Shown: piece after piece, positions 1 to 64,000 of the stretch
Layout of the letters: each line of letters begins with the position of its first letter
Position numbering within the stretch: the stretch's first letter is position 1
Source of the DNA: an uncultured Sphingomonas sp.
GTDB taxonomy: Bacteria; Pseudomonadota; Alphaproteobacteria; Sphingomonadales; Sphingomonadaceae
Reading direction: 5' to 3'
Length of the DNA stretch: 64,000 bases
Assembly: GCF_913062585.1 (NCBI RefSeq)
Contig: NZ_CAJXWX010000004.1
Span: 1-64,000 of the forward strand
Notes under the pieces: generated by a model
The model's input: only the letters and a program-made list of their open reading frames with translations
What the model was told of the DNA's origin: nothing
Databases searched by the model: none
Program-made: the position numbers and the translations under genes

Positions 1-72
1 CGTAGCTCAGCTGGATAGAGCATCAGACTACGAATCTGAGGGTCGGACGTTCGAATCGTTCCGGGCGCGCCA
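1..72 (+). tRNA. tRNA-Arg(ACG), 5' end truncated by window edge
   Basis: D-arm GCTCAGCTGGATAGAGC; anticodon stem TCAGA/TCTGA around loop CTACGAA (anticodon ACG at 30-32); T-arm with GTTCGAATC; encoded CCA at 70-72. The first ~5 nt of the acceptor stem lie outside the window. Confidence 0.93.
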
Positions 73-134
73 TTTTCTTCATCGACATCGCCAGAGATTC
101 AGGCCCCGACCGTGGTCGAGGCCCGTGCTTCGCG

Positions 135-1151
135 TCATCGCCAGCCGAGTGCAGGCGCGATGTGCGTCAGGATGTTCTCGATCACATGGGCGTTGTAATC
201 GACCCCAAGCTGGTTGGGGACGGTCAGCAGCAGCGTGTCCGCCTCCGCGATCGCCTCGTCGCCACGCAGCTGTTCGATCAGGCGTACGGGCTCGGCGGCA
301 TAGGAACGGCCGAAGACCGCGCGCATATCGTCGATGATCCCGACCTGATCGGCGCTGTCGTCGCGCCCGAAATAGGCGCGGTCCTGATCGGTGGTCAGCG
401 CAAAGATCGAGCGGGAAACCGAGACGCGCGGGGTCCGGCTATGGCCGGCCGCCATCCAGGCGTCGCGATAGGCGCGAATCTGCCGGGCCTGCTGGACATG
501 GAAGGGCTCACCGCTCTCGTCGGCCTTCAGGGTCGAGCTTTGCAGGTTCATGCCCTGCCTGGCCGCCCAGATCGCGGTCGCGTCGGAGGCGGAGCCCCAC
601 CAGATACGGTCGCGCAGGCCCGCCGAATGCGGCTCCAGCCGCAACAGGCCGGGCGGGTTGTGGAACATCGGGCGCGGATTGGGCTTGGCGAAGCCCTGGC
701 CCTTCAACAGGTGCAGGAACACCTCGGCATGGCGCCGCCCCATGTCCGCATCCGTCTCACCCTGGGCGGGGCCATAGCCGAAATGCCGCCAGCCCTCGAT
801 CACTTGCTCGGGCGACCCACGGCTGATCCCGAGTTGCAGCCGCCCACCGCTGATCAGATCGGCCGATCCCGCATCCTCGACCATATAGAAGGGGTTCTCG
901 TAGCGCATGTCGATGACGCCGGTGCCGATCTCGATCCGCGAGGTCTTCGCACCCACTGCGGCAAGCAGCGGAAAGGGCGAGGCGAGCTGCTGCGCGAAGT
1001 GGTGGACGCGGAAATAGGCGCCGTCGGCACCCAGCTCCTCGGCGGCGACGGCCAGGTCGATCGACTGGAGCAGCACGTCCTGCGCCGAACGCGTGGCGGA
1101 CTGGGGCGAGGGCGACCAATGGCCGAACGACAGGAAACCGATCTTTTTCAT
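135..1151 (-). CDS. LLM-class (luciferase-like) flavin-dependent oxidoreductase
   Basis: Full ORF; MKKIGFLSFGHW..., ADGAYFRVHHFAQQLASPFPLLAAVGAKTSRIEIGTGVIDMRYENP is typical of luciferase-like monooxygenases. Confidence 0.85.
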   Translation of the reverse strand: MKKIGFLSFGHWSPSPQSATRSAQDVLLQSIDLAVAAEELGADGAYFRVHHFAQQLASPFPLLAAVGAKTSRIEIGTGVIDMRYENPFYMVEDAGSADLISGGRLQLGISRGSPEQVIEGWRHFGYGPAQGETDADMGRRHAEVFLHLLKGQGFAKPNPRPMFHNPPGLLRLEPHSAGLRDRIWWGSASDATAIWAARQGMNLQSSTLKADESGEPFHVQQARQIRAYRDAWMAAGHSRTPRVSVSRSIFALTTDQDRAYFGRDDSADQVGIIDDMRAVFGRSYAAEPVRLIEQLRGDEAIAEADTLLLTVPNQLGVDYNAHVIENILTHIAPALGWR

Positions 1152-1260
1152 CCCGCCAAGATAGGGCGAATGCGGGATCGGTACACCCGGCCGCGCGGAA
1201 ACACTCGCTTTCCGAAAAGCACCGCCCGGCCAGCCGCTTGGGAAGGCCGGGCGCGAGCGC

Positions 1261-1968
1261 CTAGTTCTGCCAGTCCTTCGCGATTGCGGCCTTTTCGCCT
1301 GCCGCGTCGAGCGGCATGTCGGCCATCATGTCCTGCGCCGCCGCCATCAGTTCGGCATCGGACGATCCGGCTTGGGCATAGCCGCCGCCGCTGGCCACCG
1401 GCGCGGTACCGGGCATGGTGCGGCGGAGCGCCCAGCCCTTGGGGTCGCGACAGGCAATGCCGTCGGCTTGTGCCGATTGGAACACCCGGCAAAAGCCATT
1501 GTCCTGCGCACGGAAGCTGACCGCGACACGGACCGGCCCGCTGCCGCCGCTCGCCTGGTCGTCCAGCGCGCGTGCCAGCGATCCGGCGGCGTAGAGGCCG
1601 TGGTTCGTCGCGGCGACCGGGCCCTGGTCGACACGCTGGCCGACCACCACCCCGACGACCAGACACGCCGCCATCGCCGCCGCCGATTGCCAGGACGGCA
1701 GCGAAAAGCGCGAGGCAGGGCGGGCAGGGCGCACCGGCATCGGCACGATGTTGCTGGTGCCGGTCAGCAGGGCGGCCAGGCGATCGGGAACCGATTCTTC
1801 CGCCAGCGGGGCATAGGCCTGGGCGAGCTTCACCTTCAGGCGCCGATGCCGTGCGACCTCTTCGGCCAGGGCGGGGTCCGCTGCGATGGCCCGCTCCACC
1901 CGCTTCGTCGTCAGCGGATCGAGCGCATTGTCGGCATAGCCCATCAGCAGTTCGGGTTCGATCGTCAT
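1261..1968 (-). CDS. anti-sigma factor, single TM segment
   Basis: MTIEPELLMGYADNALDPLTTKRVERAIAADPALAEEVARHRRLK N-terminal anti-sigma-like region and hydrophobic AAAMAACLVVGVVVGQ; overlaps the upstream sigma gene by 4 nt. Confidence 0.72.
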   Translation of the reverse strand: MTIEPELLMGYADNALDPLTTKRVERAIAADPALAEEVARHRRLKVKLAQAYAPLAEESVPDRLAALLTGTSNIVPMPVRPARPASRFSLPSWQSAAAMAACLVVGVVVGQRVDQGPVAATNHGLYAAGSLARALDDQASGGSGPVRVAVSFRAQDNGFCRVFQSAQADGIACRDPKGWALRRTMPGTAPVASGGGYAQAGSSDAELMAAAQDMMADMPLDAAGEKAAIAKDWQN

Positions 1969-2450
1969 GCCGCTTCTCCCAGCCGCGCCATCAGTGCCTG
2001 TCGCCCGCGCACCAGCCGCGAGGTCAGGGTTCCCATCGGGATGTCCAGTATCTCGGCCGCTTCCTTATAGGCCAGCCCCTCGACCAGCACGAGGGCCACC
2101 GCCTCGCGCTGCTCGGCGGGCAGGGCGCGCATCGCGGCATCGACCTCGCCGAGCGCCACACGCGCCTCGGCATTGCCTTCGGCACCGATGGCCATGCCCG
2201 CCTCCTCGGCGACGAAGGTTTCCGCCGCCCGGCGCCGCGAGCGGGCGGTATCGATCCAGGCGTTGCGCATGATCCGGTACATCCAGCTATCCAATCTCGT
2301 CCCGACCTGCCACGAACCCTGCGCCACCAGCGCCTTTTCGATCGCGACCTGGCAGAGATCGTCGGCATCCGCGGCATCATGGGTGAGCGATCGCGCGAAC
2401 CGCCGCAATCGCGGGAGCAGCGCCAACAACTCATTCTCGAACGCGGCCAA
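1965..2450 (-). CDS. ECF-type RNA polymerase sigma factor (TTG start)
   Basis: Region 2 (DADDLCQVAIEKAL...WMYRIMRNAWIDTARSRRR) and region 4 (LPAEQREAVALVLVEGLAYKEAAEILDIPMGTLTSRLVRGRQAL). SD AAGGA sits upstream of the TTG start. Confidence 0.9.
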   Translation of the reverse strand: MAAFENELLALLPRLRRFARSLTHDAADADDLCQVAIEKALVAQGSWQVGTRLDSWMYRIMRNAWIDTARSRRRAAETFVAEEAGMAIGAEGNAEARVALGEVDAAMRALPAEQREAVALVLVEGLAYKEAAEILDIPMGTLTSRLVRGRQALMARLGEAA

Positions 2451-2468
2451 GCCAATTTCCTTCTTGCG

Positions 2469-2501
2469 GGGATGAAACGGATGACGAGAAGCGTTTAATC
2501 C
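2469..2501. promoter_or_regulatory. candidate bidirectional ECF promoter (near-symmetric)
   Basis: + strand GGGAT(G)AAA-N14-CGTTT; - strand GGAT(T)AAA-N14-CGTTT. Arms GGATGAAACG (2470-2479) and CGTTTAATCC (2492-2501) form a 10-bp inverted repeat with one mismatch. Confidence 0.5.
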
Positions 2502-2536
2502 ATGTCAGCACGATTTTTGGCAATGGGAGACCGAGG

Positions 2537-3811
2537 ATGAAGTGGGGGGCACGCCGCTACCTGACGCTGCTGGCCACCGTCGCCGCGATCGGCGGCGGGG
2601 CGGGCGTCGTCCATGCTCAGCTGGGCGGTGGCCTGCCGAACCTGCCGTCGCCGGGCGGCGTGCTATCGTCTCTCGGGCTGCCCAAGGCACCCTCTCTGCT
2701 GGAGCCGGTCGACGGGCTTGCCCGCGCCACGGCGGCCCGACTGGAGACGCTGCGTCGACAGACCTTCGCGCAGCTTGTCCACGATCATCCGGATGCGATC
2801 GCCCTCGACCCACAGGGTTTCCCCGCGCGTGCCGGGGAGGTGGTGGTCGATGCGCCGAGCGATATGCTGATCGCCGAGGCCACCAAAGCAGGTTACGGCG
2901 TCATCGAACGGGACGATGTCCTGGGTGTCGGCTTTGTCCGGCTCAGGGTGCCGCAGGGCCTGTCGTTGAAAAAGGCACTGGACCAGCTGCGCAGGCTGGG
3001 GGGCGAGGTCAGCGCGGATCAGCTCCACCTGGCGAGCGGCGGGATCGAGACCGGCGCCCCCTATATGACGGCTGAGGCGGCACGCTCGGACACGATGGTC
3101 GGCGTCATCGATGGCGGCGTCGAGGGCGCGGCGATGGTACGAGGGTTCGCCAGCGGCGCGCCGCGTCCTAACGATCATGGCACCGCTGTCGCGTCGTTGA
3201 TAGCCGGCGGCAACGGCATTCGCGGTGCGCTGCCCGGCGCACGGATCGCGTCGGCCGATGTCTATGGAACGGACCCGGCGGGCGGCAACGCCACCGCCAT
3301 CGCCAAGGCGCTGGGCTGGCTGGTCGGCGTGCGCGTGCCGGTCGTGACGATCAGCCTGGTCGGGCCATCCAATCCCCTGCTCGCGCGCGTCGTAGCAGCG
3401 GCACAGGCGCGCGGGACGATCATCGTCGCGGCGGTGGGCAATAACGGCCCGGCCTCGCCGCCCGCCTATCCGGCGTCCTATCCTGGCGTGATCGCGGTCA
3501 GCGGCGTCGATCGGCGCAACCGGCCACTGATCGAGGCGGGGCGTGCCTCGCACCTCGACTATGTCGCGCCGGCGGCGGACATGCTGGCGGCGGGCGTGGG
3601 CGGTCGGCGTTTCGCGGTGCGCGGTACGTCCTTTGCCGCCCCGCTGGTCGCCGGGCGGATCGCGGCGGTCTATCCTACGCCGGTACCCGACCAAATTCGC
3701 GCCGCCCTGGCCAAAATCGACGCCGAAGCGCGCCGTGCGGGTCTGAAAGGTGCGGAAAAAAACATAGGCCGTGGAATGGTTTGCGGTGATTGCCGCACCG
3801 TGGTTCAATAA
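2537..3811 (+). CDS. S8 family serine peptidase (subtilase), secreted
   Basis: Signal peptide; catalytic motifs VGVIDGGV (Asp), NDHGTAVASLIAG (His), GTSFAAPLVAG (Ser). Confidence 0.92.
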   Translation: MKWGARRYLTLLATVAAIGGGAGVVHAQLGGGLPNLPSPGGVLSSLGLPKAPSLLEPVDGLARATAARLETLRRQTFAQLVHDHPDAIALDPQGFPARAGEVVVDAPSDMLIAEATKAGYGVIERDDVLGVGFVRLRVPQGLSLKKALDQLRRLGGEVSADQLHLASGGIETGAPYMTAEAARSDTMVGVIDGGVEGAAMVRGFASGAPRPNDHGTAVASLIAGGNGIRGALPGARIASADVYGTDPAGGNATAIAKALGWLVGVRVPVVTISLVGPSNPLLARVVAAAQARGTIIVAAVGNNGPASPPAYPASYPGVIAVSGVDRRNRPLIEAGRASHLDYVAPAADMLAAGVGGRRFAVRGTSFAAPLVAGRIAAVYPTPVPDQIRAALAKIDAEARRAGLKGAEKNIGRGMVCGDCRTVVQ

Positions 3812-3825
3812 AATCGCAAAAATCC

Positions 3826-3853
3826 GGGATTAAATCCGCAGCACCCATCGTTG
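3826..3853 (+). promoter_or_regulatory. candidate ECF promoter upstream of the Gly/Ala-rich gene
   Basis: GGGATTAAA-N14-CGTTG, same -35-like word and spacing as the promoter at 2469-2496. Confidence 0.42.
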
Positions 3854-3877
3854 TCCCGACAGAAGTTAAGGAGAACG

Positions 3878-4750
3878 ATGATGAAGAAGTTTCTGTCTGG
3901 CACCGCGATCCTTGCCGTTGCTCTGGTCGCATCGCCCGCTTCGGCGCAGCTTCTTGGCGGCGGCGGTCTGGGCGGCGGCCTGGGCGGTCAGCTCGGTAGC
4001 GTTACTGGCGGCATGACCGGCGCGGCGACGGGTTCGCTTGAGGGTGCGACGCAGCAGGGCCGGATCGCGACCGAAGGTGCGACCCGCACGCGGGGTTCGG
4101 TCCGCGGCGATCGCAATGTCGACCTTCGCCGGGGCCAGGTGAGTGCCTCGGGCAATGCCTCGGGTGACTCGGCGGTGGACAGCGCGACCCGCATCGGTCG
4201 CCAGTCGGGCGGTGCGAACGGTTCGGCCTCGGGCTCGGTGGGCGGCGGCATCGATGCGCAGCTGGTCGGGACCGACGCGGTGCGTGATGCGGCCGGTCGC
4301 GGTGTGAATGCCGTCGGCAACGTCGCCCAGCGGACGCGCGATACCGCCGGAGCGGTGGCCAACCGGGCTCGCGGTGCGGTCGGGAGTGTCGCCGAGCGTG
4401 CGGCCAATGTCGGTGGCAATACGGCGGGGTCCGCGAACGGAGCAGCCTCGGGCACGCTGTCGACGGGCGCCGGAAACGGTTCGCTGGCGGGCAATCTGGC
4501 GCTGGCCGGTAGCGGTGCGGCAGGCGGCGGTGCCTTTCCGGTGAACCCGGGCATGGCCGTCACCGATGCGCAGGGCCGGACGATCGGCGCGGTCCAGTCG
4601 GTGCGCACCAACGCCCAGGGCGCGGTCGAGCGGGTGCTGGTCAAGGTCGGCAACCGGGTCGCCAACCTGCCCGCCGCCAATTTCTCTGGTTCGGGCAGCG
4701 CCCTCGTCTCGGCCATGGGACAGGGCCAGGTGAGCAGCGCGGCGAAGTAA
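3878..4750 (+). CDS. secreted Gly/Ala-rich hypothetical protein with C-terminal PRC-barrel-like segment
   Basis: SD TAAGGAG before ATG 3878; signal peptide MMKKFLSGTAILAVALVASPASAQ; low-complexity G/A/N/R body; C-terminal VTDAQGRTIGAVQSVRTNAQGAVERVLVKVGNRVANLPAANF. Confidence 0.75.
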   Translation: MMKKFLSGTAILAVALVASPASAQLLGGGGLGGGLGGQLGSVTGGMTGAATGSLEGATQQGRIATEGATRTRGSVRGDRNVDLRRGQVSASGNASGDSAVDSATRIGRQSGGANGSASGSVGGGIDAQLVGTDAVRDAAGRGVNAVGNVAQRTRDTAGAVANRARGAVGSVAERAANVGGNTAGSANGAASGTLSTGAGNGSLAGNLALAGSGAAGGGAFPVNPGMAVTDAQGRTIGAVQSVRTNAQGAVERVLVKVGNRVANLPAANFSGSGSALVSAMGQGQVSSAAK

Positions 4751-4763
4751 GCCGGGCCTCCCT

Positions 4764-4812
4764 CGAACGCGATGCGTCCGGCCCTTACGGGTCGGGCGCA
4801 TCGTCGCGTTCG
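4764..4812. terminator. hairpin between convergent genes, terminator-like
   Basis: CGAACGCGATGCG ... CGCATCG(TCG)CGTTCG imperfect stem between the stops of 3878-4750 and 4817-5893; no clear U-tract. Confidence 0.4.
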
Positions 4813-4816
4813 GGTG

Positions 4817-5893
4817 CTAAGCCGGTTTGCCCTGCGCGGCGGGCAGCTCGGCGATGTCGGAGGATTCAGCCCACAGGTTGATGCCGCCATCCTCAGCCGC
4901 CTGGTCGATCGCGGACAGTTCCCCGGCGGTGAAGTCGAGCCGTTCGACCGCGTCAAGCGAGTCGTCCAACTGCTCGACCGTGCGCGCGCCGATCAGCGCG
5001 GAGGTCACGCGCGGATCGCGCAGGGCCCAGGCGATCGCCATCTGCGCCAGGGTCTGGCCGCGTGCCTCGGCAATGGCGTTCAGCCGCCGGATGGCAGCCA
5101 GATTCTGCTCGGTCAGCAGCGATTGCGACAGCGATCCGCCCCGGCTGGCGCGCGCATCCTGCGGCACGCCGTCCAGATATTTCGACGTCAGCATCCCTTG
5201 CGCCAGCGGCGAGAAGGCGATGCAGCCCGTGCCCAGCTCCTCCAGCGTGGCCAGCAGGTCGCGCTCGATCCAGCGGTTCAGGATCGAATAGCTCGGCTGA
5301 TGGATGAACAGCGGCACTTTTTCCTCCGCCAGAATAGCGGCGGCACGGCGGGTCAGTCCGGCATCATAGGAGGAGATGCCGACATAGAGCGCCTTGCCCT
5401 GCCGGTGCAGCTGGACCAGCGCGCCCATCGTCTCCTCCAGCGGCGTGGTGGGGTCGACGCGGTGCGAATAGAAGATGTCGACATAATCGACGCCCATCCG
5501 CTTCAGGCTCTGGTCACAGCTGGCGATCAGATATTTCTTCGACGAGCCGACATCGCCATAAGGTCCGGGCCACATGTCCCAGCCCGCCTTGGTCGACAGG
5601 ATCAGCTCGTCGCGGTGCGCCGCAAAGTCGCTGGCCAGCACGCGCCCGAAATTCTCCTCCGCCGAACCATAAGGCGGCCCGTAATTGTTCGCGAGATCGA
5701 AATGGGTGACGCCGCGGTCGAAGGCGCGACGCAGCACCGCGCGTCCCGTCTCGAACACGTCCGTACCGCCGAAATTCTGCCACAGGCCCAGGCTGATCGC
5801 GGGTAGCCGCAGCCCGCTGCGCCCCGTGCGGCGATAGGGCATACGATCGTCATAGCGCGCGGGGTCAGCGACATAGGGGGCGGGGAAGGGCAT
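4817..5893 (-). CDS. aldo/keto reductase (YghZ / L-glyceraldehyde-3-phosphate reductase-like)
   Basis: MPYRRTGRSGLRLPAISLGLWQNFGG, HFDLANNYGPPYGSAEENFG, STKAGWDMWPGPYG. Internal ATG at 5893 preferred over the ORF start at 5950. Confidence 0.9.
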   Translation of the reverse strand: MPFPAPYVADPARYDDRMPYRRTGRSGLRLPAISLGLWQNFGGTDVFETGRAVLRRAFDRGVTHFDLANNYGPPYGSAEENFGRVLASDFAAHRDELILSTKAGWDMWPGPYGDVGSSKKYLIASCDQSLKRMGVDYVDIFYSHRVDPTTPLEETMGALVQLHRQGKALYVGISSYDAGLTRRAAAILAEEKVPLFIHQPSYSILNRWIERDLLATLEELGTGCIAFSPLAQGMLTSKYLDGVPQDARASRGGSLSQSLLTEQNLAAIRRLNAIAEARGQTLAQMAIAWALRDPRVTSALIGARTVEQLDDSLDAVERLDFTAGELSAIDQAAEDGGINLWAESSDIAELPAAQGKPA

Positions 5894-5970
5894 GGCTCGG
5901 TTCCTCTCAGATTGGCGACGATGTCTACGCGCCGACCGCGCGCTCGCCAATCGCCTGGGTCAAGACGCGC

Positions 5971-8900
5971 TCAGCCGAGCAGCATCGCCAGCCGGTCCAG
6001 CCGCGCGGCCGGATCGTCATGGCGTTCCTTCAGCAGATAGCGCCCGTCCTTTTCCTCCAGCCCCTCGATCGCGCCGAGATCGTCCCCGCGACCATGGGGC
6101 GTGAAGGCGATGGCGGCGGGGCCGGCGTCGATCCGCGCGATGCCGAGCGCCCGCATCCGCTGGCGCAGCCGGGCAAGGGTCAGCAGCGTGTTCGCCTCTG
6201 CGGGCAATTCGCCGAAGCGGTCCTCCAACTCCTCCTCGAACGCATCGAGCGCCGCCTGATCGCGCAGGCGGCCGAGCCGGGCGTAGAGCGACAGGCGCAG
6301 ATCCTCGTCGGGGATCCATGCGGGGGGCAGACGGCCTTCGAGACCCAGGGATAGCTCGGGCGTCCAGCGTTCGACCGTCTCGCCGCGTGCGGTGCGCAGC
6401 GCGTCCTCCAGCAATTGCTGGTACAGTTCGACGCCGATCAGCCGCATATGCCCGGCTTGCGTATCGCCCAGCAGGTCGCCCGCGCCGCGCATGTCCAGGT
6501 CGCGTGCGCTGATCGCGAAGCCCGCGCCCAGCCGGTCGAACGCCTCCAGGGTGCGCAGCCGCTTCAGGGTGCGCGGCGCGATGGCGTCTTCGCCCTTGGC
6601 GAACAGCAGCACCTGCCCCCGGCGATGGCCCCGGCCGACCCGCCCGCGCAGCTGGTGCAGCTGGGACAGGCCGAACCGGTCGGCATGGACGATCGCCATC
6701 GTATTGGCGCGCGGCACGTCCAGCCCCGCTTCGATGATGTTGGTGGCCAGCAGCACGTCGCCATCGCCCCGGCCGAAACGGACCATCACGTCGTCGATCT
6801 CGGCCGCCGGCAGCTTGCCATGCGCCTGCATCACCTCCAGCTCGGGCACCACCCGGGCGAGCGTTTCGGCCAGCGGTGCCATATCGGCGATGCGCGGCAC
6901 GACGACGAAGCTCTGCCCACCGCGCGAGCGTTCCCGCAGCAATGCGGCGCGCAGCGTCTCCGGTGCGAAGGTCGATACGGCCGTCCGGATCGGCTGCCGC
7001 CGCGCGGGCGGCGTGGCGATGACCGACAATTGCCGCAGGCCGACCAGCGCCGATTGCAGCGTACGGGGAATGGGCGTGGCGGTCATGGTCAGGACATGGG
7101 TCTCGGACAGCGACTGAAGCCGGGCCTTGTCGGCCGCGCCGAAACGTTGTTCCTCGTCGATGATGACCAGCGCCAGATCATGGTAGCGAATGCCCTTGGC
7201 CGCCACCGCGCCGGTGCCGATCACGATGCGGATGCTGCCATCGGCGAGGCCGGCCTTGACGCGGCGTTTCTCGACGGCGGTCGACAGTCGCGACAACCCG
7301 GCGACCGCGATGCCGCTATCGGCGAAGCGGGCGGTGAAGCTCTCCAGATGCTGGCGGGCGAGTACCGTGGTCGGCGCGGCGACTGCGACCTGGCGCCCGG
7401 CCAGCGCCGCGACGGCGGCGGCGCGCAGGGCGACCTCTGTCTTGCCGAAGCCGACATCGCCGACGATCAGTCGATCCATCGGTCGACCGGACGCCAGGTC
7501 GGCCCGCACGGCCGAGATCGCGGTCAGCTGGTCGGGGGTTTCGCTGAACGGGAAACCGGCGGCAAAGCGTTCGTAATCGGCCACGGGCGGGTCGAGGACG
7601 GGGGCGTGGCGCTCGGCCCGCGCGGCAGCCAGTTCGGTCAGCTGGCGCGCGGTTTGGGCAATGGCCTCGTCGATGCCGCGACGGCGGTCCTGCCAGCTCC
7701 GTCCGTCCAGCGTGTCCAGCCGGACCGCGTCGTCCTCGCCGCCATAGCGCCATAGCCGGTCGGCATCGGCGATCGGGACCAGCCGGGTGGCGGACCGGGC
7801 ATATTCCAGCCTGATCGCGTCGCCGGAAACACCGTCCTGCGTCTCGACCGTTTCCAGCCCCAGGACGGTGGCAATCCCGTGATCCTCATGGATGACGGTA
7901 TCGCCGACCCGTATCTCGGCCGTCTGCATCAGCGAGAGGTCGACCGTCCGTGCCGCTCCGTCCTCCCGTTCGGCACGGCTGCCCAGCAAATCGGCCGCGC
8001 TGACCGCCAGCACGCCGTCGCGCACGAAGCCGCGTTCGGCGGGCGCGGCGAGGGTCAGAACCTCGCCCGGCTTCGCCGCTGCCACGTCCCGCCAGTGCAG
8101 GACGCGCCGGGCGGTGGTCTTGAGGACATGGTCGACCCGCCGCCCCAGAAAACGCAGGTCGCGCTCGCCGCCGATCAGGACGACGCGGTCGCCCTTCCTC
8201 ATCGCCGCCCGCGCGGCAGAGGCGAAGTCGCGTAGCGGTCTGGGCTGCTCCACGAAACGTGGCGGCGGCTCGGCGATGCGTCGGATGGTTGCGGTCTCTC
8301 GCCCCTTCAACGCCTTTTGCCACGGACCGTCGCCGATCATGTCGCGGGTAGCGCGTTTCGATCCCCGTTTGGCGACATCGGCACTGAGCAGCAAAAGCCG
8401 ACGACGGCGCTCGTCCGCGGCCGGTTCGATGATAACGCAGGCACCGGGCATGTGATCGAGCAGGCTGGTGGGCTCTGTTCCCACGGAGGGTTGGGCGACG
8501 CGGCCGAGTTCGCGTCGCTCGACCTCGCCGGTGCTGCGCTGGTCGGCGGAATCATAGGATCGGATCGCCGTGATATGGCCGTCCGCCACCTCGATGCGCA
8601 GCGGGTTCTCCGCGTCGGCGGGGAAGATGTCGAGCACCTGTCCGCGCAGCGCGACCTCGCCCGGTTCGTCGACCCGCTCGTCCGCGATATAGCCCAGGTC
8701 GAGCAGCGTCGCGTGCAGCTGTGCCAGATCGCAGACCTCGCCGCGCACGACACAGGGCGGTTCGGCGGCGAATGTTTCGGGTGGCGGCAGGGCGCGGGCC
8801 AGTGCCTCGCCGGACGTCACCAGTGCGATCCGCCCACGCTTCCTGCTCTGAAGGGCAACGCGGAGCCGGTGGAGGGCGGACACGCGCTGGCCGACATTGG

Positions 8901-9228
8901 CGGGCGAGGCGGGGGCCTGGTCGCCGGGCAGGGCATCCGAGCCTGGGCAGAAGAGTATCGTCGCATCGGGCATAATGGCGCCCAGCATCCGGGCGACGGC
9001 CAGCGCGCGGGTTTCGTCGGTGACGGCCAGGATGATGTCGGCGCGCGCGAGTATCTCCGCTGCCCCGGCCGCCAGTTCGGCCAGGCCGAGCGGCGCGTGG
9101 TGCGCGTCCCCGGACGGGGGAAGGGTGGCGATTTCGGCCTCGGACAAGGTTCGCAAGCGGCGATCACTCCGGTGGGAAGGCGGGCTTGTCGAACGGGTGG
9201 GTCGCGCCACCGTTCCGCATGGGATCAA
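5971..9228 (-). CDS. mfd: transcription-repair coupling factor Mfd (start uncertain, possibly near 9156)
   Basis: Superfamily 2 motifs MDRLIVGDVGFGKTEVALRAA, LVIIDEEQRFGA, TMTATPIPRTLQSALVGLRQLSVIATPP, QLRGRVGRGHRRG; Mfd RNAP-interaction region IRVGDTVIHEDHGIATVLGLE. Confidence 0.96.
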   Translation of the reverse strand: MIPCGTVARPTRSTSPPSHRSDRRLRTLSEAEIATLPPSGDAHHAPLGLAELAAGAAEILARADIILAVTDETRALAVARMLGAIMPDATILFCPGSDALPGDQAPASPANVGQRVSALHRLRVALQSRKRGRIALVTSGEALARALPPPETFAAEPPCVVRGEVCDLAQLHATLLDLGYIADERVDEPGEVALRGQVLDIFPADAENPLRIEVADGHITAIRSYDSADQRSTGEVERRELGRVAQPSVGTEPTSLLDHMPGACVIIEPAADERRRRLLLLSADVAKRGSKRATRDMIGDGPWQKALKGRETATIRRIAEPPPRFVEQPRPLRDFASAARAAMRKGDRVVLIGGERDLRFLGRRVDHVLKTTARRVLHWRDVAAAKPGEVLTLAAPAERGFVRDGVLAVSAADLLGSRAEREDGAARTVDLSLMQTAEIRVGDTVIHEDHGIATVLGLETVETQDGVSGDAIRLEYARSATRLVPIADADRLWRYGGEDDAVRLDTLDGRSWQDRRRGIDEAIAQTARQLTELAAARAERHAPVLDPPVADYERFAAGFPFSETPDQLTAISAVRADLASGRPMDRLIVGDVGFGKTEVALRAAAVAALAGRQVAVAAPTTVLARQHLESFTARFADSGIAVAGLSRLSTAVEKRRVKAGLADGSIRIVIGTGAVAAKGIRYHDLALVIIDEEQRFGAADKARLQSLSETHVLTMTATPIPRTLQSALVGLRQLSVIATPPARRQPIRTAVSTFAPETLRAALLRERSRGGQSFVVVPRIADMAPLAETLARVVPELEVMQAHGKLPAAEIDDVMVRFGRGDGDVLLATNIIEAGLDVPRANTMAIVHADRFGLSQLHQLRGRVGRGHRRGQVLLFAKGEDAIAPRTLKRLRTLEAFDRLGAGFAISARDLDMRGAGDLLGDTQAGHMRLIGVELYQQLLEDALRTARGETVERWTPELSLGLEGRLPPAWIPDEDLRLSLYARLGRLRDQAALDAFEEELEDRFGELPAEANTLLTLARLRQRMRALGIARIDAGPAAIAFTPHGRGDDLGAIEGLEEKDGRYLLKERHDDPAARLDRLAMLLG

Positions 9229-9332
9229 AGACTTATGCTGGGAACCCTATCCGGCTTCGGCGCTTGTGGGTCGGGCTGACGGATCCGCATGGCTGCACCG
9301 GCGCCGGTCCTGGCGAGATTTCTGGGAGAAAG

Positions 9333-10139
9333 ATGATGGATCTGGGTATCGAGGGGCGCGTCGCGCTGATCAGCGGTGCGGACTCCGGCATGGGTAAGGA
9401 GACCGCCCGGCTGTTGCTGGAGGCGGGCGTGCGGGTCGCGCTGACCGACAAGCCGGGCGGTTCGCTCGATCAGGCGGTCGAGGAACTGACACCGTTCGGC
9501 GAGGTCATCGCGGTGACGGGCGACGTCACCCGGCTGGACGAGGTCCGCCGGCTCTGGGCGGACGTGCGCGAACGGCTGGGCGATCCGGACATTTACGTGA
9601 ACGCCGCCGGGGTTACGGGGGCGACCGGCGATTTCCTGGAGACGGACGACAAGGGCTGGCTGGAGACGCTCGACATCGACCTGATGGGGGCGGTGCGCAT
9701 GTGCCGTGAGGCCATCCCGGCGATGCGGAAGAAGGGCTGGGGCCGGATCGTCCTGTTCGCCTCGGAAGACGCGGTGCAGCCCTATGTCGACGAACTCCCC
9801 TATTGCGCGGCGAAGGCGGGCATCCTCAGCCTCGCCAAGGGTTTGTCCAAGGCCTATGGCGGCGATAATGTGCTGGTAAACACCGTCTCCCCGGCGTTTA
9901 TCGCCACCCCGATGACAGACAAGATGATGGAGAAGCGCGCCGAGGAGAAAGGCGTCAGCTTCGACGAGGCGATCGACAGTTTCCTGGACGAGGAACGCCC
10001 CGGCATGGTCCTCAAGCGTCGCGGCAAGCCCGAGGAAGTGGCGGCCGCCGTGGCGTTCCTGGTGTCGGAGCGGGCGAGCTTCATCAACGGAGCGGGCATC
10101 CGCGTCGACTCCGGATCGGTGGCCACCATCGCGGGCTGA
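9333..10139 (+). CDS. SDR family NAD(P)-dependent oxidoreductase
   Basis: MMDLGIEGRVALISGADSGMGKETARLLLEAG; active site YCAAKAG; ORF track start (9186) trimmed to ATG 9333 with upstream SD-like GGGAGA. Confidence 0.9.
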   Translation: MMDLGIEGRVALISGADSGMGKETARLLLEAGVRVALTDKPGGSLDQAVEELTPFGEVIAVTGDVTRLDEVRRLWADVRERLGDPDIYVNAAGVTGATGDFLETDDKGWLETLDIDLMGAVRMCREAIPAMRKKGWGRIVLFASEDAVQPYVDELPYCAAKAGILSLAKGLSKAYGGDNVLVNTVSPAFIATPMTDKMMEKRAEEKGVSFDEAIDSFLDEERPGMVLKRRGKPEEVAAAVAFLVSERASFINGAGIRVDSGSVATIAG

Positions 10140-10201
10140 GCCTTGCCCGGCTTGGCGACGGGCCGTCTCGGGCGCTATGCTGTCCTAACCAGATTGAGAG
10201 G

Positions 10202-11062
10202 ATGGCAATGAAACGAATGGCTTGGTGGTTGGCGGGCGCGGCCATGCTGGCGACGGGGGTGTCCGCGCAACAGGTGGAGGCCCCGTCGCTGGGTGCCACC
10301 AACTATGCCTATGACGGAGCGATGGCCGCACCGCGTTCGCGCCCGACCTTCGGCGACGAGTTTTCCAAGACCATCGACCCGACGCGCTGGCGTTGGGATG
10401 TCAGCCAGAACCGCAAGGGCTGGCCCAATCACGAACTCGAATATTATGCCGGACCGGATCGTTCCAATGCGCGGGTCGAGCAGGGCGCGCTGGTGATAGA
10501 GGCCCGCAAGGAAGCGCCGCGCGACGAACCCGATTGGGGCGGGCAGCTCTATACCTCGGCCAAGCTGGTGACCAAACAGACGCTGGGATATGGTTTCTAC
10601 GAGGTACGCGCACAGCTGCCCTGCGGACGGGGCATGTGGCCCGCCATCTGGCTGCTCCCGATGGACGGCTCGCGCTGGCCCGATGGCGGCGAGATCGACG
10701 TCATGGAGATGGTCGGCTACGATCCCGATGTCATCCACGCGACGGTTCATTCGGCGCTGTTCAACCACCGGCTGAAGACCCAGCGCGGTGCGCAGACGCG
10801 GATCACGGGGGCGTGCAGCGCCTATCACCTCTATCAGCTGGACTGGACGCCCGACACGATCACCATCGGCGTCGACGGACGTGGTTATATGCGCGTGAAG
10901 AACGACCAGCCGGGCGGCGCGGCGGCCTGGCCCTTCACCCGGCCCTATTCGCTGATCCTGAACCTGGCGGTCGGGGGAGACTGGGGCGGGCAGAAGGGCA
11001 TCGACGACACCGCCCTGCCGCAGGTGATGAAGGTCGATTACGTACGCTATTGGAAGCGGTGA
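10202..11062 (+). CDS. glycoside hydrolase family 16 protein, secreted
   Basis: Signal peptide; GH16 catalytic motif GGEIDVMEMVG; GYGFYEVRAQLPCGRGMWPAIWLLP. Confidence 0.92.
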   Translation: MAMKRMAWWLAGAAMLATGVSAQQVEAPSLGATNYAYDGAMAAPRSRPTFGDEFSKTIDPTRWRWDVSQNRKGWPNHELEYYAGPDRSNARVEQGALVIEARKEAPRDEPDWGGQLYTSAKLVTKQTLGYGFYEVRAQLPCGRGMWPAIWLLPMDGSRWPDGGEIDVMEMVGYDPDVIHATVHSALFNHRLKTQRGAQTRITGACSAYHLYQLDWTPDTITIGVDGRGYMRVKNDQPGGAAAWPFTRPYSLILNLAVGGDWGGQKGIDDTALPQVMKVDYVRYWKR

Positions 11063-11066
11063 CGAT

Positions 11067-11195
11067 CCTCCCCGGAACGGGGAGGGGGACCGCCGCGCAG
11101 CGGTGGTGGAGGGGGAGCCGCCGCAAGGTGCAGCCTTTGTGGAACTCCCCCTCCGTCAGGGCTTTGCCCTGCCACCTCCCCGTATCGGAGAGAAT
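11067..11195. repeat. mosaic palindromic intergenic element between convergent genes
   Basis: CCTCCCCGGAACGGGGAGGGGGACCGCCGCGCAGCGGTGGTGGAGGGGG ... GGAACTCCCCCTCCGTCAGGGCTTTGCCCTGCCACCTCCCCGT: nested inverted repeats. One copy in this window. Confidence 0.45.
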
Positions 11196-12554
11196 TTAGA
11201 GCAACGTTCCCGATAGGATCGCCAGTGCGATGGAGAAATAGATCACCAGCCCGGTGACATCGACCAGCGTCGCGACGAACGGTGCCGATGCGCTTGCCGG
11301 GTCGAAGCCCAGCCGTTGCAGGACGAAGGGCAGCATCGAGCCCGTCAGCGAGCCGAAGGTGACGATGCCGACCAGTCCGGTGCCGACCGTGGTCGCGACC
11401 AAGACCCAGTGCGGGCCATAGTCGTAAAAGCCCAGCGTCTGCCACAGCGTGATCCGCGCCATCCCCAGCACACCCAGGATCGCGCCCAACGTCAGCCCCG
11501 CGGGCAGTTCGCGCAGGGCCACGCGCCACCAGTCACGCAGGCGCACCTGGCCAAGCGCCAGCGCGCGGATGATCAGCGAGGTCGCCTGGCTGCCGCTATT
11601 GCCGCCCGAGCTCATGATGAGCGGGATGAACAGGGTCAGCACGACCGCACGCTCCAGTTCGCTCTCGAAATGCTGCATCGCGCTGGCGGTCAGCATTTCC
11701 GAGAAGAACAGGATGCTCAGCCACCCGGCACGCTTGCGGATCATCGCAAGGAAGCCGGTTTCCAGATAGGGATCGTCCAGCGCCTCGACGCCGCCGAACT
11801 TCTGCGTGTCCTCGGTATGCGCGGCGACCAGCGCGTCGAGCACGTCGTCGACGGTGACGATGCCCATCGGGCAGCCCTGTTCGTCGACGACCGGCAGCGC
11901 GAGCAGGTCGTGGCGGCGGATCAGATGCGCGACCTCCTCGCGGTCGGTGGTCGGCGCGACGGTGATCGGGTCATGGCCTCGTGCCAGATCGATCGCGGGT
12001 GATTCCGGCTCGGCGGCGATCAGTTGGCGCAGCGAGACGGTGGCGACCAGCCGCCCCTGCGGCTCGAGCAGGAAGACCGAATAGACGGTTTCCCGGCTGC
12101 GCTCGACGGTGCGGATATGCGCCAGCACCTCGGCAACCGTCGCGTCGGCGGAGGTGGCGACATATTCCGTCGTCATCATACCGCCCGCGCTGTCCGGTGG
12201 CCAACGCAGCAATGTTTCGATCGAGGCGCGCACGGGGGCGGGCAGCCCGGCGCGCAGCGCGGCGGCGTCCTCCTCCTCCATGTCGGACAGCACGTCGGCG
12301 GCGCGGTCCTCCGACATTTGCGACAGCAGCGCGACCGCGCGGGCCGGGGCCAGGCGCGACAGGATATCGGCGGCACAGCGCAGTTCCGGGCTGTCGAGCA
12401 CGGCGACGGCGCGGGCGTCGGGCATTTGCGTCAGGGCATCGGCCGCTTCCTCGATGGGCAGCGACTGGAGCGTATCGACGAGATCGGCGATGGACAGGCC
12501 GCGTCGGGAGGAACGGAAACCGGCGGTGACACCGGCAATCAGATCGTTGACCAT
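11196..12554 (-). CDS. mgtE: magnesium transporter MgtE
   Basis: MgtE N-domain, two CBS domains (MTTEYVATSADATVAEVLAHI; GHDPITVAPTTDREEVAHLI), C-terminal TM region with SSGGNSGSQATSLIIRALALGQV. Confidence 0.96.
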   Translation of the reverse strand: MVNDLIAGVTAGFRSSRRGLSIADLVDTLQSLPIEEAADALTQMPDARAVAVLDSPELRCAADILSRLAPARAVALLSQMSEDRAADVLSDMEEEDAAALRAGLPAPVRASIETLLRWPPDSAGGMMTTEYVATSADATVAEVLAHIRTVERSRETVYSVFLLEPQGRLVATVSLRQLIAAEPESPAIDLARGHDPITVAPTTDREEVAHLIRRHDLLALPVVDEQGCPMGIVTVDDVLDALVAAHTEDTQKFGGVEALDDPYLETGFLAMIRKRAGWLSILFFSEMLTASAMQHFESELERAVVLTLFIPLIMSSGGNSGSQATSLIIRALALGQVRLRDWWRVALRELPAGLTLGAILGVLGMARITLWQTLGFYDYGPHWVLVATTVGTGLVGIVTFGSLTGSMLPFVLQRLGFDPASASAPFVATLVDVTGLVIYFSIALAILSGTLL

Positions 12555-12561
12555 TTCAAAC

Positions 12562-12593
12562 CTTTCGTCCGCACGACCCGGGGCGGACGAAAG
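12562..12593 (-). promoter_or_regulatory. hairpin immediately upstream of the mgtE start codon
   Basis: On the - strand CTTTCGTCCGC-CCCGGGTCGT-GCGGACGAAAG: perfect 11-bp stem, 10-nt loop, ending 7 nt before ATG. Confidence 0.55.
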
Positions 12594-12607
12594 CCAGTTT
12601 CGCGAAA

Positions 12608-12658
12608 CTAGCGGACGACCCCGAGGCGTGCGGCGCTACTGGAACTGTCGCTGGACAT
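12608..12658 (-). CDS. putative 16-aa leader peptide upstream of mgtE (MSSDSSSSAARLGVVR)
   Basis: ATG TCC AGC GAC AGT TCC AGT AGC GCC GCA CGC CTC GGG GTC GTC CGC TAG read on the - strand between the mgtE 5' hairpin and the upstream region. Only weak SD. Confidence 0.25.
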   Translation of the reverse strand: MSSDSSSSAARLGVVR

Positions 12659-12831
12659 GTTCTCGCTTTCTGGAACGACGCGGGGGCTCCCGCGCCTGGG
12701 GGCCATCTGATCTCTCGCGCGGTCATCGTCAACACCGCACGGCCACCTGACGAATTTTTAATGTGGCGACCAAGGTTTGGGCGTGTCGGCTCCGTCTGAC
12801 GGGGCAAAGGCACATAAAGGGGACCTTATTC

Positions 12832-15800
12832 GTGCATCGCCTGCTCTTTGCCTCGACCGCCACGCTTGCCCTGGTCGCGGGGACGGCCGCCTCGGCCCAG
12901 ACCGTCATCGACACCAAGCGGACCACGCCCGTCCGCACCGCCACCGTCAACAACGGCGCGGCGGCCGATATCAATATCGTGGCGGCGGGTAGTGTCGTGA
13001 CGAGCGGCAGCGGCACGGCGGTCACGATCGACAGCAACAACAAGCTGGCCAATGCCGGGACCATCCAGACCACCGATGCCAATGACGCGATCGGCATCGG
13101 TGCCAATGCCGGGGTGACGGGCGAGATCGCCAATAGCGGCAAGATCATCCTGGACGAAACCTATAGCCCGACGGACATCGACAAGGACGGCGACCTGGAC
13201 GGCCCCTTTGCGCAAGGCGCGCGGCGGACCGGCATCCGCACCGCGGGGGCGTTTACCGGCGCCATTTCCAATAGCGGCGAGATCACGATCAAGGGTAACG
13301 ACTCGGCCGGGATCTTCCTGACCGGTCCGCTGACCGGCAACCTGACCCAGTCGGGCAAGATCAACGTGCTCGGCGACCGCTCGGTCGGCGTGCGGACGGG
13401 TGCCGTGTCGGGCAATGTCACGCTGGGCGGCTCGATCGTCGCGGTGGGCGAGGGCGCGGTGGGTGCGCGCGTCGATGGCGATATCGGTGGGGCGCTGACC
13501 GTCGAGGGCGGCATCGGATCGACCGGCTATCGTTACACCACGCCCCCGGCCGACGTGTCGAAGCTCGATCCCGACGATCTGCTGCAGGGCGGATCGGCGC
13601 TGGTCCTCGGCGGCAATGTCGCGGGCGGCATCACGCTGGGCAATACGACCGGCAAGGCGGCAGACCTGATCACCAACGGTTCGGCGCCGACAATGCAGAT
13701 CGGCTCGGCGACCCGGGCGGTCGTGATCGGCGCGACCGGCGGGGCGACGCCCGCGCCGGGCCTGGTCGTCAACGGCCGGATCACCTCGGCCGGTGTCTAT
13801 AGCGGCGTTCGCGCCACCGCGCTGGCGATCGGCGGGCTCGGCGGCACCGTGCAGATCGCGCAAGGGATCGGCATCGGCGGCACGGTCCAGGCGACCGCCA
13901 ATGGCGCGGAGGCGACCGCGATCCGCTTCGGTGCGGGGGCCTCTACGCCCGAATTGCGTGTCAGTGGGGCGGTGACGGCCACCGGTGGCGGCGCGCCGAC
14001 GGCGCTCACGACCGCCGTCCTGATCGACACCGGGGCAAGTGTACCGACGATCCGCAACACCGGCGCGATCCGCGCCTCCGCGACTGGCGCTAGTGCGACG
14101 GCGATCCTGGACCGCACCGGCGGCCTGACGCTGGTCGAAAATGCGGGGGCGATCGCAGGGGCGGGCGCTGACAGTTCGCGCAGCACCGCCATCGACCTCT
14201 CCGCCAACACCAGCGGCGCCGTGATCCGCCAGATCGCCCCCGCCACCGGTGCCGCCGCGCCGACCATCACCGGTGCTATCCGCTTCGGCAGCGGCGACGA
14301 CCGGCTTCAGATCGGGGCGGGTTCGGTCAGCGGCGACGTGACCTTCGGAAGCGGCAGCAACCGGTTGGAGATGAGCGGCACCGGCACCTATGCGGGAACC
14401 GCGACCTTCGGTACCGGCGCGGATACGCTGACCATCGGCGACACGGCGCGTTTCGACGGGGTCGCCGATTTCGCCGGGCAGGGGCAGGATCTGCTGGCGA
14501 TCACCGGCAAGGGCATCTTCGCCGGGCGACTGGCCAATGCGGGCCATGTCGCGGTGATGGTCGCCAGCGGCGGCGGCACCTTTGCGGCGAACGGCGTGAC
14601 CAACATCGCCTCGCTCAGCCTGGGCGACCAGTCGATCCTCAGCGTCGCGCTCGACAAGGCGAACCCGACCGGCAACCTGATCCAGGTCGGCGGTGCGACG
14701 ACCATCGGCGCGAACAGCCAGCTCGCTTTGCGCGTCTCGGGCGGGACCGACGTGACCGGCCGCTATATCGTCCTGCGTTCGGGCACGCTGACCGGTGCAA
14801 GCAACCTGACGCTCGCCCCCTCGGCCATGCCCTTCCTCTACAAGGGGGCGATCGTCGCCGCGCAGCCGAATGAGATCGCTGTCGAGGTCAGCCGCAAGGC
14901 CAAGACCGAACTGGGCCTGAGCAAGGCGGGCGTCAGCGCCTTCGACGCGATCGACGCGGCGATCGGCAGCGACGCCAAGCTGTCCGATGCGATCCGGGGC
15001 ATTTACGACCGGGCGGCCTTCCGGGGCGCGGTCGAGCAGATGCTGCCCAACTATACCGGCAGCGTGTTCGAGGGGGTGACACTCGCCTCCCGCGCCGCCG
15101 CCGCGCAGTTGCGCGAACCGGCGGGTGAGTTCAGCGAAGAGGGCAAATGGGGCTATTGGCTGACCCCGCTCGGCTGGGACGCGTCCAAGGGCACGCGTTC
15201 GACCCGCAGCTATGACGTGCGCGGCTGGGGTATCAGCGGCGGCATCGAGCACAAGACCGATGCGGGCAATTTCGGTGCATCGCTATCGTACATGAATGGC
15301 CGGGACAATGAGGGCTCGGGCGTCAACCGCGTGAACCATGGCCAATATGAGCTGGCCGGGTTCTGGCGTGCCCGCTGGGGTGCGTTGGCGGCGCAGGCGC
15401 GGGCATCGGCGGCCTTCCTGTCGTTCGACTCGCAGCGCCAGTTCGACGGCGTGATCGGGACCGAGGCGGTGCAGCGCCGCGCCACGGCCGACTGGAACGG
15501 GATGCTCTATTCGGGCTCCGGCTCGGTGTCGTGGGAGCATTGGGTCGGCCAGTTCAACGTGCGGCCGATCCTGGCGGTCGACTATTACCGGCTGAACGAG
15601 GACGGCTATCGCGAGCGCGGCGGCGGCACCGGATACGACCTGACGGTCGCCAAGCGCACCAGCGACGAGCTGGCGCTGACGGCGAGCGTGGCGGCGGGCA
15701 TCAATTTCGGCGGCGACAATCGCTATGCCCAGTGGAGCCGGTTGGAGATCGAGGGCGGACGGCGCGAACGGATCGCGGGCACGCTCGGCCGCACGGTCGC

Positions 15801-15981
15801 CCGCTTCGGCGACGGCACGCCCTTCATCCTCGATCCCGAGGCGCGCGACGGTGGCTGGATCGGCCGGGTCCGCGCGATCACTGGGACCAGCGAGATCCGC
15901 CTGAGCGGCGAGGTCAATGCCGAGCAGCGGCTGGGCGATGTCGCGCTGTCGGCGCGTGCCGCGCTGCAATTCGCCTTTTGA
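12832..15981 (+). CDS. autotransporter outer-membrane beta-barrel domain protein
   Basis: Signal peptide MHRLLFASTATLALVAGTAASAQ from GTG 12832 (better than ATG 12763); repetitive beta-helix passenger; C-terminal barrel (WGYWLTPLGWDASKG...NAEQRLGDVALSARAALQFAF). Confidence 0.9.
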   Translation: MHRLLFASTATLALVAGTAASAQTVIDTKRTTPVRTATVNNGAAADINIVAAGSVVTSGSGTAVTIDSNNKLANAGTIQTTDANDAIGIGANAGVTGEIANSGKIILDETYSPTDIDKDGDLDGPFAQGARRTGIRTAGAFTGAISNSGEITIKGNDSAGIFLTGPLTGNLTQSGKINVLGDRSVGVRTGAVSGNVTLGGSIVAVGEGAVGARVDGDIGGALTVEGGIGSTGYRYTTPPADVSKLDPDDLLQGGSALVLGGNVAGGITLGNTTGKAADLITNGSAPTMQIGSATRAVVIGATGGATPAPGLVVNGRITSAGVYSGVRATALAIGGLGGTVQIAQGIGIGGTVQATANGAEATAIRFGAGASTPELRVSGAVTATGGGAPTALTTAVLIDTGASVPTIRNTGAIRASATGASATAILDRTGGLTLVENAGAIAGAGADSSRSTAIDLSANTSGAVIRQIAPATGAAAPTITGAIRFGSGDDRLQIGAGSVSGDVTFGSGSNRLEMSGTGTYAGTATFGTGADTLTIGDTARFDGVADFAGQGQDLLAITGKGIFAGRLANAGHVAVMVASGGGTFAANGVTNIASLSLGDQSILSVALDKANPTGNLIQVGGATTIGANSQLALRVSGGTDVTGRYIVLRSGTLTGASNLTLAPSAMPFLYKGAIVAAQPNEIAVEVSRKAKTELGLSKAGVSAFDAIDAAIGSDAKLSDAIRGIYDRAAFRGAVEQMLPNYTGSVFEGVTLASRAAAAQLREPAGEFSEEGKWGYWLTPLGWDASKGTRSTRSYDVRGWGISGGIEHKTDAGNFGASLSYMNGRDNEGSGVNRVNHGQYELAGFWRARWGALAAQARASAAFLSFDSQRQFDGVIGTEAVQRRATADWNGMLYSGSGSVSWEHWVGQFNVRPILAVDYYRLNEDGYRERGGGTGYDLTVAKRTSDELALTASVAAGINFGGDNRYAQWSRLEIEGGRRERIAGTLGRTVARFGDGTPFILDPEARDGGWIGRVRAITGTSEIRLSGEVNAEQRLGDVALSARAALQFAF

Positions 15982-16026
15982 CGGGTTCGTCCGCGTGCAT
16001 CACCCCTGTAGCGTGCGCGGACGACG

Positions 16027-16061
16027 GGAGCCCCACCAAGCGTCCCGGTGGGGCTCCTTTT
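16027..16061 (+). terminator. Rho-independent terminator
   Basis: GGAGCCCCACC-AAGCGTCCC-GGTGGGGCTCC-TTTT downstream of the autotransporter gene. Confidence 0.75.
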
Positions 16062-16120
16062 CACCGGGAGCCGGATCGTCTAAACGCCGACACTCCCAGA
16101 CCATTTTTCCGGTTTCGATC

Positions 16121-16615
16121 ATGCCGCCTACCGGCCTAGAGGCTGTTTTCCTGGCCCATCGCGACACGCTTGTCCGTTTCCTCAGGGCGCGCGGGGCGGG
16201 CGATACGGCGGAGGATCTGGTCCAGGATCTGTGGTTGAAGCTATCGGGCCGTATGGACGGACCGATCGCCAATCCGCTGGCCTATCTCTATCGCGCGGCG
16301 GACATGCTGATGATCGACCGCTATCGCGCGCGGCGCCAGGCGGAGCGGCGTGAACAGGATTGGGCCGGGGATCAGGACGGCACCGAGCCGCCCGCCGCCG
16401 AACGCGCAGTCGTCGCACGCCAGACCGCCGAGCGGGTCGCCACGACGCTGGCGGCGCTGGGCGAGCGGCCCGCCACCGTCTTTCGCCGTGTCCGGGTGGA
16501 CGGCATCGCCCAGCGTCAGGTCGCGGCCGAGCTGGGCGTCAGTCTGAGCACCGTCGAAAGCGATCTTCGCATGGCCGCGCAGGCGCTCGCCGCGCTCAAG
16601 GAACAGATCGGATGA
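16121..16615 (+). CDS. FecI-type ECF sigma factor
   Basis: MPPTGLEAVFLAHRDTLVRFLRARGAGDTAEDLVQDLWLKL...GIAQRQVAAELGVSLSTVESDLRMA; start trimmed from the ORF track. Confidence 0.88.
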   Translation: MPPTGLEAVFLAHRDTLVRFLRARGAGDTAEDLVQDLWLKLSGRMDGPIANPLAYLYRAADMLMIDRYRARRQAERREQDWAGDQDGTEPPAAERAVVARQTAERVATTLAALGERPATVFRRVRVDGIAQRQVAAELGVSLSTVESDLRMAAQALAALKEQIG

Positions 16616-17550
16616 GCCAGGATCGCCACACCGCCCCGCAAGGCCCGGATGCCGAGGCGCTCGACTGGGCGCTGCGCATGGCCGATCCCGCCAGCGCCGA
16701 CTGGGACGCCTTCACCGCCTGGTTGGAGGCGGACCCCGCCCATGCCGAGCGCTATGACCGGATGGCGGCCACGTTGCTCGACGCTGAGGATGCGCTGGCG
16801 GCCCACCCCGATGTCGTCGCCCCCGTGGCGGAGGACCATCCGCCCCGCCGTAGATTGCTGCCCTGGATCGGCGGTGCGGTCGCCGCGGCACTGGTCGGTC
16901 TGGTCGGCGTGAATGTCTGGCCTGACCGGTCGCAACCCTCTATCGCCGAGACGGCGGCGGGTGAGACGCGCATCCTGGCGCTGCCCGATGGCAGCTCGAT
17001 CATGATGGCGGGGGGCAGCCGCATCGCCCTGGACCAGGCCGACCCGCGCCGCGCGGTGTTGGAACGTGGCGAGGCGCTCTTCCGGGTGAGGCATGACGTG
17101 CGGCATCCGTTCACGGTGCAGGCGGGTCGCGTGACGCTGGTCGACCTGGGTACGGTGTTCGACGTGCGCGTCGGGCACGAGACCCGTGTCGCCGTCGCGG
17201 AGGGCGCGGTGATGGTCGATCCGACGGGCGCGGCGGTCCGTCTCGATGCCGGGCAGGCAGCGACGGTCGAGGGCGATCGCCTGGTCCGTTCGTCGGTCGC
17301 GCCCGATATGGTCGGCGCGTGGCGCAATGGACGACTGGCCTTTGACGGGGTTTCCCTGAGCATGGTCGCGGAGGATATGTCGCGCTTCCTGACGGCGCCG
17401 ATCCGGGTCGCTCCGGCCATCGCCGCGAAACCGTTCCGGGGCACGATCGACCTGGACGCGGTACGGCGCGATCCGGCGGTGCTGGGGCCGCTGATGGAGG
17501 TGACGGTTCGGCGGGACGCGATGGGCTGGATGCTGGAACCGCGCGGGTGA
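16612..17550 (+). CDS. FecR-family anti-sigma / regulator
   Basis: MSQDRHTAPQGPDAEALDWALRMADPASADWDAFTAWLEADPAHAERYDRM; FecR domain AAGETRILALPDGSSIMMAGGSRIALD; ATGA overlap with the sigma gene. Confidence 0.9.
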   Translation: MSQDRHTAPQGPDAEALDWALRMADPASADWDAFTAWLEADPAHAERYDRMAATLLDAEDALAAHPDVVAPVAEDHPPRRRLLPWIGGAVAAALVGLVGVNVWPDRSQPSIAETAAGETRILALPDGSSIMMAGGSRIALDQADPRRAVLERGEALFRVRHDVRHPFTVQAGRVTLVDLGTVFDVRVGHETRVAVAEGAVMVDPTGAAVRLDAGQAATVEGDRLVRSSVAPDMVGAWRNGRLAFDGVSLSMVAEDMSRFLTAPIRVAPAIAAKPFRGTIDLDAVRRDPAVLGPLMEVTVRRDAMGWMLEPRG

Positions 17551-19943
17551 GATTTTCGGGCGGGGGAGCGGCGTGGGTGATGCTGGTCGCGGCGATACCT
17601 GCGACCGCCGCCGATCGCTGGCCCATCGACCTGCCCGCCGGGACCGTCGGCGCGCAGGTCATGGCGCTTGGCCGGAGCGCGCGGGCGAATATCACGGTGC
17701 CGGATGCGACGCTCTGGAACCGGCCGGTTCCCGCGCTTCGTGGCAGGCTGTCGGTCGAACAGGCCTTGTCGGCGATCGCACGGGGTAGCGGCGCGCGGGT
17801 CGAGACGCTGGGGCCGGGCAGCTGGCGGCTCACCCCGCGACGCATTGCCACGGCCCGGCCCAAACGCGTACGCGCACATCCCCAGCCGTCCGAGGTCGCG
17901 AGCGACGACATCATCGTCACTGCCAGCAAGCGCGATACGACCCGCGATCATTTCGCGGGCCAGGTCGTTCGGGTGGCGGGCGGCGATCTGGAGCTGGGCG
18001 GCGTCGGGGGTACGGGCAAGCTGGCCGACCGGATGACGGTCGTTGCCTCGACCTATCTGGGTGCGGGGCGGAACAAGCTGTTCATCCGGGGCATCGCCGA
18101 TTCCAGTTTCACCGGCCCGACCCAGGCGACGGTCGGCCAGTATTTCGGCGACCTGCGGCTGAGCTACAACGCCCCCGACCCGGACCTGCGGCTGGCCGAT
18201 CTGGCGGCGGTCGAGGTGCTGGAGGGGCCGCAAGGGACGCTTTACGGCGCAGGCTCGCTCGGTGGATTGATCCGGCTGGTACCCAACGCGCCCGATGCGA
18301 CCCGTACGGGTGGATCGGTCAGCCTGGGCGGGTCGGCGACGATGCACGGAGAGCCGGGCGCCGATGCGCAGGCCGTGCTCAACCTGCCCATCGTCGCCGA
18401 CCGGCTCGCGATCCGGCTGGTCGCGGATAGCGCGAGCGAAGGGGGCTATGTCGACAAGCCGCTGCTCGGCCGAACCGATGTAAACCGCACCCGGATCGCA
18501 GGCGGACGTGCGGCGGTAAAGGCCGATCTCGGCGGCGGCTGGAGCATCGAGGCGGTGGGCATCGGCCAGCGCATTCGCGGTGCCGACAGCCAATATGTCG
18601 ATCGCGATGGCCCGCCGCTGACCCGATCGTCACCCGTGACCGAGGGGTTTTCCGCCGACTTCGGGCAGGCGCAACTGATCCTGTCCGGCAAAATCGGCCA
18701 GGTCCGCTTTCGCTCCAGCAGCGGCGTGACGGCGCACGACCTGATGGAGCGTTACGATGCGACCCCGCCCGGCGGCCCGGTCCAGCTCTTTGCCCAGGCC
18801 AATGCCACGCGGATGCAGGCCAACGAGACGCGTGCCTGGCGGTCGTCGCCCGACGGATCGGGCTGGCTGGCCGGGTTCAGCTATGTCCATAATCGCACCC
18901 GGCTGACCCGGTTGTTCGGCGAACCCGGCCAACTCGTGCCGCGTACCGGCGTCGTCAACACGGTCGAGGAGGCGACGCTTTACGGCGAGGCAAGCCTGCG
19001 GCTGTTGCCCGGGCTGCTGACCACCGGCGGCCTGCGCGTCACCCGATCTTTACTCGATGGCGCAGGCGAGGACCTGCCTGCCGCCCTGTCCCTCCAGGCG
19101 ATGGCGCGGCTGCGTGAGGTGACGGCGCGGCGCGCGCAGACGATCCTGCTGCCATCCGCATCGGCGCTGATCGACCTGACGGCGGGCGCGCAACTCTTCC
19201 TGCGCTATCAGCAGGGGTTCCGGCCGGGCGGCTTGACGATCGAGGGGCCGCTGGTCCGCCGGTTCCGCAACGACCGGGTCGCCACGATTGAGGCGGGGCT
19301 GCGTACCGGACGGCCGGGTCGCGACCGGTTCGATGGATCGCTGACGCTCGCCCATACCGCGTGGCGCGACATCCAGGCGGACTTCATCGACGCGAGCGGC
19401 CTGCCCAGCACTGCTAATATCGGTGACGGCCAGCTCTGGACCGTCGAGGCGCTCGCCGGTTTCCGGGTCGTGGAGGGACTGCGGATCGAGGGGGCCGTGT
19501 CCTATAATGACAGCCGGATCGACGAGCCGTCGACCGCACAGGCCTTTGCCCTCATCGACGGGCAGGCAACCGATCGCGCGACGATCCTGGCACGGCTGAG
19601 CCAGATCCCGAACATCGCCCGCGTGACCGCGCGAACCGGGGCGGTGTATCGCCGCACCTTTGCCAGCGGTCGCGACCTGCGCGTCGATGGCTGGTTGCGC
19701 TATGTCGGGTCGTCACGGCTCGGCGTCGGGCCGATCCTGGGCGAGCGACAGGGCGACTATCTGGACAGCGGTCTGACCGCTAGGCTGGGGCTGGGCGCGT
19801 TCGGCGTGACGGTGGGGATCACCAACCTCGCCGATGTGCGCGGCAACCGCTTCGCCCTGGGCACGCCCTTCACCACCGGGCGCGACCAGGTCACGCCGCT
19901 CCGCCCGCGAACGCTGCGGATCGGACTGGACGCCGCCTTCTGA
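17547..19943 (+). CDS. TonB-dependent receptor with N-terminal STN domain
   Basis: GTG start overlapping fecR; STN-like DLPAGTVGAQVMALGRSARANITVPDA; plug VEVLEGPQGTLYGAGSLGGLIRLVPN; C-terminal barrel ending LRIGLDAAF. Confidence 0.92.
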   Translation: MRFSGGGAAWVMLVAAIPATAADRWPIDLPAGTVGAQVMALGRSARANITVPDATLWNRPVPALRGRLSVEQALSAIARGSGARVETLGPGSWRLTPRRIATARPKRVRAHPQPSEVASDDIIVTASKRDTTRDHFAGQVVRVAGGDLELGGVGGTGKLADRMTVVASTYLGAGRNKLFIRGIADSSFTGPTQATVGQYFGDLRLSYNAPDPDLRLADLAAVEVLEGPQGTLYGAGSLGGLIRLVPNAPDATRTGGSVSLGGSATMHGEPGADAQAVLNLPIVADRLAIRLVADSASEGGYVDKPLLGRTDVNRTRIAGGRAAVKADLGGGWSIEAVGIGQRIRGADSQYVDRDGPPLTRSSPVTEGFSADFGQAQLILSGKIGQVRFRSSSGVTAHDLMERYDATPPGGPVQLFAQANATRMQANETRAWRSSPDGSGWLAGFSYVHNRTRLTRLFGEPGQLVPRTGVVNTVEEATLYGEASLRLLPGLLTTGGLRVTRSLLDGAGEDLPAALSLQAMARLREVTARRAQTILLPSASALIDLTAGAQLFLRYQQGFRPGGLTIEGPLVRRFRNDRVATIEAGLRTGRPGRDRFDGSLTLAHTAWRDIQADFIDASGLPSTANIGDGQLWTVEALAGFRVVEGLRIEGAVSYNDSRIDEPSTAQAFALIDGQATDRATILARLSQIPNIARVTARTGAVYRRTFASGRDLRVDGWLRYVGSSRLGVGPILGERQGDYLDSGLTARLGLGAFGVTVGITNLADVRGNRFALGTPFTTGRDQVTPLRPRTLRIGLDAAF

Positions 19944-21188
19944 TCAGCGGGCGCCGAACAGCGACAGGGGAATGGCGTCGGCCATCGCCTGATAGCCCGC
20001 CGCGCTGGGATGAAGATGATCGCCGGAGTCATAGGCGGGGAGCAGGCGGTCGGGCTTGGCCGGATCGCGGACCGCCCGGTCGAAATCGACTATGCCGTCG
20101 AAGATGCCCGATGTGCGTATGAAGCGGTTGATCGCCTGCCGATCGGCCTCGGTTTCCGGACCGGGGTGGTAATATTCATTGCCCTGAAAAGGCGTGATGG
20201 TGCCGACGATCAGCTTGATGCCATGCTCATGCGCGCGTTCGGCGAGTTGGCGATAGGCCAGGATGATCTGCCGCACCATCGCCTGGTGCGTGGCGGCATC
20301 GACCGGATGCTCGCGGGGCAGCACGCCCAAGTCGTTGACCCCTTCCAGCAGCACGGCATGGGTCACGCCCGGCCGCGCGATCACGTCGCGGTCGAACCGC
20401 GCCATCAGATTGGGGCCCAGCCCGTCGAGCAGGACCCGATTGCCGCCGATCCCGGCATTGACCACCGAGACACCGCGCGTCGTGGGCGAGGCGGCCAGTC
20501 GGCGCGCGAAATCGTCGGGCCAGCGGGTGTTGCTGTTATCGACGATGCCATAGCCGTCCGTGATCGAGTCGCCGATCGCGACCACGGTCCGCGTCTGCAC
20601 GGCGTCGCGTACTTCGATGTCCGACAGGCTCCACCACCCGCCGATCTTCTGCGGCTCGGACAGGGACGGGCGGGCTGTGGCGTCTCCCTGGATCAGATAG
20701 GTGGTCGACCTGGCACCCGAATGACCGGTCGGTGTGGTCACGGCCTCCGGGAAATAGAGGCTGACCGCGACGTCCCCGCCCGCCGCAACGGGCAAAGCGA
20801 TGGGGTCGGAATAGACCTCCGCACCCGGCGGCACGACCACCTCGCCCGATCCGTCGAAGCGCACGGGCAGCGGCGCGGCGACGTCCGGTCGTCCCGGTGT
20901 CGCCAGGCCGATGCTCGCCGCCCCGATCCAAAGCGGGGTCGTGCCGGCGACGTTCGACAGGCGCAGGCGGATGGTCCTGCCCGTGGCGGTCAGGTGCACG
21001 ATCTGACGGATCGTCGCGGGTCCGGCCTTGGTCAGCTTGTCGGCATTGGCGCCGTCGATCCGCATCTGCGACGCGCCCCAGGCGGGGGTCCAGCGAAGCG
21101 GTCGCACCGGCGCGGCGGCGGTCATCGCCAAGGTCAGCGCGATCAGGCCCGTTACCCGCTGAATCTTGCCCAAGGAGGTCATCCGCAT
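19944..21188 (-). CDS. SGNH/GDSL hydrolase, secreted (candidate carbohydrate esterase)
   Basis: VVAIGDSITDGYG (block I), NAGIGGNRV, LLEGVNDLG, SGDHLHPSAAGYQAMAD (block V). Confidence 0.88.
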   Translation of the reverse strand: MRMTSLGKIQRVTGLIALTLAMTAAAPVRPLRWTPAWGASQMRIDGANADKLTKAGPATIRQIVHLTATGRTIRLRLSNVAGTTPLWIGAASIGLATPGRPDVAAPLPVRFDGSGEVVVPPGAEVYSDPIALPVAAGGDVAVSLYFPEAVTTPTGHSGARSTTYLIQGDATARPSLSEPQKIGGWWSLSDIEVRDAVQTRTVVAIGDSITDGYGIVDNSNTRWPDDFARRLAASPTTRGVSVVNAGIGGNRVLLDGLGPNLMARFDRDVIARPGVTHAVLLEGVNDLGVLPREHPVDAATHQAMVRQIILAYRQLAERAHEHGIKLIVGTITPFQGNEYYHPGPETEADRQAINRFIRTSGIFDGIVDFDRAVRDPAKPDRLLPAYDSGDHLHPSAAGYQAMADAIPLSLFGAR

Positions 21189-21229
21189 CCTCTCTCATTT
21201 GTCGATCCGCGCTTGCGGCCTGGAAGGAT

Positions 21230-21241
21230 GGTAGCGATAAC
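21230..21241. promoter_or_regulatory. LacI/XylR-like operator site
   Basis: GGTAGCGATAAC, fits GNTANCGNTANC, in the divergent SGNH/GH115 promoter region. Confidence 0.5.
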
Positions 21242-21295
21242 GTACGCCAAAGCCAATGGATAACACCCCTGGCGACGACCGGGATTCGGGAGAGA

Positions 21296-23761
21296 ATGAT
21301 GCGCGCTTTGTTATGGTCGGCCGCATGGACGGCGCTGTGTCCCGCTATGGCCTGGGCCGCGCCCGACTGCGCCGCTCCTGTCGCGGCGTGCGAGGGTGCG
21401 TCGAAGGGGGCGCTGGCGTTGCTCGCGCCGGGCAGGGTCGCATCGGTCGTCGTGGACCCGCACGACGAACCCGGCGTCCGCCGCGCCGCGACCGATCTGG
21501 TCGCCGACCTGCGGGCGGTCGGCGGTGGCGAGGTGCGTCTGGCCGACGATTCCGGCAGCGGTGCGACCGTGATCGCCGGAACGCTGGGCCATAGCGCGCT
21601 GGTCGATGCGCTGGTCAGGGCGGGCAAGCTGGACGTCACCGGGCTGCCCGGCCAGTGGGAAGGCTATGTCGAGCAGGTGGTCGACAATCCCGTGCCAGGC
21701 GTTGCGCGGGCGCTGGTCATCGCCGGCTCGGACCGGCGCGGCACGATCTTCGGCCTGTACGACATCAGTGCGAAGGTCGGGGTCAGTCCCTGGACCTGGT
21801 GGGCGGACGTGCCGGTGCAGCGCCACCCGACGCTCTATCTGACGGCCGGGCGCGTCGCGGATCATCCGGTGGTCAAATATCGCGGCATCTTCATCAATGA
21901 CGAGGAGCCGGGTTTCGGCGGCTGGGCGCGGGCGCGTTTCGGCGGGGTCAATCACCGCGCCTATGAAAAAGTCTTCACGCTCCTCCTGCGCTCCAAGGCG
22001 AATTTCATCTGGCCCGCCATGTGGGGCAAGTCGCTGTGGGAGGACGATCCCGCCTCCGCGCCGCTGGCGCAAGACATGGGGGTGCTGCTCGGCACCTCGC
22101 ACCACGAACCGATGCAGCGCGCCCAGGCCGACTGGAAGCGGGAGGGGCGTGGCCCCTGGGACTATACGAAGAACGCCCCGGCACTGCGGGCCTTCTGGCG
22201 CAAGGGGATCGAGCGGCGCGGCAAGGCCGAGGACCCGGTGACGATCGGGATGCGCGGCGACGGCGACGAGCCGATGACCGAGGGCACCGCGATCGACCTG
22301 CTCCAGGGCATCGTGCGCGACCAGCGTCGGATCATCGCCGACGTGACCGGCCGGCCGGCGGACCGGACGCCGCAGGTCTGGGCGCTCTACAAGGAAGTAC
22401 AGGATTATTATGACAAGGGGATGCGCGTTCCCGACGACGTCACCCTGCTGTTCGCCGACGACAATTGGGGCAATATCCGCCGCCTGCCGCCGCCGGGACA
22501 GAAGCGGGCGGGCGGCTCGGGCGTCTATTATCATTTCGATTATGTCGGCGGCCCGCGCAACTATAAGTGGCTGGACACCAACGCGATCCCGCGTGTCTGG
22601 CAACAGATGCGCATGGCATCGGACTATGGCGCCGACCGGTTGTGGATCGTCAATGTCGGCGATCTGAAGCCGATGGAATATGCGACCAGCTTCTTCCTCG
22701 ACATGGCGTGGAACCCGGCGCGGATGGATCTGGCGGCGATGCAGGCCTATCCGGCACGCTGGGCGACGCGGCAATTCGGCCCGGCGCATGGGCCCGCCAT
22801 CGGCGCGCTGATCGCCCGTTACGGCCAGCTCGCCAGCCGCCGCAAACCGGAACTGCTCGACGCGACCAGCTATAATCTGAAGGCCGGCGAATGGGACCGC
22901 GTGGTCGGGCAATGGGATGCCCTGGAGGCCGAGGCCCGTCGCCTGGAAGGGGATCTGCCGCGCGATCAGCGTGACGCCTATTACGAACTGGTGCTGCACC
23001 GGGTCGAGGCGATGGCGAACCTCCACCATCTCTATCACGCGGTCGCGGTAAACCGGAGCATGGCGCAGGCGGGTCTTGATGCCGACGCGGCGCGCTGGGC
23101 GGAGAAGGCGCGCGGCTATTTCGCCCGCGATGCGGCCATTCGCCGCCGCTATGAGGTGGAGACGGCGGGCGGCAAATGGACCGAGATGATGGCCCAGACG
23201 CATATCGGCTATACCGGCTGGCAACAGCCCGACCGCGATGTGATGCCCGCCCTGGCGACGAAGGCCCAGCCGCTGCCCCTGCCGCCCCAACTGGCGCAGC
23301 GTCATCCCGCCATTGCGGCGGACGCAGGGCGGCCGGTGGATGGGCGGGGTATCCGCTGGCAGCGCGTGCCGGGCTTCACCGCAGAGGGGGCGGCGATGAT
23401 CGCGACGCCGACGACCGCCCCGGCCATTACCCGGCCGGGCGGCGACAGTCCCCATATCGTCTATGACCTGACATGGGATCGGAGCGGTCCGGTGACGCTC
23501 GGCGTCGTCGCGGCGCCGGGGCTGGACGTGCGGGGCGGGGGCCATCACCGGGTCGCGATGTCGGTCGATGACGGTGCGCCGATCATGCTCGACCTGATGG
23601 CGAACGAGAATGAGGCGAGCTGGAGCCGGTCGGTCATCGAAAACCGCCGCATCGCCACGACCACGCTGCCCGGCTTGGCGTCGGGCAAGCACCGCGTGAC
23701 CCTGTGGCTGGTCGACCCCGAGGTCGTGGTGGAGGGGATCATCGCTGACCCCGCCTCCTGA
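21296..23761 (+). CDS. glycoside hydrolase family 115 (xylan alpha-glucuronidase family)
   Basis: Signal peptide MMRALLWSAAWTALCPAMAWA; KYRGIFINDEEPGFGGWAR, NFIWPAMWGKSLWEDDP, GTSHHEPMQRAQ, MRGDGDEPM, DDNWGNIRRLP. Confidence 0.93.
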   Translation: MMRALLWSAAWTALCPAMAWAAPDCAAPVAACEGASKGALALLAPGRVASVVVDPHDEPGVRRAATDLVADLRAVGGGEVRLADDSGSGATVIAGTLGHSALVDALVRAGKLDVTGLPGQWEGYVEQVVDNPVPGVARALVIAGSDRRGTIFGLYDISAKVGVSPWTWWADVPVQRHPTLYLTAGRVADHPVVKYRGIFINDEEPGFGGWARARFGGVNHRAYEKVFTLLLRSKANFIWPAMWGKSLWEDDPASAPLAQDMGVLLGTSHHEPMQRAQADWKREGRGPWDYTKNAPALRAFWRKGIERRGKAEDPVTIGMRGDGDEPMTEGTAIDLLQGIVRDQRRIIADVTGRPADRTPQVWALYKEVQDYYDKGMRVPDDVTLLFADDNWGNIRRLPPPGQKRAGGSGVYYHFDYVGGPRNYKWLDTNAIPRVWQQMRMASDYGADRLWIVNVGDLKPMEYATSFFLDMAWNPARMDLAAMQAYPARWATRQFGPAHGPAIGALIARYGQLASRRKPELLDATSYNLKAGEWDRVVGQWDALEAEARRLEGDLPRDQRDAYYELVLHRVEAMANLHHLYHAVAVNRSMAQAGLDADAARWAEKARGYFARDAAIRRRYEVETAGGKWTEMMAQTHIGYTGWQQPDRDVMPALATKAQPLPLPPQLAQRHPAIAADAGRPVDGRGIRWQRVPGFTAEGAAMIATPTTAPAITRPGGDSPHIVYDLTWDRSGPVTLGVVAAPGLDVRGGGHHRVAMSVDDGAPIMLDLMANENEASWSRSVIENRRIATTTLPGLASGKHRVTLWLVDPEVVVEGIIADPAS

Positions 23762-23763
23762 CC

Positions 23764-24768
23764 CTATCCGCCGCGCAGCATCCGCATCGCCTGGGCCCGG
23801 AGCATCTTCCTGTTCTCCGGGCTGTCGGCCAGGATTCCCTGCCGGTCCTCGGCCAGATGAGCGAGGGGGGGGCCATCCGGGCGGAAGACATAATGGTCGA
23901 ACCAGGCCCGCCAGCTGGCACGCTCCGCCTCGGGGCGGGCCGCGAGCGCGCTCATCGCCAGCAGCATGACGGCAAAGGGCTGGTCCGGCCCGACCGGAAA
24001 CGCGTCCCACCAATAATTGACCAGGATGTTGAACGCGCCGCTCGCCTCCACCCGGTGCCACCAGAGCTTGGGCATGTAGAGCGCGTCGCCGGGGCCCAGG
24101 TCCACCGTGATCGCCCGGTCGCTTGCCTGCTCGAAACGGGGATAGCGGGGATCGCCTGGTGGGGCCTCGGCCGCGAGTGCGATGGGGCGGCCGGCCATGG
24201 TGTGGTCGATCGGCCCGACATAAAGGTCGCCGATCGCGTCGGGCGGATACAGGGTAAAACGTCGCCGCCCCGCCACCACGCAGGCGATATTGTCCATCAT
24301 GTCGTAATGACAGGCGACGGTCGAGCCGTGGCCGATCCAGATCAGCGGTGAAACGCCCGGCGGCGCAAAGGGCAGGGGATTGTCCTCGGCCAGCCCCGGC
24401 AGCGCCGCCGCGATCGGCAGCGAACCGATATAGAGGGTCTCGCTGCCTGCGCCGTTCGCGATCCGCGCCACGGCGTCGCGAAGCGGCATGGCCTCGCGAC
24501 GGAAATTGAAGCCCTTCAGATCGTCGGTATAGCCATATCGCCCGGCAATCGTCGGATCACCGACAAAGGCCTCTACCTGGCACCCCGCGTCGAACGCGCC
24601 CAGATAGCGGGTCAGTGCGTCGCCGCCGGTCGTGGCGGCGGCGGCGAGTGGCCAGTCGGAAACCGCGCCGCGGATGACGACCGGCCGACACGGCTCGACC
24701 ACCAGCGTGCGAAAGGCCTCATGGTCGATCAGCTGCGCGCGACCGAGCTCGACCGCGACGTCGCTCAC
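23764..24768 (-). CDS. cupin-like (JmjC-related) domain protein
   Basis: LVVEPCRPVVIRGAVSDWPL; PLIWIGHGSTVACHYDMMDNIACVVAGRRRFTLYPP; LGPGDALYMPKLWWHRVEA. GTG start overlaps the SapC stop (GTGA). Confidence 0.85.
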   Translation of the reverse strand: MSDVAVELGRAQLIDHEAFRTLVVEPCRPVVIRGAVSDWPLAAAATTGGDALTRYLGAFDAGCQVEAFVGDPTIAGRYGYTDDLKGFNFRREAMPLRDAVARIANGAGSETLYIGSLPIAAALPGLAEDNPLPFAPPGVSPLIWIGHGSTVACHYDMMDNIACVVAGRRRFTLYPPDAIGDLYVGPIDHTMAGRPIALAAEAPPGDPRYPRFEQASDRAITVDLGPGDALYMPKLWWHRVEASGAFNILVNYWWDAFPVGPDQPFAVMLLAMSALAARPEAERASWRAWFDHYVFRPDGPPLAHLAEDRQGILADSPENRKMLRAQAMRMLRGG

Positions 24769-25454
24769 TGCGCCAGTCCGCTCAACCGGTCGTTGCGCCG
24801 CTTCGCCAGGAAGGGGATATGGCGGACGGACGCGGTCACGGCATAGATGAGCTGCAGGTCGCCGGACCGGAACAGCGCCAGCGCCGCCGCGTCGGGAAGG
24901 GCATGGAGCGCGTCGAGGCTGAGCGTGTAGAGTGCATCCAGGCGCAGGCTCTCGCCATTGTCGAACTGGAAGCTCAGGTCGATCGGCTCGACCAGCTTGT
25001 CGTTCATCAGCCGTGCGATGAACCCTTCGGTTTCCGGAAGTCCGGTATGAAGCGTGCGCAGCGCCGCCTGTACCCGCCGAAGCGCCGGGGCGGCGTCGCC
25101 ATCGATGTCGAAGACGGGCGCGCCGTCGGCCTGGGTCAGCGCCGGATGGCCGGGGTCGATCGCGATATTCTCGCCCGAGACGTAAAAGGCCTGACGCTCG
25201 AGATCGGCCGGGCGATATCCCACCAGCTTGCCGTCCGTGCCGAGGCACAGATTTTCGTCCGGCACCAGGCCCATCAGCGCGCCGGGATAGAGATCGCCGG
25301 TATGAGGATTGCGGGCGAACAGGATGGGATAGTGCAGCGCGGCGGGGATAAATTCACCGGCGACGAGCTGGACGAAATGGCGGCTTGCATCGGGGGCGGC
25401 GGACACGCGCAGTCCCGCATGCCGTGCACTGTCGAGCAATTCCATGTCGGCCAT
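24765..25454 (-). CDS. SapC family protein
   Basis: MADMELLDSARHAGLRV...FVQLVAGEFIPAALHYPILFARNPHTGDLYPGALMGL; trimmed from ORF start 25733. Confidence 0.88.
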   Translation of the reverse strand: MADMELLDSARHAGLRVSAAPDASRHFVQLVAGEFIPAALHYPILFARNPHTGDLYPGALMGLVPDENLCLGTDGKLVGYRPADLERQAFYVSGENIAIDPGHPALTQADGAPVFDIDGDAAPALRRVQAALRTLHTGLPETEGFIARLMNDKLVEPIDLSFQFDNGESLRLDALYTLSLDALHALPDAAALALFRSGDLQLIYAVTASVRHIPFLAKRRNDRLSGLAQ

Positions 25455-25613
25455 GACCTTCGATCCTTTCGCATCCCATCCCCCAGGATCCGGTGTCCCT
25501 TCCAGGCATGCCGGACTGGCGAGGAGGTCAATTTTCTCTGTTTCCGCGCCCGCCGCAAGGTAGAGCGTTACCGTGTCGCGGGGCCTCTGACAAACGACTT
25601 GTTCGGGTCTCAT

Positions 25614-25625
25614 TATAACGCTAAC
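25614..25625. promoter_or_regulatory. LacI/XylR-like operator site
   Basis: TATAACGCTAAC, one mismatch to GNTANCGNTANC. Confidence 0.45.
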
Positions 25626-25649
25626 ATGTTCGAGTCGAATGGACGGTAC

Positions 25650-25661
25650 GGTAACGATAAT
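25650..25661. promoter_or_regulatory. LacI/XylR-like operator site
   Basis: GGTAACGATAAT, one mismatch to GNTANCGNTANC; 36 bp from the preceding site. Confidence 0.45.
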
Positions 25662-25702
25662 GCTGGTCGCCCATAAAATATAAGACAGAAGGAGAGGGGA
25701 AG

Positions 25703-28693
25703 ATGATGGCTCGCCCAGCTTGTGTGGCAGCATTCGTTTCGCGTCGTGCCCTGTTGGCGGGGGTTTCGCCCCTGATGGCCCTGGCGATGATCTCGCCCGC
25801 CACTGCCCAGACCCAGAGCACGACCGCCCAGCAGGCGGGGGCGCCGCAGGACCAGGCGACCACCCCCAGCGAGGCGAACAACAGTCCCTCGCCCGCCGAC
25901 GATGCCAGCTCCCCCGAGATCATCGTCACCGGCCTGCGCAGCTCGCTCCAGCGCAACCTCGACATCAAGCGGACCGCGACCGGTGTGGTCGATGCGATTT
26001 CCGCCGAAGATATTGGAAAATTTCCCGATTCCAACGTCGCGGCCTCGCTGCAGCGGCTGCCCGGCGTGTCTATCCAGCGCTCAGGCGCGCGTGGCGAGCC
26101 GACCGGCATCACGGTGCGCGGCTTTGGTGGCGACTTCAACACCACGCTGTATGACGGTCGCCGCATCTCGTCCGCGACGGGCGGCCGACAGATCGACTTC
26201 AGCACCGTGGGTTCGGATTTCATAGGACAGCTGAGCGTCCTGAAGACACCCGATGTGACGCTGGCGTCCAGCTCAATCGGCGCCACCGTCGACATCCAGT
26301 TCCCCAAGCCCTTCGACCATCCGGGCTTCCGCGTTGCGACCAGCGCCTCCGGTTCGCTCCAGGATCGCGCGGGCCGTGTCGTTCCGACGCTGGGCGCATT
26401 GGTCAGCGATACCTTCGCCGATGATACGATCGGTATCCTGTCCAGCTTCATCTACACGCGGCGTGATACCGATACCAATCGCGTCTATGTGTCGGGTTGG
26501 CCGGGCGGCAATTTCGCGCCGTGCCAGCTGCAGGGCAGCACGGCCACGGTCTGCAACCCCACGTTCGATCCCACCGCCGACCCCTCCCAGGTCCGCACCA
26601 TTACCGGCTGGTTCCCGCAGCAATATGGCGCCGAGCAGCAGCGGACCAAGGACGAGCGCGTCGATGGTCGCGTCGCGCTGCAATGGCATCCCAGCAACGA
26701 CCTGATGGTCACGCTGGACAACAACTTCTCGCGCCAGACGATTTCGACCGACGTCTATGGCTTCGGCGTGTGGTTCAGCCAGGATGCGCTGCGCAACGTC
26801 AAGCAGGACGCCAATGGCACGGCGGTCAGCTTCACCCAGGCGGGGTCGCCGACCGACTTCACCGCCGCCAATAACAAGCAGATCCTGCAGACCAACCAAA
26901 CCGGCCTGAACGTCAAATGGGACGTGACCGAGAAGCTGACCGTCGAGGCGGACGGGGCCTATTCCAAGAGCTGGCTGAACCCGGGCAATACCATCGGCAG
27001 CAGCAACGGCGATATCGGCTATGGCGGCGCGCTGGGCACGAATCTGGGCTTTAACGTCAACGCCGATAGCAACAAGGCCTTCCCGACGATCAGCAATTTC
27101 GGCCCCGCCGGTAATGGCGCGGCCTGGGCCGATCCGTCGGTGATCGGCTCGCACGTCACGGTGCTTCAGACCCAGAAGAATACCGACGAGTTGAAGCAGT
27201 TCCGCGGCGTCGTCACCTGGAAGGCCGCCGACGACATCACCCTGAAGGCCGGCGGTCAGTATACCGACGATACCTTCAACCTGCTCAACCGCAGCACCTT
27301 CACCAACAATTTCTGGCAGGCCTATGCCGGTTATGGTGGATCCTCGGGGCAGGGGTCGGGTATCTCGCCGCTGCCGTCGAGCCTGTATCAGGGGTCGATC
27401 AGCCTCAACAACTTCATCTCCGGTTTTTCGGGCAACCTGCCGCCCTCGGTCCTGATCTACAGCCCGGCGGCCTATCAGGCCTATCTGAGCAGCCTGGGCA
27501 ATCCATATGCCCAGAACGTTCCCGGCTTCAATTATCCGTCTGCGACCGACACGACCAATGGCCTGCGGGGCTTCCGCGGGCAGTTCAACGAGGCGGTCGA
27601 TCCCGGCAGCATCCTGTCGGTCAACGAAAAGACCCTGTCACTGTTCTTCAGCGGGGCGATGGAAGGCCGGATCGGTAATATGCCGCTGCACGCCGCCTTT
27701 GGCGTACGGACGGAAAATACGCGCCTGTTGTCGATCGGTCAGGGACGTGCACCGATCGGGATCACGACGAGCCAAGCGGATAAGACGCTGCTCTCGATCG
27801 CCTTTACGGGTACCCAGCCGATTTCGAACCGCAGCAGCTATACCTATGTGTTGCCTTCGGTCGACCTGCGGCTGGAGGTGACCGACAAGCTTCAGCTGCG
27901 CTTCGATGCGTCGCGCACCCTGACCCGGCCGGGCCTGAATCTCCTCAATCCCGTCGTCAGCATCGGCAACGGCCAGCGCGTCGGTGCGCTGTCGGGCAGC
28001 GGCGGCAATCCGAACCTCAAGCCCTATCTCGCCAGCAATTTCGACGTGGCGGCCGAGTGGTATTACCAGCGCAACTCGTACCTGGCGGTCGACCTGTTCC
28101 TGAAGAATGTCAGCAACTTCATCGTTGGCGGCGTGACCAACCAGACGATCAACGGCGTGATCGACCCGACCACCGGCCGTCCCGCGGTGTTCGCGGTCAC
28201 CGCGCAGGTCAACGGCCCCGACGCGACGGTGCGCGGTATCGAACTTGCCTGGCAGCAGGTGTTCGGCGACAGCGGCTTCGGTTTCCAGGCGAATGCCACC
28301 TTCGTCGATACCAACAAGCCCTATAACCCGAAGATCGTCGGGCAGAGCGGCTTTGCGGTGACGGGTCTGGCGAACTCGGCCAATTTTGTCGGCTTCTATG
28401 ACAAGAACGGCTTTCAGTTCCGGACCGCGCTCAACTGGCGCGACGAATATCTGTCGGGCTTTGGCCAGAACCAGAATACCGGCTCTTACGGCGCCGAACC
28501 GACCTTCGTGAACCAGAGCTTCCAGGTCGACCTGACCAGCAGCTATGACGTCACGAAGAACTTCTCGATCTTCGCCGAGGCGTTGAACATCAACAAGAAC
28601 AAGCAGAGCACGCATGGCCGGTTCAAGAACCAGCTGCTCGACGTGTTCGATTATGGGCGCCGCTTCACCCTCGGCGCGCGCTATCGCTTCTGA
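25703..28693 (+). CDS. TonB-dependent receptor (carbohydrate-type)
   Basis: Signal peptide; plug ETGLRSSLQRNLDIKRTATGVVDAISAEDIGKFPDSNVAASLQRLPGVSIQR-type sequence (ITGLRSSLQRNLDIKR...); C-terminal YGRRFTLGARYRF. Confidence 0.95.
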   Translation: MMARPACVAAFVSRRALLAGVSPLMALAMISPATAQTQSTTAQQAGAPQDQATTPSEANNSPSPADDASSPEIIVTGLRSSLQRNLDIKRTATGVVDAISAEDIGKFPDSNVAASLQRLPGVSIQRSGARGEPTGITVRGFGGDFNTTLYDGRRISSATGGRQIDFSTVGSDFIGQLSVLKTPDVTLASSSIGATVDIQFPKPFDHPGFRVATSASGSLQDRAGRVVPTLGALVSDTFADDTIGILSSFIYTRRDTDTNRVYVSGWPGGNFAPCQLQGSTATVCNPTFDPTADPSQVRTITGWFPQQYGAEQQRTKDERVDGRVALQWHPSNDLMVTLDNNFSRQTISTDVYGFGVWFSQDALRNVKQDANGTAVSFTQAGSPTDFTAANNKQILQTNQTGLNVKWDVTEKLTVEADGAYSKSWLNPGNTIGSSNGDIGYGGALGTNLGFNVNADSNKAFPTISNFGPAGNGAAWADPSVIGSHVTVLQTQKNTDELKQFRGVVTWKAADDITLKAGGQYTDDTFNLLNRSTFTNNFWQAYAGYGGSSGQGSGISPLPSSLYQGSISLNNFISGFSGNLPPSVLIYSPAAYQAYLSSLGNPYAQNVPGFNYPSATDTTNGLRGFRGQFNEAVDPGSILSVNEKTLSLFFSGAMEGRIGNMPLHAAFGVRTENTRLLSIGQGRAPIGITTSQADKTLLSIAFTGTQPISNRSSYTYVLPSVDLRLEVTDKLQLRFDASRTLTRPGLNLLNPVVSIGNGQRVGALSGSGGNPNLKPYLASNFDVAAEWYYQRNSYLAVDLFLKNVSNFIVGGVTNQTINGVIDPTTGRPAVFAVTAQVNGPDATVRGIELAWQQVFGDSGFGFQANATFVDTNKPYNPKIVGQSGFAVTGLANSANFVGFYDKNGFQFRTALNWRDEYLSGFGQNQNTGSYGAEPTFVNQSFQVDLTSSYDVTKNFSIFAEALNINKNKQSTHGRFKNQLLDVFDYGRRFTLGARYRF

Positions 28694-28763
28694 CGGTGGC
28701 ATGGGGCGGGGATGTCCGGCTTCGGCTTGACATCCCCGTCGCTTATCGGACCTTCTCGATCCC

Positions 28764-30308
28764 ATGGTTCAGCCCGTTCAGCATATCGTGATCGTCGGCG
28801 GTGGCACGGCCGGTTGGCTGACCGCCGGCGTGATCGCTGCCCGGCATCAGGGGCGGCGGCCGCACGGCTTCACCGTGACCCTGGTCGAATCCCCCAACGT
28901 GCCGATCATCGGGGTGGGCGAGGGGACGTGGCCGACGCTGCGTACCACACTGCGCAAGATGGGTGTGTCGGAAACCGTCTTTTTCCGGGAATGCGACGCC
29001 TCGTTCAAACAGGGGGCGCGGTTCAACCGGTGGACGACGGGCGCCGACGACGACGGCTATTATCATCCGCTGATGCTGCCGCAGAACTTCGGGCAGGTGA
29101 ACCTGGCGCCGCACTGGTTGACGGGCGAAGGGGAGATCAGCTTTTGCGACGCGGTGACGCCACAGGGGCGGATTTGTGATGCGGGGCTGGCGCCCAAGAC
29201 GATCGCGACGCCGGAATATGAGGCGATCGCCAATTACGCCTATCATCTGGACGCGGGGAAATTCGCCGATTTCCTGCGCCGCCATTGCTGCGAGCAACTG
29301 GGCGTGCGCCATGTCCTTGCCGATGTCGAAGAGGTGTTGCTGGCCGAGAATGGCGATATTCGCGCGGTGCGCACGGCCCAGGCGGGCGAAGTGACGGGCG
29401 ACCTGTTCGTCGATTGCACCGGCTTTCGATCGCTTCTGCTGGGCGAGGCGATGGGGGTGCCGTTCAAGCCGCTGAATGACGTGCTGTTCTGCGACACCGC
29501 GCTCGCGATCCAGGTCCCTTACGGCGACCCCGAGGCGCCGATCTCCTCCCATACCATCTCGACCGCGCAGTCTTCGGGATGGATATGGGACATCGGCCTG
29601 CCGACGCGGCGCGGCGTCGGCCATGTGTTTTCCAGCAGCCATATCGACCGCGACGCGGCCGAACGGGAACTGCGCGCCTATCTGGGCGAGGCAGGGCGTG
29701 ACCTGAGCGTGCGCGAGTTGAAGATCCGCGCCGGGCATCGCGCGCGCTTCTGGGAGCGCAATTGCGTCGGCGTCGGGCTGGCGGCCGGGTTTCTCGAACC
29801 GCTGGAGGCCTCGGCGATCGTGCTGATCGAGCTGTCAGCCAAGCTGATCGCCGAGCAGATGCCCGCCTGTCGCGAGGTGATGGACACCGTTGCCAAGCGG
29901 TTCAACGCGACGACGCTGTACCGCTGGGGGCGGATCGTCGATTTCCTGAAGCTGCACTATGCGCTGACCCAGCGGACCGACAGCGATTTCTGGCGCGACA
30001 ATTGTCGGCCCGAGTCGATGCCCGACCGCCTGCAGGAGCTGATGGAGCTGTGGCGGTATCAGGCGCCATGGATGCATGACGAGTTCGACCGGGTGGAAGA
30101 GGTCTTCCCCTCGGCCAGTTACCAGTATGTCCTCTACGGCATGGGCCAGCGGACCGAGATCGCGCCCGGCAGCCTGATCGCGGAGACGATCGTCGCGGAG
30201 CGGGCGCGGCGGGAGAATGACGTGCAGACCGGGCGTTTGCTCCAGGGCCTGCCGCGCCACCGCGACCTGATCCGCAAGATCGTCGAGCGCGGGTTGCCGA
30301 CGATTTAG
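28764..30308 (+). CDS. tryptophan-7-halogenase-family flavoprotein
   Basis: IVIVGGGTAGWLTAGVIAA (GxGxxG); ASFKQGARFNRW around the conserved Lys; SGWIWDIGL matching the WxWxI motif; GFLEPLEASAIVLIE. Confidence 0.93.
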   Translation: MVQPVQHIVIVGGGTAGWLTAGVIAARHQGRRPHGFTVTLVESPNVPIIGVGEGTWPTLRTTLRKMGVSETVFFRECDASFKQGARFNRWTTGADDDGYYHPLMLPQNFGQVNLAPHWLTGEGEISFCDAVTPQGRICDAGLAPKTIATPEYEAIANYAYHLDAGKFADFLRRHCCEQLGVRHVLADVEEVLLAENGDIRAVRTAQAGEVTGDLFVDCTGFRSLLLGEAMGVPFKPLNDVLFCDTALAIQVPYGDPEAPISSHTISTAQSSGWIWDIGLPTRRGVGHVFSSSHIDRDAAERELRAYLGEAGRDLSVRELKIRAGHRARFWERNCVGVGLAAGFLEPLEASAIVLIELSAKLIAEQMPACREVMDTVAKRFNATTLYRWGRIVDFLKLHYALTQRTDSDFWRDNCRPESMPDRLQELMELWRYQAPWMHDEFDRVEEVFPSASYQYVLYGMGQRTEIAPGSLIAETIVAERARRENDVQTGRLLQGLPRHRDLIRKIVERGLPTI

Positions 30309-30315
30309 CGGGTTG

Positions 30316-30408
30316 CGTGGCCTTCGACTTCGCTCAGGCTGAACGGATGGCTGGATGTGTGGCCTTCAACCCCCGCTCCGTTCAGCCTGAGCGAAGTCGA
30401 AGGCCACG
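30316..30408. repeat. REP-like palindromic element, copy 1
   Basis: CGTGGCCTTCGACTTCGCTCAGGCTGAACGGA (30316-30347) perfectly inverted at 30377-30408; 29-nt loop. Confidence 0.9.
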
Positions 30409-30418
30409 GGAAACCGTA

Positions 30419-31957
30419 TCAGCGCCCTGACAGCGTAAACCGATCCACGTCCATCCACCCGCCATTCGCCCCCGGATTGTAGCAGAACAGCGCATATTGC
30501 TGCCCCTGAAACGTGCCGGTCCGCCAGTCGAACGCCAAGGGGAAGTCGCCGCCCAATGTCCGCCAGTCGCGCCCGTCGGGGCTGTAGGCGACGCTCGCCC
30601 GGTCGGTCTTGAAGTCCATCGTGGTCCGCAGGAGCAAGCGATCGCCCGCGACCGGCTGCGCATCGACGCGAACATCCGTCTTTTGCGAAGAAGCCAGATC
30701 CTCGATCACGCGCATGGTCAGCGTCAGTCGCCCGTCGCTGCCCCGGCCGACCGCGATATGGCCGCTATATTTGCCGAACGTGCCGAAGCCACACTGGTCG
30801 CCCGCGACGATATGCGAGGCGTCGATCGCGACCACGCCCTGGCTGAACGGTCCTTGCCCCTTTTGCAGCAGCGTGTTGCGGGCGGTCCAGAGCGCCGGGG
30901 CCGGGGTGGCGCGCAGCCGCAGATAGCCCGGCCGCTGGGTCAGCGACCAATGGTCGGGCAGGGGATTGTGGTTCCACTGCCATTGCAGGCCGAGCTTAGC
31001 TCCAGCGAAATCGTCCGAAGCGGGAAGCAGGCTGACCGGCTGACCCTGGATGGGCTTGGTCGCGGTCGCGGGGACGCGGCCCGGCGCTTGCGGCGTGCCC
31101 CAGACCGGCCAGCCGTCCTGCCAGAAAATGGGGCTGATATTGGTCATCCGGCCGATCGCGCCCGCATCGGTCATGACGAAGCCATAGTCGGTGCCGTCGG
31201 GCAGATCGACGATCGCACCCTGATGGCCGCCGGTCTTGTCGTCGATCTGGTCGCGGGTTTCCCATGGCCCGAACAGGCTCTTGGCGCGCGAGACGGTCAT
31301 GCCCAACCGCCGGGGGATGGCGTTGAAGAGGTAGTAATAGCCGCCGCGCTTGACGAGCTTCGACCCCTCCGCACCCTTGTTGAAATAGACGATGCGCTTG
31401 GCCGTCACGGTGCGCAGGTCGCGGTCCAGGCTGAGCAGCGTGTTGGTGCCATCCGACCCGACCGAGGTCATGATATAGGCGCTGCCATCGGTGTCGAAGA
31501 ACAGGCCGGGGTCGAAGGCGGCCTCGCTGATCCGGTTCATCGCCCAGGGGCCGCGAATATCGCGTGAACGATAGATGCGCGTCTTCTCGCCCACCGGCGT
31601 CACCGCGATGTAGAAGACCCCGTCGCGATAGCGCAGGCTGGGCGCAAAAATGCCCTTCCGATACGCGCCGCCATTCTTCAGGTCATATTCGGGCAGGCCG
31701 TTGAGATGGTCGATGACATGGCCGACGAAACGCCAGTTCACGAGGTCGCGCGACGTCATGATGGTCAGGCCCGGCACGTTCGCGAAGGTCGTGGTGATGA
31801 AATAGAAATCGCGCCCGACCCGAATGATGTCGGGATCGGGATAATCGGCATAAAGTGGCGGATTGGCATAGCTGCCGTCCCCCCGATCCGACTGCCACGC
31901 CTGGGCTCCGGCAAGGGCGGGCACGGCGGCGAGCAAGGCGAGCGGAAGCCACTTCAT
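30419..31957 (-). CDS. glycoside hydrolase family 43 protein, secreted
   Basis: YADYPDPDIIRVGRDFYFITTTFANVPGLTIMTSRDLVNWRFVGHVI; C-terminal beta-sandwich region. Confidence 0.92.
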   Translation of the reverse strand: MKWLPLALLAAVPALAGAQAWQSDRGDGSYANPPLYADYPDPDIIRVGRDFYFITTTFANVPGLTIMTSRDLVNWRFVGHVIDHLNGLPEYDLKNGGAYRKGIFAPSLRYRDGVFYIAVTPVGEKTRIYRSRDIRGPWAMNRISEAAFDPGLFFDTDGSAYIMTSVGSDGTNTLLSLDRDLRTVTAKRIVYFNKGAEGSKLVKRGGYYYLFNAIPRRLGMTVSRAKSLFGPWETRDQIDDKTGGHQGAIVDLPDGTDYGFVMTDAGAIGRMTNISPIFWQDGWPVWGTPQAPGRVPATATKPIQGQPVSLLPASDDFAGAKLGLQWQWNHNPLPDHWSLTQRPGYLRLRATPAPALWTARNTLLQKGQGPFSQGVVAIDASHIVAGDQCGFGTFGKYSGHIAVGRGSDGRLTLTMRVIEDLASSQKTDVRVDAQPVAGDRLLLRTTMDFKTDRASVAYSPDGRDWRTLGGDFPLAFDWRTGTFQGQQYALFCYNPGANGGWMDVDRFTLSGR

Positions 31958-33621
31958 TGCGGCGTGTACGCATAAGGGCCGATGACCGTCCCGACAAAGC
32001 CGCCCGCCCTGGCGGTGCTCAGGAACCGGACGTCGAGGTCATTCTTCAACGCCATGGTCCTGCCGCCAACATTATAGTCGAAGGCCATGGTGCCGCCCTT
32101 CGCGTGAAGTGACAGCGTGACCGGCCCCTTGTCATCCAGCGGTGCCGAGGCGACGAGCGTCTCCGGTGCCGCCTCGTCGCGCGTGTTCTTGCCCTGGCGG
32201 GTGTAGAGCGCGATCCGCGGCTGGCCGTCGATGCGGGTCACGCCGAAGAACAGATAGGCATAATCGTTCTGCATCGCGACCAGCCCGGCGCGTGCGCCGT
32301 CCCTGGCGGGCGAGAAGTCGACAATGGTCGAGACGTCCGCGACGGCATGTTGCTGCCGCCGTCCGACAAAGCCCGGAACACCCTGCCGATCGCCCAGCGC
32401 CGCGCCGACGTTCAGGCGCAGCGTCCCGTTGGCGACTGTGTAGAAGGGGGCCTTCGGCGGGCGCACGCCGATCCACTGCATGGCAAGCCGGTCGCCGTCG
32501 AACTCGTCAGTATAGCCGAAATCGCCGCTGGTGGGCAGCTTGGGCGGCGGGCTGGCGGGCTGGCGTGGTTTGGTGACGGTCCAGGGCACGGTCTTGCCGC
32601 GATCGAGGATGATCGGCCAGCCATCCTTCCACGTCACCGGCAACAGGAAGGTCTCGCGCCCGATATTATAATAATCCTCCGCATAGGGCCGCGTCGCCAG
32701 GAAGGTGGCCCACCAGTCGCCATTTTGCGTCTGGACCAGCTCGGCATGGCCCGCCGCGCTGATCGGATGCGGGCGCTTCGGATCGAGATCGCGCTGCGTC
32801 AGGATCGGGTTGTTCGCATAGGGCACATAGGGGCCGCGCAGTTCCTTCGACCGCAGCACGACCTGCGAGTGATTGACGCTCGTCCCGCCCTCGGCGGCGG
32901 TCAGATAATAATAGCCGTCCTTCTTGAAGATATGCGGCCCCTCGATCCAGACGGGCTTCTTGGACAGGTCGACGCCGCCATTGACCAGTTGGGTACTCTC
33001 GCCGACCATCTTGCCCGCGCGCCAGTCATATTCCTGGATCCAGATGGCGCGGTGGCCGTCATAGCGGGGCGGCTCGGCGGGGGCGCGGTTGTTGACGATA
33101 TAGGCGCGGTCGCCCTCCCAATAGAGGGACGGGTCGATCCCCTCGAAGGGCAGCCAGATCGGGTCGGACCAGGGGCCGGCCGGGTCCTTGGCGGTGATGA
33201 CGAAATTGCCCCGGCACTGGACGCAGGTGTTGACGATGTAGAAAATGCCGCCGTGATAGCTGATGTCGGGCGCGAACACCGCCTCCGACACCGCGCGGCC
33301 CGTCATGTCGAGCTGGCCCGGCCGGTCGATCGCATTGCCGATCTGGGTCCAGTGGACGAGGTCGGTCGAATGGAAGATCGGCAGGCCGGGGAAATGCGCG
33401 AAGGACGAGTTGACGAGATAATAGTCCTTGCGGACCCGCGTCACCGACGGATCGGGATAATAGCCCGAAATGATAGGGTTCAGATATTCGCCCGCCTTCG
33501 GCTTTACCTGCTCGATCGAGTGGCCCTGATAGGTGAACCGCTCGAAAATCGCGGTCTGCGCGGACCCCGCGCTTGCCAGGCCGAGCGAAAGGGCGAGCGC
33601 GGCGAGCGTGGCGCGGATCAT
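31954..33621 (-). CDS. glycoside hydrolase family 43 protein, secreted
   Basis: ISGYYPDPSVTRVRKDYYLVNSSFAHFPGLPIFHSTDLVHWTQIGNAI; 4-nt overlap with next gene. Confidence 0.93.
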   Translation of the reverse strand: MIRATLAALALSLGLASAGSAQTAIFERFTYQGHSIEQVKPKAGEYLNPIISGYYPDPSVTRVRKDYYLVNSSFAHFPGLPIFHSTDLVHWTQIGNAIDRPGQLDMTGRAVSEAVFAPDISYHGGIFYIVNTCVQCRGNFVITAKDPAGPWSDPIWLPFEGIDPSLYWEGDRAYIVNNRAPAEPPRYDGHRAIWIQEYDWRAGKMVGESTQLVNGGVDLSKKPVWIEGPHIFKKDGYYYLTAAEGGTSVNHSQVVLRSKELRGPYVPYANNPILTQRDLDPKRPHPISAAGHAELVQTQNGDWWATFLATRPYAEDYYNIGRETFLLPVTWKDGWPIILDRGKTVPWTVTKPRQPASPPPKLPTSGDFGYTDEFDGDRLAMQWIGVRPPKAPFYTVANGTLRLNVGAALGDRQGVPGFVGRRQQHAVADVSTIVDFSPARDGARAGLVAMQNDYAYLFFGVTRIDGQPRIALYTRQGKNTRDEAAPETLVASAPLDDKGPVTLSLHAKGGTMAFDYNVGGRTMALKNDLDVRFLSTARAGGFVGTVIGPYAYTPQ

Positions 33622-34757
33622 GCGATACCCTTTCGGACGGGCGCGGCGCGAAGCGCATCGGCGATGGCGGCGCGCATCGGCTTGGGGCGAAGCGCCTCGT
33701 CATAGGGCAGGGGACGCTGGGGCAGGCCATCGGCGCGCGGTGCGAAACCGTTGAGCCAGCTATGCTTGTCCCACAGCCCCCAGCACAGCAACTGGTCGAG
33801 TTGCGGATAGGACAGCATCATGTCGAGATAGCTTTTGGCGACCGCCGCCACCTGGGCATCGCGCTGGGCGATGTCCCTGGGCATTTCGCGGTCGTTGATG
33901 TCGAACTCGGTGATCAGCAGGCGATAACCCATGGCGGTGACGTCATCGAGGAAGCGCTTCCACGCCGCATGCTGGACCCCGGAATGGCTGCCGTCATTGC
34001 CGAGATGGCTCTGGATGCCGAGCGCGTCGACAGGCACATTCTCCTTGCGGAACCGCTCCAGCAGGCGGAGCACGCCTGCGCGGTGGGTTTCGTTGCCCAC
34101 CTCCCAGGACATATAATCATTATAGACTCGCTGGGCGTGCGGCGCATGTTCGCGCGCCGTCTCATAGGCGATCTTGAACACGTCGAAGCCGAGCGCCTGA
34201 TCGAACACCGTGCCCCGGACCTGGCCGGTCTTGGGGTCGATCGTTTCGTTGACCACGTCCCAGCTATAGATCCGGTCGCCGAAATGCCCGGTCACGGCCG
34301 TGATATAGCTGCGCAGCCATTTTTCGGCGCCGGTCTTCGTCACCATGTCGGCCAGCGCGGGCGAGATATATTTGCCGTAGTTCCACAGCAGCGTATGGCC
34401 GCGCAGCTTCATCGCATTGTCGCGCGCAAACCCCGCGATCCGGTCGGCCGGACCGAAGTTCAGCCGGGCCGGATCATCGCCCAGCACATAGACCTTCATC
34501 TCGTTTTCCGGGACCAGCACGCCGCATTCGCGCGCGACGATCGCGCCGTAACCCGGATCGTTGATCGGCGATCCCCGGCCCGCATTGATGGCGGTGCCGA
34601 ACACTATGCCCTTGGCGGCCGCGAGATCGCGCAGGGAAGCACCATCCTCCGCCGCCCATGCCATGCGAGGGAGCGCTCCCATCGCCAGGCCACCTGCGAT
34701 ACCGGCCAGCTGCTGACGACGGGTCAGCACCGGCCCTTGCCAATTGGGTTTCATCAC
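33618..34757 (-). CDS. endo-1,4-beta-xylanase, GH10
   Basis: GHTLLWNYGKY; acid/base YSWDVVNETID; nucleophile RLLITEFDIND; Tat-like N-terminus (LTRRQQLAGIAG). Confidence 0.94.
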   Translation of the reverse strand: MMKPNWQGPVLTRRQQLAGIAGGLAMGALPRMAWAAEDGASLRDLAAAKGIVFGTAINAGRGSPINDPGYGAIVARECGVLVPENEMKVYVLGDDPARLNFGPADRIAGFARDNAMKLRGHTLLWNYGKYISPALADMVTKTGAEKWLRSYITAVTGHFGDRIYSWDVVNETIDPKTGQVRGTVFDQALGFDVFKIAYETAREHAPHAQRVYNDYMSWEVGNETHRAGVLRLLERFRKENVPVDALGIQSHLGNDGSHSGVQHAAWKRFLDDVTAMGYRLLITEFDINDREMPRDIAQRDAQVAAVAKSYLDMMLSYPQLDQLLCWGLWDKHSWLNGFAPRADGLPQRPLPYDEALRPKPMRAAIADALRAAPVRKGIA

Positions 34758-34836
34758 CCTCTCCCTTATCCTTTACGCGGACAGTCGCATGGTCGCCGCC
34801 AAACGGCAAGGCCATGAGAGTGCACGCCAAATCTCG

Positions 34837-36746
34837 TCAGTCGGTCAGCCGTGCATCGCCCCACACGACCGGCAGGGCGGCACCGGGAGCGCTATCTGCG
34901 CGCGCGATCAACTCGATGATCTTACGGCCGCGCACATCGGCCTCGATCGTCGTCGGGGCCGCGTTGAGCGCGACGGGGGCGGAGCGGGCCAGCAACCGGC
35001 CATCGCCATAGACCTCGAAGACAACCCGCCGCCCCCGCGCGGTGGCGGAATCGTCGATCCCGACCGTGGCGGCGAAGTGCGACTGGCCCGGATTGCGGAC
35101 CTCCAGTCGCGAATTGGCCAGAACCCCGATGCCGGTATCGTAGACTTTGCCCATCAGCCGGAGCGGCCGCCCGAACGGCGTGCGATCGGCCTGCGCACCA
35201 CCCCATCCGCCATATTGCGGGAAGTCGCCCGGCCCATGGCTGCTGCCCCAGGGACTGAGTTCGTGATGGATGGTGGGATCGCCCTCGGGAATGGCCACGC
35301 CGTCCTCGGCCGGGTTCACGTCGCTGGGCACTTCCGACAGATAATGGCCGTTCGCCAGGCGGTGCTCGCCCGTCACGCGGTAAATCAGCGTTTGATGCGG
35401 CGCGAGGGTCAGCTTGGTCTCGCCCGAGAACCGGCTTTTCGCTCCCGTCCAGAGGTCGGTCATGGCGATCTCGCCACGCAGTTTCAGATGGTCTGCGGTC
35501 AGGACCGGCTGCACTAGCGCGGCGGTGCGGTTCAGGATTGCCACCGCCTTGTCGCCATTGGCCAGGCTCTTCACGAAGATCTGGACATCGTCGGACAGAT
35601 AGGCGGGCACCGCCTGGTTGCCGCCCGCATCCTGGTTGAGCGCGATGATCGCGCGATTGCCCAGGAGCGCGATCTGCTCGGCATTGGCCTTGCGCAGGTC
35701 GAAGCCGATCAGCAGCGGTGCGTTCATCATCGCCCACATCGCGAAGTGCGAGCGCGCCTCGGTCATATGGTCCGCATCGAAATCGCCCGAGCCGACGAAC
35801 AGCATGTCGGGATCGTTCCAGCCATGCGGATGGGCATAGAGCGCGCGCGTCGCGCTGGTATCGAGATTGGTCAGCATCCGCGACCAATGGGCGGTGATGT
35901 CGTCACTGGTCCGCGACACATTGCCGATCTGCTTGCCCCAGCTGCGCACATCGGCCGAACCCCAGAGGCACAGCGAGAAGAGATAGTCGCCGTCCGGATT
36001 CTCCCGGCGAAGGGCTGTCGCGGCCTGTTCGTACAGCGAACGGACCGCCGGAATGTCGGTGCGCGCCAGCGAATTCATGTCGATCAGCGGCGCCAGCGCG
36101 CTATAATCGCCGTTCCGGACATGCTCGCTGTCCTTGCCGAGCCCCCGGATACCGCAGCCATCGACCTTGATGTAGTCAAAGCCCCATTCGCGGAAATAGA
36201 GGGCGATATCCTGGTCGATATGGCCGTACAGTCCGACCTCGCGCTCGGCGACCGTGCCTTCGGGCTGGTTGGCGAAATTGGGGTATAGACCTGGCCGCAG
36301 CTATTGCGTCCGATATCGGAGTAGATCCCCGCCTTGAAGCCCATGGCGTGCAGCCGGTCGGTCAGTGGGCGAAAGCTGGTCTGCTGGTTCGGCCCCGCCT
36401 TGGCGGAGGGAAATTTGTCGGCGCGGATGACCATGCGGCCATCGGGCTGGCGACGGCGCAGCCACCAGCCATCGTCGATATTGATATAGCGATAGCCCGC
36501 ATCGCGAAGGCCTTTGTCGAGGATCAGCCGGGCCGAGGCCATGACCTTTTCCTCGTCAACATCGCTGTTGAACGCGTTCCAGCTGTTCCAGCCCATCGGC
36601 GGCAGCGCGGCCTGTCCATCCTGATTGGCGCTCCACCGGCCCGTCGGGGCCAGCGGATCGACCGTGTCGGCGGCCAGAGCGGGTACGGACGTCATCCATG
36701 TCAGGGCAACGGCGCTGACCAACATCCTGCCGACGATGCGCGGCAT
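34837..36746 (-). pseudogene. GH27 alpha-galactosidase-like gene with C-terminal NPCBM-like region, interrupted by a frameshift
   Basis: N-part (36084-36746): PPMGWNSWNAFNSDVDEEKV...YINIDDGWW...GIYSDIGRNSCGQVYTP. The C-part continues in another frame: YPNFANQPEGTVAEREVGLYGHIDQDIALYFREWGFDYIKVDGCGIRGLGKD...MNSLARTD... Breakpoint at the C-run near 36280-36283. Confidence 0.85.
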
Positions 36747-36854
36747 GGCAAACTCCCCTTTATCGTGTTTGCGCTATCTTGTCGGACTAAAATCGCCCTG
36801 TCCACCGTTGAAAAGATACGCGAATTTCCGGTCAAACCCGTCGTCAACGTTGCC

Positions 36855-36881
36855 GATACCGTTATCAAAAATAGCGTTATG
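36855..36881. promoter_or_regulatory. two LacI/XylR-like operator sites (36855-36866, 36870-36881)
   Basis: GATACCGTTATC matches GNTANCGNTANC exactly; AATAGCGTTATG retains the core. Confidence 0.45.
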
Positions 36882-36904
36882 CGGGAGTGAGATGGCATGA
36901 AGGC

Positions 36905-37092
36905 ATGGTCGAGCTCGACCTGTCCGCCGACCAGCAGGCGCTGCTCGAACAGGCCAAGGCGACGGGCCGCCCGCCGATCGTCGTGCCGATGAACGGCAGC
37001 CCGGTGAACCTGTCCTGGGCGAAAGCCAATGCCGATGCGGGTATCCCGGGCAAGCGGGCGGGCTGGCGGCGACCGCGCTCGGTCAGGCCTGA
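36905..37092 (+). pseudogene. remnant of a GH3 beta-glucosidase/xylosidase C-terminal domain
   Basis: VELDLSADQQALLEQAKATGRPPIVVPMNGSPVNLSWAKANADA, then after a frame change (W)YPGQAGGLAATALGQA-stop; matches the GH3 C-domain ...LMNGRPLALSWAKENADAILEAWYPGQEGG... pattern. Confidence 0.72.
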
Positions 37093-37112
37093 CGGCCTGG
37101 CATGTAACGGCG

Positions 37113-38192
37113 TTACTTCGTCACCAGCGACCGGCCGAAAAAGGGCAGCACCTGCTCTTGAAAACGCACGCCGATCCGGTTGACATGATCGCCGTCATAG
37201 ATCTGGAAGCTGTGCGCGATGCCATAACGGTCGAGCGTGTCGTGCAGCGCCTGGGCATCCGCCTTCAGCCCGTCCTGCGATCCGACGTCCAGCGCGATCG
37301 CGCGATATCGGCGCAAGGGGCCGACATATTGATCGACAAAGGCTAGCGGCGTGTTGGCGATCCACTTGGCCATGACGTCGTCGCGCACCTTGCCGTCCTT
37401 GATCGGCAGGTCGAGATAGAGCGGCGGGTTCTTCGGATCGGGCGACCAGGCGGCGGAGGCGGCGAGCATCGCGCGCTGGCCCCAGTTGAGCTTGGCGGAT
37501 TCGGCAGGTGAGGACAGGCTGGTCAGCAGCTTTTCGTCGGTGCCCTCGGGCCGTGCCATCATGCGCGGCGACAGGCAGCAGGGGCTCATCATATAGATGG
37601 CGCCGTACATGTCGGCATGTTTCATCCCGATGCGCGCGGTGCCGTAGCCGCCCATCGAATGGCCCGCCAGCCCCCTGCTCTCGCGCCGGGGAATGGTGCG
37701 ATAGCGTGCGTCGATCGCGGCGATCAGGTCATGACTGATGAACCGCTCGAAATCGCCGACCGTCTGCGACGAGGAATACATCGACCCGTTATGCATGGTC
37801 CGGCTGTCGGGAAAGACGAGGATCATCGGCGGCACGCCCCGTGCAAAGGCGCCCTCGACCGAGGCGGGTACATGGATTTCCTTCGTCCACTGGTCCGCGC
37901 CGATCGAATAGCCGTGCAGCGCATAGACGACCGGATAGCGACGTGTCCGGTCCTTCGCATAATCGGGGGGCAGGACGACGATGACGTCGCGATCCGCGCT
38001 ATTGCCCTCCAAATTGCCTTCGATCGCGGCGGAATGGACCTTGATCCGTTCCACCGTCACCGCCTTGGCGCCCGGCACGACGGCGGGCGACTGGGTCGCC
38101 ATTTGCGCTGGAGCCGCCGCCAGAGGCAGGGCGGCCAAACCGGCGGCCAGCAGCCAGTGGGCGTGGGAGAAGCGAAGCGCCATGCGGGTCAT
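37113..38192 (-). CDS. alpha/beta-hydrolase esterase, CE1/esterase D-like, secreted
   Basis: RRYPVVYALHGYSIGADQW; nucleophile elbow RGLAGHSMGGYGTARIGMKH; start MTRMALRFSHAHWLL chosen. Confidence 0.85.
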   Translation of the reverse strand: MTRMALRFSHAHWLLAAGLAALPLAAAPAQMATQSPAVVPGAKAVTVERIKVHSAAIEGNLEGNSADRDVIVVLPPDYAKDRTRRYPVVYALHGYSIGADQWTKEIHVPASVEGAFARGVPPMILVFPDSRTMHNGSMYSSSQTVGDFERFISHDLIAAIDARYRTIPRRESRGLAGHSMGGYGTARIGMKHADMYGAIYMMSPCCLSPRMMARPEGTDEKLLTSLSSPAESAKLNWGQRAMLAASAAWSPDPKNPPLYLDLPIKDGKVRDDVMAKWIANTPLAFVDQYVGPLRRYRAIALDVGSQDGLKADAQALHDTLDRYGIAHSFQIYDGDHVNRIGVRFQEQVLPFFGRSLVTK

Positions 38193-38242
38193 CCTCTGTC
38201 CTGGAAATACTGCCGACATGCGCGTGCCGGTCTGTCGTCATG

Positions 38243-38254
38243 AATATCGTTACC
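38243..38254. promoter_or_regulatory. LacI/XylR-like operator site
   Basis: AATATCGTTACC, one mismatch to GNTANCGNTANC. Confidence 0.45.
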
Positions 38255-38291
38255 AACTATGGGGGCGGGGTGTTGTCAAGCTTGGCTCCCT

Positions 38292-38381
38292 TGGCCTTCG
38301 ACTTCGCTCAGGCTGAACGGCTTTTGGATGTCCAGAGCGTTATCCACTCGCTCCGTTCAGCCTGAGCGAAGTGGAAGGCCA
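38292..38381. repeat. REP-like palindromic element, copy 2
   Basis: TGGCCTTCGACTTCGCTCAGGCTGAACGG (38292-38320) inverted at 38353-38381 with one mismatch (gtGgaag). Confidence 0.88.
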
Positions 38382-38432
38382 CGCTCCACCCGCTTCCAGA
38401 AAACGACGAACCGACCTTGCATCTCTTCGACT

Positions 38433-38444
38433 GATAGCGCTATC
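38433..38444. promoter_or_regulatory. LacI/XylR-like operator site
   Basis: GATAGCGCTATC, perfect 12-bp palindrome matching GNTANCGNTANC. Confidence 0.55.
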
Positions 38445-38489
38445 GTGCAGCCAAAGCTCCAAAGATGGAGCGCATGGGAGAGGTAAGCG

Positions 38490-39632
38490 ATGAAGCGCTT
38501 GATGATGGCCAGCGTGGTTGTGCTGGGTCTTGGCACGGCGGCCTGTGGATCTTCGAATACGGTAGGCAACGGCGCGCAGGAAAACACCGCGACCACGTCG
38601 AACGATGCCAATCCGACCGCGCCGGATGGCCGCCATTATCTGTCGCAGCCGCTGGTGAAGGACATTTTCACCGCCGATCCCTCCGCCCATGTCTGGGGCG
38701 ACGGCAAGCTGTACGTGTATCCCAGCCACGACATCCCGACCGAGACCAAGGACGACGACCTGGGCAACCAGTACGCGATGCGCGACTATCGGGTGCTGCG
38801 CATGGACGAGCCGGGTGGGCCGGTCACGGTCGGCCCCGTCGCGCTCGACGTGAGGGACGTGCCCTGGGCTTCGCAGCAAATGTGGGCGCCGGACGCCGCC
38901 TATAAGGACGGCACCTATTATCTCTATTTCCCGGCGCGCGATAAGACCAAGGACAAGAACGGCCTTGGCGCCTTCCGTATCGGCGTCGCCACCTCGAAGA
39001 ACCCGATGGGCCCGTTCAAGGCCGATCCCGAGGCGATCCCCGGCAGCTTCTCGATGGACCCCGCCGTGTTCCAGGACGCCGATGGCAAGGCGTACATGTA
39101 TTTCGGCGGCATCTGGGGTGGCCAGCTTCAGCGCTGGAAGGACGGCAAATATGATCCGAACGGCAGTGACACCGACCTGAAGCAGGACGACCAGCCCGCC
39201 ATCTCGGGCAAGATCGCCCGTATGAACCCCGACATGAAGACCTTCGCCGAAACCCCGCGCGACGTCGTGATCCTCGACGAACAGGGCAAGCCGGTGCTGG
39301 GCGGCGATCATGACAAGCGCTTCTTCGAGGCGTCCTGGGTCTTCAAGCGTGACGGCAAATATTATTACACCTATTCGACCGGCGACACGCATTTCCTGAA
39401 CTATGCGATCGGGACCAGCCCCTACGGTCCCTTCACCTATAAGGGCCATATCCTGAGCCCGGTGCAGGGCTGGACCACCCATCATTCGATCGTCGAGTGG
39501 AAGGGCAAGTGGTGGCTGTTCTACGCCGACACGCAATTGTCGGGCAAGAACCACCTGCGCAACGTCAAGATGACCGAGCTGAAGTTCAATCCGGACGGGA
39601 CGATCCCGACCATCGACCCGTTCGTGAAGTAA
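38490..39632 (+). CDS. glycoside hydrolase family 43 protein, possible lipoprotein
   Basis: MKRLMMASVVVLGLGTAACGSS lipobox-like N-terminus; FTADPSAHVWGDGKLYVYPSHDIP, SMDPAVFQDADGKAYMYFGG. Confidence 0.9.
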   Translation: MKRLMMASVVVLGLGTAACGSSNTVGNGAQENTATTSNDANPTAPDGRHYLSQPLVKDIFTADPSAHVWGDGKLYVYPSHDIPTETKDDDLGNQYAMRDYRVLRMDEPGGPVTVGPVALDVRDVPWASQQMWAPDAAYKDGTYYLYFPARDKTKDKNGLGAFRIGVATSKNPMGPFKADPEAIPGSFSMDPAVFQDADGKAYMYFGGIWGGQLQRWKDGKYDPNGSDTDLKQDDQPAISGKIARMNPDMKTFAETPRDVVILDEQGKPVLGGDHDKRFFEASWVFKRDGKYYYTYSTGDTHFLNYAIGTSPYGPFTYKGHILSPVQGWTTHHSIVEWKGKWWLFYADTQLSGKNHLRNVKMTELKFNPDGTIPTIDPFVK

Positions 39633-39641
39633 GGGCGGCGG

Positions 39642-41090
39642 ATGTTTCTGGGCATCGACATCGGCACTTCGGGCGTGAAGGCCGTGGTGCTGGACGAACA
39701 TGGCGCGGTCGTGGGGCAGGGGACGGCGGCACTGACCGTGCAGCGGCCCCAACCGCTCTGGTCCGAACAGGACCCGGAGGCGTGGTGGCAGGCGACGACG
39801 GCGGCGGTCCGCGCGATCGACCCGGCGGTCCGCCGGGCGGTTCGCGGCATCGGTCTGGCGGGGCAAATGCACGGCGCCACGCTGCTGGGCGCCGAGGATC
39901 AGGTGCTGCGCCCCGGCATATTATGGAATGACGGGCGCAGCCATGCCGAATGCGCGGAGCTGGAAACCAAGGCCCCCGCGCTTCACCGCATCGCGGGCAA
40001 CCTTGCCATGCCGGGCTTCACCGCGCCCAAGCTGATGTGGGTCGCGCGGCACGAGCCGGAAACGTTCGCCGCCATCCGCACCGTCCTGCTGCCCAAGGAC
40101 TATGTCCGGTTGCGGATGACGGGCGAGAAGGCGTCCGACGTGTCGGATGCGGCGGGCACCTTGTGGCTCGACGTGGCGGCGCGCGAATGGAGCGACGAGA
40201 TCCTCGCCGCCACCGGCCTGACCCGCGACCAGATGCCGCAGGCGGTCGAGGGCACGGCGCAGACGGGCAAGCTGCGCGCCGAGGTGGCCGAAGCCTGGGG
40301 TATCGACCAGGTGCCGGTTGCGGGCGGTGGCGGTGACAATGCCGCCGGGGCGGCGGGCGTCGGTGTCGTCAAGGACGGCGATGCGCTGTTGTCGCTGGGC
40401 ACGTCCGGCGTGATCTTCGCGGCCACGAAGGAATTCCGCCCCAATCCGGCGGGGGCGGTCCATGCCTTCTGCCACTGTCTACCCGATGTCTGGCATCAGA
40501 TGTCGGTGCATCTGTCGGCGGCGGCGTGCATCGACTGGGTCGCGAGGCTGACCGGCACGCCCGGTGCGGCGGAGCTCTTCGCCCGTGCCGAAAGCGTCGG
40601 ACCTGCCAGCGGCCCCGAAATCTTCCTGCCCTATCTGTCCGGCGAACGGACGCCGCACAATGATGCCGAGGTGCGGGGTGCGTTCCTTGGCCTCGACCAT
40701 GACACCACGCCTGAGCGCTTGGCGCAGGCGGTGCTGGAGGGCGTGGCGTTCGCACTCGCCGATGGCCTGTCCGTGCTGCGCGACGCCGGGACCGAGCTGT
40801 CCCAGCTTTCCGTCATCGGCGGCGGCGCGCGGTCTTCCTATTGGGGCCAGACGCTGGCCGCCGCGCTGAACGTCGAGCTCGTCTATCTGCAGGGTGGTGA
40901 GGTCGGCCCGGCGCTGGGCGCTGCCCGGCTGGCCCAACTGGCCGTCGATGGGGGCTCGCCGGAGGAGGTCTGCGCACCTCCGCCCGTCAGTCACACCATC
41001 GCCCCCGACGCCGCGCTCGCCGAGCGTTTCGCCCCCAAGATCGCGCGCTTCCGCGAAAGCTATTCCCGCATCACTCCGAGGAATTCCTAA
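39642..41090 (+). CDS. xylB: xylulokinase
   Basis: [63 protein letters not shown]. Confidence 0.94.
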
Positions 41091-41091
41091 C

Positions 41092-42414
41092 ATGGCTACC
41101 GACTTTTTCGCCGACATCCCGACGATCCGCTATGAAGGCCCGGACAGCGACAATGAGCTCGCCTACCGCTTCTACGACAAGAACCGCGTCGTCTTGGGCA
41201 AGACGATGGAGGAGCATCTGCGCTTCGCCGCCTGCTTCTGGCACACCTTCTGCTGGCCGGGTTCGGACGTGTTCGGCGGCGGCACCTTCAACCGTCCCTG
41301 GCATGCCGGCGCGAACGACAGCGCGGCCGCCGCACAGAAGCGCGAAGTGGCGTTCGACTTCTTCTCGAAGCTGGACGTGCCCTATTACTGCTTCCACGAT
41401 GTCGATGTGATGGCCGATGCGCAGGGCGTGGCCGAGCATCGCCGTCACTTTGCCGAGGCGGTCGATCACCTCGAAAAGCTCCAGGCTTCGTCGGGTCGCA
41501 AGCTCCTTTGGGGCACCGCCAACCTGTTCAGCCATCCGCGCTTCGCCGCCGGCGGCGCGACCAACCCCGACCCCGAAGTCTATGCCTTCGGCGCGATGCA
41601 GGTCCGCGATGCGCTGGAGGCCACGCATCGTCTGGGCGGCGCCAACTATGTGCTGTGGGGCGGTCGTGAGGGTTACGAGACGCTGCTCAACACCAATATG
41701 AAGCGCGAACTGGACAATCTGGGCCGTTTCCTGAGCCTGGTGGTCGAGCACAAGCACAAGATCGGCTTCACCGGCACCATCCTGATCGAGCCGAAGCCGC
41801 ACGAGCCGACCAAGCACCAGTACGACTTCGACACGGCGACCGTGTACGGCTTCCTGAAGGCCTACGGCCTGGAAAACGAAGTGAAGGTCAATATCGAAGC
41901 GAACCACGCCACGCTGGCGGGGCACACCTTCGAGCATGAGATCGCGACCGCTGGCGCGCTCGGAATCTTCGGGTCGATCGACGCCAATCGTGGCGACCAT
42001 CAGAATGGCTGGGATACCGACCAATTCCCCAACTCGGTCGAGGAACTGACGCTGGCGATGGTGGAGATCATCCGGGCGGGCGGCTTTACCACCGGCGGCT
42101 TCAACTTCGATGCGAAGGTCCGTCGCCAGTCAATGGACGCGGTCGATCTGTTCCACGGTCATATCGGCGGGATCGACGTGGTGGCCAAGGGCCTGCTCAA
42201 TGCCGCCGCGCTGATCGAGGACGGCCGCCTCGATGCGATCAAGACCGAGCGTTATGCCGGTTGGGACGGTGCGTTCGGCCAGCAGGTCGGTAGCCTGGAC
42301 CTGGCCGGGATCGCCGATCTGGCGGAGCAGAAGGGCATCGACCCCAAGCCGCGTTCGGGCCGTCAGGAGCGGATCGAGAATATCGTCAACCGCTTCGTTC
42401 ATTCGGGCAAGTAA
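41092..42414 (+). CDS. xylA: xylose isomerase
   Basis: [21 protein letters not shown]-like motif, [55 protein letters not shown] 41092 right after xylB. Confidence 0.97.
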
Positions 42415-42452
42415 GGCGGGGCTGGCCGGATTTTCCGGCCCGCTGCCCTTAT

Positions 42453-42495
42453 AAAAAGGGGCGCATCCGGCCGTTCGGATGCGCCCCTTTTTTTT
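42453..42495 (+). terminator. Rho-independent terminator after xylA
   Basis: GGGGCGCATCCG-GCCGTT-CGGATGCGCCCC followed by T8; preceded by A-run. Confidence 0.93.
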
Positions 42496-42510
42496 GTTTG
42501 CCGGGTGGCG

Positions 42511-42596
42511 TGGCCTTCGACTTCGCTCAGGCTGAACGGAGTCAGGGAATATGCCCCATCCCAACCCCCGTTCAGCCTGAGCGAAGTCGAAGGCCA
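42511..42596. repeat. REP-like palindromic element, copy 3
   Basis: 29-bp arms 42511-42539 and 42568-42596, perfect inverted repeat. Confidence 0.9.
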
Positions 42597-42638
42597 AGGG
42601 ATTCCCGCCGCCCCATACGAACGGCGGGACCCTCCCGA

Positions 42639-43829
42639 TCAAGCCACCCCGTTCGCCGCCATATCCCGAAGCGCATCATGGAAGCGTCCGATCGCGGCGG
42701 TGTTGAACCCGGCGATGTTGATCCGTCCCGACCCAGCCATATAGACGCCATGCCGATCGCGCAGCCATTCGACCTGTGCCGGGGACAAAGGCAGGGTGGC
42801 GAACATGCCCTTGCCATGCGCCACGGCGCCCAGGTCGATCGTACCGATCCTGCCACCTGCCGCCAGGGCCGCGCGAAGGCTTTCGAGCCGCTGGCGCATC
42901 GTCTCCAGCTCGTCGCGCCACTCGGCGGTCAGGCCCTCGTCCTCCAGGATGATGCGGACGATGGCCGCGCCATGGTCCGGCGGCATCGACCAGTTGGCCC
43001 GCGCCAGCGAGAGCAGGTTGGAAAAGACCACCGCGCCGGTGTCGCGGTCGGGTGACAGGGCGAACAGCGCGCCGGTCCGTTCGCGATAGAGCCCGAAATT
43101 CTTGTCGCAGGAATAGGCGAGCAGCGCCTCGGGCACCGCCGCCAGGATAGTGCGTGCGCCGTCCGCATCGCGGTCGAACCCGTAACCCAACCCCTGATAG
43201 GCCAGGTCGACCACCGGCAGAAGGCCGCTCGACGCCACCGCCTGTGCGATCGCGGTCCAGCCCGCCGCATCCGGGTCGATCCCGATCGGATTGTGGCAGC
43301 ATCCGTGAAGCAGCACGGCCTCGCCCGGCTGGGCCTCACCCAACCCCTTCAGAAATCCATCCAGGTCGAAGGTCTGGCTGTTCAGGTCGAAACAGGGGAT
43401 CATCGCCGGTTCGACGCCCGCCTGTCGGAACAGGGGCGCGTGATTGGCCCAGCTGGGGCTCCCGATCCAGATCTTCGACACGCCCGCCCTTGCGAGTACC
43501 TCCGCCGCCAGGCGAAGCGCGCCGGTGCCGCCGGGGGTCTGAAGGCCGACGACCCGGTCCGCCGCCACCGTGTCGCCGATGACGAGCGTGGCGAGCGCGC
43601 GGACAAAGCCGATATCGCCCTCCGGCCCCAGATAGGATTTGCTCGACTGATCGGCCAGCAACCGCGCCTCGGCCGCCTTCACCGCGGTCATGACGGGCGT
43701 GCGGCCGTCTTCGTCACGGAAAACGCCGACGCCCAGGTCGATCTTGTCGGGGCGAGGATCGGCGGCATGCTGGCCGATGATTCGCAGCAAGGGATCGTCG
43801 GGTTGGCGGGTCAGGGTCGCGAAACGCAT
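42639..43829 (-). CDS. aromatic/aspartate aminotransferase (PLP class I)
   Basis: DKIDLGVGVFRDEDGRTPVM, HGCCHNPIGID, LAYSCDKNFGLYRERTGAL (PLP Lys). Confidence 0.93.
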   Translation of the reverse strand: MRFATLTRQPDDPLLRIIGQHAADPRPDKIDLGVGVFRDEDGRTPVMTAVKAAEARLLADQSSKSYLGPEGDIGFVRALATLVIGDTVAADRVVGLQTPGGTGALRLAAEVLARAGVSKIWIGSPSWANHAPLFRQAGVEPAMIPCFDLNSQTFDLDGFLKGLGEAQPGEAVLLHGCCHNPIGIDPDAAGWTAIAQAVASSGLLPVVDLAYQGLGYGFDRDADGARTILAAVPEALLAYSCDKNFGLYRERTGALFALSPDRDTGAVVFSNLLSLARANWSMPPDHGAAIVRIILEDEGLTAEWRDELETMRQRLESLRAALAAGGRIGTIDLGAVAHGKGMFATLPLSPAQVEWLRDRHGVYMAGSGRINIAGFNTAAIGRFHDALRDMAANGVA

Positions 43830-44318
43830 CGAAAAAGCCTTTTGGACAGAAACGCGCGCACCATAGGGTTTCATTTGTGAAAGGGAATGTCCCATGCCCT
43901 TTTTCCCGACCGTCTCGAGGGCGCTGGGGCTGGTCGCCGATGACACGGGTCCAATGGCCCGCAGCCGTGTCGTATGACGGACCCGATTGCGAGCATTTCA
44001 CCCCCATTGATCCAACTAAAATCCGAAAAGTGCGCGATATTGATGTGCATTATGGAGCTTCGCTGAGGGTTGTTCGTAGACCAGATGAACGGGAGATGTC
44101 GCGATGATGTCCAGTTCATCCGCCGAGAACGTGTTGGCGGAAGGGTTTGGTATCATCCCGCTATCTCGATCCGACCGAACTCCCTTCCCGTTCCCGGTGA
44201 CGTATTTTGCGTTGTCGTCCCCGCCGATTGCTTTGCTGGTTATCGGCTGACGAGGATATTCCGCGATGCCCTGCTTTCGATCTTCGTCGCTGTTCCGGTT
44301 TCGTACAACATCAGGGGC

Positions 44319-45083
44319 ATGTCTGCCTTTCGGGTCTGTCCCCCATCCCCGGGAGGCGTTGCCGTGACCGCCCGGGCGATCCCTCTGGCAGGCGTCGTGT
44401 CACCGGCGCTCCATCGTCTGTCGCGCCTGGCGCCGCTCGATGCCGCCGCCCATGCGGCGCTTGGATCGGCCATTGCTCGACCGCAGGCCTTTCGCGCACG
44501 CCGCGATCTGGTCGTTGAGGGGCGGGACATTGCCAGCGCGCACCTCATCCTGTCGGGATGGGCGGCGCGGGTGCGGATTCTGCCGGATGGGCGGCGCCAG
44601 TTCCTGAGCTTCGTGCTGCCGGGCGACGTGGTTGGCCTCTACGATCATCACCGGCCGGTCGCCCCGAGCAGCATCGTGACGTTGACCGATATGACCACCT
44701 GTGTGCCGCCCGACCCCACCATGTCGCCCAGCCTGGACCAGGCCTATGCCGTCGCCCATGCGCTCGACGAGGCCTATCTGCTCGCCCAGATCGCGCGGCT
44801 GGGGCGGATGAACGCCATGGAGCGGATTGGCGACCTGATGCTGGAATTGCAGGAGCGTCTGGCGATGAGCGGACTGACCCAGGGTCATAGCTACGACCTG
44901 CCGATCACCCAGGAGACGCTGGCCGACGCGCTGGGTCTGACGGCGGTGCACGTCAATCGGATGCTCCAGGCGGCGCGACGGGCGGGCGACCTGATCTGGT
45001 CCGCGCGATCCATGACGATCCCCGACCCGAAACTGCTTTCGCGCAAGGTCGGCCGGGCGCAGGTCCGCGTCACGGGGGCGTAA
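44319..45083 (+). CDS. Crp/Fnr-family transcriptional regulator (start uncertain)
   Basis: cNMP-like RRDLVVEGRDIASAHLILSGWAARVRILPDGRRQFLSFVLPGDVVGL; HTH LPITQETLADALGLTAVHVNRMLQ. Confidence 0.87.
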   Translation: MSAFRVCPPSPGGVAVTARAIPLAGVVSPALHRLSRLAPLDAAAHAALGSAIARPQAFRARRDLVVEGRDIASAHLILSGWAARVRILPDGRRQFLSFVLPGDVVGLYDHHRPVAPSSIVTLTDMTTCVPPDPTMSPSLDQAYAVAHALDEAYLLAQIARLGRMNAMERIGDLMLELQERLAMSGLTQGHSYDLPITQETLADALGLTAVHVNRMLQAARRAGDLIWSARSMTIPDPKLLSRKVGRAQVRVTGA

Positions 45084-45158
45084 GACCGGGCCGATCGACC
45101 CGGTCTTGCAATACATCATTGACGCCTATCAAGATATTGTAAAAACATGAGAAAATAA

Positions 45159-45183
45159 GGAACAAGCCGCCTCATCCGACGCT
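45159..45183 (+). promoter_or_regulatory. candidate EcfG-type general stress promoter
   Basis: GGAAC (45159-45163)-N16-CGCT (45180-45183), one mismatch to GGAAC-N16-CGTT, ~30 nt upstream of ATG 45213. Confidence 0.35.
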
Positions 45184-45212
45184 GTCCGCGCAAGGAATGA
45201 GGAGAGAGGCTT

Positions 45213-45803
45213 ATGCCGGACATCGCCGACAGACCCTATGACGACGCTCCGCTGTCCGCATCGAAAGACAGCGACGCCGCGGTCCGCATCGCAACCCACG
45301 AAGCGATCGAGGACCGGGGCGACAGCCTGACCGGCTGGGCGGTGACGATCAACCGCCCGGCCGCCGACCTCTATGCCTGGTGGCGCGACTTTTCGAACCT
45401 GGCCGACGTCATGGAGAATGTCGACCGGGTCGATGTGATCGACGACCGCCGCTCGCACTGGGTGGTGAAGGCCCCCGGCGGCACCTTGGTCGAGTGGGAT
45501 GCGCTGGTCACCGAGGAAGAGGAGGGCAGGCTGATCGCCTGGGCCTCCGCCGAAGGTGCCGACATCGCCAATTCGGGCCGGGTGACGTTCCGCGACGCCG
45601 GCGCACGCGGCACCGTCGTCACCGCCACCATCCTCTATGACCCGCCCGCCGGGGTGATCGGCAAGCTCGTCGCCAAACTGTTCCAGCGCGAGCCCAATAT
45701 CCAGGTCCGCCGCGACCTGACGCGGTTCAAGCAGCTGATGGAAACCGGCGAAGTCGCGACCAACGCGATGAACCGCGAACAGCATGAGGAGCAGGCCGCA
45801 TGA
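45213..45803 (+). CDS. SRPBCC (polyketide cyclase/dehydrase-like) family protein
   Basis: [47 protein letters not shown]. Confidence 0.85.
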
Positions 45804-46975
45804 AAGCGCTGACCTGGCATGGCAAGCATGACGTGCGCATCGACAATGTCGACGATCCCGGCATCGTCAACCCGCGCGACGCGATCATCAAGGTGACGGC
45901 GACCGCGATCTGCGGCTCCGACCTCCATCTCTATGACGGCTATATCCCGACCATGCAGTCGGGCGATATTCTCGGCCATGAGTTCATGGGCGAGGTGGTC
46001 GAGACCGGCTCCGCCTCGACCCTGAAAAAGGGGCAGAAGGTGGTGGTGCCGTTCACCATCGCGTGCGGGTCCTGCTATCATTGCGGCAAGCATCAATATT
46101 CGGGCTGCGAAAACGGCCTGCCCGCCGACAATCAGGATATCGCGCGCGAGTTGTACGGCCATCCCATGGCCGGGCTGTTCGGATACAGCCACATGACCGG
46201 CGGCTATGCGGGCGGACAGGCGGAATATGTCCGCGTGCCGTTCAGCGATACCGGCCCGATCGTCATCCCCGACGGGGTGGACGACGAGAAGGTCCTGTTC
46301 CTCTCCGACATCCTGCCCACCGGCTGGATGGCGGCGGAAAATGCCCAGATCGAGCCGGGCGATACCGTCGCGGTCTGGGGCTGTGGCCCGGTCGGGCTGT
46401 TCGCGGTCCAGTCGGCATTCCTGATGGGGGCCGAGCGGGTGATCGCGATCGACCATTTCCCCCACCGGCTGGAGCTGGCGCGCACGTTCGGCGCGGAGAC
46501 GATCAATTTCGAACAGACCGCCACCTACGACGCACTGATGCAGATGACGGGTGGGATCGGCCCCGACGCGGTGATCGACTCGGTCGGGCTGGAGGCGCAC
46601 GGGATGTTCGTCGACAATGCCATCGACCAGATCAAGGCGTCGACCTTCCTCGGCACCGATCGCATCCATGCCATTCGCCAGGCGATCCTGGCGTGCCGCA
46701 AGGGCGGCCGTGTGTCGATGCCCGCCGTCTATGGCGGCTTCGTCGACAAGTTTCCGCTCGGCGCGATGATGCAGAAGGGGCTGACGCTCAAGACCGGGCA
46801 GACCCATGTCCAGCATTACCTCCCCGGCCTCCTGGACGCGATCATGGAGGGGAAGATCGACACGACCTTCCTCATCTCGCACCGCCTCCCCCTGGAACAG
46901 GCGCCGGACGGCTATCGCATGTTCCACGACAAGCAGAACGAAGTCACCAAGATCGTGCTGAAGCCCGGTCAATAA
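45800..46975 (+). CDS. zinc-dependent alcohol dehydrogenase (formaldehyde-dehydrogenase-like)
   Basis: [51 protein letters not shown] structural-Zn region; [17 protein letters not shown]. Confidence 0.93.
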
Positions 46976-46985
46976 GGAGCGCATC

Positions 46986-47768
46986 ATGGCCGAGAAATTC
47001 GCAATCGTGACGGGTGCCTCGACGGGCATCGGTTATCATCTGGCAGCATGTGCGGCACGGGACGGATATGACCTGCTGATCGTCGCGGACGAGCCCGCCA
47101 TCCACACCGCCGCGACCGATCTGGCCGCGCCGGGCACGCGGGTGCAGGCGGTCGAGGCCGACCTGGCGACCTTCGAGGGCGTCGACACGCTACTTGCTGC
47201 CGCCGATGGGCGGACCATCGACGTGCTGTGCGCCAATGCGGGGAACAGCAAGGGCGGCGCGTTCCTCGATCAGCCGGTCGCGGACTGGCGGCGCTCGATC
47301 GACACCAATGTCACCGGCACGGTCCATCTGCTCCAGCGCGTGCTGACCGGCATGGTCCGGCGCGGGGAGGGCAAGGTGCTGGTGACGGGGTCGATCGTCG
47401 GCTTCATCCCCGGTCCCTTCAACGCGATCTACAACGCGACCAAGGCGTTCATCGACAATTTCACCGAGGCGCTGCGTAACGAGCTGAAGGAGGATCGCGG
47501 CGTCACCCTGACCACGCTGATGCCGGGCCCGACCGAGACCGAATTCTTCGCCCGCGCCGACATGCTCGATACCCGGGTGGGTGCTGGCAAGAAGGACGAT
47601 CCGGCGGAGGTCGCCCGCACCGGCTGGGAAGCGATGAAGGCCGGCGAGGGGCACATCACTCCCGGCCTCGCCAACAAGGCACAGGTCGCAGGCTCCGGAG
47701 TGGTGCCGCAGTCGGTGCTGGCCGAGGCCCACCGCAAGATTGCCGAGCCAGGCTCGGCCGACCGTTGA
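46986..47768 (+). CDS. SDR family oxidoreductase
   Basis: FAIVTGASTGIGYHLAACAARDGYDLL; LCANAGNSKGG; YNATKAFIDNF. Confidence 0.93.
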   Translation: MAEKFAIVTGASTGIGYHLAACAARDGYDLLIVADEPAIHTAATDLAAPGTRVQAVEADLATFEGVDTLLAAADGRTIDVLCANAGNSKGGAFLDQPVADWRRSIDTNVTGTVHLLQRVLTGMVRRGEGKVLVTGSIVGFIPGPFNAIYNATKAFIDNFTEALRNELKEDRGVTLTTLMPGPTETEFFARADMLDTRVGAGKKDDPAEVARTGWEAMKAGEGHITPGLANKAQVAGSGVVPQSVLAEAHRKIAEPGSADR

Positions 47769-47790
47769 GTTTTTCTACAGGAGACGGATC

Positions 47791-48309
47791 ATGGGCCTGT
47801 TTACGAAGGACATCGCGACGCTGGACGATCTGTTCGTCCACCAGCTCCAGGACATTTATTACGCCGAGCATCAGATTACCAAGGCGCTGCCCAAGATGAT
47901 CGACAAGGCGACCGACCCGCAGCTGAAGGCCGGGTTCGAACAGCATCTGCGTGAGACCGAAGGGCAGATCGCGCGGCTGGAACGGGTGTTCGAGATGCAT
48001 GGCCAGACGCCCAAGGCCGTGACCTGCCCGGCGATCGACGGCATCATCAAGGAAGCGAATGAGGTCGCGGGCGAGGTGGCCGACAAGAGGGTGCTCGACG
48101 CCGCGCTGATCGCGGCGGCGCAGGCGGTCGAGCATTATGAGATCGCCCGCTACGGCACCCTCGTGGCATGGGCACGGCAATTGGGGCGCAGCGACTGTGC
48201 CGCGATTCTGGACGAGACGCTGGCCGAGGAAAAGGCGACCGATGAAAAGCTGACCAATCTTGCCGAAGGTGGCGCAAATGCGGCCGCGGAGGCCAGCGCG
48301 ACGGCTTGA
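47791..48309 (+). CDS. YciE/YciF (DUF892) ferritin-like protein
   Basis: TLDDLFVHQLQDIYYAEHQITKALPKMIDKATDPQLKAGFEQHLRETEGQIARLERVFEMHG; ATG 47791 with SD CAGGAGAC. Confidence 0.93.
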   Translation: MGLFTKDIATLDDLFVHQLQDIYYAEHQITKALPKMIDKATDPQLKAGFEQHLRETEGQIARLERVFEMHGQTPKAVTCPAIDGIIKEANEVAGEVADKRVLDAALIAAAQAVEHYEIARYGTLVAWARQLGRSDCAAILDETLAEEKATDEKLTNLAEGGANAAAEASATA

Positions 48310-48315
48310 CGCCCT

Positions 48316-48354
48316 GGGCACCGTCGGCGGCCGCCCTTCCCGGCGGCGGTGCCC
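48316..48354. terminator. hairpin between convergent genes
   Basis: GGGCACCG ... CGGTGCCC with further internal pairing; no strong U-tract. Confidence 0.4.
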
Positions 48355-48360
48355 TTCCGG

Positions 48361-49068
48361 TCAATGCGCGACGTGGGTGATAGCCAGCATCAGCAGGATG
48401 CCGAAGATCGTCGCGATCCCGGTCTTCAGCCGCGGATCGAGCGACTGGCTGCGCGGCACCAGTTCGCACGCGCCGATATAGAGGAAAATGCCGGCGAACA
48501 GCGCCATCAGCGGGGCGAGCATCGCGGATGGAATGGCGATGCCCAGGCCGATCACCACCCCCAGCATCGGCGCGATACCGTTCAGGATCAGCCAGCGTCG
48601 CGCCGCCACTTCGCTCCGAGCCGCAAGGCTCAGGGACACGGTGTTGACGCCGTCCGCCACATCATGGGTCAGGACGGCGATGGCGATCATCCAGCCTGCG
48701 GCCGTGTCGATCTGAAAGGCGATGCCGATGCCGAGCCCGTCCATCAGGCTGTGCAGGCTGAGCATCGCCGGGCCCAGATCGCCCCGCCATGACGCGGCGG
48801 CGCGCGGAATCTTCGCCAGCATTCGGTCCAGCAGCATATAGCCGCCCAAACCCAAGGCCGTGAACGCCATCAGCGAATGCACCGACCAGCGATCCCCCGC
48901 CAGCCCCAACGCCTCGGGCATCAGGTCGAACAGCGCCACCCCGATGACGATCCCGGCGGTCAGGCCAAGCACGATCCCGATCCGGTGGCGCAGGCGCAGC
49001 GCCAGGAGCCCGCCCGCCAGCGTGGCGAGCATGGCCGCCAGTCCGAAGGCGAGGGGGATGAGCGTCAT
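48361..49068 (-). CDS. ZIP family metal transporter
   Basis: Multi-TM; MLSLHSLMDGLGIGIAFQ and AIAVLTHDVADGVNTVSL match ZIP TM4/TM5 motifs. Confidence 0.87.
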   Translation of the reverse strand: MTLIPLAFGLAAMLATLAGGLLALRLRHRIGIVLGLTAGIVIGVALFDLMPEALGLAGDRWSVHSLMAFTALGLGGYMLLDRMLAKIPRAAASWRGDLGPAMLSLHSLMDGLGIGIAFQIDTAAGWMIAIAVLTHDVADGVNTVSLSLAARSEVAARRWLILNGIAPMLGVVIGLGIAIPSAMLAPLMALFAGIFLYIGACELVPRSQSLDPRLKTGIATIFGILLMLAITHVAH

Positions 49069-49137
49069 CGGCGACCCATGAACGAGGGGGTGAGACGTTA
49101 CAAGGTCACATTTGTGAAACCTGTATCAGCGCCGGCA

Positions 49138-49869
49138 TCACGCCAGCGCGATCGCCTCCAGCACCGTCGCGGCCACTTCGCGGCGACAGATCAGCAGGTC
49201 GGGCAGCAGCGGATTCTCGCAATTATAGACGAGCGGACTGCCGTCGATCCGCGAGGCATGGAGCCCGGCGGCGAGCGCGACGGCGGCGGGGGCGCAATTG
49301 TCCCATTCATATTGGCCGCCGTCATGCAGATAGACATCGGCCCGCCCCTCGACGACCGCCATCGCCTTGGCTCCTGCCGAGCCCATGGGGATCATGATCG
49401 CGCCCAGCCGGTCGCCGACGCAGCGTGCGATATCGGGTGCGCGGCTGCGGCTGACGACGACGCGTAGCCCTGCGGGGCAGGGGGGATGCTTGGGCGGCAG
49501 ATCGTCGGTCGCGAAGACCCGCCCCAGCGCGGGCACAGCGACCGCGCCCAGCGCCGGGCGGCGGCCGATGGCAAGGCCGATATGCACCGCCCATTCGTCC
49601 GAACCGCTCGCATATTCGCGCGTGCCGTCCAGCGGATCGACGATCCAAACCCGTTCGGCCGCGCACCGCGCACGGTCGTCGACCGACTCCTCCGACAGGA
49701 TGAAGTCGTTCGGACGGGCGGCGCGCAGGCGGTCGAGGATCAGCGTGTTGGCGTCGCGATCCCCCTTCTTGCCCAGCGCAGCGCCGTCCAGCCCGCTGGA
49801 CGCACGAATAGCCTCGAGCAGATGGCCCGCCTCCAGCGCGACGGACCGCGCGAGTTCGGCGTCAGTCAC
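49138..49869 (-). CDS. cysQ: 3'(2'),5'-bisphosphate nucleotidase / inositol-phosphatase family
   Basis: [43 protein letters not shown]; adjacent to cysNC/cysD. Confidence 0.88.
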
Positions 49870-51779
49870 AGGTCATAGCTCCAGACACCCAGTACATGCT
49901 CGACGATCCGCGCGGCAGCCTGTTCCGCCGTCTCCTTCGTCGTATCGACATGGATTTCGGGCCGCTCGGGCGCTTCATAAGGGCTCGAGATACCGGTGAA
50001 CTCGGCGATCTCGCCCGCGCGAGCCTTGGCGTACAGACCCTTTACATCGCGGTTCTCGGCGACGGCCAGCGGCGTATCGACGAAAATCTCGACGAACTCG
50101 CCCTCGGGCAGCAGCGCACGAACCATGTCCCGCTCCGCCTTGAACGGCGAGATGAAGGCGGTCAGGACGATCAGCCCGGCGTCCGCCATCAGCTTGGCGA
50201 CTTCGCCCACCCGCCGGATATTCTCGACCCGACCGGCTTCCGAGAAGTCCAGATCGCGGTTCAGGCCGTGGCGGATATTGTCGCCGTCCAGCAGGAAGCT
50301 GTGGCGGCCCATGGCATGCAGCTTTTGTTCGACCAGATTGGCGATGGTCGACTTGCCCGAACCCGACAGACCGGTGAACCACAGCACCTTGGGCGACTGG
50401 CCCTTCTGCCGGGCATGGGCCTCCCGGGTGATGACGGTCGATTGCCAATGGACGTTCTGCGACCGGCGCAGCGCATGGTCGATCATCCCTGCGGCGACCG
50501 TGGCGTTGGTCGCGCGGTCGATCAGGATGAAGCCGCCCAGCGTACTGCCCTTCGCATAGGGCTCGAACACGATCGGGCGGTCGGCATAGACCTCCGCCAG
50601 GCCGATATCGTTGAGCGCCAGCGTGTCGGCGGGGCGCTGCTCCTGGCTGTTGACGTCGACGACGTGGCGCGGCGGCTGGACGGTCGCGCCGACCAGCTGC
50701 GCGCCGAGCTTCAACGAATAGCTGCGCCCCGGGACCAGCGGTGCATCGGCCATCCAGACGATGGTGGCGACGAACTGGTCGGCGACCTCGGGCGGATCCT
50801 CGGCCGCCGCGATCACGTCGCCGCGCGAGCAGTCTACTTCCTCGGCCAGCACCAAAGTCACCGCTTCGCCCGCAATCGCCTGATCCCGGTCGCCGTCATA
50901 GGTGACGATCCGCGCGATGCTGGTCGTCCGGCCCGACGGCGTGATCCGCACGCGGTCGCCGACCGACACCCGGCCGCTGGCGATCAGCCCGGCAAAGCCG
51001 CGAAAGTCGAGGTCGGGCCGGTTGACCCACTGCACCGGCATACGGAACGACGCCGCGACCGCCCGGTCGCCGTCGATCGCCACCGTCTCCAGGTGCGGGA
51101 GGAGCGGCGGCCCCTCATACCAGGGCATGTCGGGCGAGGGGGTGGTGACGTTCGCGCCGGTCAGCCCCGACAGCGGAATGGCGGTGAAACGCTCGATCCC
51201 GATGCCACGCGCAAAGGCGGCATAGTCGGCGACGATGGCGTTGAAGACCGACTGGTCGTTGCCGACCAGATCCATCTTGTTGACCGCCAGCACGATCTCC
51301 TTGATGCCGACCAGATGCGCCAGATAGCTGTGCCGCCGCGTCTGGGTCAGCACGCCCTTGCGCGCGTCGATCAGGATCACCGCCAAGTCGGCGGTCGAGG
51401 CACCCGTCACCATGTTGCGGGTGTATTGCTCGTGACCCGGCGTATCGGCGACGATGAACTTGCGCTTCTCCGTCGCGAAAAAGCGGTAGGCGACGTCGAT
51501 GGTGATGCCCTGCTCGCGCTCGGCGGCGAGGCCGTCGACCAGCAGCGCGAAGTCGATATTGGCCCCCTGCGTGCCGACCCGGCGGCTGTCCGCCTCCAGC
51601 TGGCTCAGCTGGTCCTCGAAGATCGTCTTCGAATCGTAGAGCAGCCGCCCGATCAGCGTCGACTTGCCGTCATCGACCGAGCCGCAGGTGATGAAGCGCA
51701 GCATCGACTTGGCGGCGTGCGTGGCGAGATAGGCGTTGATATCGGCGGCGATCAGCGCATCGGGTTGATAGGCGGTCAT
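49866..51779 (-). CDS. cysNC: bifunctional sulfate adenylyltransferase large subunit / APS kinase (CysNC)
   Basis: [36 protein letters not shown] (GTPase), C-terminal [38 protein letters not shown] (APS kinase). Confidence 0.96.
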
Positions 51780-51780
51780 C

Positions 51781-52680
51781 TCAGAAATACCCCTCGCGCT
51801 TCTTCTTCTCCATGCTGGCGGCCTGATCATGGTCGATCGCGCGCCCCTGACGCTCCGAGGTCGTCGTCAGCAGCATTTCCTGGATGACCTCGGACAGCGT
51901 CGCCGCCTCGCTCTCGACCGCGCCGGTCAGCGGATAGCAGCCGAGCGTGCGGAAGCGGATCGAGCGTTCGACCGGCACCTCGCCCGGCTTCAGGCGGAAA
52001 CGGTCGTCATCGACCATCAGCAGCATCCCGTCGCGCTCCACCGTCGGGCGGGGGGCGGCGAAATAGAGCGGCACGATCTCGATGCCTTCCTGCAGGATAT
52101 ATTGCCAGATATCGAGCTCGGTCCAGTTGGACAGGGGGAAGACGCGGATGCTCTCCCCCTTGTGGATGCGGCTGTTGTAGAGATTCCACAGCTCGGGCCG
52201 CTGCGCCTTGGGGTCCCAGCCATGCGCGGCCGAACGAAAGGAGAAGACGCGTTCCTTGGCGCGGCTCTTTTCCTCGTCGCGGCGCGCACCGCCGAACGCG
52301 GCGTCGTATCCGCCCGCGGTCAGCGCTTGTTTCAGCCCCTCGGTCTTCCACATATCGGTGTGGCGGCTGCCATGGTCGAAGGGGTTGATGCCCAACGCCT
52401 CCGCCTCCGGGTTGCGGTGGACGATCAACTCCATCCCCGCCGCCTCGGCCGCGCGGTTGCGCAGATCGTACATCGCGCGGAACTTCCAGGTCGTGTCGAC
52501 ATGGAGCAGCGGGAAGGGCGGGCGCGCCGGGAAGAACGCCTTCTTGGCGAGGTGCAGCATCACCGCCGAGTCCTTGCCGACCGAATAGAGCATCACCGGC
52601 CTTTCGGTCTCGGCGACGACTTCGCGCAGGATATGGATGCTCTCGGCTTCGAGGCGTTGAAGGTGGGTCAGGCCAGTCAT
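51781..52680 (-). CDS. cysD: sulfate adenylyltransferase subunit 2
   Basis: [52 protein letters not shown]-terminal [15 protein letters not shown]. Confidence 0.97.
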
Positions 52681-52729
52681 CGGATTGTCAGATAATGTCG
52701 CCAGCGAACCGTGCGACCAACTTATCCTG

Positions 52730-52948
52730 TCAATCGCGATAGTCCCGCTCCAGCGAGTCGAGGATGCGTCCGCCCGCCATGAACACCGCAATGGGGCAGG
52801 CGGCGAACAGGATCTTGCCCGGAAGTCCGGGATAAGCCTGGAGATAATGCATCCCGCGTTCGACAGCGCCCAGGCCGAGCCCGTAGATGACGAGAAACGC
52901 CTCGAACTTGGACTTGATCGTGAACAGGGCGACCAGGCGGGACCACAT
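52730..52948 (-). CDS. small hypothetical membrane protein
   Basis: [72 protein letters not shown]; two hydrophobic segments. Confidence 0.65.
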
Positions 52949-52987
52949 GGGCTTGTTTAGACCACCGTCCGGTCCCCGCGCCAAGCG

Positions 52988-54241
52988 TCAAGTGTCTGCC
53001 AATATGAGACAGTCCAACGCGGTGAGGAGCGCCCGGCGCGCCGTTTCGATCCGGTCGATGAGGGCGGGGTCGCCTATGGCGGTCGGGTCGATCGCCTCGG
53101 GCCAATGCGCCTCGACGACTGCGGCGATCCGGTCGAGCCGGGCATGGTCGACCAGAAAGCGTTGGTCGATACTTGCCGGGTCGGCAACGACGCGCAAGCG
53201 CAGACAGGCCGGGCCGCCGCCATTGGCCATGGATTCGCGGACGTCGACCACCTCCAGCCGCCGGATTGGGCCGTTGCCGGCGACATGGTCCTGTAGCCAG
53301 GAAAAGACGGCGGCGTTGTCCTGTGCCTCCTGGGGCACGATCAGCGTCGGCTCGCCGCCGGGCGGGGTCACCAGCTGGGCATTGAACAGGTAGGACGCGA
53401 TGGCGTCCTGCAGGCTGACGCGGGCGGCGGGCACCTCGACGATCTCGACATCCGGCATCAGCGTCCGGAGGTCGGCGTAGAAGGTGTCGCGATCGGCAAA
53501 GGCCTGTTCGTGCGCGAACAGGACGCGCTCATTGGCGACGGCGACCACGTCGTTGTGAAAGGCGCCCGCCGCGATCGCCGCGTCCGACTGGCGGACGAAC
53601 AGTATGCGGTCGGGGGACAGGCGATGCGCGCGGGCGACCGCCTCGCACGCCTCCCGGTGCTGGCGTGCGGGGAAGGGCCCGCCGCCCTCGCCATAGACGA
53701 ACACCTCGACGCCGGGATGGTCATGGCCGCTGCACAGTCGCATGTGATTGGCCGCGCCCTCGTCGCCGAACGGAGCCGGGACCGGCGGGTGAACGATAAA
53801 GGCCGGGTCGGCGAAGATCAGCCTGAGCTGTGCCAGCGTCGCGGGCCATTCATGGCTGCGATGCGGCATGGTCAGCAAATTGGCGACGGTCAGGTAGCAG
53901 CGGCCGTCGCGCGTATCGGGCGCGGGCGAGACGGTTGCGGCATTGGCCGCCCACATGGCGGAAGCGGACAGCGCCTGCGCCTTCAGGACGGACGAAGCGG
54001 CATCGTAATCGGTTGCCAGCCGCTTCAGCCAGCCATGGTCGGGGCGGGCATGCGGCAGCAGGATCCCCTGTACCAGCCCCAGGTCCAGGTTCGCGCGCAC
54101 CTTGGCGATCCCCTGAAGCGCGGCCGCCTTGGGGTGGGAGGTCCTGCCCGCATTGCGGGTGGCGGCGAGGTTGCCGTGGCTCAGCCCGGCATAATTATGG
54201 CTCGGGCCGATGATGCCGTCGAAGTTGATCTCTCTCAGCAT
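52988..54241 (-). CDS. astB: N-succinylarginine dihydrolase
   Basis: LREINFDGIIGPSHNYAGLSHGNLAATRN; MWAANAATVSPAPDT; GGPACLRLRV. Confidence 0.95.
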   Translation of the reverse strand: MLREINFDGIIGPSHNYAGLSHGNLAATRNAGRTSHPKAAALQGIAKVRANLDLGLVQGILLPHARPDHGWLKRLATDYDAASSVLKAQALSASAMWAANAATVSPAPDTRDGRCYLTVANLLTMPHRSHEWPATLAQLRLIFADPAFIVHPPVPAPFGDEGAANHMRLCSGHDHPGVEVFVYGEGGGPFPARQHREACEAVARAHRLSPDRILFVRQSDAAIAAGAFHNDVVAVANERVLFAHEQAFADRDTFYADLRTLMPDVEIVEVPAARVSLQDAIASYLFNAQLVTPPGGEPTLIVPQEAQDNAAVFSWLQDHVAGNGPIRRLEVVDVRESMANGGGPACLRLRVVADPASIDQRFLVDHARLDRIAAVVEAHWPEAIDPTAIGDPALIDRIETARRALLTALDCLILADT

Positions 54242-54246
54242 GATGG

Positions 54247-55266
54247 TCACCGGTCGATATGCAGGGCGGTATCGCCGACGGTCAGGTCGAGCGTGCGGGC
54301 GGTCTCTTCGGACAGGATGACGCCGCCGTCCGCGTCACGGATCTCGGCCAGTGCGCAGCGGAAGTCGGCCAGCCGCCCCGCCGCGACCAGCGCCTCGCGT
54401 CCCGGCAGCGCGTCGATACCGACGATGACACTTTCGCGCGCATCGCGGATGGTGCGCACCTGATCGGTCCGCGCCGTCATGGTCGGGCCGCCGTCGAAAA
54501 TGTCGATATAATGCTCGAAGGCGAAGCCCTCATTCTCCAGCATCCGCATTGCCGCACGGCCGGACGGATGCGGCAGGCCGATCGCGGCGCGCGCCGTCTC
54601 GGTCAGCATCGCGGTATAGATGGGATGCTTGGGCATCAGGTCGGCGATGAACTGGTGGCCATGGATCGCATTGAACTGGTCGGCTTCCTGAAAATTCATG
54701 CCGAAGAAGCGGCCCGCCAGACCGTCCCAGAAGGGCGATCCCCCGGCCTCGTCGATCACCCCGCGCAGCTCGGCCAGCACCCGGTCGGCAAAGCGTGTCC
54801 GATTGGCGCGCATGAACAGGTAGCGGCTACGGGCGAGCAGCAGGCCCAGTCCCCCGGCGCGTTCGCCTGGGTGGAGGAACAGGCCGCCGACCTCGCTCGC
54901 CCCCTCCAGATCGGTGGTCAGCGACAGCATCTCGGCGCGGAACGTGCGGTCCAGCTCGCGGCTATGCTGGGTCAGCGTGCCGATGCGATAGCTGTAGAAG
55001 GGATGTTTCTGCCCGACATGCGTGAAGATCTGGCAGGTCCCGCGCACTTCGCCGGTCGCGCGGTCCTCCAGCATCAGGACGAACAGCTCGTCGCGAATGC
55101 CGCCGTCCGCCTCTCGGGCAAAGGCATCATGGCTGCGCGCCAGCTTGGCGGTGAGCGACCGGCGGTCGGGGGGCAGGTTGGTGAAGCCGCCGCCGGTCAG
55201 CTTGGCCATTTCATACAGGTGGCGAAGGTCGCTATCGACGGCGGGGCGGATGCAAAAGCTGCTCAT
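54247..55266 (-). CDS. astA: arginine N-succinyltransferase
   Basis: FCIRPAVDSDLRHLYEMAKLTGGGFTNLPPDR; GLFLHPGERAGGLGLLLARSRYLF; QFIADLMPKHPIYTAML. Confidence 0.94.
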   Translation of the reverse strand: MSSFCIRPAVDSDLRHLYEMAKLTGGGFTNLPPDRRSLTAKLARSHDAFAREADGGIRDELFVLMLEDRATGEVRGTCQIFTHVGQKHPFYSYRIGTLTQHSRELDRTFRAEMLSLTTDLEGASEVGGLFLHPGERAGGLGLLLARSRYLFMRANRTRFADRVLAELRGVIDEAGGSPFWDGLAGRFFGMNFQEADQFNAIHGHQFIADLMPKHPIYTAMLTETARAAIGLPHPSGRAAMRMLENEGFAFEHYIDIFDGGPTMTARTDQVRTIRDARESVIVGIDALPGREALVAAGRLADFRCALAEIRDADGGVILSEETARTLDLTVGDTALHIDR

Positions 55267-56465
55267 GCGGCACCGATGATGCGCAGGATGGTCAGCGTCG
55301 ACAAGCCCGCGCGCTCGGCCAGGCTGTCGATCAGCATAAATTCGTCCGACGAGTGGATCGCGCCGCCCCGCACCCCCATGGTGTCGACCACCGGCACGCC
55401 CGCTGCCGCGATATTGTTGCCGTCGCACACGCCGCCCGTCGCCCGCCATCCGATGCTAAGGCCCAGATCGGCGCCCGCGCTGCGCACCGTTTCGAATAGG
55501 ACTGCTGCGCCATCGTCGATGGGCTTGGGCGGGCGGTTGAAGCTGCCATGGACCGCCACGGTCACGTCATGCTCGGCGGCGATCCGCTCGGCGATGGCCT
55601 TCATCGCGGTGCCGGTCCGCTCGATCGCGGCCAGCGCGCGGGGGCGGAAATTGATGTGCAGTATCGCCAGGTCGGGCACGACATTGTTCGGCCCGCCGCC
55701 GTCGATCCGTGCCGGGTTCACGGTGATGTCCTCGGCCGCGAGCCGGTTCAGCTCCAGCGTGATGCGGGCAGCCGCGACGATGGCGTTACGGCCCTCCTCG
55801 GGATTGCGGCCCGCATGGGCGCTGCGCCCGCGCACGACGATGGTGAAATTGCCGGTGCCCCCGCGTGCGCCCGCCAGCGTGCCGTCTGGCAGCGCGGGCT
55901 CATAGGTCAGCGCCGCGACCTTGCCGCTGGCACACCGGGCGATCAGCGCGGCGGACGAGGCGGAACCGGTTTCCTCGTCCGAGTTGATGAGGACGTCGTA
56001 ACCGAACCGCCCCGCCGCCGGGCTCGCCTCCACGGCGGTCAAGGCGGCGAGGAGTACGGCCAGGCCGCCCTTCATGTCCGCCACGCCGGGGCCGCCCAAC
56101 CGGTTGTCGTCGATCCGCGTCACCGTCTGAAAGACATGGTCGGCCGGATAGACGGTATCCATATGCCCCGTGAACAGCATCCGGACGGGGGCGTCCGGGC
56201 GGACCGAGAGGTGCAGGTGGCGGCCATGGGCCAGCGGCGCGGGATGGCCGTCCGCGCCGATACGCTCGACGGGATCGGGTTCGATCAGGTGCAGGTCGCC
56301 CGGCAGCGTCCCGAACGCCTCGGCCAGCCGATCCGCCATCACGGCCAGCCCGGCAAGATTGCGGGTCCCGCTGTTGATCGCGGCCCATTCCTCGACCAGC
56401 GGCAACATCGGGTAAGCGGCGGCGGACGCGACGGCGTCCCGCTCGAGGGGGTTCAGTCTCTCCAT
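55263..56465 (-). CDS. M20-family metallopeptidase/hydrolase
   Basis: MLFTGHMDTVYPADH, GVADMKGGLAVLLAAL, INSDEETGSASS, ATGGVCDGNNIAAAGVPVVDTMGVRG; ATGA overlap with astA. Confidence 0.92.
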   Translation of the reverse strand: MERLNPLERDAVASAAAYPMLPLVEEWAAINSGTRNLAGLAVMADRLAEAFGTLPGDLHLIEPDPVERIGADGHPAPLAHGRHLHLSVRPDAPVRMLFTGHMDTVYPADHVFQTVTRIDDNRLGGPGVADMKGGLAVLLAALTAVEASPAAGRFGYDVLINSDEETGSASSAALIARCASGKVAALTYEPALPDGTLAGARGGTGNFTIVVRGRSAHAGRNPEEGRNAIVAAARITLELNRLAAEDITVNPARIDGGGPNNVVPDLAILHINFRPRALAAIERTGTAMKAIAERIAAEHDVTVAVHGSFNRPPKPIDDGAAVLFETVRSAGADLGLSIGWRATGGVCDGNNIAAAGVPVVDTMGVRGGAIHSSDEFMLIDSLAERAGLSTLTILRIIGAA

Positions 56466-56515
56466 CGCGGCAACCTAGGCCAAGGATGGCGCCGAGGTGA
56501 ACCCCGTGGCCGAAA

Positions 56516-57439
56516 TTAGAAGCTGTAGACCACCGAGGCGCGGCCGGTCGTGTCCGTCGTCCGGCGGCCGATGGGCGGCTCGCTTTCATATTGGACATTG
56601 TAGGACAAGGCGGCGGACAAGGGTCCGAACAGCTTCGCGTTCAGCGCCGAATTGGTGCTGACGGTGCTGTTGAACCGCTGAAGATAGGCCGAGGCATTCT
56701 GGTTGAACGACAAAGCCGGGGTCAGCTTCCACACGAAGTTCAGATTGCCGCGCGCCGCCAGCGCGCTCTCCACGCGCGCATCGGTGAACTCGGTGTGCCG
56801 GAACGCTGGCCCCAGTTCGATGTCCAGCGTCATGCGCGGCTTGCGGATCGCGCTATAGCCTGCACCGGCCGAAGCCGAGAAACGGTTGAAATAACCGAGG
56901 AACTTGTCGCTTTCATACTGCGCCGCGCCATAGACATAGTTGTTGGCGCTGAGCTTGTAGTTCGGTTCGTAGGACGCGACATAATGTTCGCGGCTGGTGA
57001 CGTTGAAACTCTCCTGATAATCGCCCTGCAGGTGCAGCTTGTGCCGCCATTGCAGGCCCTCGCGCGTCAGGTCGATGACGCCGGTCAGGCCGATATTCTG
57101 GCTGTTGCCGGTGGTCGCGAACCCGCCCAGCTCGGCGCGGCCATGCCACAGGTCGAAAAAGGTCGCTTCGCGGATGGTCCGGCTGCGGCTGGCGGTCTTT
57201 TCGTCGCGCCAGACATCGGCCATCGCGTCGATCGCATCGGCGGCGTCGGGCACGGCGTTGCGGGCATATTTGACGACCGTCGTGATCTCGGTCTCGTTGC
57301 CGCTGGCGATCGCGGCCTCCAGCATCGCGCGAATCGGGGGCGGGATGCGCGCGGGATCGGGATCGTTCTGCTGGGCGGCGGGCGCGGTGTTGGCGAGCAG
57401 GCCCAGCGCCAGCGGGATCAGGAGCAACCGCGTCTTCAT
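56516..57439 (-). CDS. DUF481 domain-containing outer-membrane-like protein
   Basis: Signal peptide MKTRLLLIPLALGLLANTAPA; WHGRAELGGFATTGNSQNIGLTGVIDLTREGLQWRHKLHLQGDYQES. Confidence 0.85.
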   Translation of the reverse strand: MKTRLLLIPLALGLLANTAPAAQQNDPDPARIPPPIRAMLEAAIASGNETEITTVVKYARNAVPDAADAIDAMADVWRDEKTASRSRTIREATFFDLWHGRAELGGFATTGNSQNIGLTGVIDLTREGLQWRHKLHLQGDYQESFNVTSREHYVASYEPNYKLSANNYVYGAAQYESDKFLGYFNRFSASAGAGYSAIRKPRMTLDIELGPAFRHTEFTDARVESALAARGNLNFVWKLTPALSFNQNASAYLQRFNSTVSTNSALNAKLFGPLSAALSYNVQYESEPPIGRRTTDTTGRASVVYSF

Positions 57440-57450
57440 GACCCCCAGCC

Positions 57451-57972
57451 TTAGGCCCTGGCGTCGCCATGGGAAACCGCATGATCGCCATGCGGTGCGG
57501 CGAAATGCTCCGCGAAGACGACCAGCAGTTCCTCGTACAGCGCCTTTTTGAACGGCACGATCATCGCAGGCAGCGTCTCCGGCTCGGACCAGCGCCAGGC
57601 GCGGAATTCGGGATGCTCGGTGTCGATGCGGATGTCGCCATCCTCGCCCAGGAAGCGGTAGAGGAACCAGGCCTGACGCTGGCCGCGCCACTTGCCCTTC
57701 CATACCTTGCCGATCAAATCCTCGGGCAGGTCGTAGGTCAGCTCGCGCGGGGCGCGGGCGATCAGCTCTACCTTGTCGGCGGTGACGCCGGTTTCCTCGA
57801 ATAGTTCGCGCAGGCCCGCCGCATCGGCCTCCTCGCCCGGATCGATCCCGCCCTGCGGCAACTGCCAGGCCTCCAGCGTCGAATCGATCCGCTGGCCGAC
57901 AAAGACGCGGCCGTCGCGGTTCATCAGGATGACGCCCGCGCAGGGGCGATAGGGAAGGTCGGTCATCGTCAT
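57451..57972 (-). CDS. rppH: RNA pyrophosphohydrolase (Nudix)
   Basis: YRPCAGVILMNRDGRVFVGQRID, WQLPQGGIDPGEEADAAGLRELFEETGV (Nudix box). Confidence 0.93.
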   Translation of the reverse strand: MTMTDLPYRPCAGVILMNRDGRVFVGQRIDSTLEAWQLPQGGIDPGEEADAAGLRELFEETGVTADKVELIARAPRELTYDLPEDLIGKVWKGKWRGQRQAWFLYRFLGEDGDIRIDTEHPEFRAWRWSEPETLPAMIVPFKKALYEELLVVFAEHFAAPHGDHAVSHGDARA

Positions 57973-58943
57973 TGTCCCATCGGGCTTGCCGCTCCCGCCT
58001 CGGCGATCATGGCCTTCAACGCAAGCAGGAATGCGTCCAGGTCCGCCGCGCCGGAGGGGATCGCCTTGCGCAGTGTCGCAAAGCCATGGATCGTGCCGCG
58101 CGCCTCGCGGAACGTGACCGGGACGCCCGCGCGGGCAAGCGCGGCGGCATAGGCGCGGCCTTGATCGCGGATCGGATCGCACTCGGCGGTCATGATGACG
58201 GCGGGCGGCATGGCGTTCAGCTCGGCGCGCATGGGGGCGGCGCGGACGTCGCTCAGATCGGCGGCATAGCAGGCGACGAACCAGTCGAGCATCGCGCGGG
58301 TCAGGAAATGACCCTCGGCGAAATCGCGCAGCGACGGGTGCGCGCGTGCCATGTCGGCGGCCGGATAGAGCAGCGCCTGCGCGATCACCGGCACCGCGGC
58401 GGGCCGCTCGCGCAAGGTCAGCGCGGTGACGGTGGCGAGCGTTCCCCCCGCGCTGTCGCCCGCCACGATCAGCGCGGTGGTACCCGGCTGTCCGGCCAGC
58501 CAGCGCGCCGCCGCTTCGCAGTCCTCGGGCGCGGCGGGCCAGGGGTGCTCCGGGGCCAGCCTATAGTCGATCGACACCACGGGCAGGTCGAGCGACCGCG
58601 CCATCTCGGCGGCGAGCGGGGCATGGGTGTCGATGTCGCCGATCACGAAACCGCCGCCGTGGAAGAACAGCACGACCGGTCCCGGTGCGCGTTCCGCGCG
58701 CGGGTCGAACAGCCGGGCGGCGATCGCGCCCGCCGGCCCGTTGATGGTGAAGTTCCGGTCGGTGCCCAGCGGCCCGATCGGCGGATCGGTCAGGTCGCGG
58801 GCGGCACGCATCATCGCGCGGGCCGCCTGGGGCCCCAGTTCCTGCTGGGGCGGTCCTGGCAGGCGGTTATAATAGCCGAGGAAGCGGGCGACATCGGCGC
58901 GCAACTCGGGCAGCGGGGCCGGGGCCCTCCTATCGCGGGTCAT
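57969..58943 (-). CDS. alpha/beta hydrolase (HSL/esterase family)
   Basis: VLFFHGGGFVIGDIDTH, IVAGDSAGGTLATVTAL, GTIHGFATL. Confidence 0.92.
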   Translation of the reverse strand: MTRDRRAPAPLPELRADVARFLGYYNRLPGPPQQELGPQAARAMMRAARDLTDPPIGPLGTDRNFTINGPAGAIAARLFDPRAERAPGPVVLFFHGGGFVIGDIDTHAPLAAEMARSLDLPVVSIDYRLAPEHPWPAAPEDCEAAARWLAGQPGTTALIVAGDSAGGTLATVTALTLRERPAAVPVIAQALLYPAADMARAHPSLRDFAEGHFLTRAMLDWFVACYAADLSDVRAAPMRAELNAMPPAVIMTAECDPIRDQGRAYAAALARAGVPVTFREARGTIHGFATLRKAIPSGAADLDAFLLALKAMIAEAGAASPMGQ

Positions 58944-58962
58944 GGCTTCCTAACTAGGGCGC

Positions 58963-59901
58963 ATGATCCATGTCGTCCATCACCCCGCCTATGTCACCGA
59001 GGCCCCGGCGCGCTCCACCTATCGCTGGGGAAAGAACGGTGCGATCCGCGATCTGCTGCGGGCGCGGGGCGATGCGGTCACATGGACCGAGCCCGAGCTG
59101 ATCCCGCGCGGATGGCTGGAGGCGGTGCACGATCCGGACTATGTCGCCGAGGTTCTGGAGGCGCGGGTGCCGCCGGAAAAGACGCGGCGGACGGGCTTTC
59201 CGATTACCGAACAGGTGGCCTATCGCGCGCAGGCGGTGCCGGGGGGTACCTGGACCGCGGCGATGCTGGCCCTGGACCATGGCTTTGCAGCCAACACGGC
59301 CGGGGGCAGCCATCATGCGCTCGCCAATACCGGCGCGGGTTACTGCGTGTTCAACGACCTGGCGGTGACCGCCGTGCGGCTGGTGGAGCAGGGCACGGTG
59401 GCGCGGGTCGCGATCGTCGATTGCGACGTCCATCAGGGCGACGGCACGGCCGCGCTGACCGCCGGGCGCAGCGATATCGTCACCTATTCGATCCATGCCG
59501 AGAAGAATTTCCCGGCACGCAAGGCACGCTCGACATTGGACGTGGGCTTGCCGGACGGGGTGGATGACGAGGGCTATGTCGCCCAGTTGAAAGCGACGCT
59601 GGTGCCCTTCCTCGACGATCATCGGCCCGACATGATCCTGTATCAGGCGGGAGTCGATCCGTTCGTCGAGGATCGGCTGGGGCGGCTGTCCCTGACACAG
59701 GAAGGGCTGATCGCTCGTGAAAATCTGATAGCCGATATCGCGCTGGCAAGGGGGCTGCCGCTCGCGAGTACGGTCGGCGGCGGCTATGGCGATGACGTCA
59801 TGGCGATCGCCGAGCGGCATGTGACCGCGATCCTGACCCTGGGCAAACGATTGAGTGAGCGGGAACCGGCCGGGGGGAACCAGAACATGATCGAAACGTA
59901 G
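58963..59901 (+). CDS. histone deacetylase family protein
   Basis: GGSHHALANTGAGYCVFNDLAV, VAIVDCDVHQGDGTAAL, QAGVDPFVEDRLGRLSLTQEGL. Confidence 0.94.
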   Translation: MIHVVHHPAYVTEAPARSTYRWGKNGAIRDLLRARGDAVTWTEPELIPRGWLEAVHDPDYVAEVLEARVPPEKTRRTGFPITEQVAYRAQAVPGGTWTAAMLALDHGFAANTAGGSHHALANTGAGYCVFNDLAVTAVRLVEQGTVARVAIVDCDVHQGDGTAALTAGRSDIVTYSIHAEKNFPARKARSTLDVGLPDGVDDEGYVAQLKATLVPFLDDHRPDMILYQAGVDPFVEDRLGRLSLTQEGLIARENLIADIALARGLPLASTVGGGYGDDVMAIAERHVTAILTLGKRLSEREPAGGNQNMIET

Positions 59902-59908
59902 CGCGTGC

Positions 59909-61276
59909 ATGACTTCCCCGCACATCGTCTGGTTTCGCCAGGATCTTCGCCTTCATGACCAACCCGCGCTTCTGGCAGCCGCGCAGGCAGGGGCGGTCAT
60001 CCCGCTCTACATCCTGGACGACGAGACACCGGGCGACTGGCGGATGGGCGCGGCGCAGCGTTGGTGGCTGCATCACAGCCTGACGTCGCTGGGCAACGAC
60101 CTGACGGATCAAGGCAGCCGCCTGATCCTGCGGCGCGGCAAGGCCGTCGATGTCTTGCGGGCCATGATGGAGGAGACGGGGGCGGAGACGATCCACGCGA
60201 TCCGGCATTACGAACCCTGGTGGCGCTTGGCCGAGCAGGAATTGGGCGATCGCCTGTGTCTCCACGACGGCAATCACCTCGCCCGTCCGGAGCTGGTGAC
60301 GACGGGAAGCGGCAGTCAGTTCCGCATCTATTCCGCCTTTTGGAAGGGGTTGCAGGGCCACATGCCGCCCGAGCATCCGCTAGACCCGCCGGGCAAGCTG
60401 TCCGCGCCCGCCCAGTGGCCGGAGAGCGAAACACTGGCCGACTGGGCGCTGCTGCCGACCAAGCCCGACTGGTCAACGGGCTTTGCGAAGGACTGGACGC
60501 CCGGCGAAACGGCGGCGCGGGAGCGGATGGCGGATTTCGGCGACAAGGCGGTGGCCTATGACACGGCGCGCAATATGCCGTCGGAGGAAGGCAGCTCGCG
60601 CCTGTCGCCCCATCTCCACTTCGGCGAGGTCTCGGTCCGGGCCGTGTGGTACTCGCTGAACCGGCGCGGCGATACCGAGACGTTCCGCAAGGAGCTGGCG
60701 TGGCGCGACTTCACGTCCGGGGTGGTGATGGCGATGCCGGACTATGCGGATCGCAACGGCCGGGAGGCCTTCGATACGATGCCGTGGCGAACGGGTGCCG
60801 AGGCGAAGGCGGACCTGAAGGCATGGCAGACGGGCCGCACCGGTTATCCGATCGTGGATGCGGGGATGCGCCAGCTATGGGCGACGGGCTGGATGCACAA
60901 CCGCGTGCGGATGATCGCGGCGTCCTTCCTGATCAAGCATCTGCTGATCGACTGGCGCGAGGGCGAGCGCTGGTTCTGGGACTGTCTGGTCGATGCCGAT
61001 TACGGGAATAATGCGGTCAACTGGCAATGGGTCGCGGGGACCGGCATCGATTCGAACATGTTCGGGCGGATCATGGCACCGCTCAGCCAGTCGGAGAAGT
61101 TCGACGCGGGCGACTATATCCGGGAATGGGTGCCGGAGTTGAAGGATCTGTCGGACGCGGCGATCCATGATCCGGAGGAGGCCGGACGTCGACCCGAGGG
61201 TTATCCGGCCAACATCATCGGGCACCGCGAGGGGCGGGAGCGGGCGCTGGCGGCGGCGAAGCGGATACGGGGATAG
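59909..61276 (+). CDS. phrB: deoxyribodipyrimidine photolyase
   Basis: HIVWFRQDLRLHDQPALLAA; LSPHLHFGEVSVRAVWYSL; WQTGRTGYPIVDAGMRQLWATGWMHNRVRMIAASFLIKHLLIDWREGERWFWDCLVDADYGNNAVNWQWVAG. Confidence 0.97.
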   Translation: MTSPHIVWFRQDLRLHDQPALLAAAQAGAVIPLYILDDETPGDWRMGAAQRWWLHHSLTSLGNDLTDQGSRLILRRGKAVDVLRAMMEETGAETIHAIRHYEPWWRLAEQELGDRLCLHDGNHLARPELVTTGSGSQFRIYSAFWKGLQGHMPPEHPLDPPGKLSAPAQWPESETLADWALLPTKPDWSTGFAKDWTPGETAARERMADFGDKAVAYDTARNMPSEEGSSRLSPHLHFGEVSVRAVWYSLNRRGDTETFRKELAWRDFTSGVVMAMPDYADRNGREAFDTMPWRTGAEAKADLKAWQTGRTGYPIVDAGMRQLWATGWMHNRVRMIAASFLIKHLLIDWREGERWFWDCLVDADYGNNAVNWQWVAGTGIDSNMFGRIMAPLSQSEKFDAGDYIREWVPELKDLSDAAIHDPEEAGRRPEGYPANIIGHREGRERALAAAKRIRG

Positions 61277-61285
61277 GGCTTCCCT

Positions 61286-61358
61286 TGGCCTTCGACTTCG
61301 CTCAGGCTGAACGGGTTTCAGAAAAACCTCCGTTCAGCCTGAGCGAAGTCGAAGGCCA
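61286..61358. repeat. REP-like palindromic element, copy 4
   Basis: 29-bp perfect arms 61286-61314 and 61330-61358, 15-nt loop. Confidence 0.92.
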
Positions 61359-61368
61359 CGCGAAAACC

Positions 61369-61509
61369 TCACCGCTTCTTCCGACACGCATCCGAACAGT
61401 AAACGACCTGCTCCCAATCCCGCGCCCATTTCTTGCGCCAGGTGAAGGGCCGCCCGCAGGCCGGGCAGGTCTTGCTCGGCAGATCCCGCTTGGCGACCCC
61501 GTTAGGCAT
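61369..61509 (-). CDS. DUF2256 domain-containing small Cys-rich protein
   Basis: [50 protein letters not shown] overlap with aroB stop. Confidence 0.9.
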
Positions 61510-62609
61510 CAGCGCGGTTCCGCATCCAGGAAGGTCGTGACGTCGGCCAGGTCGACCGTCTTGTCGAGATAGGTCCGGCCGATCCCGCGGGCGAGCAGGA
61601 AGGGCAGGGTGCCCGCCGCCATCTTCTTGTCGTGCTTCATATGCTCGACCAACGTCGAAGACGGCGCATGAATCCTGGCGGCGGCCAGGCCATCGGGCAG
61701 ACCGACCGCACGCAGATGCGCGGCGACCCGTTCGGCCTCCTGTCCTTCGCAAAGCCCCATCCGCACCGAATAGCGGAAGGCGAGCGCGCAGCCCGCCGCG
61801 ACGCCTTCGCCATGGAGCAACCGGTCGGAGAAACCGGCCTCGGCCTCCAGCGCGTGGCCGAACGTATGGCCGAGGTTCAGCAGCGCGCGGATACCGTTGG
61901 TCTCATGCTCGTCCGCCGCGACGATCCGCGCCTTGGCCGCGACCGAATGGGCGATGGCATAGACCCGCGCTTGCGGATCGCCCGCCAGCAGGGCAGCGGC
62001 ATTGCCCTCGCACCATTCGAAAAAGGCGAAGTCGTCGATCAGGCCGTATTTGACGACCTCGGCATAACCGGCGCGCACCTGGCGCGCGGGCAGCGTGTCG
62101 AGCACGTCGGGGTCGATCAGGACCATGGCGGGCTGGTGGAACGCGCCGATCAGGTTCTTGCCCGCCGAGGTATTGATCGCAGTCTTGCCGCCCACCGACG
62201 AATCGACTTGCGACAACAGCGTTGTCGGGATCTGCACGAAGCGACAGCCGCGCTTTACGATCGAACAGGCGAAACCGACCAGATCGCCGATCACCCCGCC
62301 GCCCAGCGCGATGACATGGTCCGCCCGCTCGATCCCCAGTTCGAGCAGCCGGTCGCAGACATGCTCCAGCATCGACCAGCTCTTGGTCTTCTCGCCTGGC
62401 GGCAGGATGATCGCCTCACTCTCGACACCCGCCGCGCGCAGGGACGCCTGAAGCACGTCCAGATGCGGCCGGACATGCTCGTCGGTCACGATCGCCATGC
62501 GCCGCCCGCGTGACAGCGGCGCCAGGAACTCGGCGGCGCGGGGCAGCAACCCGCCTTCGATATGGATGGGATAGCTGCGGTCGCCCAGCGACACGGTGAC
62601 GGTCTTCAT
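61509..62609 (-). CDS. aroB: 3-dehydroquinate synthase
   Basis: [74 protein letters not shown]. Confidence 0.97.
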
Positions 62610-63148
62610 CGTCCGATGGCTTTCAATATGGCATTGACGGTGGCCTCGTGCGGCCCCCGCTTGCTGGAGACATGGATGGGCGCGAGCGCATAGATGGGAT
62701 TGCGCTTTTCCGAGAGTTCGCGAAGCACCTTCAGCGGGTCCTTGCCGCGCAGCAGTGGCCTGGTGTCGCGCCGCCGGACGCGCTCGGCGAGCACCTCGGG
62801 ACTGGCGTTCAGCCAGATGGCGGTCGCCTGTTCCAGGATCAGGGCGCGCGTGTCGTCGTTGATGAAGGCGCCGCCGCCGGTTGCGATCACCTTGGGCCGT
62901 CCATCGACCAGCCGGGCGATCACCCGGCGTTCGCCGTCGCGGAAATAGGGTTCGCCGAACTGCGCGAAAATCTCGGTCACGCTCATGCCGGCGGCTTCCT
63001 CGATCGCGGTGTCGGCATCGACGAAGGGCACGCGCAACCGATTCGCCAGGCGGCGGCCCACGGTCGACTTGCCCACGCCCATCAGGCCGACGAGCACGAT
63101 GGGCGACCCGTTCCAGCTTGCATCTATAGGGTTGTGGCTTTGCAACAT
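62606..63148 (-). CDS. aroK: shikimate kinase
   Basis: IVLVGLMGVGKSTVGRRLANRLRVPFVDADTAIEEAAGMSVTEIFAQFGEPYFRDGERRVI; GGGAFIND. Confidence 0.96.
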   Translation of the reverse strand: MLQSHNPIDASWNGSPIVLVGLMGVGKSTVGRRLANRLRVPFVDADTAIEEAAGMSVTEIFAQFGEPYFRDGERRVIARLVDGRPKVIATGGGAFINDDTRALILEQATAIWLNASPEVLAERVRRRDTRPLLRGKDPLKVLRELSEKRNPIYALAPIHVSSKRGPHEATVNAILKAIGR

Positions 63149-63229
63149 TGCACTCTGCGCTATACAGCGGGCGCGCGCCCGGCAACACCGGCCGGGCTTT
63201 CACGGGTCCATTATAAGGTTTTGCGTTTC

Positions 63230-63364
63230 ATGTCCCGTATGGTCGTCACGCTCATCGTCCTTCTCGTCATCGTCGTCGGGGGCCTGTTCCTGCTTTCGGG
63301 GCGGGCGACCGAACGGCCGACCACCCAGGTCGAAAAGGCGGTCTCGCTTGGCAACCTGCAATAA
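63230..63364 (+). CDS. small single-TM hypothetical protein
   Basis: MSRMVVTLIVLLVIVVGGLFLLSGRATERPTTQVEKAVSLGNLQ. Confidence 0.65.
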   Translation: MSRMVVTLIVLLVIVVGGLFLLSGRATERPTTQVEKAVSLGNLQ

Positions 63365-64000
63365 GCGGAACGCCGCTTTTCGCCACCTGCCCCGGGCCGT
63401 CGCCTTACTGATGGTCGGGGCCGCCGCGATTGCCGCGGCGCAGGATCGGCCCGAATCGCTGCTTCCCCCCGGCTTCGGCCAGCCCGCCGCCCCGGCCAGC
63501 CCGCGCAGCACCCCGCGCGCCGCGGCGACGCCTGTCCGCACGACACCGGGCGCGGTCGCGACGCCCGCTGCCGTACCGACGCCCACCGCCGCGCCCGCCG
63601 ATCCGGTCGGTGCGCTGATCGAATCGCTGTCCACGCCGACGCCGTCGCCGACCCCGTCGCCCAGTCCGACGATGGATGCCCGGATGCTGGCCGATTACGA
63701 ACTGCCGGCCTCCGCCCGGCGTTCGCTGGCGCTGGTCGGCCCGGCGGGGCCGGGCGAAGGCGCGCTAGACCAGAATGCTTTTGTCGGGGTCGATGGCCGC
63801 GTCGCGGAGACCCTGATGCGGCGGCTGTCCGCGCCCCTCCCGTCGCGCTGGACCTCGATCCTGCTCCGCCGGACGCTGGCTGCGCGGATGACGACGCCGC
63901 GGGGCGTGAACGGCGCGGATTTCGCCGCCGAGCGGGCCTGGCTGCTGCTGCGCATGGGCGAGGCGCAGGTCGCGCGTGCGGTCGTCCAGTCGGTCGACAC
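63348..64000 (+). CDS. hypothetical Pro/Thr-rich exported protein, 3' end outside window
   Basis: Continuous open frame from TTG 63348 (or ATG 63411) to the window end: LLMVGAAAIAAAQDRPESLLPPGFGQPAAPASPRSTPRAAATPVRTTPG...TPTPSPTPSPSPTMDARMLADYELPASARRSLALVG...; not listed in the supplied + strand track, probably because it does not close. Confidence 0.65.
   Translation, partial: MATCNKRNAAFRHLPRAVALLMVGAAAIAAAQDRPESLLPPGFGQPAAPASPRSTPRAAATPVRTTPGAVATPAAVPTPTAAPADPVGALIESLSTPTPSPTPSPSPTMDARMLADYELPASARRSLALVGPAGPGEGALDQNAFVGVDGRVAETLMRRLSAPLPSRWTSILLRRTLAARMTTPRGVNGADFAAERAWLLLRMGEAQVARAVVQSVD

Follow-up and report, generated by a model that had tools for sequence, protein, structure and literature searches.

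Of the studied systems compared here, the closest to ours is that of Sinorhizobium meliloti RpoE6, an ECF26 sigma factor whose overexpression activates its own anti-sigma gene together with a divergent serine-protease gene, SMa0142, in an arrangement that is reported to be widely conserved in ECF26 (PMC6180224). The locus analyzed here lies in a 64,000-nucleotide stretch of DNA from an uncultured Sphingomonas sp., which we call the window, and its sigma factor is 47% identical to RpoE6 (SMa0143) over region 8-153 (E 5e-36). The S. meliloti system also comprises EcfR6. In both systems a predicted membrane anti-sigma factor is encoded downstream, a divergent gene encodes an S8 protease (SMa0142 is 31% identical to the window's), and a GGA-type -35 is paired with a CGTT -10, both typical ECF elements (PMC8103513); the S. 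meliloti protease promoter reads GGAATA...CGTT. The systems differ in that the ECF26 consensus -35 is GGAATA while that of the window is GGATKAA, and in that the S. meliloti protease promoter (locus L295, 8934, - strand) lies outside any palindrome common with the sigma gene. Shinella (L297) also differs from the window in having two separate, non-overlapping promoters. Homology and the divergent serine protease fit membership of ECF26; the consensus of -35 GGAATA and -10 GT does not, GGATKAA being found in almost all palindromic loci, and because the GGAATA consensus is not matched we do not file the window sigma as a proven ECF26 member. On this analogy, the window system would work like the ECF26 system of S. 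meliloti, but with its two promoters fused.

The autoregulated promoters of EcfG (ECF15), GGAAC-N16/17-CGTT, resemble the window site in their CGTT -10, similar geometry and alphaproteobacterial setting. Palindromes of this kind (GGAACG-N15-17-CGTTCC) were considered as a general phenomenon and rejected, as they are not enriched over a reversed control in 61 genomes; the two in the window's genome lie inside coding sequence.

Bidirectional promoters are reported to be common in bacteria and are often taken as by-products of sequence symmetry. For sigma-70, bidirectional promoters that arise from symmetry of the DNA sequence were described by Warman et al., 2021, as cited in PMC12340889. The likeness to our site is that the symmetry of one short stretch of DNA leads to divergent transcription. 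Our site differs in that an alternative sigma factor would be used, in the overlap of each -35 with the -10 of the other strand, in two transcripts that would both belong to the same regulon, and in its conservation across orders. The present case would be that of an alternative sigma factor's own promoter fused with the promoter of a divergent target in one near-perfect palindrome. The sigma-70 promoters of Warman et al. reportedly depend on the housekeeping sigma factor, have a symmetric or shared -10, and often lack a gene-regulatory role. The literature searched, which took in a minority of subscription papers and not the main paper on the reclassification of ECF factors, contained no description of an overlapping palindromic ECF promoter.

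Two predicted promoters occupy one 32-bp palindrome

The features of the locus, and one further site elsewhere in the genome, are as follows.

1261..1968, - strand: putative anti-sigma factor, overlapping the sigma stop by 4 nt (1965-1968)
1965..2450, - strand: ECF sigma factor of 161 aa; start codon TTG, preceded by AAGGA; Pfam Sigma70_r2 (PF04542) and r4_2 (PF08281)
2470..2501, both strands: 32-bp inverted repeat GGATGAAACG-N12-CGTTTAATCC, predicted overlapping bidirectional ECF promoter
2470..2495, + strand: predicted subtilase-direction promoter, -35 GGATGAAA at 2470-2477, -10 CGTT at 2492-2495; predicted start ~2502; 41 nt from CGTT to the ATG at 2537
2476..2501, - strand: predicted sigma-direction promoter, -35 GGATTAAA at 2501-2494, -10 CGTT at 2479-2476 and preceded by CATC; predicted start ~2469; ~25 nt from CGTT to the TTG at 2450
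2537..3811, + strand: secreted S8 subtilase; Asp/His/Ser and the oxyanion Asn align to subtilisin BPN'
3827..3852, + strand: predicted one-way promoter of the Gly/Ala-rich gene, GGATTAAA-N14-CGTT, from sequence and conservation
3881..4750, + strand: secreted Gly/Ala-rich protein (PASAQLLGGGG...), predicted regulon member
18393..18418, - strand, of contig C23 in the window's genome, G000 (4394-4419 of L177): fourth genome site, GGATTAAA-N14-CGTT

A sequence-only reading of the window had noticed that a -35-like element, N14 and CGTTT can be read on both strands of the same DNA, with arms that differ by one mismatch, and direct reading of 2469-2501 agrees on each point. The + strand carries GGGATGAAA at 2469-2477, N14 and CGTTT at 2492-2496, and the - strand carries GGATTAAA at 2501-2494, N14 and CGTTT at 2479-2475. 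The arms, GGATGAAACG at 2470-2479 and CGTTTAATCC at 2492-2501, have a single mismatch and are separated by a spacer of 12. Each arm contains the -35 of one promoter (GGATKAA) and, in its inner bases AACG, the complement of the other promoter's -10 (CGTT), so that two GGATKAAA-N14-CGTT promoters on opposite strands share the same 32 bp (2470-2501). By sequence and conservation, the elements for both directions overlap in one site, as expected of a bidirectional promoter.

The sigma factor has regions 2 and 4 only, joined by a short linker, as in ECF (group IV sigma-70) factors, and a putative cognate anti-sigma gene follows it in the same operon and is present in 29 of 29 long loci. The product of 1261-1968 looks like a membrane anti-sigma factor. 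It matches the NCBIfam entry NF052375 (antisigma) with E 4e-13, below the curated cut-off, and its AF2 model (pLDDT 85) begins with a domain of helices at 5-12, 18-30, 32-51 and 62-70, followed by a single TM helix (~92-112) and a periplasmic alpha/beta domain; a Foldseek search of this model against the PDB gave no significant match. The periplasmic domain contains two cysteines, C160 and C173, that are invariant in our alignment (A1) and could possibly form a disulfide or redox sensor.

We take the module to comprise four genes, since among 29 longer loci those for anti-sigma, sigma and subtilase are present in all and the Gly-rich gene in 21, and the flanking oxidoreductase and mfd genes are kept in merely 3-4. 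No conserved DNA-binding gene besides sigma was found in the neighborhood in these 29 loci.

The palindrome is conserved across two orders

The sigma protein was used to search 151 genomes of the same genus, yielding 51 orthologues with E <1e-51 (the next tier begins at ~1e-30). Upstream regions were taken for 50 sigma loci, the window's own included, chosen by protein and not by motif. The palindrome is present in 50/50, with a spacer of 12 in every one, over a sigma identity range of 56-99%; the left arm is GGATGAAACG in 48 loci and the right arm CGTTT[AC]ATCC in all 50. The motif is thus kept beside the orthologues in the intergenic alignment that the sequence-only reading had proposed as a check. 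The flanking columns carry little information and are not conserved, and bases with a role only in the subtilase-direction promoter vary no more than the rest.

A blind, exact scan of 257 billion bases of GTDB genomes for GGATGAAACG-N11-13-CGTTTMATCC, with spacers of 11-13 allowed, found at least 119 stretches. Among the matches listed, 111 sit immediately ahead of a sigma orthologue; these come from Sphingomonadales and Caulobacterales, and every one has a spacer of 12. Seven listed matches, from Exiguobacterium, Calothrix, Bifidobacterium and others, have no orthologous sigma gene, a number close to the two or three expected by chance under equal base use, and one listed match reaches the end of its stretch. 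Taking the 50 protein-chosen loci and the blind-scan matches listed, the palindrome is present with a spacer of 12 in 162/162 sigma loci, and 152 of 160 divergent ORFs in this set are homologous to the window's subtilase. In a separate sample at family and class level, both overlapping promoters, each with no more than one mismatch, were present at 55 loci, and a divergent subtilase accompanies 55/55 of these versus 11/37 loci without overlap (Fisher p 1.5e-14, a value not to be taken literally as the loci are related). Judged by these alignments, the palindrome is kept with hardly a letter changed across two bacterial orders.

Arm variation follows promoter function

One-way copies of the motif often end the -35 octamer with G (GGATTAAG) and have CC, TC, CG, GC or AC at the two positions after it, whereas in the palindromes of the 50 same-genus loci arm positions 8-10 are always A-C-G, the complement of the opposite strand's CGTT. 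Variability in the one-way sites and fixation in the palindrome fit two superimposed promoters. Of the palindromes at 105 loci, 53 show no mismatch between the arms, 49 show one and 3 show two, and nearly all of this variation falls at position 5, where either promoter takes G or T. CATC precedes CGTT in the sigma direction in 36 of the 105, more commonly than in the subtilase direction, and the two directions may therefore be of unequal strength.

The two arms seem to track the specificity of a single sigma factor, although the correlation is not strict. In L274 (GGAAGAAACG/CGTTTCTTCC) and L281 (GGAAGAAACG/CGTTTATTCC) both arms have changed from GGAT to GGAA, and in L269 GGAA is found in one arm only. 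Where the arms are GGAT, the residue x of the recognition-helix motif SRL-x-RGR is V in 156 rows, the exceptions being 3 rows with A and 11 with G. All three rows with GGAA arms have A, and 22 of the 23 rows with one-way GGAA promoters have A or S. A strict one-to-one code between this sigma4 helix residue and the fourth -35 base, which was perfect in a first sample, was dropped when the larger sample contained exceptions.

One genome (G262) carries two paralogous modules, L210 with GGAT/GGAT-type arms and L281 with GGAA/GGAA, which are possibly insulated from each other.

The overlap is a derived state of one sigma clade

On a phylogenetic tree, the palindrome occurs in 71 of 74 rows of one supported clade (97/95) and in 0/38 rows outside it. 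Among the exceptions within the clade, L264 has the palindrome with one mismatch and L237 sits on a long branch of uncertain place. The third exception, an orthologous sigma with 56% identity (L276/L294, genome G164), has lost the palindrome in both directions along with the divergent subtilase. For most sigma homologues of 40-55% identity in other Alphaproteobacteria, the sigma-direction promoter is one-way and of the GGAATA type, and where outgroups have a divergent subtilase, a second, separate GGAATA promoter is found in 6/11, as it is in Shinella. By this distribution, promoter overlap is a derived state of one sigma clade.

Motif copies track the sigma factor

Within the 64 kb, GGATKAAA-N14-CGTT with at most one mismatch occurs 4 times, versus 0.15 expected in shuffles, and the three exact sites fall within 1.4 kb. 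The third, which the sequence-only reading had also reported, is indeed there before the Gly/Ala-rich gene, as GGGATTAAA-N14-CGTTG at 3826-3853. The genome-wide search that it had suggested yields 4 exact sites in the whole 3.9 Mb genome and 0 in the reversed control. The fourth site lies ~35 nt before a gene for a 256-aa secreted beta-barrel-like protein (PF13557, E 1e-8). This barrel gene is present in 9 of 20 tested sigma-bearing genomes, with the motif ~35 nt before the start codon in 9/9; it is unlinked to the sigma locus in the window's genome and adjoins the sigma operon in G060. A one-mismatch motif at 36784-36809 of the window, GGACTAAA-N14-CGTT, is probably a chance match.

Each of 50 same-genus genomes that have the sigma factor contains the motif, with 170 sites in total and 0 for the reversed control. 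In 50 genomes of the genus that lack the sigma factor there are 8 sites, versus 9 in the control. These sigma-less genomes also lack the sigma's neighbors, so that the comparison does not tell sigma apart from another co-lost gene, although sigma is the one DNA-binding gene conserved in the neighborhood. One-way copies precede the Gly-rich gene in 88 of 125 loci exactly and in 27 more with one deviation, and a control stretch inside the subtilase gene has the motif in 0/144. In most loci this third site is 1.26-1.42 kb downstream of the palindrome, before Gly-rich orthologues. The earlier suggestion of a bidirectional ECF promoter thus gains support from phylogenetic footprinting. That this sigma factor would drive all three sites is favored by the co-occurrence of motif and sigma, with control levels where sigma is absent, and for the third site also by its retention before Gly-rich orthologues; the link between sigma and promoter is further consistent with kinship to S. 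meliloti RpoE6 (PMC6180224). The predicted sigma/anti-sigma/subtilase/Gly-rich regulon would extend through Sphingomonas, Novosphingobium, Sphingobium, Erythrobacter-type genera, Brevundimonas and Caulobacter relatives, and no experimental study of it was found in the literature searched.

A single site probably read in either orientation

Taken together, these data make it very probable that the palindrome is a single RNA-polymerase site read in either orientation by the ECF sigma factor encoded at 1965-2450, which would control a small regulon. The palindrome has the size of an operator and lies between divergent genes, and it could instead bind a repressor or activator dimer and resemble ECF promoters only by coincidence. 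We think this quite improbable: the same pair of half-sequences recurs in non-palindromic, directional form with a fixed 26-bp geometry before the Gly-rich and barrel genes, sigma is the sole conserved DNA-binding gene nearby, outgroup sigmas have one-way GGAATA..CGTT promoters at the equivalent place, and a CGTT -10 with a GGA -35 is typical of ECF promoters (PMC8103513). Still less credible, to the point of being negligible, is a role of the inverted repeat as a hairpin or terminator at the RNA or DNA level. The 10-bp arms could pair, but a scan found no terminator-like site, the predicted transcripts begin beyond the repeat, and the second arm is absent at one-way copies; in addition, 52 of the 105 variants have one or two arm mismatches, and position 5 follows promoter tolerance (K) and not pairing.

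It could also be that only one direction works for this sigma factor, that of its own operon or that of the subtilase, with the symmetry a by-product or the other gene served by a different promoter. The greater frequency of CATC before CGTT in the sigma direction (36/105) leaves room for different strengths, and a weak scan found no sigma-70-like promoter near the palindrome. We give this explanation little credence, about as little as the operator, because the bases used only in the subtilase direction are as invariant as the others, L276, the sole clear orthologue without the subtilase, has lost the motif both ways too, and several outgroups and S. meliloti have separate subtilase-direction GGAATA promoters.

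Under the preferred reading of one site used in both orientations, polymerase bound in one orientation would transcribe the sigma/anti-sigma operon, giving positive autoregulation, and in the other the secreted subtilase. Judging from the geometry, the two footprints would coincide, and only one orientation could be occupied at a time. A membrane signal would release sigma from its anti-sigma factor and switch on a small regulon of sigma/anti-sigma, the subtilase and the Gly-rich secreted protein, joined in the closest relatives of the window by the outer-membrane barrel protein. The protease may cut a substrate that is secreted or lies in the envelope, perhaps the anti-sigma factor itself.

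We tentatively propose, as an idea that may well prove wrong, that the site acts as an orientation switch: transcription of sigma/anti-sigma and of the protease would be mutually exclusive per event, with the ratio set by small asymmetries, namely -35 position 5 and CATC before the -10. The two promoters would have been fused once from separate GGAATA promoters as the sigma's -35 preference changed, and then retained in both Sphingomonadales and Caulobacterales, where the fused site would serve to set the ratio within a feedback loop. With their many natural variants, the loci make a compact system for asking if the orientation of RNA polymerase on a single site links divergent transcription or makes it mutually exclusive.

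In Sphingomonas parapaucimobilis (L296 3959-4486) and similar records, the deposited sigma annotation starts 42 nt upstream of the conserved start, and in L296 this annotated start falls inside the palindrome. If our reading of the promoter is right, the annotated N-termini of this sigma family are too long.
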